DNA of 64,000 nucleotides from Arabidopsis thaliana (taxonomy: Eukaryota > Streptophyta > Magnoliopsida > Brassicales > Brassicaceae): positions 3,534,101-3,598,100 of the forward strand of contig NC_003074.8 in NCBI RefSeq assembly GCF_000001735.4. Direction: 5' to 3'. The stretch's first letter is position 1, and the number at the start of each line of letters is the position of its first letter. Shown piece by piece: positions 1 through 64,000 of the stretch. The translations under genes and the position numbers were made by a program. The notes beneath the pieces are model-generated. The model saw only the letters and a list, made by a program, of their open reading frames with translations. It made no database searches and had not been told where the DNA came from.

Positions 1-293
1 GCTGCAGGATAACCAGGAATGGGAACACGTCCTGCTTCAATATCGAAAACGTCTTCTTCAAGCTTACTATATTGCTTCATAACATCAAAAACAGTCTTTC
101 CAGGGATCATGGAAGCAACTTTAAACCAGCGATCAGGCGAGTCTTCAGCGTATATCGCAAGAGCTCGTTCGAACATCTTGTTCTCTTCTTTAGTCCAGCT
201 ACCGCTACTCGAGCTGTGTAAGCTCACCATCTCTTGAACAACGAACCGGTGGTCAGAGATAGGTAGGTGAGAGAATGGATGCAGAGTCTCCAT
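1..293 (-). CDS. DIV/MYB-like transcription factor, N-terminal part (partial)
   Basis: The minus strand from the ATG at 293 gives 97 residues that run off the left edge. It opens METLHPFSHLP and holds a SANT/Myb repeat: GSWTKEENKMFERALA, then DRWFKVASMIPGKT, then DVMKQYSKLEEDV. This is the first of the two Myb repeats of DIVARICATA/RADIALIS-like plant factors. The second (SHAQKYF-type) repeat would lie beyond the window. I recognise the protein as the AT3G11280 product (memory, not searched). An AG lies just upstream of the ATG on the minus strand (TTTTTAG then GTATGG), so a 5' UTR intron probably ends there. Its role as a DNA-binding regulator is known for the family only. Confidence 0.85.
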   Translation of the reverse strand, partial: METLHPFSHLPISDHRFVVQEMVSLHSSSSGSWTKEENKMFERALAIYAEDSPDRWFKVASMIPGKTVFDVMKQYSKLEEDVFDIEAGRVPIPGYPA

Positions 294-1045
294 ACCTAAA
301 AACAAAAAAAGGGAAGAATAAGTTTCAACTACAAACACAGCTCAAAAAAGTCCATTTTCTTGCTCTATGTGTGGAGGAAGCTTAAAAGATAGATTTGTGA
401 TATAAGGAAATAATGGAAGCTTTTATATATAAGGTTTAATGATAATATAGTAGGAATCAAAGAAGAAGAAAAACAAAAGGGAAGGAAAAATGAAGAATCG
501 TATACTGAGGGAATCAAGAACCTGATTTGGGTAAGAGATTTGAAGCATATATAAAACCGACCCTCGAATCTGAAAAAAGACTCAAAGCTTTGAAGAATTT
601 ATGAGAATCTGCAAAAGTGAGTCGTCGAAGGAAGACAAAAACAGCAAAGCAAAGCCCACTTGAGAGATAGAGAGAGAGGAGAAGACTCAGAAGCTGAAGA
701 AGACCCAGTAAAGAGAGAGAGATAGTGAAGGAAGAGTAATATACAGAGAGAGAAGAGTCACTGTAGATATGGGAACAGAGTGAAGAGAAAGAAAAGGAAA
801 GGTTTCTTTATTTTTGGGAAGATTTGGCGTATTTGGATTGGAGAACAGCGAATGGCACCACTCCACTCGGATTCTTGCGGTTCATTTTTCTCAGAAAGAA
901 AAAAAAAGTTGATTGATCTATTTGATTCTATTATTTAATTCTTTGGAATACGACAAATTTGTTCTATCGCCTTTTTTCTGGTCCACACGGAGACATACTG
1001 TATGGTTTTGTTATAAATATAATGTTTTGATAATTACAATCAAAA
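294..1045. promoter_or_regulatory. 5' leader, probable leader intron and promoter of the MYB-like gene
   Basis: There is no coding sequence on either strand. On the minus strand a likely acceptor sits at 298 and a possible donor (CAG then GTTCTTG) near 520, which would put an intron of about 220 bp in the 5' UTR. From 640 to 770 the + strand is purine-rich (GAGAGA runs), which reads as CT-rich leader on the minus strand, a common feature of Arabidopsis 5' UTRs. The boundary between leader and promoter cannot be fixed from sequence alone. Confidence 0.4.
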
Positions 1046-1118
1046 GCGCCTGTAGCTCAGTGGATAGAGCGTCTGTTTCCTAAGCAGAAGGTCGTAGGTT
1101 CGACCCCTACCTGGCGCG
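1046..1118 (+). tRNA. tRNA-Arg (anticodon CCU)
   Basis: This is a 73-base cloverleaf. The acceptor is GCGCCUG with 3' strand CUGGCGC. The D arm is UAGCUCAGUGGAUAGAGC, with the usual A-box. The anticodon stem is UCUGU/GCAGA with loop UUCCUAA, giving anticodon CCU (reads AGG, Arg). The T arm is GUAGG/CCUAC with loop UUCGACC (B-box). The discriminator base is G and no CCA is encoded, as expected for a nuclear gene. One U-U mismatch sits in the acceptor stem (base 6 with 67). There is no intron. A T-run (TCTCTTTTT) about 9 bases downstream can serve as the Pol III terminator. Confidence 0.95.
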
Positions 1119-1665
1119 ATTTATCTCTTTTTATATCTTAATTTTGTCTCCTTAAGGAGGTTGTTTAGGATTAAGTTCTTACCTGGAATTAAGTGATGAT
1201 TGGTTTTAGTATCTATGCGTCGGTGGAAAATATTTTTAGAAAGTGTGACAGATTCAATAGCTAAAGCTCATTAAATCCCACTATCTCTCCATTTTACTTG
1301 TGATGCTCACATAAGTTTTAAATTACTTTCTGCAAACAGAGAAAATCAAATAAAAGTATATCGGTTGTATCAACTAATCAAACTGTACAAGGTTTTTTAA
1401 CTTAAGTTAATTTTGAAGAAGAGAAGGCTACATAGAGTCATAGACGATAGGATACGAATGCTTTGAAGTTTATTTCTCATCTGCAATAGAGACAAGAGTA
1501 ATTTCTTGCGACAAAAGTTAACCAGTAACTCTTATAATATTTCGACTGTCATAAAATCTTTCAAGGAACCTAATAATATAACATCTCACACTGTTCAAAA
1601 GATAAATCAAGAGTGTTTAGCATAATAAGACATAAGCAGAAGAAGTTTGGGAGAATATGACGATC
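1119..1665. other. Intergenic spacer
   Basis: AT-rich sequence between the tRNA and the 3' end of the first Myb/SANT gene. I see no ORF, RNA or repeat that I can support. The last 100 bases or so are presumably 3' UTR of the minus-strand gene. Confidence 0.5.
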
Positions 1666-3195
1666 TTAGGCAGCAATGGTAAGGCCACCAGATCGAAGTC
1701 TAAGCAGCCAAGACATTCTCAAACTTGAGTTCTTCAACAGCAAGAAAATCTCTCTGTACTCTTTCTTCACAAACAAATCCAACGCAAACAAGTAAAGATC
1801 ACTACCTTGCTCAACCTCTTCCATGGAGTCCAAACACTCAATGCATTCCCCAATGGTATACTCGTACTGCCTAACCGATGCACTCACTGGACTCTCCTTC
1901 ATCAGCTCAGTTTTTAACCTGTGGCATCCCGGAGTTACAATTTCAACATCTTGTAACCGAGACTCTGCAAAACCAACACTGTTAAATCTCCGGTGCTGCG
2001 GAGTAGGCTGCTCATCATCGTCATCATTGTCATCTTCATCAGCTCCACCTTCACTACCTGAGACTGGCTCGTTTGTGTAAAGTGTTGATAATGGAGTTGG
2101 GTCATGTAGCTGTGGTGATTCGGAATGATGATCAAGCACTCTCCTGCGATAAGAACGGAAATAGGCTTTTCCTGGTTCTATAAGTCCTTTGAAGATGGTT
2201 GCTAGTTTATCCGCGTGAGGAAGTTGTTTCCTTCTGAATGGTGCTGCTCTATGATTCTCCTGTTAATCAAAGAACCAATGTTAAGCTGCAAACTTAATCA
2301 ACTAATATAAAAAGTCGAGTAGCGTTTATACCTTCAAGTAGTTTTTCCAGTCTTCATCAGTAGCACCAAATGTTCGAGAAGTTGCATCCCATTTCATGAC
2401 AGGAGCACCAATCACTTGACACCAGATCTTCCACGATTTCCTGGTGCAATCCCAATGATTCTTGAGTTGCGGTCTGGTGAAGCTTTTACCGGTATTCTGA
2501 TTGATAGTCTCAAGGATCATTTTCCAAGTTTCCTTTGGATAATGTGAGTCAGGTCTGTTTCCTTTTAAAGCCTCTTGGAACAACAAATCAACAAACAGCT
2601 CATGTGAAGACGGTGACCAGTATCCTTTCGACTGAGGACTCGAGAAATTAGAAGCGCTTTGCGTGTCTTCTTCATCTCCAGTATTATCATTATCTTCATC
2701 ACGATGCTTGGCTATTCGCTTCCTTTTGCTACCTGAAGTACCTTCATCATCTAAGTTACTATCTTCAAAGATAAGCTCAAGTTTCTCGAGGAACGATGGA
2801 GGATTCAACCGATACTGCCCAGCCTCAGGATTCACCTGTCACAAATCCAATCATGAGTTTTATTATAGACTCAAGAAACAACCAAAATCAACACAGAAGA
2901 TAAATTGTACATGTAAATAGTTGGCCCAGTCTTGATCATTAGCACCAAAAGTGTTAGTCTGAGGATCCCATTGCATATCACTGCATTGAACAAGTCTACA
3001 CCAAATCTTCCACTGCTTGATCATTGTATCCCAGTGATTCTTAAGCTGGTTTCTGGTGAACCTAGCGCCAGTTCTTTGTAGAAAAGGTTTCAATATATGC
3101 TGCGTTCCAGGTTGATTCCCTAACATCTTTTGCTCGACGCATAAGTCCACAAATACTCTGTGGTATTCTGGTTCCCACGCAGCTTTCGGCATCAT
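1666..3195 (-). CDS. Myb/SANT-like DNA-binding domain protein, copy A (460 aa)
   Basis: Three exons on the minus strand, 2911-3195, 2332-2835 and 1666-2259, with GT-AG introns in phase 0. They join to 460 codons. Exon 1 encodes one Myb/SANT-like domain (trihelix-like, PF12776 type): WEPEYHRVFVDLC, then TRNQLKNHWDTMIKQWKIWCRL, then WDPQTNTFGANDQDWANYL. Exon 2 encodes a second domain with the same landmarks (YWSPSSHELFVDLL, LKNHWDCTRKSWKIWCQVIG, FGATDEDWKNYLK) after an acidic, basic-flanked linker. Exon 3 is a variable acidic region (GADEDDNDDDDE) ending in a conserved helix-like tail with MEEVEQGSDLYLFALDLF. A putative nuclear DNA-binding protein of unknown target; I think it is AT3G11290. It is the left copy of a tandem array. 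Confidence 0.85.
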
Positions 3196-3954
3196 AACTC
3201 TTCACTATACGAATAGATAAGTAAACAACAACAACATAATTGAGAAGTATGTATGGACTAAACACACATTTGTCATCCCACAATTGCTTTTGATTGGAAG
3301 CATTACAGGACTTATCAATTCCAAATGCATAGATTCTAACAAATTCATAACCAGGAGACAACAAAAGACGAGAGACCCAGAAAAAAATAAAATAAAGCAA
3401 AGATTTTTGCAAGGCAAATTCTGAAAATCTATTAGATCATTCATGTGATGAAAATTAACGCAATTTAGAGTTAAGCTCTGTACACTAGATCGAGTACTAT
3501 TTGGCCCTAACATTGAAAGAACGAAGAAAAAAACGATTTTGAGATTCGCAATTTGTCTAGATGAAATGGAGAAATCAAAGGTGTGAAATGTTTACCAGAA
3601 AAACAGCGGCGAGAGCGATTCTGAGTTGTGTTGTTAAGAGTGTGGCTGAAAAAGCCGGATCGCGATTTTTCTCGCTGTTATCGGATTTTGGCGTTTGTGC
3701 CGCTCGAGACGGTGCCTTGTTTTCTCAGATCACTAGGCGTCTCATTTTATACCGGTTATATCCGGTTATCTCTATTGGCAACTTTTTTATTTATTGTGTT
3801 GACAGGTTTCAATTTGTGGCAATAAAAGAGAATTTGTCTTCAATTCTATTTAATCATATTGTGTGATTTTAAGTGTTAATTAAGAAGATAGTCAAAATTT
3901 TGAGTCTTATTACAGCTTTATTACCATGATTTGTTTTGGTAAGTTTAAGCATGG
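3196..3954. promoter_or_regulatory. Upstream region of Myb/SANT copy A
   Basis: Sequence 5' of the minus-strand ATG at 3195. It shares recognisable stretches with the regions upstream of the other two copies: the purine-rich stretch next to the ATG with ATAGATAAGTAA, and the phrase CTAGATCGAGT. It is therefore part of the duplicated unit and probably carries leader and promoter. I see no convincing coding sequence; the + strand ORF at 3561-3866 has no recognisable domain. Confidence 0.4.
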
Positions 3955-3964
3955 ATTTTTATTT

Positions 3965-4258
3965 GGGAAAAATGTCGTTTTATACGTGAACTTTCAAAAA
4001 GTGGCCATTCAATACGTGAACTTTGAGGTCGGCCAAATAAAACATGATAAAAACGTTGACCGCCATTTAACACAAATCAAAATGTTGACCAGGCCAAAAT
4101 CCCCGAGACGTTAACTGGCATTAACGGATCCGATAACCGCCGTTAGCAGACGTTAATTATTTCTGTTAATACCGAAAACGACGTCGTTTTACATAAAACG
4201 AAACAACAAAATCCCCAATTCGATTTCGAAATCCCTAATTCTATCGTCATCTTCTTCC
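3965..4258 (+). repeat. Left TIR of the MULE
   Basis: 294-bp inverted repeat, mirrored at 4720-5013. Both arms contain the same landmarks in order: GTTGACCGCC, CCCCGAGACGTTAACTGGC, GATAACCGCCGTTAGC and AAAACGACGTCGTTTTA. Confidence 0.9.
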
Positions 4259-4719
4259 ATCTTCTTTCAAAGCTTCAAAGTAAGAGTCCAGGAACCCTAA
4301 CGAATCGAGATCCTCTCGACATCCCTTCTTCTCCGAAAGTTTCACATACTGGATTTTGCTCTTGGCGAGCTAGCTAACAATGTCACGACGTTCGGCGGTT
4401 CTTAATGGACCTAACTAAAACGCCCAATAAATTTTAAACCCATTAATGTCTATCCCTTTGTGTCGTAAGTCCACGTTTCTCCACCATTCTTTCATCATCA
4501 TCGTCAAGCAATGTTTATTAATATTATGAGCTACTTCCACAAGACGTCTTTGTTAGTAAAGAAATGGGAAGTCGTGCAGTATGTATACAACGTGTGGCAC
4601 CACCGTTTTTTGAAGCCTGGCAAGTGAAGAAGATAAAAACAGTTGGTTCCTTTTTTGTGAATACTAGTGTTAAGAGAAGAAGAAGCACTAGTGTGAGATG
4701 TAGCAGCATAGCTACATGG

Positions 4720-5013
4720 GGAAGAAGATGACGATAAAATTAGGGATTTCGAAATTGAATTGGGGATTTTGTTGTTTCATTTTAAATAAAACGACGTCGT
4801 TTTCGCTATTAACAGAAATAATTAACGTCTGCTAACGGCGGTTATCGGATCCATTAATGCCAGTTAACGTCTCGGGGATTTTGGCCTGGTCAACATTTTG
4901 ATTTGTGTTAAATGGCGGTCAACGTTTTTATCATGTTTTATTTGGCCGATCGCAAAGTTTACGTATTGAATGACCACTTTTTGAAAGTTCACGTATAAAA
5001 CGACATTTTTCCC
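4720..5013 (-). repeat. Right TIR of the MULE
   Basis: The reverse complement of this arm matches the left arm from its first base to CATCTTCTTCC, with scattered substitutions and no large gap. Confidence 0.9.
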
Positions 5014-5023
5014 ATTTTTATTT

Positions 5024-5689
5024 GTATTTGTTACTGTATATTGGTTATTAATTTGGAAAGGATATCTAATAATATCATGATTCATGAACCAAAACCAGAG
5101 AAAGTATTTCTCTCTAGGTTAACTATAATGAATTTATATGAGTCATACTTACAAGGAAACCCTAAACATGTGAACTAGTTTGGCATTTCATTGGGCTTCT
5201 TATGAGACAATATTTGGGCTTTTAAATTTAATAAAGAGAGAACTAGCTAAACTAAAGCTTCAAAAATCTCCCCGAAAACTATGATTTTCTCGGTATGAGG
5301 CGGAGGAAACGGGTAAGGTACACAACGTTTCGGAAGAATGACAATAGTACCCCCAAACCGTTGCTCTAAGCCACGATATATGAGCCTGCCATAGAAAAGC
5401 GTTTCGCCTTCCGTTTGACCATATGCGTGAAATGGTAGAGAAAGTTGACTTGTTGTTCAAGAAAACTCCAAAAATCTGTAATACTTACATTGAACTTGTA
5501 GCGACGAATGTTCGTCAAATATAGCAGAGAGAGAAGCCACAAGAAGAAGAATTCTAGAACAACTAGCCATTCTATCTCAAGAATAAGCTACTAAATTAAA
5601 AATAGATATTCATAATTTAATATCTTATATACACTAGTGAAAACAATTTTAGGGTACTCTCCAACATATTAACTATTACATATGCTGCT
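5024..5689. pseudogene. Unidentified decayed segment, copy 1 (duplicated at about 7650-8250)
   Basis: This stretch aligns collinearly with 7650-8250. On the minus strand, an ATG at about 5571 opens MASCSRILLLVASLSAIF, a signal-peptide-like start. A GTAAGT donor-like site follows about 80 bases on. Further down, one frame reads FHAYGQTEGETLFYGRL through RFGGTIVILPKRCVPYPFPP and stops near 5240. The pieces are in different frames and neither copy is open throughout, so this looks like a dead secreted-protein-like gene or exon. I do not recognise the family. It was part of the duplicated unit, because it recurs in the same position relative to the Myb/SANT copies. Confidence 0.4.
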
Positions 5690-6376
5690 CTCGTGTGTAG
5701 CCTAGTCCTGTCTTCTGGTTTAACGACTCAACCATCATATTCCAAGTTTCCTTTGGATAATGTGAGTAACCTCTGGTTTTGATAGGTCTGTTTCCTTTTA
5801 AAGACTCTTGGAACAACAAATCAACAAGCAGCTCATGTGAAGACGATGACCAATATGCTTTAGACGCGCTTTGCGTATCTTCATCAGGATGATTGCATCT
5901 TCGCTTCTTTTTGCTGCCGGAAGTACCTTCAAAGATAAACTCTAGGTCCTGAGAAACGATGGAGGATTCAACCGATACTGCTTAGCCTATGGATTCACCT
6001 GTGACAAATCCAATCAAGTTTTATTACGTATAGCCTTTTAAAAAACCACCAAAATCAACACTAAACATAAACCATTCTTTGTACCTGTAAATAGTTGGCC
6101 CAGTCTCGAATACTGGCACCAAACGTCTTTGTCTGAGGATCCCATTTCATATGTGATATGACTGCATTGAACAAGTCTACACCATATCTTCCACTGCCTG
6201 ACTATTTTATCCCAATGATTCTTAAGCTGGATTTTCGTGAGCATCGTGCCCGTCTTTTGTTGAAAAGGTTTCAATATATGCTGCAATACAGGTTTGTTTC
6301 CCAACATCTTTTGCTCCTTGCATAAGTCCACAAACACTTTGTGGTGTTCATGTCCCCACATGGATTTCGTCATCAT
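5690..6376 (-). pseudogene. Myb/SANT-like pseudogene, copy B (exon 3 and half of exon 2 deleted)
   Basis: Exon 1 remnant (about 6090-6376) opens MMTKSMWGHEHHKVFVDLC and is clearly related to copies A and C. It is thrown out of frame after WCRLVQCS by a few extra bases near 6150-6160. Exon 2 remnant (about 5690-5998) keeps the acidic linker and the start of the second domain. It stops abruptly at the point equivalent to 9475 in copy C, where the sequence jumps to the downstream flank. The rest of exon 2, intron 2 and all of exon 3 are gone, roughly 1.2 kb. Other small indels are present. Possibly the region annotated AT3G11300 (memory). It can no longer make the two-domain protein. Confidence 0.8.
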
Positions 6377-7649
6377 AAATATTTCCTATATATGTATAGA
6401 TAAGTAAAGACGACAACAACAAAAAAACGTAAGTTCTTATTAAAGGCTCTAATTGGTAACACCATTAAAAAGCGGGGGAAATAAATATAAAAAAAGTCTG
6501 AATCTATGATTGGTTAAAATTAATCTCTTACTGGATCACGAAATTGTTTTGTCAATCTATGATTCCAAGGGGTGTCTAAACACAGCTTTAAACAATTATA
6601 ACCAAATCTATACAAAATATACATCCAAACTTGTCTCGAAAATTTAATGTCATGGCTAAATCTAGAACTAGGCTTAAAACTCATGAAACAACCACCATAA
6701 ACCATTGCAATTTGTTTTGATTAGAAAAAAAAAAAAATCATTTCATAGCAAATGTACTTGGGACAATTTTCACAAACGTAAGCATACAAAAACATCCCAG
6801 GAGACCACATAAGTTATAACAAGTGATTTTTGAAAGGCAAATTCTGAAAAAAAAATCAACTAGATCGAGTGCTCATCCATGTGATGAACATTTATGCAAT
6901 CTAGAGTTGAGTTATTTACACTAGATCGAGTGTTCTGTTATCACCTGAACATGAATAAAAACGATTTTCTGAATAGCTATTTGTCTAATTGAGAAATCGA
7001 AATAGTGTCTAAGTAAGTGTAAACAGACCTCTAGTAAAGAGCGATTGTGATTATTATTTGTTTTCTCATATTATTGTGATTTGTTTTCTCAGGTTACTAG
7101 AGATCTAGGTCCCATTTTATATTGGATAGAGCATGTATGGGAAACTTTTCTATTGTGTAAGACCACTTTCAATTAGTTGCAAGAAAAAGATGATTTATCT
7201 TCCTATCATATCATATTGTGATTTTTGAAGGTTAATTAGTCACAATACATATTTTAGTTAGGTTAATTACATGAATTTTTATCATTATTTGGTATACAAT
7301 TAAGTTTATTTGCTCGCAAAATTTGACTATTTTAAATTAGATCATAAACTATTATATGTGCAAAAAGTGAAAAAAAAACAACTGATTTTTGTATATTACG
7401 TACACGTTATTAATTAGTTTCAATGCTATGAAATTTTTATATAGCGAAAAAAATTTACGTTTGAAATTTGAAAATAAATTGTTGTTTTTATATGGCATAT
7501 TATCTCATTAGGTTAACTATTATGAGTTTTATGAGTTTTTTTACTACGTTTACGTGTTACATTGATTTTTCTTTAATTAGGTATACAAATGAATTTGCGC
7601 GCTTAACTATTATGTGCTTTGTTTCAAATCAGAGTGAAGAGAGAATCAA
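6377..7649. other. Spacer upstream of pseudogene copy B
   Basis: AT-rich DNA in the minus-strand promoter position of copy B. It contains array-specific phrases also found upstream of copies A and C: the ATAGATAAGTAA leader, the CTAGATCGAGTG repeats around 6860-6930, and the TTTACGTG/TTGCTCGC stretch near 7300-7620, which recurs at 10900-11060. No coding sequence is supported. The ORF at 7468-7716 is a chance reading of AT-rich repeat. Confidence 0.4.
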
Positions 7650-8250
7650 AGCTCCGAAACCCTTACTTCTCATACATTATGAATCATATACTTGCAAGAA
7701 AACCCTAAACATATGAGCCAGTTGGCAGTACATTGGGCTTCTTGTGAGACAATATATGGGCTTCTTATGAATGCTTTAATAAAGAGATGAGTTAAATGAT
7801 CCAGTAACTAGCTAACTAGAACTTCAAAATCTCACCGAAAACGATGATTTTCTTTTCTAGGTAAGAGGCCGACCAAACGGGTAAGGGTAAGGTACACCAC
7901 GTTTCGGAATAATTACAATAGTACTCCGAACCGTCTCTCTAAGGCACGAGATATGAGCTTGCTATAGAAGCGTTCCTAGTTTGCCCGTGAGCGTAAAATT
8001 GTAGACAAAGGTTACTTGTTGTTCAAGAAACTCCAAAAATCTGTAACACTTACATTATATTGAACTTGTCGCGACGAATCTTCGTCTCAATAAAATATAG
8101 CAGAGAGAGAAGCACGAAAAGAAGATTTCTAGAACAAGAAGTAGCCACTCTATCTCTAGTGATCAAGTCATAAGCTAACAGTTTAATATCTTACACTATT
8201 GAAATGAATTTTAGGGTACTCTCCAACAAATTCAATATTGCCTAGCTATA
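7650..8250. pseudogene. Unidentified decayed segment, copy 2
   Basis: Collinear duplicate of 5024-5689. Shared landmarks are ACCCTAAACAT, TTGGGCTTCTT, GAGACAATAT, GGGTAAGGTACAC, GTTTCGGAA, ACTTGTTGTTCAAGAAA, CTCCAAAAATCTGTAA, TAGCAGAGAGAGAAG and TTTTAGGGTACTCTCCAACA. On the minus strand the ATG of copy 1 is GTG here, and several frame changes separate the coding-like pieces. The edge next to the Myb/SANT 3' end (TTTTAGGGTACTCTCC) is the same in both units, which fixes the duplication register. Confidence 0.4.
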
Positions 8251-8435
8251 TGTAAATATAAAATAAAGGATTTTCCTAAAAAGATAGTTAAGAAAAAATA
8301 TAGAAAAGAGTTTTCCATAAAACCAATAAACATAAAATCCCAATAAACACATAAATTGTTTTCTTCAAAAAATAAATAAAAAGTTTTAAGCATAATTATA
8401 AGACACAATCATAAGTTTAGGAGAATAATAGGATC

Positions 8436-10233
8436 TTAGGCAGCCATGGTAGAGCCACCGGATAGGCGTCTAAGCAGCCAAGACATTCTCAAAGTTGAGG
8501 TCTCCAACAATAAGAACATCTCTCTGCACTCTTTGTTCATAAACAAATCCAACGCAAGCATGTAAAGTTCACTACCTTTCTCAACCTCTTCCATGGCGTT
8601 CAAACACTTCATGCATTCTCCAATGGTATATTCGTACTCCTTAACCAATGCATTTGATGTAATCTTCTCCACCAGCTCAATATTGATCCTTTCACATGGC
8701 GCAGGAGTTACAGTTTCCACATCTTGTGACTCTTCAACACCAACACCGTTAAATGCCCAGTGATGCGGAGTAGGCTCATGATTGTCATTATCATCAGCTA
8801 TACCTTCAATTCCTGCGACTGGTTTGTTGATGTCGAGTTCTGATGATGGAGCTCGGTCATGTGGTGATTCGACAAGATGATTCAACACTATGTAGTGGTC
8901 ATCATCAGCTCCACCTTCACTTCCTGTGACTGGCTCGTTTAGGTCGATTTCTGATGATGAAGCTGGGTCATGTGGTGATTCGAAGTGATGATCCATCACT
9001 ATGTGGTGGTCATCATCAGCTCCACCTTCACTTCCTGGGACAGACTCGTTAATGTTGAGTGCTGATGAAGGAGCTGGGTGTTGTGGTGCTTCGGAATGAT
9101 GATTCACTCTCTTGCGATAAGGACGCAAAGCGGTCTTTCCAGGTTCTACATGTCCTTTGAAGATGATTGCTAGTTTATCAGCGTGAGGAATATGTTTCAA
9201 TCTGAATTGTTCAGCTCTCTTATTTTCCTATAAGACAAAACAAAGAAAACATATTCAATGTTATTCCCAAGCTGCAAAATTATACCAATTGATAAAAACA
9301 TTGAATACGTTTTTTTAACCTTGGAGTAGTTTTCCCAGTCCTCCGACGTAGCGCCAAAGGTTTTGGTGTTGGCATCCCACTTCAACAGCGGAGAGCCAAC
9401 AGCTTGACACCAGCGCCTCCAAGCATCCCTGGTAATATTCCAGTGGTTTTTGAGCTGCTTTCTTGTGTAGCGTAGTCCTGTCTTCTGGTTGAACGACTCA
9501 ACCATCATATTCCAAGTTTCCTTTGCATAGTATCCGTTACGTCTGGCTGGCTTAGGTCTGTTTTCTTTTAAAGACTCTGTGAACAACAAATCCACAAAAA
9601 TCTCATGTGAAGACGATGACCAATATGCTTTATACCGCGGAATAGTGATATCATCATCTCCAGTGTAATTATCATCATCTCCAGTGTCATTATCTTCATC
9701 TCCAGTATCATTATCTGCATCAGGAATTCGCTTTCTTTTGCCACATGATGTACCTTCTTCATCACCTAAGTCAGTACCTTCAAAGATCATCTTTAGGTCC
9801 TTGAGAAACGGTGGAGGACTCGACCTAAACCGATACTGCTTAGCCTTAGGATTCACCTGTGACAAATCCAATCAAGTTTTACTAATTATATAGCCTTTAA
9901 ACAAACAACCAATATTAACACAACATAAACCATTCTTTGTACCCTAAAATAGTTGGTCCAGACTTCAGTACTCGCACCAAACTTCTTTGTCTGGGGATCC
10001 CATTTCATCTCACTGCATTCAACAAGTCTACACCACGCCCTCCACAGTCTCAACATGGTATCCCAATGATTCTTAAGCTGGTCTCTGGTGAACCTAGCGC
10101 CAGTGTTTTGTACAAAAGATTCCCATATACGGTTCAATCCAGGTAATCGAAATCCCAACATCTTTTGCTCAACGCATAAATCCACAAATACTTTGTGTAG
10201 TTCAGGTTCCCACATGACTTTCTCTCTCGTCAT
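8436..10233 (-). CDS. Myb/SANT-like DNA-binding domain protein, copy C (539 aa)
   Basis: Three exons, 9943-10233, 9320-9856 and 8436-9227, with phase-0 GT-AG introns, totalling 539 codons. Architecture matches copy A: exon 1 Myb/SANT-like domain (WEPELHKVFVDLC, LKNHWDTMLRLWRAWCRL, FGASTEVWTNYF) and exon 2 second domain (YWSSSSHEIFVDLLF, LKNHWNITRDAWRRWCQ, FGATSEDWENYSK). The linker of exon 2 has a short DxDxTGDED repeat. Exon 3 is about 65 codons longer than in copy A. A unit of roughly 37 residues (ESPHDPASSSEID...NEPVTGSEGGADDDHHIV) is present about three times here and once in A. The conserved tail MEEVEKGSELYMLALDLF follows. I think it is AT3G11310. It is intact and presumably the functional partner of copy A. 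Confidence 0.85.
8790..9120 (-). repeat. In-frame minisatellite in exon 3 of Myb/SANT copy C
   Basis: About three tandem units of roughly 110 bases. Each contains, on the + strand, TGGTCATCATCAGCTCCACC followed by TTCACTTCCTG and GATGATG. Each encodes an ESPxxPAxSSxxxxNEPVxGSEGGADDD segment. Unit length is a multiple of three, so the frame is kept. Copy A has a single unit at the same place. Confidence 0.75.
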
Positions 10234-12916
10234 TGTAACTCCTTCCTATATGTATAGATAAGTAAAAACAACGACAACAACAACAACAAAACATCTGAAT
10301 GCATTGATTCTAACTAATTGATTGCAAATAACTAAATCGTGTTAGCAAGTTTACTTGGACAATAATCAATATTCACAAACATTTAATGGCACAAAAAACA
10401 CAAGGTGACCATAAAAGACGAATCAACAGATAATCTAAATAAATATAACAAATCGAGTGCTTGTTCATGTGATGTAAGACCAACTAGATCTAGTGCTCGT
10501 TGATGTGATGAACATATATGCAACATAGGATTGAGCTCTTTACACTAGATCGAGTGTTTATCTAATTGAGAAATCGAACGTGAAATTAAGAAGAAGAACA
10601 AAATCTTAAAAAGCAAAGCAAAATGTTTACAATGAATCCACGCTTATGATGTTGGCGTTTGTAACGCTTAAGACAGTGATTTCTTGTTTTCTCAGTTCCT
10701 AGGGACTGATTGTCTTTTCTCTTTATTGAAAGTTTATTTATTTATTTTATTTTATTTTGTGACAATTGTTTCATTTTGTTGCAAGAAAATACTATTTATC
10801 TTCAATTTTATTAAATGATATTGTGATTTTATAAGGGTTAATTAAGAAAATTGTCAAATAGATATCTAAATTAGGTTACTTATGGTGAGTTTTTATTAAT
10901 ACGAAGTGTACAAGTAAGTTTACGTGCGAAATTTGATTGTTTAAATTAGATACATAAATGGATTTACGCGAGAGATTTGAAAAGATAACGTATTTTCTTA
11001 TACAATTGCGTTTACGTGCGATACTTTTTTTTTTTTTTTTTTGTAATTAGGTATACAAATGAGTTTGGAAGTGAGATTACATGTTATTTTTTTGAAGTAA
11101 AAAAAGTTTTAAAATATTTTTTTATATTTTAAATATTACAATTTGATGTTCCACAATTTTTCTCAAAAATAAATGCATAAGAAAAATTAGCATTAATTAA
11201 TCAATTTATTTGGTCTGGTAATATATAATTTAATAAATTAACATAATTTTATTAAATGTAAAGACTATTTTAATCAAAACATGGAAAAAGTTGACTATCT
11301 TTTTCTTCTTTTTTTCAAAAACAAATTGACTATTTGCCAACAAAAAAGTTGACTATCTTTCTGTACATTTGGCATTTAGTTATAACTTATAAGGTGGAAA
11401 TCTTTTGTCATTATTACGAGTCCTATTTTTATTGACAACACAGATTTTCTCCTTTTTAAGTTAAAAATTGGCCTATGTTTGGCTAAACTTAATTGTTGTC
11501 TTAACAAAGATATTTTTCTAAAAAAAAGACAGAGTAAATCATGGTTGGGTCCCATTTACTAAAAATACAGAAAAATTGTTAATAATTATATTTGAAGCCA
11601 AAAAGTTCAAAATATATTTTTACTTTGGAAGAATTGCTAATTTATTTTTAAGACTAACATGTGTGACTGTTATTAGTCATAAAATAGGAAAATAAAAGGG
11701 TCAAACGAAAACAAAAAGAAAAAATAAAAACAATATTGGAAAACTTGAATGGATCTTTTCCTTTTTTTTTGTTTCCTCCATCATTTTTTTTTTTGTTTCC
11801 TCCATCATCTGAGATGATTCATCTCTATATGGTTTTAGCAACAACAACAAAATAATTAAAATTAAATTTGGCCAAGTATAAAACAAGGAAATAATACGAC
11901 TCAGATGAACATTTAAACTAGACAATTTACATGGTTTTATCAATTTAGCATTTCACCGACTCTGCTAGAAGTAGTGTAATTTTGTAATATATCACCTTTG
12001 TAGAAAATGAACATTTTAACACTTTCTAAACATAAATGAATTATTAATTCTTTTGGTCAGTACCATAGATATCTCATTTTGACCACCTAAAAGAAGTTTA
12101 ACATAAACTTTAATCACAACCTCAGAGTTAAGAGAGAATCAAAGCTCTGGAACCCTTACTTCTCTCACACGGGTACTTATGGGTTGGCCTTTATGATTGT
12201 GTGTTTGGATCATTAGTCAAATATGCTCTCTTATTCTCTTGAAAAGATTTGAAATGTAAATGATATGACACAAGACAAAACATTGTTGCAGAAGAAATAT
12301 GACTCTTGACTCGTTTTGTCTGGTCTCTTTTAAGTTCTCCTTTGTTTTGCTCCCTCCCTTTTGACTCTGCTTCAAGAATTTATGGCAATATAAACACGTT
12401 AACAACCCAGCCTAGAACCTGTGACTATTTCAAGAATCTTTGGCAAACAATATGAACCCAACCTCTGACTTGAGATCATAAACCACTGAACTGCAGAACA
12501 TAAGTTGGATTTACAGAGAGTAGTAAGAACTAAAAACAGGTGGAAGAAAAGAAAAAAAGCTTTGTCCTCTTCCATTAATTAATCAGTGTTGTAAATGTTT
12601 GATATCACAAAACTAGATGTAAAGAATCGACAACAAAAAGAAGAAGCTAAATCGAAGTTACTCTTAGAACAACCTACGACGAAAGCAGTAGAGGATCCGA
12701 TTAACAAAAAAGGAACAAAAGAAGGGAAAAAAAATCACTTATTTGTGAAGTCCTCTAAATGATTACTTTTGGTACTCTCATCCTTTGGTATTGCTTTCAC
12801 GCATCCTTTGCTTTTGGTCCAAAGATGCTGTGTAAGGTTTTTCAGTTCACAGTGGAGGAAACTTGCCTGTGTTTGTTTACCTGAGGGACTGAACAAATAT
12901 AACGAATGCTTCTTTT
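10234..12916. other. Long AT-rich spacer between Myb/SANT copy C and the transporter
   Basis: No gene found. The first 400 bases are leader and promoter of copy C (the ACAACAACAACAACAAAAC tract at about 10270). Around 10560-11060 there are further matches to the spacers upstream of A and B. At 12122-12163 a short match to 7627-7670 (AGAGAGAATCAAAGCTC and ACCCTTACTTCTC) marks the right edge of the array. Poly(T) at 11028-11042 and T-rich blocks at 11760-11795 are simple sequence. About 12500-12916 is probably the 3' UTR and downstream flank of the transporter. Confidence 0.45.
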
Positions 12917-14439
12917 TTATTTGCTTCGTTTCTTGGCTTCGCTGTAGAGGATAACTCCACAGACAGTGAGCGAGTAACCTAACATTCCAGTCACTGAGAC
13001 AGGATTCCTGAATATCAGGATTGATACCACCACTGCTACTGCACCTTTGGCGTTTCCTAGCACCTGTCATAGAGAAGTGATAAGACATGGTCAGATGCAG
13101 AATGGCTTTAGATGATCGACGTGATGTATAGAAAGAAGAGATGTGTTTTTACCTGGAGAGTCAGAGCGCTGGTGTGTTTCGTGACTAAGAAATTGGTCAA
13201 GTTCACAAAATAAGCTAGCGCCGAATTGAATAGCAGATACCAAACGATTCTAAAATCGTCTCTGGCAAGTGCAATTGTAATGCCAACAACATTTTTTTCC
13301 ATGATAAGTGTAGCAGGAAGGAGGAACACAACAGCTATGGGAGCCATGTAAAGGAGGAGGTTCATGGAATTTAGCTTCTCCCTTCAAACAAATCCAATAA
13401 ATATTTTCAGCAGCACTCTAAAATCACAGACTTTTGAAGGATAAAACTTTGGCTGATAAGAATCTTACCCTTCTGAAGAAAGCAAAATTCCTTGAAGAAC
13501 TGATTTAAGTGCTCTTGCAGCTGTAGCTGCAATGCACATAATGAATCCAAACAGGTGGAAACTTGGCTCACTCTGACGATATGCGAAAATTTGAAGAAAA
13601 TCAAATATAGAACCAAAGTCAATGTAGAAAAAAAGGATGCTCTAAATGTAAAAAAGATCCAACAGGATTCACACTATGCACGCATAAAAGAACAACTTCT
13701 AGTCTAATTTGAGCAGCATATAAACTACATATCATGAAGTGATCAAGCTCAGGCAAATCCCAAGGATGTTTCTAAGGTATAATACACCATCGTATCCTTG
13801 TTCCATAAATGTTACCTACGATTTCTATCATCATCCAAAATGAATCAAACAAAGCAGATTCAGCTCATAATCTTCTATTCCTACATCACATTCCCATCTC
13901 CCTAAAGCTACACATTTCATCAGCTATGAACAAACACATTTCTTCAACATACAAAAAGCAAAGAGCAGATTTTGAAGTTAAAAGGCAATTACCCCACTGG
14001 CAATGACAACACCGGTAACAACAGGGACGAGAGTGAAGTAAGTCAACCAAGCTTCTCTCTTAAAAGTAATCAGATAAGCAAACACGGCGGTGAAAAACGG
14101 CGTCGTAGCACCAATCGCTTGATTAAACGATACAGGAAGAAACCGAAGAGAGATATTCCCAAAAACCACCGACACACAGAAAACGAGACTTAACGCAGCG
14201 ATCTTAAGAAACTGAACTCGAGATCGGATCGTTTGCATCGGAACCATCTTCATCCAAGCAATAGCAACGTAGCTGAGAAGAGAACAAGCCGTCATGTGAC
14301 ACATGGTGAGGAAGATCGGATACTTGAATCCATAGTTGCTTAACAAGTACTTGTTCAGCAATAAAACTCCGATGTTCGATGAATACCATGACGCTACGAG
14401 TCCGATTGTGAAAAACCGGCCATTGGCCGCTATCTTCAT
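12917..14439 (-). CDS. Golgi nucleotide-sugar transporter, NST-KT/TPT-like (308 aa)
   Basis: Four exons on the minus strand, 13993-14439, 13469-13572, 13153-13381 and 12917-13063, summing to 308 codons plus stop. The protein is a string of hydrophobic helices typical of the DMT superfamily (EamA/TPT fold, about ten TM segments). It starts [19 protein letters not shown], with [37 protein letters not shown], and [20 protein letters not shown] near the end. The C-terminus EAKKRSK has a dilysine-like basic tail. This is the plant KT/KD-group clade that exchanges cytosolic nucleotide sugars for lumenal UMP. I recall AT3G11320, related to the UDP-arabinofuranose transporters, but substrate cannot be read from sequence. 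The gene is complete. Confidence 0.9.
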
Positions 14440-15892
14440 CTTCTTCTAACAAAAAAAAAAACGATCTGATTGATTCTATTTGAGAATAACCCAAACCCTA
14501 ACACAAAATTTCCACGAATTTGGGGGAAAGTTTCGAATCTGTCTGCTTTTGAAGGGGAATGAGAGATCTTCTTCGGACAGAGATTATTCCATGGATCGAA
14601 TCGAGAATAGGTCACATAGACGACAAAGAGAAGAATGGTGGAATCCAGAAAGAGAGAAACTGTGATCGGAGAAGAAGATGAAGAAGCAAAGGTCAATGAG
14701 AGATCTTTGGCTTAAGCTCTCTCTTTTTAAAAATGTTACTAATTTTTATTCAGTTCATGAGATTTAATGCGTTTTGTGTATGTATATATTTTTATAAGAT
14801 TACAGTTTCCGTGATTTTTAATTCTTCAATAAATGCATTTGGTATCACTTTGTTAATTTAATTATAAAGGACTTTGATTGATTGATTGATTCCTCGAATA
14901 ATAATCAAAGTGTACAGATTTGGAATGTGTGAACGAAGGAAAGGAACGTCTGACTTATTATCAGTTTTGACCTTCTTCGCTTTACTTTCTTCTTCGCGAA
15001 ATTTCGGTTCGGTTTGGTTTAATTTGGTTAAGGTTTTGAATTTACAAGAACAAAATTGATATTAGTTGTATTATTCGGTTTAGTTTTCTAACAGAAACGT
15101 AATTTTAAATTTCGAAGATTCGTGAACAAAGCAAGCATTATTCGCAACCATGACACAACTACGTTCTGTAGATTTTAATTAGTAATAGAAGATGGTATAC
15201 CTACCAATAATCTATAGTAAGTAACAGACACGTCGTTGAAATGTCAAATTGTTCGATTTTTTTTTCATGAATGATTATCACAATTGCTACAACTATTCAA
15301 ATATTTGTTCTATTTATAAATTTAGTAAAATGAAAAACTGGAGCGTTACAACTTACAACTTCACGACTTTGTGGTCTTACAATAATCCATTACTCAACCA
15401 TCGATGCTGATGGTGGGTCTCTTCCACGCGTTTTCTTACTAAAAAAGTGCATCACTTTCTTTAAGATTATTAAAATTTTAGCATAAATAAACAACGTCTA
15501 CTTAATTGGGACTTTGTGTCAAATGTTCGTTCCATAATCACCTTCGGATAGAAATCTAACAAAGACCCTCTAACTAAGTTTAGTGGTTTGTTATACTATT
15601 TTGTTGCATGACATTCCCCACTTTTTAAATTCGCATACCAAATATTGTTGACAGAGGCAAACAAAAAAAAACAATGGGGACGGTTTTAATTTGTCAACAA
15701 TCGAAAACAAGCAACCACACAAATCACTAATCAGCTTTAAGCTAGCTCTTATTAAACCACACAGTTTTATTCTTTAAAACGAGCAAGATCCGAGAAAAAC
15801 ATAGGTGAATTCAGATAAACTCTTGAAACGTAGAACATAGTTATTGAAAGAGGATGAAATGAGCTTGACGTGGGAAATTAAATAGCTATCAT
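14440..15892. other. Transporter leader/promoter and intergenic spacer
   Basis: 14440-14700 is leader and proximal promoter of the minus-strand transporter, CT-rich when read on that strand. 14877-14891 is a short GATT repeat. The rest, to the 3' end of the GPAT-like pseudogene at 15893, is AT-rich with no supported feature. Confidence 0.45.
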
Positions 15893-17570
15893 TCAGTGGG
15901 AAAAAGGATTGAAATTGTTAACGACCTTCTTAGCCTGGTCCTGAAACGACACATATGACACCGTCCCATCCTTTCCAGTGAGAACTTTATACTTATCCTT
16001 CCTCGTCAAGTTAGTGCACTCGAACCCTAACGTGTCCGCCAAGATTCTCTGAACATGGTTCGCCACATCATACGGCTTTTTCCCGGATAAACACGTGGCC
16101 TCCACTGGAAGCTTGTTCAAGAACGTAACCTCGTAACCCGGTCTGGGGTTCATGAAAAAGAATATCATGTCCATACAGTTCCAGCCTCTCACAGTGTTCG
16201 CATGGAAGAATCCAACCCTATAGTTTACTGCCACGGGCACGATCATGTCCGTTAACTCCGCAAAAAGCGCGCTAAATCTTAACAAAAACGGTTGACGACA
16301 AGTTGATCCTTCGGGACAAATCACTAGGTCTAGCTTGATCGTCTTCGCATCAACATCTCGGATTCTTTGTATTCGCACGATATATGGGAATGGGAGAGAA
16401 GAGTTTGGAAAACCGTGAAAGGGAGTATACAACAGCAATGACCCTGCGTCCCAACACCGTGGATATTACAATAGGGTCCATTAGGGTTCTATGATTACAT
16501 ACAAAGAGAACGCCGGATTTTACGGCTTCTCGTGGCTGAGAAGGCTTTCCCTTGACGATGATTTGGCAGCCCAATATACTCATGGCATGAGTTCTGATCC
16601 ACATTGGGAGGATGAACCCGGAAAGGATCCGGATGGGAGAAAGAACCATTCCAAATGGGATCCAAATGAGGATGAGGAGAGCTGTGGCTGGTGTTGGCCG
16701 CTTCACGAGTCGTCCGTCGTTGAAAATCACCGGAACTGGCTGCAACTCAATCTTTCGGCTATGCATAACCAGTGCGTGAATCTGTTTTAATGTGTAAAAT
16801 AGGTCCAAAATAGTGGTCACTAAATGATTTAGTAAGAAAGGAATGGGATTTTTGGAGAAGTTATTAGAATGATGTTTCCATGTTACTAGTAGCAAGTGTA
16901 TTAGTTTGTTATAACGCTATTATTGTATTATATCATATGAGTTGTAGAAAAAAAAAAAAAAAAAAAAAAAGTAAATACCACTGAAAACGTTATTTAAATT
17001 ATGCAATTTACGTTAGCTCACATAACGATAAGAAAGTCGTAGAAGCTGTCTTAGAGGCTTTTCCAAGACCTAGATGAGGCCTCCGGTCATCAAATAATTT
17101 ACTAACACGGTTCAAAATAGACTTGTCCATATTGGTTTCACGTATAAAACCGGTGACAAAACCGAGTTTATTCACGTTCAGCTCCGTACCGATGACATTA
17201 TCGGCTCTAAGATGCTCCTTGGCGACCTGATCTCTACCATAACCCGAGGCATCCCCGTCACCACGACCCTTTTCTTACACGAGCTGAAAACCCTCCACGT
17301 GTCCATGCTTACGTCATCCATGTAGAACTTCGGCAGGACGGTTCTAGCCACTGCTTCGATCTCTCCTTCGCAAAGACCAACCGTGGCTATGAAAATCATG
17401 AGCTTGAGAGCAGCGTTGTTGTAGCGGAGAACGTCAAGGAGTTTGGTGATGGGCCAGTGAAACAGCATGACGGTGAAACGAATTAGACCAGATGCGTCAA
17501 AGGCAAGGAGCACGAAGTAAGAGAATGAATCCTTGTTTTTCAGTATATAAGCCGAGGCCATCTTCTTCAT
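15893..17570 (-). pseudogene. GPAT5-like glycerol-3-phosphate acyltransferase pseudogene
   Basis: Same two-exon layout as GPAT5 at 61811, in opposite orientation. The exon 1 equivalent (about 17020-17570) opens [19 protein letters not shown] and keeps the HAD-like half through MPRVMVE. It then loses frame near 17230, although the GPAT5-like sequence continues to TTATGTGAG. The donor there reads CTAACG instead of GTAAAC. Exon 2 (15893 to about 16790) keeps the acyltransferase block CNHRTLMD (H(X)4D) and CPEGSTC. A second frame break falls just after SPIPI (near 16380), and about six residues are missing where GPAT5 has QQLSKG. A 23-base poly(A) lies in the intron (16948-16970). The damage makes a working enzyme unlikely. 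Probably AT3G11325. Confidence 0.85.
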
Positions 17571-18229
17571 TGTGGATCAATTTGATTATGCTTCTCTCTG
17601 TAATCTTTGTTAGAGACAAAAAATTAGGTGGGAATTGAATGAAAGCTTAAGAGTAAAGAAGCAATCAGTGTGATGATAAAGACTACGTTGTTTCCAAAGA
17701 GAAGCATATGCAATTGGTTGATAAGTGTGGAACCAAAAGAAGATCTGCATAAACCAAGGATCTAAAATATATTGCTTCCGGAGCCTGGCGGCGTAATTTG
17801 AGATTTAATGATCAACATTTGTTTTTTACTAAAATAAGTATATAGTAAGTGATTCTTCGAATAACCATAAAGTCGTGAAACAATCATGTTCTTTTCGCTT
17901 ATAGTTATCATGTAAGATTCCTACACTAAGGAAACCAAAAATAGGTAAAGTCCAAAACCACACCCAGTAAAATCCAAGAAGAATTGAGGTTAAACAAATA
18001 ACTAAGTGTTTTCTCTTATTAGTTGGACCCCGTGAGAGTCTTTTAAGTTTGAATTGAACCTAAGTTAATGACAGGCCTTACCCGTCAGAAAGAATAACAC
18101 CAGACAACACAGTAACGAAGAGAGCCCCTTCGTTATATACCGAATGATAGGAGAAAAAACTGAGACAGAACCAGCCAAAACGAGAAATTTCAACCTCTTT
18201 GGATTCATTGTTCTTCAAGCCAAGTCACA
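17571..18229. other. Spacer between GPAT-like pseudogene and PIRL9
   Basis: Former promoter of the pseudogene (minus strand) followed by about 100-200 bases of likely PIRL9 3' UTR. No other feature seen. Confidence 0.4.
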
Positions 18230-20595
18230 TCATAGCTGTCGTTCAAGGTAAGGGTCTCGAGGAGAATTTGATCCGAGATACTCTGAAACATCTGCGACAT
18301 ATGTTTTCAGCTTCGATGTGGTTCGTGTGAGCCACCCGGCGTTTGCCTGCTCCATCTCTTCCTCCATTTTCTTCTTCTCTTCTTCTTCCAACATACTGAT
18401 CCTTCTCTGACCCATGTACGTCTTCACAGCTTCAACACCTTCCTTCACCACTTCCTCGGGTGGGACGACGAGCGGGTTCTGATCCACATTCAGTTTGGTC
18501 AGGCTATCAAGTGTGCCAAAAGTGTCAGGGAGGGCATGGATTTGGTTGTTACTCAAGTCGAGTTCTTGGAGGCTTATGAGTTCGCCGAATGAGAATGGGA
18601 GATCCTTGAGATCACTGAAGTTGCTGCTTAGGTTTAAGTACTCGAGATTTGTGAGCAACACGAAAGAATCAGGAAGGCCGTTAAGTTCGTTGAAGTGGGC
18701 GTCGAGGTGTTTTAGGGATCTCATTTCGCCTATACTGGTCGGGAAGGATCGGATCTTGTTATACTGAACCAGGAGCTTTTCTAGATTCACTAGCTCAGGA
18801 CCGATGTTGGTCGGTAAGTAGGTGAGACGGTTGAAGCTCACGTCCAAGATAACCAACGACCTACAATTTTGATATAAGAAGTGGTGAAAATTGATTCACA
18901 AATCAAACTTGACAAAGTGGAGTTGTTATATGATACGTACCCACAGCGGCAGATGGAGTCAGGCAAGGATGTGAGCTTGTTAGTCGAAACATTCAGGATT
19001 TTTAGTTTGGACAGTAAACCGATGGAATCAGGTAATGTCTCCAGAGAATTCGTGGAGACATCCAGTTCAACAAGACTATGCAATCCAGCAATTGAATCAG
19101 GAATCGACTGTTGCACATAAACCTCAGTCAGGTAAGACAAGTGACACTCAGCAACTGAACTTTTCACTAATCACTAAGAAATCCAGAAATACTAATTCAG
19201 CTCGAGCCATAGATTCTACCTCAGAACTATCAAGAAAAGAGCTAGCATGGACATCAGCAGCAATCGCTGGCAAAAGCCAAAATGATATACCACAGCGAAT
19301 ATTTAACATGTAGCTTCTCTTTCACTAACTAACTAACTGGACACAGTTTTTAGGCGTTCTAAGACTCCTATTCCTTTGAAGATTTTATACAACAGGCAAT
19401 ATCAAAGATGCAGAACCAAAACAAGCAAACACGCACATACATACCAGGATCTCTACATATACTACCGGCCAAAATCTAAGATGCAAAACAAAACAAGCAC
19501 ACACATACCGGAATTACTTCGAATCACATTGTACACACATACTAGACGTCCTTATGCAGAATCACTTAGAATCACATTAAAAAAGGCATTGTTCTTGTTC
19601 ATCACCAAGATAACAAAAAAAGAGAACAAGTAACATTGTGATCCCTCTTTATTATCTAAGGGATTACTCATCAACCAGAGTATAGTGCCCAAAAATGTTA
19701 CCTTTAAGCTACACTAACGAGTACTAAATTCTCAAATCCTAAACCAAAGTTCCATCCTTTTAACACAGACAAGCACAGAAGAGATTCAGACCCCACCAGA
19801 GAACACAAATCAGCTTAATTCCATTCGGGAGAGTGGATCAAAATAAGTAACAATGCAGCAAATTTTTTATTTTGAATTTGTATTGGAACTAACCTCAAGC
19901 TTATTGTTGGAGAGATTAAGAACAAGCAACCCTTGAATCCTCCCAAAAGCTTCAGGTAGCAACCTCAGTTTCCTCCCAGACAAATCAACACGATCCACCG
20001 GATTAGCAGAAGCATGCTGCAATATCCCAACAACCTCCTCATTAACCTCCACAGCCGCAACATTCTCCTCATCCTCCGCCGCATTCTTCTCAGCAGATTC
20101 ATAAATCCTAACAAGCCTCTCCTCTGCTTCTTTCAAAAGCTTCTCATACGAAGCATGAACCTCATCAAGCTTCAAAATCGACTCACACCAAGTCTTCTCC
20201 TGATCCATCTCTTGTCTCCTCTTCTCATCTTTCGCCGCCGCATCGGTTAACGCGATATCCTCGAACGATTCAGATAAGAACGATTCGATTTCCGAGAGTT
20301 TAGCACGAGCCTTATCGACTGATTCGTGATCTGGTCTAGGTCCTAGGGTTCGAAGGATAGATCGAGTCTCGGCGACGTCAGAGATCGCACTTGTCATTGA
20401 AGCGAGAACATCTGGTTGTGTTAAGTGAGGCATCTGAGTGACGATCTCAATCGATGATGATGATGATGATGGTGGTGGTTGTTCGATGTCGAAGGGAGGA
20501 ACGGAGGAGGAAGGGGATTTGGCGGTGAAAGAAGGGAGACGAGCCAAGACATAAGAGAGGACAGGGAAATTCTTAGGGTTAGGTTCTGCCGCCAT
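18230..20595 (-). CDS. PIRL9: Plant intracellular Ras-group-related LRR protein 9 (499 aa)
   Basis: Three exons, 19894-20595, 18941-19107 and 18230-18860, summing to 499 codons plus stop. Exon 1 holds a low-complexity N-terminus (PPPSSSSSS, from a TCATCA-type microsatellite near 20455) and a coiled-coil-like charged region ([20 protein letters not shown]). From [20 protein letters not shown] onward there are about nine to ten leucine-rich repeats of the LxxLPxSIGxLxxLxxLDVSxNxL type, continuing through exons 2 and 3. A Lys/Glu-rich C-terminus follows the LRRs ([16 protein letters not shown]). There is no signal peptide or TM segment, so it is cytosolic. PIRLs resemble animal Ras-binding SHOC2-type LRR proteins, and PIRL1 with PIRL9 is needed for pollen development (family literature). 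I recognise it as AT3G11330. Intron 1 is unusually long (786 bp). Confidence 0.92.
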
Positions 20596-22627
20596 TGTTT
20601 TCGTTAAGCTTCGGAGATTTGGAATCTGAATCTGGAAATTGATGAAGATGATGATTGATCCAGGCTTTGTTGCGTCTCTCCACGTTCTCTGTTAGTGTTC
20701 GCCTTCTCTGCGTTTTCTCTGATGTCAAGTTGACACGTGTAAGCTTGTGTTGCTGAGTATAAATAGTAATGAGTTATCTCTTAATTAAGATAATTTCATA
20801 TCTTTTCTGAGTAAATCTACAATATACAGTTAAGATATCTTTTTTTTTACTTAATATTACTTCACTTTAAATTCGGTTAAACATAAACCATGTATTTTTT
20901 ATCTTGAAATTTTAATGTAAACTAAATTTTAAAAAAACTTTTGAAGTAAGAAATTTATTTCCGTATTATAATAATTTAAATTAAATAAACAATTTACTTG
21001 GTTAAATATTTAAGAAAAAGCATATCAGCTTGATTTTAATTTTATTATTCCTATATCAAAAAAACTCATGAAAGAATTTATGAGTTCAATCAAATTTAAT
21101 GAGTAGACAAATAATAGTATACTCTTTTTTTTAATAATTCTGAAAATTACAGACTTTTAATCTATTCTTATTTAATAATGTTTTTCCATCTGAAAAGATG
21201 ATTGAACTCGGGATACAAAAAAAAACCGACCCATTTGTACTACTACTTGGCCATTACCCATTTGGTTATGTTCTCATAAAAAAAATGTTTTTAGGATTTG
21301 AAGACGAAGATTTGATTGCCTAGCTAGAAAGTATTCAGAAAAAAGTGTCGAATGCTCTGGAATATGTTGTAATGGGCATAGATAAAATTTTGGATCTTCA
21401 AAATGAAATAGTTTCTATAACTTTTTATAGTTTAATGGTTTGTGATCAACAGTTGTGTTACACATCTAAACTCGTTTATTTTCAGCAAAAAAAATCTAAA
21501 CTCGTTTATTACATGTTGTAACCCAAAAAAATAAAAAAATGAAAAACCGTCGCAAGTGATATCGACCTTTCGCCTACTTTCGCACTCATGTTGGTGTCTT
21601 GACAAAACCCACTGTGGACGCATATAACCACCGGAGGAGTACAGGCCAAAATTTCTATTATTAATATGAGCTTAGTTAGATAATCCAAGTCTAGTAAAAG
21701 ATTTGAATAAAAGCAAGTTGTGTCCACAAAACTAAAATAAACCAAATCCAAAGTCAGTCACATTTGGAATTATGTTGTAATGACAGTCACTGCTTTGTCA
21801 TCATCTCACCTTTTAAGGCATTGACCTTTTGTTTTTGTTCGACAAAAACCATTTTCGCATTCATCACTTTCGAATAAAATTATATAACAGTCTAAGTAAC
21901 AAACTCATATTAGGATACCAATTTGAATTTGACTTTTATTGGATATCGTAGCTAACGAAAAAAATTCTTAATCATTAGACGATTAAGATTATCGATAACT
22001 CAAATGTTTTTTTTTCTAAGTTATGGTCGAAATATTGGTATACATCATTCAATTTTAAAGCATAACTAGCTAGTGATAATGACTACTACATACGCCATAA
22101 GATGAACCAGAATCCTATGATAATGATATATCCAAAAAAAAACTGAATTCAAATTGTTGAATTATCTGAGTTTAACTTTTTATCACACACAAACAACAAC
22201 TGAAACATATGGAACAAGAAAAAGAACACTTTATTTTCTTGAAAACTCTGTAAACTTAAGAATTAGTTTATTTAAAAATTAAACCAAAGAAGCGTTTTAA
22301 ATGAACTAAAATCCACATTTATACAGCTCAATCTGTACTTCTTTTTTTCTAAATTTAGCAACAGAAAAATACCAAATTGAACACCTTCACATATAAAATA
22401 AAAGATAAACATGAATTGTTTTGTAAGAAATTTGATAACCCCACATGCATTTGGTCATTATTTAACAACAAAAAGTAGACTCAATTTTAATAGTATATCT
22501 TTAGATCGAATCAGCATAATGACGTATCTTTCTGACGTATAGCTTTTGTCTTGGTTGTTCTTTACACATCTATAATAACCAAACCTGTGTGAACAAGACC
22601 TAAAACAGAGAGAAATTCACAACAAAA
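20596..22627. promoter_or_regulatory. Divergent intergenic region between PIRL9 and UGT76B1
   Basis: About 2 kb, AT-rich. It serves PIRL9 on the left (minus) and UGT76B1 on the right (plus). No coding sequence supported: ORFs at 21432-21751 (minus) show no family. The only distinct motif I can defend is the TGACG pair at 22520-22540. A TATA-like CTATAATAACC lies near 22571. Confidence 0.5.
22520..22540 (+). promoter_or_regulatory. as-1/ocs-like element: paired TGACGTAT
   Basis: Two TGACGTAT copies start at 22520 and 22533, 13 bases apart, roughly 90-110 bases upstream of the UGT76B1 ATG. The classical as-1 element has two TGACG motifs 12 bases apart and is bound by TGA-class bZIP factors in salicylate and xenobiotic responses. 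The fit is inferred from spacing and position only. Confidence 0.55.
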
Positions 22628-24049
22628 ATGGAGACTAGAGAAACAAAACCAGTGATCTTTCTCTTCCCTTTCCCTTTACAAGGTCACTTAAACCCAATGT
22701 TTCAGCTCGCCAACATCTTCTTCAACAGAGGCTTCTCCATCACTGTGATCCACACTGAGTTCAACTCTCCAAACTCTTCCAATTTCCCTCATTTCACTTT
22801 CGTATCCATCCCCGATAGCTTGTCTGAACCTGAATCCTATCCCGATGTCATCGAGATTCTCCATGACCTCAATTCCAAGTGTGTTGCTCCTTTTGGTGAT
22901 TGCTTAAAGAAGCTTATATCTGAAGAACCAACAGCAGCTTGTGTGATTGTTGACGCTCTTTGGTACTTCACTCACGATTTAACCGAGAAATTCAATTTCC
23001 CGAGGATTGTTCTCCGAACCGTTAACCTCTCAGCTTTCGTCGCTTTCTCAAAGTTTCATGTTTTACGAGAGAAAGGGTATCTTTCTTTACAAGGTACACT
23101 TTTGTTGACTTTTATATATCTCTAGTTTGCTTCATCTTTGTTGACTTTTCTTGCTCTTCTCCATATGGCAGAGACTAAGGCAGACTCACCGGTTCCGGAG
23201 CTTCCGTATCTTAGAATGAAGGATCTTCCATGGTTCCAGACAGAAGATCCAAGATCAGGGGATAAGTTACAGATAGGTGTGATGAAGTCACTAAAGTCTT
23301 CCTCAGGAATCATATTCAACGCCATTGAAGATCTTGAAACAGATCAGCTTGATGAAGCCCGCATAGAATTCCCAGTTCCACTCTTCTGTATTGGACCCTT
23401 TCACAGGTACGTTTCAGCTTCATCCAGTAGCTTACTTGCACACGACATGACTTGTCTCTCCTGGTTAGACAAGCAAGCAACAAATTCCGTAATCTACGCA
23501 AGTCTTGGAAGCATTGCTTCGATCGATGAATCTGAATTCTTGGAGATTGCTTGGGGTCTAAGAAACAGCAACCAACCTTTTCTATGGGTGGTTAGACCCG
23601 GTTTAATCCACGGGAAAGAATGGATCGAGATTCTGCCTAAAGGGTTCATCGAAAATCTCGAGGGCCGGGGTAAAATAGTGAAATGGGCACCTCAGCCTGA
23701 AGTTTTAGCTCACCGTGCAACAGGCGGATTCTTAACACATTGTGGATGGAACTCAACACTTGAGGGCATATGTGAAGCTATACCAATGATATGCAGACCA
23801 TCTTTTGGGGACCAGAGGGTGAATGCTAGATACATTAACGATGTTTGGAAGATCGGATTGCATTTGGAAAACAAGGTAGAGAGACTAGTGATCGAAAACG
23901 CGGTTAGAACACTAATGACGAGCTCGGAAGGGGAAGAGATCCGCAAGAGGATTATGCCCATGAAGGAAACTGTTGAACAATGCCTTAAGCTTGGAGGTTC
24001 ATCATTTCGGAATCTCGAAAACTTAATTGCTTATATATTGTCTTTCTAA
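22628..24049 (+). CDS. UGT76B1: UDP-glucosyltransferase UGT76B1 (447 aa)
   Basis: Two exons, 22628-23093 and 23172-24049, with a 78-bp intron. The joined frame is 447 codons, the expected length. The catalytic His is H20 in PLQGHLNPM with its partner Asp near D109 (CVIVDALW). The C-terminal PSPG box spans about residues 327-370, starting WAPQPEVLAHRATGGF with HCGWNSTLEG and ending FGDQ, the Gln typical of UDP-glucose users. Family GT1, cytosolic. I recognise it as AT3G11340. That enzyme glucosylates isoleucic acid, salicylic acid and N-hydroxypipecolic acid, damping SA-type immunity (published for the gene). A TGACG pair upstream fits salicylate-linked regulation. Single copy and intact here. 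Confidence 0.95.
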
Positions 24050-24394
24050 TGCGGTGTTCTTCTTCTTCTCCACATCCAAATTTGCTTTCCTTTGATTTAA
24101 TCTGCATTCCCATAATCAGACACATTTTATCATTCAAAAACTTTACCATGTATATTTGAATTATCAGTGATGATGAATTTGTTTCAACTTGAGGTTTTAT
24201 TTGCCCAACTAAAATCTATTGGGCCATAATGTCGAGAAGCTTAATTACCCACATATTAAACCCAATTAACGTCGTAATCTTATGATCCTACCAAATTTAA
24301 AATGGCCATTAATATAGGGTTCATTAATATAGCTTATCTGTATATATAAATCGATAAAATTGAAAAAGTTAAGCAAAACCCTAAGTTTGCTAAG
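24050..24394. other. UGT76B1 3' flank and spacer to the PPR pseudogene
   Basis: 3' UTR-like AT-rich DNA followed by a short former promoter of the PPR copy (TATATATAAATCGATAAA near 24340). No further feature seen. Confidence 0.4.
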
Positions 24395-26223
24395 ATGAGC
24401 ATGACGCTTAGTCTTCAGCGACACGCAAAGAGAATCCTCGCTTACAGTAACAGGCCTCGATTCTTCTGCTCCTACAGAAACGGAACGCTATCGACGAACC
24501 AAACTCTGCATGGTCGAATCGAAGCTGCTTTAGATCAGAAAGCAGAAATCACAGCGGTGCTTGAGCAATAGCGACATCAACAAGGTTATCGATTGAACCC
24601 TTCGTTGGTGAGAGGAGTCTTCGTGAAGCTCTGCACTTCCCAGCGACTTCACCAAGCCCTAGAGGTATCAGACTGGATGATTGAACATAAGATCTGCTGT
24701 CTCGTCCCTGAAGATTTCTCAGCTCGATTTCAATTGATTGAAAACGTTTTAGGTTTGGAAGAAGCAGAGAAGTACTTCGAGAGCATCCCGGAGAATCTGA
24801 GAGGTGAATCTCTCTACACTGCTCTGTTAAGAAGTTACGCCAAACGATCGGAAAAAAAATATCTTGATAGAGCGAGCCGAATTCATATTCAAGAAGATGA
24901 GAGAATTAGGTTTGCTCGGGAGACTGTCACCGTACAGTTCGATGATTTCACTCTACAGCTCTTTCGGAACCCGAGATAAGGTCGACGAGAGTCTGCGAGA
25001 GATGAAGGAGAGCAACATTGATCTCGATCGTCTCACCGTGAACAAAGCTTTGCGAGTGTACGCTGCTGCATCTGATGTGGCAGCAATGGAGAGGTTTCTG
25101 GCTGATTGGGAAGGAACTGTGAAGCTTGAGTGGGTCACAATGCTTGACTTGGCAAAGGCTTATCTGAATAATGGTTCTAAGGGAAAGGCGAGAGAGATGC
25201 TTCGTTGAACAGAGGAATTGAATGATCCAAAGTCCTATGAAGGACTCATAAGGCTTTATGGTGAAGCAGGGGAGAGGGATGATGTGTACCGTATATGGGA
25301 CTTGTACAAGAGCACAAAAGAGAAGGACAATGAAGGGTTTCACGCTTTGATTGGTTCTCTCTTGAAGCTTGATGATATCAACGGAGCAGAGGAGATATAC
25401 TAATGAGTGGCAGTGCTCGCGTCTTGAGTTCGATGTTCGAATGCCAATTATGTTAGTGTCTGCTTATCGTGAAAAAGGAATGGTGGAGAAGGCAGAGAAA
25501 CTGATGACCAGATGGGGACTAAAATATCGGTTAGATCAGTGACTCCGGTGTTGGAAGAATGGGAGAAAAAGGGTAATGAAGTGAAGCCAGTGGATGCCCA
25601 AAGCACTTGAGGCATCAACATGGATGTGTGAAAAAAGGTGTTTAATATATTTGCACAAGATTATGCAGCAAGGCTTGTATTGGAGATAAGGCCATGAAGC
25701 TTGTATTGGAGATGAAGGAGAACAAAATTGAGCCTGATAGTGTCACGATAAACAACGTTTTGAGAGTAAACGCTTATGGATTAGCGCTAGAGTCGATGGA
25801 GAAGTTTAAGAGTAAATGGGATGGTGATGGAAAAACCAAGCTTGATGCAATGGCAGCTGCTTACGAGAGAGCCGGGCTACTACTAAAGGCGATAGAGATA
25901 CAAAGGAGTAAAAAAGAAGTGTACCGTCTATGGAATGAGTACAAGAATAAGGCAAATGATGGGATTGCAAGAGAATAGAGATGTGATTACCTCTTTTTGG
26001 AATGAAGGATATCAAAGTGTGATTAGCTCTTTGTTGAAGCTTGACGATGTACAAGGAGCAGAAGCTATATGGAGAATACTGGGATCAATCAAAAGGATTA
26101 GAGTTGGTGGATGCTCGAATACCGGGTTTGCTAATCTCTCGTTATTGCGAGAAAGGTGATGAAATGAAGATGAGGGAAGTGATTGATGTTGAGAGTACTT
26201 TTGCTCTTGCATTATTACACTAG
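24395..26223 (+). pseudogene. P-class PPR protein pseudogene, copy A
   Basis: The ATG at 24395 opens MSMTLSLQRHAKRILAYS, a mitochondrial-presequence-like start also seen in copy B. The frame meets a TAG at 24569, where copy B has a Trp codon. It later changes frame near 24860, meets TGA near 25205 and breaks several more times. The recoverable pieces carry PPR helices (ALRVYAAASDVAAMERFLADW, SPYSSMISLYSSFGTRDKVDESL, LIRLYGEAGERDDVYRIW). They follow the order of copy B and continue past the point where B is truncated. The 3' end (LLKLDDVQGAEAIW, LISRYCEKGDEMKMREV) recurs at 29096. Intact relatives are two-helix-repeat RNA-binding proteins of mitochondria, without DYW or E domains. Possibly AT3G11350. 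Multiple lesions make it a clear pseudogene. Confidence 0.85.
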
Positions 26224-27010
26224 AAGCCATTGCTTCAAATACAGAGCATGCATGGTAGAGAAAACAGAGAATGAAAAAGTGGAAAATTTCTTGTTACTGC
26301 TTCAATCACTTAAGAATTTTATGCCATCTTTGTTTTCTTTTTTTTTTTGTTTATTGGGTTTAGAATTGTTTTTTAAGGGAAATTTGTGTTTTTATTCTAT
26401 TTGATTGGAAACAGAGTTATTTCTATAAACAGGTTTATTTTACATTTAATATTGTGTTGCATGTTTGCATTTCCATTTTATATGGGATATGCTAAGATAA
26501 TGTTTCATTTTATTCTGCATATTTCGTTTAAAGTAACTTTTCAGAAATTTTACAGCTCTGTTATTTAAATTCTAGATATAAGATGGATCTAAATATAGAA
26601 TGTTTCTTTGAATGTGCACACAGCCAGCCTGGAAACAGGTATTAGAATAAAATTTAATGAAGTAAACGGGAGTATAAAATAGTTGTACATATTCCTCTGT
26701 TATAACCTGTATCTTAATCCATCAGTATATGATATTTTTTGAATGTGCAACGTGCACAGGGTGGAAACAGCTCTTGGGAACAAATTTATTACACAAGTAA
26801 ACGATGACCAAGTTTAAATATTGTATATTTTGGTCATTCTTAATAATATAAACAGCAAGTTGGTCATTTGTGTATTAGGAGAAATGGGATGCTTGCTAAT
26901 TAATTAATATTAACTCCCTTATTTGCTTGCATATTTACTCAACTCCGAGAGAAGTGGGAGAGAAGAAACTATCAAGAACACACATTGATCATAACCAAAG
27001 CAGCCAAAAA
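26224..27010 (+). promoter_or_regulatory. Promoter and leader of DC1 gene 1, with two tandem promoter modules
   Basis: After the PPR 3' flank, two related modules start at about 26603 and 26738. Each has TTTGAATGTGCA, then a CCTGGAAACAGG-like core (exact at 26628-26639, degenerate at 26757-26770), then AGTAAACG. The second is followed by TTGGTCAT and the leader CATTGATCATAACCAAAGC just before the ATG. The same layout precedes DC1 genes 2 and 3, and weakly gene 4. Confidence 0.55.
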
Positions 27011-28780
27011 ATGGATGGAGGTAACCCAAGATGTCCGTTATCTCATCCAACTAACCCTCACACCCTCTCTAAATCCGGCCAAATCACCAAGTTTGGTTGT
27101 TTTACATGCGGTAAAAAAGCACCGCTCAGCAAAAGAGACCGTCGCTTCTCTTACTACTGCATCACCTGTGATGTGAGTTTCCACAAAGGATGTCACATTT
27201 TTCCGAGGAAGTTAACACATCCTTATCACCTTCAGCACCCTCTTACTTTCACCTTTCCGGATTATGAAAGCGGGATCACATCCGACAGCTTCGATTATGA
27301 AACCTATCGCACTGCAGTAAAGTGTCACTCTCAATTCATCATCACATATAGTCTTAAGAAGCCTGGATCTATAGAATGCTCATGGTGCGGCAAAAATATC
27401 GAAGACGATTGTTTCTATCGTTGTTCTATATGTAACTTCTATTTGGATCTCTCTTGCTCCCAAAGTATTCCACTTCTCCTCGTTGCAAACCCAAAGAGTC
27501 ATCAGCATCCACTCGTGTTCTACAGGCGACCACTCTTGACTCCATGTGATGCGTGTGGGTTAGTCAATGTGTTGGATCCAAGCTATGCTTGTTTTCAATG
27601 TAATTATATGGTCCATCAAAGTTGCATAGACTTACCTCGAGTCATAAAGATCACGCGTCATCGGCATCGTCTTTCTCACATTCCTTGCGTCCAATCTCCG
27701 GTTTCACCATGTGGGGTATGCTATCAGAAAGTTGAAAACAAGTACGGCCTATATTCTTGCAACCGCTACGAAGATCACTCTTATGTAGTGCATTCGAAAT
27801 GTGCCACGCATGAAAATATATGGGACGGGAAAGAACTCGAATGGGAACCTGAGGAACCCGAAAACATTGAAGATATCCTCCCATTTAAGAAGGTTGGTAC
27901 TGATATGATAAAGTATTTCTCGCATGAACATAATCTGAAGCTCGAGAAGTATGATGCTGTTCGTGATGCAGAGAAGCTATGTCAAGCATGCGTCTGTCCT
28001 ATCAACTCTCGTGATTTCTACAATTGCATCCACTGTGATTTTTTTCTCCACGAGGTATGTGCTGGTCTTCTTCGAAAATTGGATCATGCGTTGCACAAAC
28101 ACACTCTTATCCTAGACCCATATCCTCGAGACAGTTATTATCTCTTGGACTGTCCCATTTGTTCCAGAGGATCCACTGGTTTCAGGTACATATGTTCCAT
28201 AAGTAATTGTAATTCCCATCGAATTGGCATAGATATTCGATGTATTTTAGTTCCAGATCATTTCACTCACGAGAGTCATGAACATCCTCTATTTATCTCC
28301 ACATCCTTCAAAGCAGAAATTCGTTGCCAGGGTTGTCAGAAGGAGTGCATGCAGTCTTACCTGCAGTGTACTATATGCATATTTATCATGTGTTATAAAT
28401 GCGCTACAATTCCAACGGAAGTTAGCTACAAACACGACAAGCATCCTCTTTCTCTATGCTATGGAGAGAAAGCAGATGATACGTACTGGTGTGAACTATG
28501 TGAGAAAGAGGTTAATCCAAGGAATTGGTTCTACACATGCAACATATGTTGTATCACTATCCACCTTCATTGCATCTTCGGATCTTCTAGTTATATGAAG
28601 CCTGGTTCCATATTTGATTACAACTATTCCAAATTGGAAGTTCTTCGCAACAGTAACAGCACTCGACCGCAATGCACCCGATGTGGTGATCGTTGTCCAG
28701 GTTACATCTACTTCAAACGCAAACGCGATAAACACCCTGTAACGTTTTCCTGTTCTGTGCAATGTTTAGAGGGAGGATGA
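27011..28780 (+). CDS. DC1-domain Cys/His-rich protein 1 (589 aa)
   Basis: Single exon. I start it at the ATG at 27011 (MDGGNPRCPLSHPTNP), not at the upstream in-frame ATG at 26927. The 84 bases between correspond to untranslated leader in genes 2 and 3. The protein is a row of divergent C1 (DC1, PF03107) zinc-binding units with repeating H-x-HPL...C-x2-C...C-x2-C-x-FxxHxxC spacing: HPYHLQHPLTFTF, HQHPLVFYRRPLLTPCDACG, HRHRLSHIPC, HNLKLEKYD, HKHTLILDP, HEHPLFISTS and DKHPLSLCYG. It has no signal peptide. This plant family is large and poorly understood, with links to stress and hormone response. Unlike the three sister copies it lacks the proline-rich N-terminal repeats, so it may show the ancestral start. 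Probably AT3G11370. Confidence 0.9.
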   Translation: MDGGNPRCPLSHPTNPHTLSKSGQITKFGCFTCGKKAPLSKRDRRFSYYCITCDVSFHKGCHIFPRKLTHPYHLQHPLTFTFPDYESGITSDSFDYETYRTAVKCHSQFIITYSLKKPGSIECSWCGKNIEDDCFYRCSICNFYLDLSCSQSIPLLLVANPKSHQHPLVFYRRPLLTPCDACGLVNVLDPSYACFQCNYMVHQSCIDLPRVIKITRHRHRLSHIPCVQSPVSPCGVCYQKVENKYGLYSCNRYEDHSYVVHSKCATHENIWDGKELEWEPEEPENIEDILPFKKVGTDMIKYFSHEHNLKLEKYDAVRDAEKLCQACVCPINSRDFYNCIHCDFFLHEVCAGLLRKLDHALHKHTLILDPYPRDSYYLLDCPICSRGSTGFRYICSISNCNSHRIGIDIRCILVPDHFTHESHEHPLFISTSFKAEIRCQGCQKECMQSYLQCTICIFIMCYKCATIPTEVSYKHDKHPLSLCYGEKADDTYWCELCEKEVNPRNWFYTCNICCITIHLHCIFGSSSYMKPGSIFDYNYSKLEVLRNSNSTRPQCTRCGDRCPGYIYFKRKRDKHPVTFSCSVQCLEGG

Positions 28781-29095
28781 TGGTGTTGTAGACATAATGA
28801 ACTTTCTTTGTGTTTATTAAAGTTGTTTGTTTATATCTTTGTGTGTGTGTGTCTTTTTTTCAAAGAAATCCGGAAACTTGTATCGCCACCACTTCTAAAG
28901 AATGAAATATCTTTGTATTTGATGATTTATCCATCCCTTTTTTCATTCGATATAATTTCTTAAGCCCAAAAAAGTGAACAGCTTGACAACGTATAAAGAA
29001 AAACGAACAGCCTGACTCACATAAACAAACCATCTTCTCTAACGTAAGAGCGTCTTAAGAAAACCGAGACACCGCATGCACACATATACTTACCC
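28781..29095. other. 3' flank of DC1 gene 1
   Basis: 3' UTR-like sequence with a short GT repeat at about 28839 (GTGTGTGTGTGTC) and AATGAAATATC/AATAAA-like signals. Beyond 28980 it is spacer up to the PPR fragment. Confidence 0.4.
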
Positions 29096-29400
29096 TACTT
29101 AGCTCTTTGTTGAAACTTGACGATGTACAAGGAGCAGAAGCTATATATGGAGAGTACTTGGATCAATCAGAAGGAGTAGAGTTGGATGCTGAAATGCCGG
29201 GTTTGCTAATCTCTCGTTATTGCGAGAAAGGTGATGAAATGAAGATGAGGGAAGTGATGAATTCAAGTAGGGAGAAGCTCAAGCAGATGGAGACCACCAA
29301 GATTCAGCGTTGGCGCCTTGGCTCGTGCTCTGTATGAGTGTATGGCTTAATTCTTGTTACTGCTTCAATCACTTAATAATTTATTTATTTTGGTTTATTG
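29096..29400 (+). pseudogene. PPR 3'-end fragment
   Basis: About 240 coding-like bases (LLKLDDVQGAEAIYGEYLDQ, LLISRYCEKGDEMKMREVM) match the 3' end of PPR copy A at 26030-26190. Downstream sequence (TTCTTGTTACTGCTTCAATC) matches 26292-26311. No PPR 5' part precedes it; it follows DC1 gene 1. It is a detached terminus of a third PPR copy. Confidence 0.8.
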
Positions 29401-29978
29401 GGGTTGGAATTTTTTTTAGGGGGTATTTTTGTTTTAATTCTTACAGTAGTTCTTAGTTTTAAAAGCTTACTTAGGAGAAGACACTCATGCAGAGCACGTT
29501 TATCTCCGATCAAACCAGGGTTGGACTTGCATAAATGTTTTCATATATAACACACCAAAATTTTATGATATATCATTGCATATTATATTTATGATAAAAA
29601 TCAACATTATATTATACTACTTTTATGTACCACTCTCATATAATAGTATAAAATAATATGATATTTAATAATAAATAAAAATTACAACTAAATATTTGTT
29701 TTTTCCGGCATTACAGCTAAATATATTTAAATTTTTCAAAGTATAATTAATTTGAAAATTTTCTATACAAGAATTTCATTTTTAATTAGGGCTAAACCCT
29801 TACCAGAGGTAGCCCATATAAATCGGAATGGGTGAATGCAAACTTAAGCCGATTATCTTTATTTTTTTTTATTTTTTTTATTTTTTTCTCAATGCTGGAG
29901 GATTTAATATCATCATATAAAACATTCTTTTAGAAAGAAAAAAAAAATCATCAGAAGGTTTAACTATCATCATCGGAC
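29401..29978. other. Spacer before PPR copy B
   Basis: Very AT-rich, with T-rich tracts near 29861-29890. No feature beyond the presumed promoter of PPR copy B. Confidence 0.4.
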
Positions 29979-31715
29979 ATGAGCATGAGGCATAATCTTC
30001 AGCGACACGCAAAGCGAATCCTCGCTTACAGTAACAGGCCTCGATTTTTCTGCTCCTACACCAACGTAACACTATCGTCTCCGGCGACGAACCAAACTCT
30101 GCAGAGTCGGATCGAAGCGGCTTCACATCAGAAAGCAGAAATCACAACGGTGCTTGAGCAATGGCTACAGCAACAACAACAACAGGGGAAGCAGTTAAAC
30201 CCTTCGTTATTAAGAGGAATCGTCGAGAAGCTCAGAAGTTCTAACCGACCTCGCCAAGCCCTAGAGGTATCAGACTGGATGGTCGAACAAAAGATGTACA
30301 ATCTCCCGGAAGACTTCTCAGCTAGATTTCATCTGACTGAGAAGGTTTTAAATTTGGAAGAAGCAGAGAAGTTCTTTGAGAGCATCCCGGAGAATATGAG
30401 ATTCGAGTCAATGTACAATTCTCTATTAAGAAGTTACGCAAGACAATCCGGAGAAAAAGCTCTGAAGAAAGCCGAATCTGTTTTCAAGAAGATGAAGAAG
30501 CTAGGGTTGCTCTTGAGACCTTCACCGTACAACTCGATGACATCACTCTATAGCTCTCTCGGAAACAGAGATAAAGTCGATGAGATTCTTCGAGAGATGA
30601 AGGAGAACAACGTTGAGCTCGATAATGTCACCGTGAACAACGCTTTGCGAGTATACGCTGCTGTATCTGATGTAGCGACAATGGACAAGTTTCTAGCTGA
30701 TAGGAAAGAGATTACAAGGCTTGATGGGCTCACAATGCTTGCGATGGCAAAGGCTTATGTGAGAGACGGTTCTAAACAAAAGGCTAGGAGGATGCTTCAT
30801 GAAACAGAGGAATGATTGGGTCATGACTATAAGGAACTCATGAGCCTATATGGTGAAGCAGGAGAGATAGAAGATGTTCACCGTGTATGGGACAAGTACA
30901 AGGCGACAAGACAGAAGGATAATGAAGAATTTCGAACTTTGATTGGTTCTCTCTTGAAGCTTGGTGATACCAAAGGAGCAGAGAAGATATACTACAATGA
31001 GTGGGAGTGCTCCGGTCTTGAGTTTGATAACCGAATCCCCGATATGTTGGTGTCGGGTTATCGCGAAAAGGGAATGGTGATGAAGGCAGATAAACTGGTG
31101 AACAAGACTTTGTGGATCAGAGGATTGGCTACACCAATCACTCTGTTGCTGGAAGAAATGGATAAAAAGGGGAATAAAGTGAGTCCGCCGGGCTTGAGAG
31201 ACCTCATCAAGAATCTACGTGATTCAAATCAGTTGTCCAAAGCACTTGAGGCATCAACATGGATGTGTCAAAAAAAGGTGTTTAATCTCTTTTCAGAAGA
31301 TTATGCAACAAGGCTTCATCTGACTGAGAAAGTGTTGGGTTTGGAGGAAGCAGAGAACTTTTTCGAAAGCAGCATCCCGGAGAATATGAAAGATTACTCT
31401 GTCTACGATACACTCTTAAGCTGTTATGCAAGATCTAGCAACACTCAAAGTAAAGCTGAAGCCGTTTTCGAGAAGATGAGAGAGCTAGGTTTACAATCCA
31501 AACTTTCCCCATTCAACTCGTTGATATCTCTCTACAGTGGGCAAGGGAAACTAAGTGTGGTCAATATACTTCTATGTGATATGAAGCATAAGAATATAGA
31601 GCCTGATATTGTCACGAGGAACAACGTTTTGAGAGCAAACGCATACATATTGGCCATAGACTCGATGGAGAAAGTATAAGAGAGAGTGGGATGGTTTTGA
31701 GAGCAAACGCATACA
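29979..31715 (+). pseudogene. P-class PPR protein, copy B: one in-frame stop, then truncated 3' end
   Basis: The ATG at 29979 opens MSMRHNLQRHAKRILAYS, mitochondrial-like. The frame is open for 278 codons and hits TGA at 30813-30815 inside ETEE-stop-LGHDYKELM. It then continues in the same frame for 287 codons (MSLYGEAGEIEDVHRVW through ILAIDSMEKV) to TAA at 31677. PPR helices are evident throughout: SPYNSMTSLYSSLGNRDKVDEIL, NNALRVYAAVSDVATMDKF and SPFNSLISLYSGQGKLSVV. The natural C-terminus is missing: after MEKV a 24-base piece (GTTTTGAGAGCAAACGCAT...) is repeated from 31625 and PPR similarity ends. I think the locus is AT3G11380. Whether a short intron or read-through bypasses the TGA cannot be told; I call it a recent pseudogene. 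Confidence 0.75.
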
Positions 31716-32477
31716 TACGTGATCATGGTGATTATAACGTGATATCGTCATCTAGAATGTCGTTTTTGTTAACCGTACTGTCATTCCTAGTTCTCTAGAT
31801 CTACCACTTTGTTGATATGCTGGTATTGGAACGATACCGCATGTTCTCGAAAATGTGCAACATCGTTGACCACTTAACTCAGTCTTATAATTATTGTATA
31901 TGTTCCATTTTAATAAGAGGATGTTAAGATAATATTTCAATTTATTTAACATATTTCTTTTTAAGTAATTTTACTGAAAAAAATTAATGCTCTGTTATTT
32001 TAAATTCTTCATATAAGATGGATCTAAATCTTGTATATTTCTTTGAATGTGCACAGCCTGGAAACAGGTCTTGAGAACAAAAAAGTAATGAGCATTTATT
32101 AAAAGTAAGCGAAAGTATAAAATAGTGTTACAGAAATGTTATTACTCTGTTATTTTAATCCTAGAACTAATCTTGATCTTAATCTTAATCTTAGTATTTT
32201 ATTTTATAATGTGCATTACTGCATTGCACAGCGTGGAAACAGGTCTTGCGAATAAAGTTAATGATAATTCTATCTATTACAAAAGTAAACGATGACCGAA
32301 ATATGAAATCGTATTTTCTGGTCATTCTTAATTATAAAAACAGCAAGTTGGTCATTGTCTACTAGGACATATGTGAATGTTTGTTTATTAATATGAACAC
32401 TGCCATTTACTCTACTCCACGATAAGTGGAAATAAATTAGCAGAAACATACATCGATCATAACCAAAGGATCAAAAG
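31716..32477 (+). promoter_or_regulatory. Promoter and leader of DC1 gene 2
   Basis: Two tandem modules as in DC1 gene 1. CCTGGAAACAGG is exact at 32057-32068, and a GTGGAAACAGG variant lies near 32233. Each is followed by GTAA(A/G)CGA. After the second come GGTCATTCTTAATTATAAAA and TTGGTCATTGTCTA, then leader GATCATAACCAAAGGATC next to the ATG. Confidence 0.55.
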
Positions 32478-32972
32478 ATGCCGAAAAAAGAAGTACCTCC
32501 ACTTCCTCCACTTATTGGATTTGGACGATACCGTAACCGGTACGGCAAAAAGATGGACAAAGAAGAAGAAGAGGAAGAAGACGTTGCTCCACCTCAGCCA
32601 CCTCTTGGATATAAAGGATGCCGTAACCAATGCAGCGCAAAGATGAACAAGGAAAAAGTATCCCCACCTCCTACACCTCTTGGATTCAGACGACACCATA
32701 ACCAAAACAGCGCAAAGAAGGACCAAGAAGAAGTGTCTCAAGTTCCTCTGCCTCTTGAATGTAGACGATATCATAACCAAACCGGCAACAAGATGGACAA
32801 AGAAAAAGTACCTTCTCCACCTCCTTCAGCTCGTAGATTCAAACGATCTCGTAACCAAAGAAGCAAAAATATGGACAAAGAAGTACCTTCAACTACTCCA
32901 GCTCCCCGTCCCCGTAGATTCAAACGACATCAAAACCAAAACGGCAAAGAAATGGACAAAAAAATAGTACTT
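32478..32972 (+). repeat. Leader-derived tandem repeats at the 5' end of DC1 gene 2
   Basis: Seven units of 75-90 bases, all multiples of three. Each carries a CATAACCAAA-like segment, an AAAAAGATGGACAAAGAAG-like start-codon segment, a CCTCCACCTCCT-like Pro stretch and CTTGGATT(C)AGA. The first two parts match the untranslated leader and ATG context of this gene (GATCATAACCAAAGGATC at 32456-32473) and of gene 1. Confidence 0.8.
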
Positions 32973-42072: not shown

Positions 42073-43665
42073 ATGGATTGGGACAGCGTTGCTGCTGAGG
42101 ATGTGATTGAGGCGTTAAGAGAGGTTGAATGGTCGGCGAGTCCTCGTTCCTTGGCCGAGTTCTTCTCCAGATTCGCGTTTCCTCGCTCTTTCTCTAAATG
42201 GATGAGCCGTCTCAAATGCAATCTCTACTAGTATTATCACCCTCTCTCTCTATATATATATTCGTATTTGCAAATCGGGGTGTTGATTTTTGTTTTGATT
42301 CCTCTTGTTGCAGCTATAGGACGAATTACTTCATCCTCTTCGTTTTCGTTCTGGGTATGTTGACCTTCTTGTGTTTCAAGCTGTGATTGAGAAATCTGGT
42401 TTTTTAATTTTAGATCCTCTTGAGCTGTGTTTAATACTTAGTAGGGGTTTTTTCTAACTCTTTTTCCTCCGTTGTGGTGGACTCAGGTCTTGCACTTATC
42501 ACTCGACCTCTGGCAATTCTTGGTGCTGCTCTTACAGCTTTAAGCTTAGCTTTCCTAAACGACAGGTATTTCTTGTGATTTCGCGTTAGTTTCTACTGTC
42601 TATCGTTACTTAAAGATGCATTTGTTATTCCGGTTGTTGTTGGTTCGCATCTATAGAATGTTTAGGAGGAGGTTCTCTATCTATATTCAGTGATTCCTTA
42701 AAGTGTCTGTGCTTAGCGTTTAGATTCAATAAGGTTCTCTTGATGGTATATAAAACTCGAGTGTTGCAAAGTTCTCTATTTTCAATGATTAGCCCTTAAA
42801 ATGTCTGTGCGTAGTACTAAATTCAATAGTTTATGGCGTTAATTCTGTAAACATGAGGGATTTAAGGTTCCTCTATCATGAGTATTGTCAGTGTAAAACC
42901 CTTGATGTGTCTGTGCTTAGTATGAAATTCAATATGTAATGGTGTTGTTTCTTAAAACTTGAGTGTTTTAAGTTTCTCTATTTTCAGTGATTTGCATGGT
43001 TGGTTTTTACTTTACTCATTGATTTGATGGCGCTAAGGTTTTTCTTGTCTTTTGCAGTTTTGCAGCTACTTTTAATGAGAAGATGATCCGGACCATTAGG
43101 CATTTCTCGCCACATTTAGCTGCAAAGATGAGGCCTCCCCACATGTGAGTAATTTTTTATTCCCATGGAAGAGTTACAGATGGTTTTTGTTATTTACTAC
43201 TTGAGTGAACACCTTGCAGGCCTGTCATTCGTGGGCGATCTGCAACTAGAAAGACAGTCTACATTTGTGGCCAACCACGTTTGGTATTCGTCTTACTTGG
43301 CTTAACCGGTACTTATTATCTCTTTATCATATAATCTCTCTCACCTATTGGTATGCAACTTCTCTGTGAACTGATGCAAAATATATGATTTTCCTTATGT
43401 AGCCAGTTTTGTCCTGTGGTTTACTTCATGTGGTTTGTTATGGGTCCTCTATGCACTTACCACTGCCCTTCTCAGTAAGCTATCCTTGCTTTCATCTCTT
43501 TCTCTGTTTTTTTGGGTCCAGTTTCCATCCTTTTGACTTGTAATTTTTCTCTCTCCCTTAGTGATACTTCTTCATGCAAGCCTGAGAACTCCAAACCTCA
43601 AGGCCCGCTTGAACACATTCCGTGAAGAATTCAGGGCTGTCTGGCGTAACTACAGCGAACTTTAA
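42073..43665 (+). CDS. PRA1.A3: PRA1-family protein, PRA1.A3 type (209 aa)
   Basis: Seven exons: 42073-42230, 42314-42354, 42487-42565, 43058-43144, 43220-43308, 43403-43474 and 43562-43665. All introns are GT-AG and the sum is 209 codons plus stop. The ATG at 42073 (MDWDSVAAEDVIEALREVEW) is chosen over the in-frame ATG at 41902 because the protein then has the expected family start. Two hydrophobic hairpins typical of prenylated Rab acceptors are visible: YFILFVFVLGLALITRPLAI with LGAALTALSLAFL, and VFVLLGLTASFVLWFTSCG with LLWVLYALTTALLVILLHAS. The cytosolic C-terminus is LNTFREEFRAVWRNYSEL. PRA1 proteins bind prenylated Rabs and act in ER-Golgi/endosomal traffic. I recognise AT3G11397. Confidence 0.92.
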
Positions 43666-44435
43666 AGTCAACATAAAGCATTGATTCGATCTTATTGCAA
43701 ACCAACCCGGGACATCACAGGGGTTTCGAGGAAAGACATGAACTCCAATTCCTTCATCATGTGCACAAACAATCGCAGTTATTCTTGTCTTCCAGTAGTA
43801 AGCTAGTAAATTATAAGGCCACTGGTCTGGTTACAGATGCGGCTCTTTGTTCTAGTTAGTTGACTAGAACTACAAGGCAGAATATAGTGTTGTTTTCTTA
43901 AGGTTCTTTGTATACTCTTTCAGTCTATAAAGTGTGTAAGTGATTCAGTTTTACAAAATCTTTCATTGGCTTTTTCTACGTATAGTTTTTGGATTTGAGA
44001 TAGAACAGTACAGTGCTTTATCAATTGTGTTTTAAAATTTTGGTAGACAAAACGCCAAAACATGTGGGCTTCGCTTGTGGAATCAGTAGTTCTTTTAAAA
44101 GAAGAATCAATCCTGTAAATAAGTGTTATAACGAAAAGCCCAAAAAACATAAGAGAGTCTAAATTAATTCCTAGAAGAGGGTAAGAGGCTTAGTGGAGCG
44201 GGCCTGGACACAGCTTTTTGTAGATATTAGAATTTTAAAAATTGAATTTCTTCACATTAAAATTGCTACTGGACCAAGTAAAATTCTGAAGGAATCAAAA
44301 CGGTGCGTTCCGGTTACGGAGCACACACAGATAAGATAGGAAACCCTAAAAGTGCTTCTTCTTCTTCGTCTTCTTCTTCAGTTTTAGGTTACGATCGAAG
44401 CAAAAGCGGCGCATCTGAATCCCAAACGAGTGACG
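43666..44435. promoter_or_regulatory. PRA1 3' flank, eIF3g promoter and leader
   Basis: 3' UTR of the PRA1 gene, then promoter and 5' UTR of eIF3g. A CT-rich TTCTTCTTCTTCGTCTTCTT stretch lies at about 44357 and the telo-box-like AAACCCTAAAA at 44341. Telo-boxes are common in promoters and leaders of translation-factor genes. No other feature. Confidence 0.5.
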
Positions 44436-46266
44436 ATGACGATCGATTCGCAGCAAAAAACGAGCAAATTCAGATGGGGGGAAATGGACGAAGACGAAGA
44501 TCTGGATTTCTTGCTCCCTCCCAAGCAGGTGATTGGTCCAGATGAGAATGGTTTGAAGACGACGATCGAGTACAAATTCAACGATGAAGAAAATAAGGTT
44601 AAGATAACGACTAGGACACGTGTCCGCAAGCTAGCTTCTGCTCGACTCAACAAACGAGCCATGGAGAGGAGGAACTGGCCTAAGTTCGGAGACGCAGCCA
44701 ATGAGGAAGCTGGTAGCCATCTCACTATGGTTTCTACCGAAGAGATCCTTCTCGAACGACCCCGAGCTCCTGGTAAATTCTCTCCCTCTGATGATGATGA
44801 TGATTCTGGTGATTTTTGTTTGTTGAGATTCGTGGGGTTATTGGTTCGTATTGAATTTGGAGTTAAAATTATAAATTTGTGCACTTTGATCTAATTGAGT
44901 TGGTAAAATGTTCAGTCTTATGGCTGTGCTAATTGTGTGAATAAGTTTCTAGACTCACCTAGAAAGATGTTGTTTGTGATATGTTCTAACTTGGGATTGC
45001 TGTCCAATTCATTGTTTGATTCATTAGTTTTATTGTTTAGTCTAATACTATTGGGTTAAGGTGACCAATTAGCGAATCACATGTTAGCCGTGAGGCTACT
45101 TGTTTGTGTGATTGGTCAGTATGTCACCGATAGCAGTTTATTGTTTGTAGTCCATTCCTGAGTACGAGCTGAAATGTGCTCTCACTTTTGTGGCTGCTAA
45201 CTGTACACATAGATGTTGCAGCTTTTCATTGGTCTCCTACTTGATGTTAGGAAGCTTTAGTTTCGATTGTTAAAGCTTTTCTCCTGTGACATGTTGTCTC
45301 CCATTTGATGTTTGGAAGCTTTAGTTTCGATTGTTAAAAATTTTGTCCTGTGACATGTTGTCTCCTTTTGTGTTATTACCTTGATGAAAAAATTAGATTG
45401 ATGTAGGAGTCACCATGATCTTGTGTTTCAATGAACCAATGTCAAATGGTTTGTAAACGGGCAAAGTTTAAGTTCCTTGATAATGTTACTAGGGCTTTCG
45501 TGATCAATCTATTGATAGGTGAATGACTAGTTGTATAGATAGCCATCAAAGATGATGTTAATCAGTGGCTTATAGTGCAGACATAGGTTGCTATGTTTGA
45601 TTCTGTGGCTATGCATTACTGTATCATTTTAAAGTTGACTATGAGTTGGCCATTGGTTCACAACTATCTTTCATTCTTTGTGTAATTGTGTGTATCTTAA
45701 CGGTGTGTGATACTTCAGGTACCAAAGCGGATGAATCAAAGGCAACAGGAGATGGCTTGTCTCAGCTGGGTAAAGGTGGTGCAGTTCTCATGGTGTGCAG
45801 GATATGCCACAAGAAAGGAGATCACTGGACATCAAAATGTCCATACAAGGATCTAGCTGCACCAACCGATGTCTTCATTGACAAGCCACCCACAGGGGAA
45901 TCATCTACCATGTCTGCTGCACCTGGAACTGGCAAGGCCGCGTATGTCCCGCCTAGCATGAGAGCAGGTGCAGACAGAAGCGCTGTGGGTTCAGACATGA
46001 GGAGGAGGAACGATGAGAACTCTGTGCGTGTAACCAATCTGTCCGAGGATACCCGTGAACCTGACTTGATGGAGCTGTTCCACCCGTTTGGAGCTGTCAC
46101 ACGTGTCTATGTGGCCATTGATCAGAAAACTGGAGTGAGCAGAGGATTTGGTTTCGTCAATTTCGTGAGCAGAGAAGACGCTCAAAGAGCAATCAACAAA
46201 TTGAATGGTTATGGTTATGATAACCTCATCCTCAGGGTTGAATGGGCAACTCCAAGACCAACCTAG
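44436..46266 (+). CDS. EIF3G1: Translation initiation factor eIF3 subunit g (294 aa)
   Basis: Two exons, 44436-44772 and 45719-46266, with a 946-bp intron, joining to 294 codons. The start MTIDSQQKTSKFRWGEM is the first ATG; the in-frame GTG just upstream is not used. Features in order: the eIF3g N-terminal domain (MDEDEDLDFLLPPKQVIGP and RRNWPKFGDA), a CCHC-like zinc knuckle CRICHKKGDHWTSKCP, a low-complexity linker, and a C-terminal RRM with RNP2 VRVTNLSEDT and RNP1 RGFGFVNF. It acts in the cytosolic eIF3 complex on the 40S subunit during scanning. I recognise AT3G11400. Complete and presumably essential. Confidence 0.95.
45245..45366 (+). repeat. Tandem duplication inside the eIF3g intron
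   Basis: Two roughly 60-base units, each with GGAAGCTTTAGTTTCGATTG and CCTGTGACATGTTGTCTCC, lie head to tail within the intron. Confidence 0.8.
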
Positions 46267-46794
46267 AAAGAAATGTCTGATGTTGAGACCTTAAAACTCT
46301 TCTCATTCTCGTCTTTCTTGTTATGGATTTTTGTTTATCGACCAGTTTGTTTGTTGGTTTGGTTTCTGTATGAATAGATGAGAATTTGTTCAATTTCTCT
46401 TTAATACATAAGGCATGCTTTTTAAAAAATGGATTTGTGTGATACGTAAGAGTTTTCCAACACTTTTTTCATTGATGTCTAAAATTATTTGTGATGTTTG
46501 TTTAACATTCCCCGTTTCACAAAAATATTGTTTGACTTTTACTTTTTCGTTCTAAGATATCAATCAAAATAATAATCTTTATTAATGAAGAATATAACTA
46601 ATTAACAAATGTTAGTACGTATATTCTTTTAATTGTAATTATAACATTTTCGTATCATTATGTAAAAATAAGAAAATTTCCTTTGTTAAATTTAGTCGAA
46701 AAAGTAAAATTTCCATTTATTTTTAACTGCATATATATCAGCTTAAGTAATTTCTTCTTAGTAGAAGGTCAAATTTTAGAATTTCATTGAAACA
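46267..46794. other. eIF3g 3' flank and spacer
   Basis: 3' UTR for about 150 bases and then very AT-rich DNA, presumably the promoter of the next small ORF. No other feature. Confidence 0.4.
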
Positions 46795-47259
46795 ATGGAA
46801 AAGGTTTCAAAACTCAGTATTATCTTCCGTGACGAACTACAAAACTTCAACAATGACTATGTCGAAAATATAGATGTCGTCGGCAAAAAAACATCTAATT
46901 CATCATCGGACAATGAAAGCGACCAATTCGCCAGCTTGTTTGGTTCTTCGTCACCGTCTTCGTTTCAAATGCCTCTTCAGTACCCGAATTACGCAAAGGA
47001 ACAGTACGACATTATGTCGGAGGAAGAACTCGATCGACTTCTCAAACTCTATGGTCTGCCTACAGATATCGGTAACTTGTCCTGCAAAAAAGAATTTGCA
47101 GTGGGTGCATTCTTGTGGGAGACGGGGTTAAATTCTTCTCTGGATGAGCATGATTCAGTAAACCCTAATTCGTCCATTGATGATTTGGAAGAGAGATCTT
47201 TGATAGGGTTAGTGACAGTTCTAGTAAAGGATATGGTTCAATTTATATTCCGTGGGTAG
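46795..47259 (+). CDS. Small acidic protein of unknown function (154 aa)
   Basis: Open frame of 154 codons, opening MEKVSKLSIIFRDELQNFN. It is acidic and Ser-rich (NSSSDNESDQFASLFGSSSPSSF), with a central stretch YDIMSEEELDRLLKLYGLPTD that looks like an amphipathic helical motif and a more hydrophobic end GLVTVLVKDMVQFIFRG. I do not recognise a family. In favour of a real gene: codon use is not obviously shadow-like, the ATG context is AAACAATGG, and no strong alternative gene covers the region. Against: no homology claim can be made, and it could be a young orphan or the first exon of a longer gene. It may be an annotated hypothetical (AT3G11402/AT3G11405; memory unsure). Confidence 0.5.
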   Translation: MEKVSKLSIIFRDELQNFNNDYVENIDVVGKKTSNSSSDNESDQFASLFGSSSPSSFQMPLQYPNYAKEQYDIMSEEELDRLLKLYGLPTDIGNLSCKKEFAVGAFLWETGLNSSLDEHDSVNPNSSIDDLEERSLIGLVTVLVKDMVQFIFRG

Positions 47260-50080
47260 CAAGTTAAGGAAGTGAAAGCCTAATTTTGCTTGACCCTAAA
47301 GTTTCGTTTCTTGTTGTTTATATGGATGGATTTCAATTATTATGATTTACTATATCATATTATTTAATTTGCTTCGCCGTAAGCTATCGTCTGTTTCCTT
47401 TTCTTTTCTTTTTTATCGTCTGTTTTCTTACAACCGAACAAAAGTTAAAACCAAATTGAATAGGGAAAGAAAAATATGGTTTATATATTGCGGTTTGGAG
47501 AAACTAGTCGGGACAAGTTTCTTCTTAAACAATATATAAAAAGGACCAGCGACTCTAGCTGAGAGAATAATCTTGTTTTATATGTTTTAAAAACTGTATA
47601 CCAATGAGAGAAACAAAAGCTTCAAATAAAACTTAGCTAGGACCAAAATCGACCAAGAAGGATAATAAGAGCAAGAGATAGACTTTGAAAACAAAGTAAA
47701 ATCTATCTAATTAGATATAGAAGCATTATCTAAAAATATAAATAGAGAAATTCTAAAACACAAAAACAGTTTAAAGTTTCTTGTTGGGACCATTCTTCAC
47801 TATGAAACTGCATCATAAATTCATAATCTGAGAGACTGAGACCCTTTCAAATCATTAAGATGATGATGTTACGTTCTGCTTATGGTGTTCTTATATGGTT
47901 TGTATTTGATTAGTATTTCTTTACTTCAGTTATTTAAATTTAAAGTCATTTTAATTTTTTATGCTCTTTAATTCATAAATTCATAAATTCATAAAAGAAA
48001 ATATTTTTTTTTAGAATGTGTTCTACGTTTGGAATCAAATATCGTCAGTAAACAAATCCTTCTCCGTTTTATTAAACCTTTGCATAATATACAAATTTAA
48101 AAATGAAAACAATGATTATAGGTTTTACGGCCTATGCATCTTTTCTTTACCTTTTATCATTGATGGACTACTACAGTTGGTGAAAAGTCTTATTTAACAA
48201 ATTTAGTCGAACAATTCACTTGTATGTTTGCACCGTTGAGCTAAAATCGTCTACCAACTATATTTGGTTTAAAATGTTATTTTTAACAATTTTAGAGCAT
48301 TTCAATTGTGTATTTTGTAGTGAATATAGCTATATCTTTCAGGCAACATCGTCAAAAGGCTGACCAAGTTTCTCTATTATGTCCCAAACACATGTAATTA
48401 ACGACATTTTAAGTTAACTTAAATCTATACTAGCAATGGATTTTATGTAGGAAAAAGTATAAAGTTAGTTGTTTTGCTAAAACTAGACTTATGATATAAA
48501 ACCAAACTTATTGTTAACATTTTTAATGTAGCACAAGGAACTCACGATGTCATGTAAGCCTTCCTCAATACTATAAAGTAAGAACCATTAGGGACATGAA
48601 TAGATATTTAATAAGACAAATTGAGACAACATTATGATGTATAGCGAAAAAAGGGAAAGAATAATTGAGAAAGAGAGGTCAACATCAAATCTTGGAAACC
48701 AAATCTCACATAGACCAAATAGACACGTGTTGCTATTTGATTGTCACAAGTAGGCATAATCTTATCTAAGCTCCCACTTGTGTTGTGTCCCTCTCAATCC
48801 CCAACTTTTATTGTGTTGCCCTCTCACTCTTTCCACAAACCCAACAGGCAACAGCTAAAAAAATCAATCCATCATTATAACATTATGCGAATTCCGATCT
48901 AATAATTTTATGGCAGTGCCTTATCTTTTGATGGTGAAATCTCCAAACTTCGACCAATTGTGATGTATTGGATTATCCAATCGAACTTTTCACGCGTGGG
49001 GATATAAATTTACCGTAGTTTTGGTTCAAATGTGGTATTTTCATATCCAAAAGATGCTAGGTTTACGAAAAATGTCTTCAACAAAACCCCATAATAATTG
49101 TTGGTTTAGAAAACAAAACATAACCTAACGTATGATTAATACCTAACAAACATTAATGTGAAGGGTTTATAAAAACATGATTGAATAGAATAAGATTTTA
49201 TTATCTGGTCATTGTGGCAACTGGCAAGTGGCTAGTAATGGACGGTTAAAAGTATGTATTATTTTTTGTTCAAGTTGATATTAATTTATTTATAAAAGAA
49301 TGTGAAGATCATATTCCTTTTTCTTACCCTCCTAGTTGATATTTTCTAGTCAATTTAATCAAAATCTGTTTAATTGATTATTGATTCCGACCTTAACTGA
49401 CATTAAGCATTCGACAATGTTGCCAGACAAGTCTCTTAACTTAACTATCTTCATTAGTATTAAAAGAATTAATAAATCATTGTACTTTCTAGTTCTTATA
49501 TTGATTGTCCAGATTAGTCTCTTCCACCAAGATATATATATATTTTTGTTGATTTATGTTTCTAATATTATCCTTGAATCTTTTAATTACAATTATGTGC
49601 TAAAATGCCGCGGTCTACGACACGCGAGTCTCCCATACGACCCCATACCAATAAAATAAATAAAATCTTCTTAAGATAGGGGAAGATTAGTAAGTAACCG
49701 GTTTGGATTCAAATCATCGTCGAGACTCATACTAAACCAGTTCGGATCGAATAACATTAACCGAAGTTTTAAAATGGTAAATACGCATAATCTGTTCTTT
49801 CATTTTAACATTTTTCCCCTCTGAATTAGATTATTACATTTCCAACGACCATACTAAAAGAATACATGTATAATATTACCTGAATAGAAAAATAAGAAAA
49901 ATACTCAAACTATTTAATCAGCTCTTTTTCTTCCCCAGCCTGAATTAAGAGCTAACTAAAATAGAAAAGAAAAAACACCTTAAAATGAGAAAAACTAAAA
50001 TAGAAAAATAAAAAGAATACAATTACAATTAGGCTATGTAACAATTATTCTAATACTACTACTAATTATAACACTAATTA
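47260..50080. other. 2.8-kb gene-poor region between convergent genes
   Basis: AT-rich sequence between the small ORF (+) and AHG3 (minus), mostly 3' flanks of both. I see no protein gene: the ORFs at 47342 and 49381 read through AT-rich repeats. No tRNA or long inverted repeat was noticed. A TE remnant or noncoding transcript cannot be excluded. Confidence 0.4.
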
Positions 50081-51549
50081 TTAAGACGACGCTTGATTAT
50101 TCCTCCTCTTCCTCAAGTCAACCACAACGACGCTCACGTTATCGGAGCTCTGTCTTGCTAGAGCCAACTTTGTTAAGAGCAACGCCGCATCGGAGCACGC
50201 ATTGTGCGCCGCATCTGAGTCGTCACCCGCACCAGCACCTCGAAGGCACATGCGAGCCACGCCACACGCCGTCTCGTTTGGTACAACATCCCATAGTCCA
50301 TCACTCGCCAAGATCAAACACTCATCCTCATCAGTTCGATCCGTCACTGTTACCTCCGGATCCGGAATCACATACGGTTTCAAGTAATTATCACCTATAC
50401 AAACAAAAACAATAATCATCAGATTAAATTCAAACGTGTAATTCAAAATAGCCTAAAAAGTCAAATCACAAGAGAGATTCACTCACCAATTGCTCTAGAC
50501 ATGGCAAGAACTCCAAGAACCCTAGCTCCATCCCAATATATAACTCGCCCACCAGCTTGTTGGATCCGAATCAATTCATCGGGTCGATCCGGCTGTTCAT
50601 CACAAAACAAAAACTCTTAGAACCATGCCATCTTGATTCATACTAACCAATTCGTAATTCTATATAAGACATAATTTTAACTACCTTGTGATCTACGGAG
50701 AGAGGAATGGCTACACCGTTACGACAAAGCACAGCCCGTGAATCACCGCAATTAGAAACAATGATCTTCTCCGGCGTGACAACCGATACAACAGCGGTGG
50801 ATCCGACGGCGTCACACTGAGGAGACTGCAATTCACATCTACAAGAATTTTTCATACTCCGAGTAGCACCATTAACAACTAAGTTACACTCTCGTTGGCT
50901 AACTTCTTTATCCATTTTTTGAAAACTCTTAACCATCGTCTCTGTCCACTCGTCGGAAGCCATAACTTCAACTTCCTTCTTCACTATATCATGCAACCGT
51001 TCTCTGCACTTCTCCGCAACCTAAAATCAACCAAACAAAACCCTAATTAGTAACTAATCACAAACAAAAGAAAAAAATATTACTAAACAGAGGAAATTAA
51101 CGTACATGAGAGCAGCCATGGCCGTCAAAGACACCGTAGAAATGATGATTCTCAGAGTTCCGTTGAAGAAACGAAGGATGAATCGAGACAGCGTCTTCCA
51201 TGTCTCGTCTTCTACCACAAACCGACGTCGTACCGATCTTAGGTACATCGGAAAAGAAACTCTCTGCTTCCGTAACAGAATTTGAATTCGTAACCGCTGA
51301 TCTAGCCTTCTTATTCTCACTCCTCACATTCGAATCCAGATCTAGATTTCCCGGTAACGTCGAGAGCACTACTGTCTCACGCTTCTGCCGTTTACGGCAG
51401 TTTTCAAGCGGAGGAGCAACGGCGGAGTCAGCAACAATTTTGATCGACGGAAGTAGATCTAACCTCCGTCTAAGAGAAGCTCGAGAAGTTGAATCAACCG
51501 GTGCCGCCGGTTCAGTCTCTCCAACAACACCGCAACAAATCCCAGCCAT
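50081..51549 (-). CDS. AHG3: Protein phosphatase 2C AHG3/PP2CA (399 aa)
   Basis: Four exons on the minus strand, 51106-51549, 50685-51020, 50487-50592 and 50081-50394, summing to 399 codons plus stop. The N-terminus [11 protein letters not shown] and basic KKAR precede the catalytic domain. PP2C metal-binding motifs are present: [47 protein letters not shown] and ASDGLWDV with [10 protein letters not shown]. The [16 protein letters not shown] stretch holds the Trp that inserts between gate and latch of ABA receptors in clade A PP2Cs. The enzyme dephosphorylates SnRK2 kinases and is blocked by PYR/PYL-ABA, a negative regulator of ABA signalling in germination (literature for AT3G11410). Complete. 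The 5' leader has an AG/CT repeat at 51630-51648. Confidence 0.97.
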
Positions 51550-52150
51550 TTGATCTCTAACAAAACTTCTCCAATTTACAGAGCAAACCAAAAACAAACA
51601 ATCTCCGATTATGAGTCTTCTTCAACAATAGAGAGAGAGAGAGAGAGATATTAGTAGAGAGAGATTTTGTTGAGCGTTAGGAAATGCAATGTGATTTTAA
51701 AAAGAAAAGGTTTGATTTAAAAAGAAAAGTTGAAGAAGAACGCAAAAAAAAAAAAGGGTTTGATTTTCGCATGGAAGGGTTACACGTAATTAACGGGCAG
51801 GGGGGCATGAATAAGGGGAAGTTGCTGACCGTCAGCATCAACGGGCAGGATCCGACACGTACCGTTTGGTGTGACGTTCCATTTCCTGGTACCTAGATAC
51901 AATCTAAACCGTCCATTCTTTCTTTTTTCCTAGATCTATACACGTGCCCTTTCTTTCTTTTGGATACGCCGTTAACGTGGCCCAATCACAGTTCGACACA
52001 CCTTAACGGTAACGACCGGCCTTTCTTGACACGCATGTGGTCCACTCTTTCGTTTTGTTCTTTTTTTCTTTTATTTTGTTTCATTTAAATACGCTTAATA
52101 CAGTATTATGCTGTTAATTAAGATTTAAATAAGTCAGAGGTCAAAATAAT
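51550..52150 (-). promoter_or_regulatory. AHG3 leader and promoter with ABRE-type motifs
   Basis: Upstream of the minus-strand ATG there are three ACGT-core sites: ACACGT at 51855-51860, the G-box CACGTG at 51941-51946, and ACGTGGC at 51975-51981 (an exact ABRE core on the + strand). The gene is known to be ABA-induced, so these are the likely AREB/ABF sites, as inferred from motif and position. Confidence 0.55.
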
Positions 52151-52995
52151 GGCCATGGGAGAGAGACAATCTTGTTATAAAATACTGGTTTTAATTATTT
52201 TGTCAACTTTTTTATAAATCAGAATAATCACTATGAGATTAATGTAATCGATAAAATCTCTGATAGTAGAAAATTATACAGTATGAGAAAATGTAAACCC
52301 CTTCTTTTTCTAGTTATGGAATCCTGAATGGTGAATACTCTGATAGTCTGATTGGTAATGCCAAACAGAATGATAGGTCAGCCCCACTACCCTTAAAACA
52401 TATAAGAAAAATCTAGTAATATATACGATATGGTTCATATCATTTCACAAACCTAAGCAACATCAATAATACATTTGAATGTTTCCTGTGTTATTTTAAA
52501 TATTGAACAAACCCGCTTCAATTTGTACAAAAGCGATGCCTCTGAACGTACTATCAAGTATAAATTTGCTTCTAAAATAACGCATCGTGAATCCGTTCCG
52601 TGATTACATATTAATCGAGGATATAATTGACATCCAAACTAAAGAAAATTTGCTTCAGAAATAACAATTTTGATCCTATTTGTACAAGAAATAACAAATA
52701 TATATATCGTAAAAGGTTGATTGTATTGAATTGCCAAAGAGACTATTTGTACAAGAGATGTTGCCTAAAAGAAGATAGAAACGTATCTAACTGAATCTAG
52801 GAGAAGAGAAGATTAACATATATTCTAACTCTGATATTATTTCACACATGCAATTTGAAATGTTTAAACAATAAGAGTATATTTATGCTTGAAATTCTGA
52901 AATGCACATAAACGAAAATAAATTGGAAAATAGTTACGTGTATCTGATGAGTTCAAACCTCAGCATCAAACACTTCTTTTTTGGTTTTGAATAAT

Positions 52996-53370
52996 TAAAG
53001 GTGGGCATTTGGGTTAAGTTCGGGTAAAACCCGATTAGATATGATTTTTTTGGATATAAAAGTTTAAGATTCAATGGGATAAATCCAAAATATCGGTTTG
53101 GTTTAAGTTTGTATCCAATCGGTTTTTAATCGGTTTGGATATAAATTTTCAGGGTCCTTTTAGAACCGATATCCGAATTTTTGAGTAAATACCTGAATTT
53201 TTGGATAAAATTTTAGATTTCGAATAAATTTAGATTTTCGAATAAAATACCGGTATTTTCGGATTCGACTTAGATTTTTTGGATTAAAAAATTTAGGATC
53301 CAATATAGTAAATCTTCGGGTTCAAGTTTAATTTCGAACCCAATATAATAAATCTTCGGCTTTGGTTTTT
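52996..53370. mobile_element. Degenerate transposon-like remnant (class uncertain)
   Basis: Starts near GGTGGGCATTTGGGTT and is built of repeated phrases such as GGGTAAAACCCGAT, AATCGGTTT, GAACCGATATCCGAAT and TCGAATAAAAT. This style of GGTTCGGGT/ATCCGAA repetition is typical of decayed hAT or other DNA-element remnants in Arabidopsis. No terminal repeats or target duplication could be fixed. Confidence 0.3.
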
Positions 53371-54524
53371 TTTCTAGTCCTAGTTTTGATGTTAGAATTT
53401 CATAACTTGGAAAACGATTAAAACCTACACCACAATCCATAATTACATATAGAAGACTTTATACTATCAATCATCTGAGTCATCTGACTACAAAGGTTTC
53501 ATCTCATTCACACGCATTGTCCATGCTTGAGATATTTTGGTTTCGTATTGATTGATTACAAGATTTATTTATTTATTTGTTCATGATTCCTTCTATGCTT
53601 AGTCGATATAGGTGTTGCATACTCGACACGTGGTAATGTTCGTCCTCCCACTTGTGCTTGGTTTCACTTACATCACCGATTCCACAGTCCATGAAAAGGT
53701 GTCTACAATCACGTCTTTAAAAACACGTCGTCGTCTTTTGTTTATTGCGGAAAAACAAACCTTATAAATCATGAACCTGAAAGGACAGGGTAGTAGTATA
53801 CAGTACATTATACAATAGTACAAAATATCTCTCTTGTCAGAAATAAATAAAAATAAATTACTCGTTCCACATGTATATATAAATGAGAATCCTTAAAGAG
53901 AAGGTTTCGTAAGATCAGGAGTTTTGGTAATGGAGTAAAAAATTAGTCTTTTGGCCTCATAAAACTAGTATAAGAGTAATTAAGTATTACCAAAATAAAA
54001 CAAGAAAGTATTTAGAAATGTACGTATTGTCTTCTGTATCGTTTTTTATCACTTCAGTTCATAAATAACCTTAAATATAAATCGAATATGAGGATAAGTC
54101 TCATTTTACAACGAGATTATTGTTGAACTTGATTTTTTTTAAAAAGGATAATTGTTAAACTTACGTGAATACGAAGAAATCAGCAAATTGTAAATTTTGT
54201 TTGTACATGAACAAAATTCTAAAATCACTCATTAGATATCTATCTCTAGCTATCTAGTGATTATCAAATACGTTAGTTTTTTCAATCAAGTTCCTGTTCT
54301 TGATCAGAAAGAAGTCATCATGCACAACAACAAAATCCAAAGTTAACCCAAAAAGAACAAACGAAAACCAGAGCGTGACACACACGTCAAAAAAGACTCG
54401 CGTGGAAGTGAATAAAATCGATAATTGTTTTTAAAAAAAAATTTGTTAATGTTGCATCGCATCTGCACCACACTAACTCCATCGCATCCAGCTGTGATTA
54501 AAAATTTAATGCCGTCTACGTAAG

Positions 54525-54541
54525 CCCCCCCCCCCCCCCCC
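54525..54541 (+). repeat. C17 homopolymer
   Basis: Seventeen consecutive C, between TAAG and GTGAGAG. Rare in this AT-rich genome and length-unstable. Confidence 0.9.
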
Positions 54542-57500
54542 GTGAGAGAGTGTATAACACGCGCATCTTCTTCTTCTTTAAGTACTCTGAAACTGACAAA
54601 GTATCTTGTTTTGTCTTTTTTTTTTTTTTTAGTTTAAGCCTCCAAGGCGAGGCTTGATCGACACGTGTTTAGTCTGACGTGGATACTGTAAGATGCTTCC
54701 TCGGTGACTTCTCCATGACTCGAATTCGGCGCTTCTCCACGTTTCCATCATATTTTCTTTTTTTGTTTCCCTATTTGTTCTTTGAATCCTCGAAATATTT
54801 TCTAATCATCAATTATAGCCTCTATCTTTTGGAATCTTAATTTATACCCATTTGATCATTCGATGAAAAGTTTCTTATCGAATGTTTTTGACAGATTTTT
54901 ATGGTTCAGTAGTTTTACAAGGTTATAAATATTTACTTTGCTAAACGTTTTACATGTTTGAGATCCTAACATTAGTTCCATATTGTAAATATCAAACATG
55001 TATAAATGTTCGAATCGAAAACATGTACATTAGCTGTTATTATTTTGTCTCAATAAATTTTGAATCTGGAAGAATTGATAACATCCTATAAATGTGGTGA
55101 CAATATGCAAAGATTGAAAACAAATTTCTCTCTGTTTATAGATTCTATGGTAGCATATAATATAAATATATAATATGATACTAATAGAATATTGAATTTC
55201 TTCTTTTCTTTTCAAAAATAGAATATTGAATTTCATCTTGATATTTTTTGATAAGCTATAGGATGTTTACACACGTCCTCTTTGGTTAAAGAGAGCAGTT
55301 CTAATCTCACCAAGCTTGGAACAGCTATAAAGCACGACAATCGAACTATACTACGACACGTTGCAGTTTGAAGCTGTCATGAAACAGACCTACCACTAGT
55401 ACCGCCACGTGACGGTCATACCCAAAGAAACGAAACTTGTAAGAAGAGATCACCGGCACGAACCTAACACATCGCAAATTCGACCGGTCTCGCTAGACAC
55501 GTTATGCATGTTTTTTGTTCGTTTAATGAATGACGACTCTTCACTTTCGTTTTTGTATTAGTCAATAATTATAAGAGTTGGCCAGTTAGGTTGATTACAT
55601 TAAATATTCGATTAGGGGAGACTAAAATATTTGTACTATTTTGTACACGTAACCTTACATTAGATGTCTTCGAAACTTCTTTCCATATGAGTCATGACAA
55701 GGAAAACTTCTTTCTATGCGTTCTCTTACCCAAAAAAAAGGTTCTCATTTTTATAATTGGAGATTCCACATATATATTATTAATTCTCGGCTTAGTAGGA
55801 TTCTACCGGGTAATATTGTAAACTAAATTTTCAATATTCAAAATTATTGTTATTGAAATCTCAATGGAATGACTCAATTAAGATAACAAAACATTGAACC
55901 AATAGATCACTTGTGAATAGTTAACGACGATTTTGATATTTTGAAGATAAATTAATAATAAATAAATAAATAAAACTGTTACCTATTTAATTGCGTCTGC
56001 TTTTTGACATTTGCGTGCGTAAAATATTTTTATATTTCCGTGGATTCGGCATGCACGATGACATTTTCCTAACATGCAAGCAAACGACACAATTTTTTAA
56101 AAATAATTATTCGATTTGTTTTCTACTTAAGAACTTGGGACGGTGTAGGACCTACCCCATTCTCTGTAAATTCTATTCCATGATCAATAATGTGAATCTC
56201 TTAGGAATAGATCAATTGCTTAAACCATCTAATTAGCGACAATTCTTGCATTGATCGATAATATTTGGATATATAGTGCCGGCTTTGAGGTCCTATAAGC
56301 TCAAAGCAAAGTTTAAAATGCGTGCACACAAAAGAAGCAGACAGATATTTTAACTTTTCGTTGGGCCATAAAAGAAGCCCCTAACAAATATGCACCTAAG
56401 TCAAGCGACATAAGAGATATGAGACGATACAGACCCACAAGGATGAAGTAACAAACATCGATTTGGATCAAGTTTGTTAAAGATAAACCCAATTCGGAGA
56501 GAGTCCACTCAATAGTGAAATGCCTACAATGGGCTCTTATTAAGCAATGGACTCTAAGAGACGTGCCTTTTTTCAATTTAGGCAACTGTAGTCTATTGGG
56601 TATAACAAATGCTATTCTTTGCCATGTATATTAAATACTTTACTCTTTGCTGCTTCTTTAATTTCTTCTTAAATGGTTTATCTAGTAAACGATGGCAAGG
56701 TATACTCTTTTGAGTTATTACGAGAGACAGAGTTAGTTACATGAGCTAGTTCAGTCTTTAATTAGCCTTTCTTTATGTACATTATCTCATAAATCTACAT
56801 GTGAAAACTTTATTTACTCTTTGTGGAGAGAAAATAAATTGTAAAGCAGCAGCACAAGATCGATTTACTGTTGATTTCACATTTTGAATGTAGTACTGGG
56901 CCTTGAGGGACATAGAAAAGCTAAGATTGCACTGCAGTACTGCACCCATTCATTTTGTGACTCGGCCCCTCCCCATTTTGTACGTAAACAAGAAAACGCG
57001 TTCGTGATTCACTTTAACTTTATGGAAAAAAAACAATTTGGCGACTTGCATCGACGTGCGCGTTTATATTATATAAACTGATTTTCAAAAGAAGGCATGA
57101 TTCATCAAAGCATGTATATTAGCATTCTTAATTATATCTTTGTTTCAATCATGATCCAAAAGATGTGAGTTGATCTATTGTTGTTGTTTCCACGTATGTT
57201 CGTCTATATCCAATTTTCAGTGTATTTTATTATTCTGCTACATATTTAATTTTAGCTCAAACACACATTTTAACCATATTCTCCTTGGCAATTTATTTAT
57301 TAGTCGATAGCAATTTGGTTGCAATAATCTTCTGTTATACTTGAAAAACGATCTATTAACAAATATATTCGAAAGAGTTTCAAAACAATCTATTAACAAG
57401 TATTCGAAAGTCGTCACATCGTTGACTAAAGCTGAGGACAACTCTGTCATTTTTATCTTATTCACGTGGCTACCTCTTCTTCTTCGTCTCTCATTTTATG

Positions 57501-57733
57501 TGTAATCCCACAGAGCTTGTCACTCCAAAAAAGGCAAAACAAAAAAAAAACAGCTTCTAAAAATAAAAAACAAAACAATAATCCAGCCACCGTAGGGGTA
57601 ATTCCGTAAATTTGTAACAGAAACTCCATTCCCGCGGCGTATGCAGAGGGCAATCCCGTAAACTTAACCCATCTCCGGTGATGAATAATATCAATTCCTT
57701 CACGCCGGAGTGATTTTCCACAAAAAATAAGAT

Positions 57734-60223
57734 ATGAAAGCAAATCGCGGCGGCGGAGAGCACGGCCAACACGAGGCTCTAAAGCTTTCCAGTTTCTTCT
57801 TCATGCCGGAGCGGCCACGTGATTACCTCGTGCTTTTCACACGTTTCTCCGTCCTCACGTGCCTCATCGTCTCCGTATCTCTTGTTCTCCGCGCCACTTT
57901 TTTATCCCCTTCCGCTCGAGACTATTCCACCACCTACGGTCTCAAATTAACCGCCGTACCTCAAAAAGCCATAGCTCTCCCTCCGTCCGCATCCGTCGGA
58001 CCAACCAATATCTCCCATATCTTCTTCTCTATCGCCGGAGCAGCTGAGACATGGATCGATCGGAGCCAGTACATCTCCTTATGGTGGCGAAACACGACAC
58101 GTGGCTTCGTCTGGCTCGATGAACCGGTGAAAATCCCTGAAAATCACTCCGATGTCAGATTCTCGATCCCGACTCGAGTTTCTGATCCAGGCTGGACTCG
58201 ATTCAAATTCTCCAGCTCAAGAGCCGCGGTTCGAATCGCTCGTATAATCTGGGATAGTTATCGGTTAAATCTACCAAATGTCCGGTGGTTCGTCATGGGA
58301 GATGACGATACCGTCTTCTTCACCGAGAATCTCGTCAAGGTTCTCTCAAAGTACGACCACGAGCAGATGTGGTACATCGGAGGAAACTCAGAGAGCGTCG
58401 AGCAAGACGTGATGCACGCGTACGATATGGCGTTTGGCGGCGGTGGTTTCGCTCTGAGCCGTCCATTAGCGGCGCGTTTGGCCGCCGCGATGGATGATTG
58501 TCTCCAACGTTATTTCTATTTTTACGGTTCTGATCAGAGAATCGCGTCTTGCATCAGCGAGATCGGCGTTCCGTTCACCGAAGAACGCGGTTTTCATCAG
58601 GTACGTCTGTTGTTATGCACGTGTCCGTTATCTAATTGGTTAATGTTTATACACGTGTCGAACCGTTTTGAGCTAGAATTTTGGAGCCCGACAAATTCAA
58701 AAGGGTTTTATTAGATGCTGAATTTCTCGGTGATTTAAGTGGATTCTTGCCACGTGGATTCTCATAAACTTATGGGGTCAAAAATTAATTATCACTAATC
58801 CACTTGCTTAGTGTTAGTCTGCTAGAAAAAGCATGTTGGAGTGGATTTATTGAATAAAGTCACAAAATTGTTGACCAAAAAGGAAAATATTAGTCATTCA
58901 ATTATGGACATTAGTACCTTTTTCCCTCTATTCGACTTATATATGTTAAGTACTCTTAGTTGATTGCAGTTACAGTTTTTACGTTAAGTACTCTTAGTTC
59001 ATTGCTTGATATAAATGCTCTCCGACCGTTTTCCCAAATTTTATAAGTTTATTTAGTTTTAGTGAGTGGTTCTTGTTTGTTGTGGTCCATGAATGTGGCA
59101 GAAAATTGTTTCTAAATTCGTGGGTTTAATTTATTGGTGGAGCACATGATACTGTCATGTTCAGATACATAGCTTTTAATCATGTCTAGCTACTGATCAG
59201 CTTTCTGCAATGTGCTTGTTTTAATCTTTAGTGTCCGCTAAAATCTTATACTATTTGATATTTGTTAATCATATCTGTGGTTCTTAAGATATTTATGTTT
59301 ATTGTTTTATCTCTATGTGCGTGTCATTATCACTAAGATCACGTGTAGTGTCTAAAGGGAAATTCCAATTTATATGTCTATTGATAATTTGATATTCATT
59401 ATAACATGGTAGTACAGTCGTGTTTGGACTCACATTCATTCTTTGTTTTGTGTTCTGTGATGGAATAATTATATTGCAGCTTGACATAAGAGGAGATCCA
59501 TACGGGTTTCTAGCGGCGCATCCATTGGCACCGCTTGTATCGTTGCATCACCTTGTTTACTTAGACCCAATGTTCCCTAACAAAAACCCGATCGAGTCGT
59601 TACAGACCCTAATGAAACCTTATACCTTAGACCCGAATCGAATACTCCAACAGATTAATTGTCATGATCGCAAACGTCAATGGTCTATATCCATCTCTTG
59701 GGGATACACCATTCAGATATACACTTACTTCTTGACTGCTACGGAGCTGACTACGCCGTTGCAGACCTTCAAAACTTGGCGGTCTTCCAGCGATGGACCT
59801 TTCGTGTTTAACACTCGGCCCTTGAAACCTGACCCCTGTGAGCGTCCGGTCACTTATTTCATGGATGGTGCCGAGGATGTACGGGATAGTGGGACGAAAA
59901 CTTGGTATAGCATAGGGGATAAGAACTATGGTCATTGCGGAAAGATTGAGCATACTCGATTAACTAAAGTGAAGAGGATATTGGTGACTTCAATGAAGAC
60001 GGATCCTGAGTATTGGAACAAGGTACTTAGTGTTTGTATATTTCTCATATTGAATTTAACATTTTGGGTGAGTTTAGGTTACATCTTTTTTTTTATTTTT
60101 TGCTTTTGTTGATAGGCACCGAGGAGACAGTGTTGTGAGGTGATGGAAGGAAAAGTAGGAAAAAGAAAAGAGAAAGAAATGTTGTTAAGGATTAGAAAAT
60201 GCAGATCTTTGGAGAAGATATAA
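57734..60223 (+). CDS. DUF604 / GT31-like glycosyltransferase (505 aa)
   Basis: Three exons, 57734-58600, 59480-60022 and 60116-60223, all phase 0, joining to 505 codons plus stop. The N-terminus is cytosolic and short, followed by one TM anchor (LTCLIVSVSLVLRATFL), giving a type II Golgi topology. The lumenal part has the Fringe-like catalytic signature: ISHIFFSIAGAAETW, YISLWWRN, then FVMGDDDTVFF (the DxD metal and UDP-sugar site) and HAYDMAFGGGGFALSRPLA, typical of the beta-3-glycosyltransferase fold. Exon 2 holds most of the DUF604 region (RGDPYGFLAAHPLAPLVSLHH, KTWYSIGDKNYGHCGKIEH). The C-terminus KVGKRKEKEMLLRI is basic. Acceptor and product are unknown. I recognise AT3G11420. Confidence 0.92.
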
Positions 60224-61810
60224 AAAAAGCGTTTTAATTAGAGAGATTTTTGCACATACAGATTTAGATTCGATCATTAGTTATTTGTTTCTAAATTCCT
60301 CAATTCCTAGTACCAAGAGAATGACGATTTTCTCTAGTAATACTGGCACTCTTCGTTTTTCAACATGTAAACATTACTTTGTATAATTAGTCTATATCAA
60401 ATAAATAGTTACAACATGAACGTAACTATTTATACACGAGGGTAAATTTTTAACAAATTTAAACCGAACCAAAAAGATTTCAGTTAATCATAGTTTTGTT
60501 ACAAGCGAAATCTGAAATATTCACCCTCAAGTTTGTTACGTAATTGTCTAATCTGTGTTTTTTTGTGCTAGTGTTATAATTGTTTCCTCGAATGTTAAGC
60601 ACCACATAGAAGTATACACTTTTCTTTTATTATTTTCGTTCTTCTTCCATTTAGAAACTTTTATTAATTCTACTGTTAAATCCAACGTTATTAGTTTATT
60701 TTCTCTGATGAAGTTCTAATTTTTTTTGTTTGTTGGAAAAAGGGTTACTTTTCTGATGAAGTTGCCGATTTGTTTCCAACCAAACCTCAGCTAATATAGT
60801 TAGGGAGACGGATAAGAAATTGCATAAAGGGAGAGGCTTTGTAAACACGCAAGTTTACGTCAACTTGACACATATAAACTCGTATATAGGAATTGTGTAA
60901 AATGTTAATCAATATATGTTTATGAATATAGTCCTTTTATTTCCTTAATCTATAGTCATGTTATCATCATATCGGCAAGAAAATTACTATTACAACATAT
61001 GTTTCCGTGCTTCGATTTGTCGATCAGGTAGGCAACCAAACCGGGCCAGATTAGTCACAAATGAAATTAGGCTCCACTTTGGCAAGTTTTTTCACAATTA
61101 AAAATTAGAAAGTCTAACCAAACTAATAGAAACTGAACCAAACAAAAATGTTCACGCAATTACGTAGCACTTCTCTATGAAATACTGTGGATAATTCGAT
61201 TTGAGCTAATCTATGGTAAGTCGTTTCTCTCAAACTGAATTAAGCTAAACCAAACCGAAAATAAACCGTTGTAGAACACCCATAATAAACATATATATGT
61301 TCTCTACTCTTATTTGGCTATTTTTCCATTTGCAGATACGTGTGACAACATTCCAAATATAGGCACATGATACAAATTACAAAGCCAGAAATTATAATTT
61401 ATAAACTATACATAATAAGGTCAGTAGCCTAATTACATCCATATATTTAGTTGGGCATAATAAGGATAGCCTAATTTTGGTGCATCCCGCCAAAAATTCG
61501 GACAAATGGTGAATTTCAAACCATGAATTTCTTTGTTATACATACATTACGTGCACTATTACATCAAAGAAAAATAGTGACGTGCATAAACGTATTTTCT
61601 TCACATAATCTATATATAATATATACAGCCATGTACATTTTTCAACATAGAAAAATCATGTATACAAATACGGTAGGTGCAATACTGATAAACTGCCATT
61701 CCCATTGCATTAGACGCTAGTCAATCCAAACCTTATAACATAAAAAGTTATAGTCCATTTCTTTCATATCCAATCGAGTCAAAATAATATTCGAGCAAAA
61801 AACAAAAGAA
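60224..61810. promoter_or_regulatory. DUF604 3' flank and GPAT5 promoter region
   Basis: 3' UTR to about 60400, then AT-rich spacer. At about 61020-61290 phrases such as CCAAACCGGGCC, ACTGAACCAAAC, ACCAAACCGAAAATAAACCG and GAACACCCAT resemble a degraded DNA-transposon remnant, in the same style as 53000. The last 500 bases should hold the GPAT5 promoter; I can pick out no specific element. Confidence 0.4.
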
Positions 61811-63578
61811 ATGGTTATGGAGCAAGCTGGAACGACATCGTATTCGGTCGTGTCAGAGTTTGAAGGAACAATACTGAAGAACGCAGATTCATTCTCTTAC
61901 TTCATGCTCGTAGCCTTCGAAGCAGCTGGTCTAATTCGTTTCGCTATCTTGTTGTTTCTATGGCCCGTAATCACACTCCTTGACGTTTTCAGCTACAAAA
62001 ACGCAGCTCTCAAGCTCAAGATTTTTGTAGCCACTGTTGGTCTACGTGAACCGGAGATCGAATCAGTGGCTAGAGCCGTTCTGCCAAAATTCTACATGGA
62101 CGACGTAAGCATGGACACGTGGAGGGTTTTCAGCTCGTGTAAGAAGAGGGTCGTGGTCACGAGAATGCCTCGAGTTATGGTGGAGAGGTTTGCTAAGGAG
62201 CATCTTAGAGCAGATGAGGTCATCGGTACGGAACTGATTGTAAACCGGTTCGGTTTTGTCACCGGTTTGATTCGCGAAACGGATGTTGATCAGTCTGCTT
62301 TGAACCGTGTCGCTAATTTGTTTGTTGGTCGGAGGCCTCAACTAGGTCTTGGAAAACCGGCTTTGACCGCCTCTACAAATTTCTTATCGTTATGTGAGGT
62401 AAACATTCTAAATTATATACCATTGCATGAAGCGAATACTAAAATATAATTGTTACACTTATGAGAAAGAAAAAATCAACTAGCACAATTTTTTAAATCT
62501 AACCAAAATAGGAGCATATAGTAACCAAAATATAGTATATCTATAAATCTAACCAAAATATAACGGATCTTTGTATTTTCAACCAAAATATAGTATTTCT
62601 TAATATTTCACTAAATCATAAATATCATTCTGAATTTTTTTTTGTCTTTCTATATAGGAGCATATTCATGCACCAATCCCGGAGAACTACAACCACGGTG
62701 ACCAACAACTTCAGCTACGTCCACTTCCGGTGATATTTCACGACGGAAGACTAGTGAAGCGGCCAACGCCGGCCACCGCTCTCATCATCCTCCTTTGGAT
62801 CCCATTTGGAATCATTCTCGCCGTGATCCGGATCTTTCTTGGAGCCGTCCTCCCATTGTGGGCCACACCTTACGTCTCTCAGATATTCGGTGGCCATATC
62901 ATCGTCAAAGGAAAGCCTCCTCAGCCACCGGCGGCTGGAAAATCCGGCGTGCTCTTTGTGTGTACTCACAGAACCCTAATGGACCCTGTGGTATTATCTT
63001 ATGTCCTCGGACGTAGCATCCCAGCCGTTACTTACTCAATCTCGCGCTTATCAGAGATCTTATCTCCCATTCCAACCGTCCGATTGACAAGAATCCGAGA
63101 TGTGGATGCGGCTAAGATCAAACAACAACTGTCAAAAGGAGATCTAGTGGTTTGTCCTGAGGGAACCACTTGTCGTGAACCGTTTTTGTTAAGATTCAGC
63201 GCGCTTTTCGCTGAGTTAACGGATAGGATTGTTCCGGTTGCGATGAACTACAGAGTCGGATTCTTCCACGCGACTACAGCGAGAGGCTGGAAGGGTTTGG
63301 ACCCAATTTTCTTCTTCATGAACCCAAGACCGGTTTACGAGATTACGTTCTTGAACCAGCTTCCTATGGAGGCAACATGTTCGTCCGGGAAGAGCCCGCA
63401 TGACGTGGCGAACTATGTTCAGAGAATCTTGGCGGCTACGTTAGGGTTTGAGTGCACCAACTTCACAAGAAAAGATAAGTATAGGGTTCTCGCTGGAAAC
63501 GATGGAACGGTGTCGTACTTGTCGTTGCTAGACCAATTGAAGAAGGTGGTTAGCACTTTCGAGCCTTGTCTCCATTGA
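61811..63578 (+). CDS. GPAT5: Glycerol-3-phosphate sn-2-acyltransferase GPAT5 (502 aa)
   Basis: Two exons, 61811-62398 and 62658-63578 (259-bp intron), joining to 502 codons. The N-terminal half is HAD-phosphatase-like (residues about 20-200, [17 protein letters not shown] and [12 protein letters not shown]). A hydrophobic membrane segment [23 protein letters not shown] lies near 240. The acyltransferase domain follows, with block I THRTLMD (H(X)4D), LTRIRDV, and block [13 protein letters not shown]. The enzyme adds very-long-chain acyl groups to glycerol-3-phosphate at sn-2 for root and seed-coat suberin (published for AT3G11430). Unlike GPAT4/6/8 it is reported to lack phosphatase activity. 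The start M-V-M matches the known protein. Intact, in contrast to its damaged relative at 15893-17570. Confidence 0.96.
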
Positions 63579-64000
63579 AAATACTAGAAGTATAGATCAT
63601 CCGATGATTTTCTCTCTGTTTTAATATATTAGATCAGTAGTTTCAAATTAAACCTGTTTGCAGTTTCTTTCTTTCGATTTTAGTTTTGTTTGTGATAAAA
63701 GTTTGAGATGATTTTTTTATATGGTCAAGTGTTGAATTCTTGTTTAAATGTTATTCTTTTTCAAATATGTATGTAACTCCCCATAACCAATGTTGATGAA
63801 TAATATATATGAAGGGATAAATATTTTGCTGGTCATTATATTATGAATTGCTGTTAAAAAAATTCCAGCAATTCATTTGCTTCAAAAATATTTTTGTCGA
63901 TCAAATTATTTATTTTGAATGTCGAAACCATATACTGTACAGTATAATTAACTGTTATCAACGTTGGTTCACTTAAAACGTTCTTTTAATTAGGTTCTTA
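63579..64000. other. GPAT5 3' flank
   Basis: 3' UTR-like AT-rich DNA up to the window edge. No further gene seen. Confidence 0.5.

Follow-up and report, generated by a model that had tools for sequence, protein, structure and literature searches.

The window analysed here is a 64-kb stretch of Arabidopsis thaliana DNA (C3:3534101-3598100), and genome-wide searches covered 119.66 Mb. Four uninterrupted ORFs of the divergent C1 (DC1, CHP-rich, zinc-finger-like) family lie in tandem on the plus strand of the window, encoding proteins of 589 aa (gene 1, 27011-28780), 766 aa (gene 2, 32478-34778), 710 aa (gene 3, 35728-37860) and 708 aa (gene 4, 39416-41542). All four proteins contain repeated C1_2 (PF03107), with 6-7 stretches per protein and E-values ranging from 6.4e-60 to 3.5e-50 (1e-56, 6.4e-60, 3.3e-58 and 3.5e-50 for genes 1 to 4), followed by a C-terminal C1-like_CT domain (PF22926, E = 4.8e-14 to 1.5e-08). 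Pro-rich N-terminal arrays are present in genes 2-4 and absent from gene 1. We take the cluster genes to be AT3G11370, AT3G11385, AT3G11390 and AT3G11402, AT3G11370 presumably being DC1 gene 1. At3g11385 has been grouped with At5g17960, At1g35610 and At3g13760 in one DC1 subgroup (PMC4295845). By chromosome position, the latter three are taken to be the loci referred to below as L008, L006 and L007, respectively. An ONSEN insertion and truncated transcripts at AT3G11370 feature in a study of stress-induced transposition (PMC8501995). A search for relatives in prokaryote and viral collections found none.

A presumably PPR-like gene separates DC1 gene 1 from gene 2; given its split into two ORFs (29979-30815 and 30840-31679), it looks broken. 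Two short pieces occur in the region 38391-38474, between genes 3 and 4. One, of 25 nt, matches the beginning of the tRNA-Val gene (41744-41817; 96%); the other, 10 nt beyond it, matches a 3' portion of gene 2 (34174-34225) over 52 columns (85%). These pieces are perhaps remnants of a lost DC1 copy.

The repeat units of the arrays share a layout in which a 24-nt leader-like stretch is followed, in frame, typically by AAG ATG GAC AAA GAA GAA GTA and then by Pro codons. Units are 57-117 nt long and carry their own start codon. Seven are found in gene 2 (32478-32999, plus strand), with the ATG, or the codon in its place, at 32478, 32553, 32643, 32718 (AAG), 32793, 32871 and 32952, and four in gene 3 (35728-36054, plus strand; ATGs at 35728, 35785, 35869 and 35953). 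An earlier sequence-only reading of this DNA had given the same counts and a ladder of gene 2 methionines at residues 1, 26, 56, 106, 132 and 159, all of which proved correct, the fourth unit having AAG for ATG. Its claim that each unit of genes 2-4 holds leader and start context in frame is likewise confirmed by the unit profile and matrix described below. For gene 4 (array 39416-39766, plus strand) it had proposed three to four units. Three units with an ATG do occur (39416, 39491 and 39569, plus an additional ATG at 39422 inside the first), and the count falls short by a unit with CTT at 39686, in which Leu replaces Met, a half unit adjoining the DC1 body at approximately 39744-39766, and a decayed unit that precedes the start codon. 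The half unit was placed by eye and, at 5.3 bits with the unit profile, is not significant.

All ATG-to-ATG spacings within the arrays are multiples of 3, because the units sit inside one ORF. The ATG is retained in 10 of the 12 internal units, the remaining two having AAG and CTT. Neither gene 1 nor the outgroup N-termini inspected contain a counterpart of the Pro-rich half of the unit, which leaves the original duplicated segment without a reconstruction. An antisense open frame of 135 aa runs across the gene 3 repeats (35606-36013, minus strand), probably as their by-product.

Start contexts and selection within the arrays

Under the usual scanning rule, a strong AUG context (purine at -3, G at +4) predicts little leakage. 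Position -3 is A or G in all 14 array ATGs of genes 2-4, and +4 is G in 11 of them. The first AUGs of genes 3 and 4 combine A at -3 with G at +4, and are thus distinct from the weak-context first AUGs of leaky-scanning genes. The first AUG of gene 2 is intermediate (A at -3, C at +4) and could leak somewhat; the AUG of M26 has G at +4. Nested isoforms had been suggested to follow naturally from leaky scanning. Because the first AUGs of genes 3 and 4 and most internal AUGs are in strong context, such an isoform ladder would not be expected in genes 2-4, the first AUG of gene 2 alone being weaker.

We compared substitution rates across the units, using 55 non-independent pairs of 11 units with the Leu-bearing gene 4 unit omitted. 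The dN/dS was 1.01 for the leader-derived codons and 0.43 for MDKEEV, with DC1 bodies at 0.38-0.54 (6 pairs). Within single genes, the leader-derived codons gave 0.90, 1.08 and 3.08 (the last from one pair), as opposed to 0.52, 0.12 and undefined for MDKEEV. Hence the leader-derived codons of these 11 units display no sign of purifying selection; the N-terminus, basic and rich in Pro, is probably a tail that is tolerated and changes fast.

It is unlikely that the internal ATGs form a functional ladder, kept for initiating N-terminally nested DC1 isoforms. Although their retention in most internal units and the slower change of MDKEEV would suit such a role, the ATG and the GAC that follows it are equally conserved (10 of 11 units each). 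The +4 difference between the first AUG of gene 2 and M26 also favours it, as does the abundance of in-frame downstream starts in Arabidopsis (PMC8770321, in the main text of which the terms 'at3g113' and 'C1 domain' have no match), yet the strong first AUGs of genes 3 and 4 would allow little scanning past them. Furthermore, the ladders vary between genes, and gene 1 is without any. The DC1 genes resemble the Arabidopsis genes with in-frame alternative AUG proteoforms in having several in-frame AUGs per gene (PMC8770321), and differ from them in that DC1 contexts predict little leaky scanning and the internal AUGs are candidate starts.

Homology between leaders and repeat units

An nhmmer profile was built from the 12 internal coding units, with no leader in the training set, and searched against the 64-kb window. 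The best matches beyond the training units were the gene 3 leader (35704-35727, plus strand; 26.9 bits), the gene 4 start (13.7 bits) and the segment directly before the gene 1 ATG at 27011 (26987-27010, plus strand; 12.3 bits). The gene 3 leader segment contains an in-frame TAA, and is therefore not coding in the unit frame. The corresponding gene 2 segment (32454-32477, plus strand) has a 1-nt deletion relative to the units; at 6.4 bits it equals one unrelated match in the window and is not significant.

A second test used a 21-nt matrix derived from the internal coding units, applied in fixed register before the ATG. The gene 1 and gene 3 leaders scored 22.3 and 24.5 bits, values reached by 0-1 of 20,000 shuffles (0-2 of 20,000 with a 24-nt matrix); among the window's 1216 plus-strand ATGs, the best score outside the cluster was 6.6 bits. 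The gene 4 start scored 6.7 bits (175 of 20,000 shuffles in register). The gene 2 leader was at background in this gapless test (-8.3 bits), since its 1-nt deletion shifts the register.

Across the whole 119.66-Mb genome, a pattern of leader, ATG and DKE had no exact match; when up to 3 mismatches were allowed, at least five matches were obtained, all in the cluster and one of them the gene 3 leader, with none in the control. BLAST of a 211-nt leader-plus-unit stretch placed 10 of 10 genomic matches in the cluster, the count being a lower bound. These comparisons establish the repeat unit as homologous to the adjacent noncoding DNA in genes 1 and 3, the gene 2 leader taken alone being not significant. 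That the leaders are transcribed and untranslated we infer from the ORFs.

The similarity ends abruptly. When the three leaders of genes 1-3 were compared to the 12 units as plain identity figures, with the gene 2 gap placed by hand, leader-unit identity was 0.61 at -19 to -24, 0.07 at -25 to -30 and 0.13-0.33 thereafter. Upstream of -25, leader-leader identity is 0.78 and unit-unit identity 0.63, both declining beyond about -55. On these figures, the drop at -25 is the edge expected of a tandem duplication whose left end lay near -24.

Direction of copying and movement of the start

The polarity of this exchange can be approached through DC1 paralogues lacking repeats. Two of eight outgroup paralogues, all from the same genome, display an unduplicated leader boundary: L005 (C2:7654555) and L008 (C5:5945668) each have a single leader matching the cluster leaders directly before the ATG, with no repeats downstream. 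Their summed scores against the cluster leaders were reached by 0 of 3000 shuffles each, and their best single leader scores by 15 (L005) and 0 (L008) of 3000. L008 additionally has the flank GAAACATACAT, common to the cluster, upstream of its leader. For L006 and L007, the ATG adjoining the DC1 body was used rather than the first in-frame ATG. The matching stretch of L007 lies inside an open frame (8 of 3000 shuffles summed, 30 of 3000 for the best single leader), and no significance was obtained for the leaders of L006, L009, L010, L012 and L013 against the cluster leaders (286 to 2608 of 3000). Against the internal units, the summed scores were reached by 5 (L005), 4 (L008), 23 (L007), 73 (L009), 165 (L010), 696 (L013), 2266 (L006) and 2388 (L012) of 3000 shuffles. 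The unit profile found nothing strong in the upstream regions of 26 paralogues (L008, 6.3 bits, E = 0.2; L006, 3.7 bits, E = 1.2). Given the single, repeat-free leaders of L005 and L008, the leader probably predates the array. These paralogues and the sharp edge agree with the direction put forward in the sequence-only reading, namely that noncoding leader and start codon became coding by tandem copying.

At L007 (C3:4517622), a leader-like HNQTSTKEM is found in an open frame with an in-frame ATG upstream; here the leader has possibly turned coding via a gained upstream start, without copying.

Trees of the DC1 bodies have the topology (gene 4,(gene 3,(gene 1, gene 2))), with support of 98/99, 94/93 and 81/79 for protein and 100/100, 93/94 and 85/89 for DNA; with codon positions 1+2, the pair of genes 1 and 2 receives no more than 55/7. 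Constraining genes 2-4 together yields p-AU values of 0.07 (protein) and 0.04 (DNA). Gene 1 had been described as having the leader once, outside its coding region. The leader is indeed there, as its matrix score attests, while the status of unexpanded ancestor is disfavoured by the nesting and by the p-AU values. Because gene 1 nests with gene 2, it is more likely, albeit not proven, that it lost its array secondarily than that it retains the starting state.

Gene 4 suggests that the boundary can also move in the opposite direction. Its 5' flank, common to gene 2, leads into a decayed unit at about 39309-39391 (plus strand), which is without an ATG: there is an ATA at 39340 in a stretch matching ATGGACAAAGAAG, or an ATA at 39333 aligned with the gene 2 ATG. 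The BLAST piece at 39340-39375 is 89% identical (E = 7.8e-5), 32 of 36 nt being shared with gene 3 unit 2, and 39295 to 39381 align to the gene 2 leader and unit 1 (by alignment score alone). The unit profile by itself gives no support for this piece (7.0 bits, E = 0.37). The frame of the decayed unit is shifted relative to the next unit, to which the present first ATG at 39416 belongs. We read the decayed unit as a former coding unit that has become leader, translation of gene 4 apparently now beginning at a later copy. The one-way passage from leader to coding sequence proposed earlier does not accommodate this, as a counterpart of the coding unit 1 of gene 2 lies upstream of the gene 4 start, ATG-less and out of frame. 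A short upstream ORF, at 39290-39331, begins before the decayed unit and runs into it.

What appears to be such an event in gene 4, together with the position of gene 1 inside the cluster tree, where it may have lost an array, lends something to the reverse origin, in which the repeats were already coding sequence and the leader is a remnant, created by loss of the first ATG and a downstream shift of the start. We regard this as improbable, marginally more so than a functional start ladder: L005 and L008 have leader then ATG with no repeats, leader-leader similarity continues past the unit edge (with the flank in L008 as well), and an older upstream start would be required, whereas the open stretch before the ATG in genes 1-3 is without an in-frame ATG. 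Chance likeness among AC- and A-rich sequence, for which the insignificant gene 2 leader and the weakly scoring gene 4 start might be invoked, has next to no probability in view of the restriction of the pattern to the cluster and the sharp edge, and is already refuted for the leaders of genes 1 and 3, which lie far above their shuffles.

We consider it highly probable, from the sequence comparisons, that the arrays were born by in-frame tandem duplication across the start codon, turning leader into coding sequence and rendering starts redundant. Some 75-85 nt would have been duplicated in tandem in the ancestor of the DC1 cluster, or in that of genes 2-4, with the left end of the segment 24 nt 5' of the ATG in the untranslated leader and its right end in the first codons. 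With a segment length divisible by three and no in-frame stop among the 24 leader nt, the upstream ATG would read via the copied leader into the old ATG, the leader becoming HNQSSKK before MDKEEV. Unequal exchange or slippage may then have raised the unit number. Every unit would bring its own leader, start context and ATG, and starts would therefore be redundant. Upon loss of the first start, as in gene 4, the next ATG would take over and the former coding unit become leader; upon collapse of the array, probably the case in gene 1, the gene would still be correctly started. The recombination mechanism, the array loss in gene 1 and the present use of the first ATG are what we infer beyond the alignments.

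Coding minisatellites and the Pro-rich N-terminal tandem repeats of plant proteins consist of in-frame units of variable copy number. The DC1 units are similarly in-frame and tandem, but contain leader and start codon. A literature search returned no description of leader or start-codon copying into coding repeats among the titles and abstract starts listed. The nearest known case would be the AFGP repeats of Antarctic notothenioids, which derive from a trypsinogen gene and were born across an intron-exon junction (PMC8622921). In AFGP, units of 9 nt arose at a splice junction, whereas the DC1 boundary is the translation start and the unit 57-117 nt; moreover, the DC1 unit brings its own start codon, making the start redundant and movable. 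De novo C-termini arising from adjacent noncoding sequence (PMC4494051) likewise turn a noncoding flank into protein, but do so at the stop-codon end and are not known to involve copying, unlike the repeated in-frame tandem duplication across the start seen in DC1 genes.

The DC1 cluster would thus provide a clean example of leader becoming protein through tandem duplication across the start codon, its polarity given by repeat-free paralogues, with the start then shifting so that coding sequence becomes leader again. The signature is searchable, consisting of a leader that equals an N-terminal repeat with an edge just 5' of the ATG. Start annotation in such genes is ambiguous.

A second DC1 subfamily

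At least 74 DC1 loci are listed in the genome, of which 70 were fetched and 68 scored, L017 and L082 having no usable start. Each leader was compared to its own coding start with 300 shuffles per locus, giving raw z values over 68 tests; starts were set at the first in-frame ATG, without gene models, so that introns and mis-set starts are possible. Genes 3 and 4, L007, L053, L080 and L030 exceeded z = 3, with gene 2 at 2.4 and gene 1 at -1.0. The L007 match is a low-complexity AAGAAGAAGA stretch. L053, L080 and L030 belong to another DC1 subfamily, with units like ISLITQIISLVNS-MDLDSQPEPESEL.

The leader of L053 (C5:14730100-14732845) also resembles internal coding units, in a match adjoining the ATG. 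It scored 26.0 with a matrix of 16 units (two of them its own), reached by 0 of 2000 shuffles, and a profile without the L053 units still gave 17.4 bits (E = 1.6e-5) adjoining the ATG. The match stops at approximately -42, leader-unit identity being 0.03 at -43 to -48 and unit-unit identity 0.60. L053 was the only one of 11 subfamily leaders whose score no shuffle reached. Taken singly, the others were reached by 24 (L059), 60 (L050), 148 (L047), 209 (L080), 257 (L030), 415 (L056), 470 (L077), 494 (L054), 615 (L021) and 1600 (L023) of 2000. As a group, the 11 leaders have a summed score above all 2000 shuffled sums, and 5 of the 11 exceed the maximum of -8.5 seen among 54 control leaders with the 16-unit matrix. 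A plurality consensus of 9 of the 11 leaders aligns with that of 17 units over 56 columns, about 11 of which follow the start of the ATG.

Profile searches were less discriminating. A leader profile matched coding units weakly (L017, E = 0.017; L050, E = 0.023), and its reversed-sequence control produced a match of 13.0 bits (E = 0.0036). With the unit profile, the control leader L005 (6.2 bits) stood above most subfamily leaders. Leave-one-out unit profiles ranked the subfamily leaders from 2 to 18 among 69 leaders, with a reversed control at 2.0 bits and no match for the L030 leader. The pattern thus appears firm in L053, for one gene only, and the other members display a group trend. This trace suggests that there could be an overlooked route of N-terminus growth. 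It is conceivable, if a little short of probable, that a copyable DC1 start module, made up of the leader tail, the start codon and the first codons, was amplified in frame and in tandem independently in at least two lineages, the redundancy allowing the UTR/coding boundary to move both ways. The top match, L027 (34.8 bits), was set aside; its called start is placed inside the DC1 body, and the match is therefore probably coding sequence.
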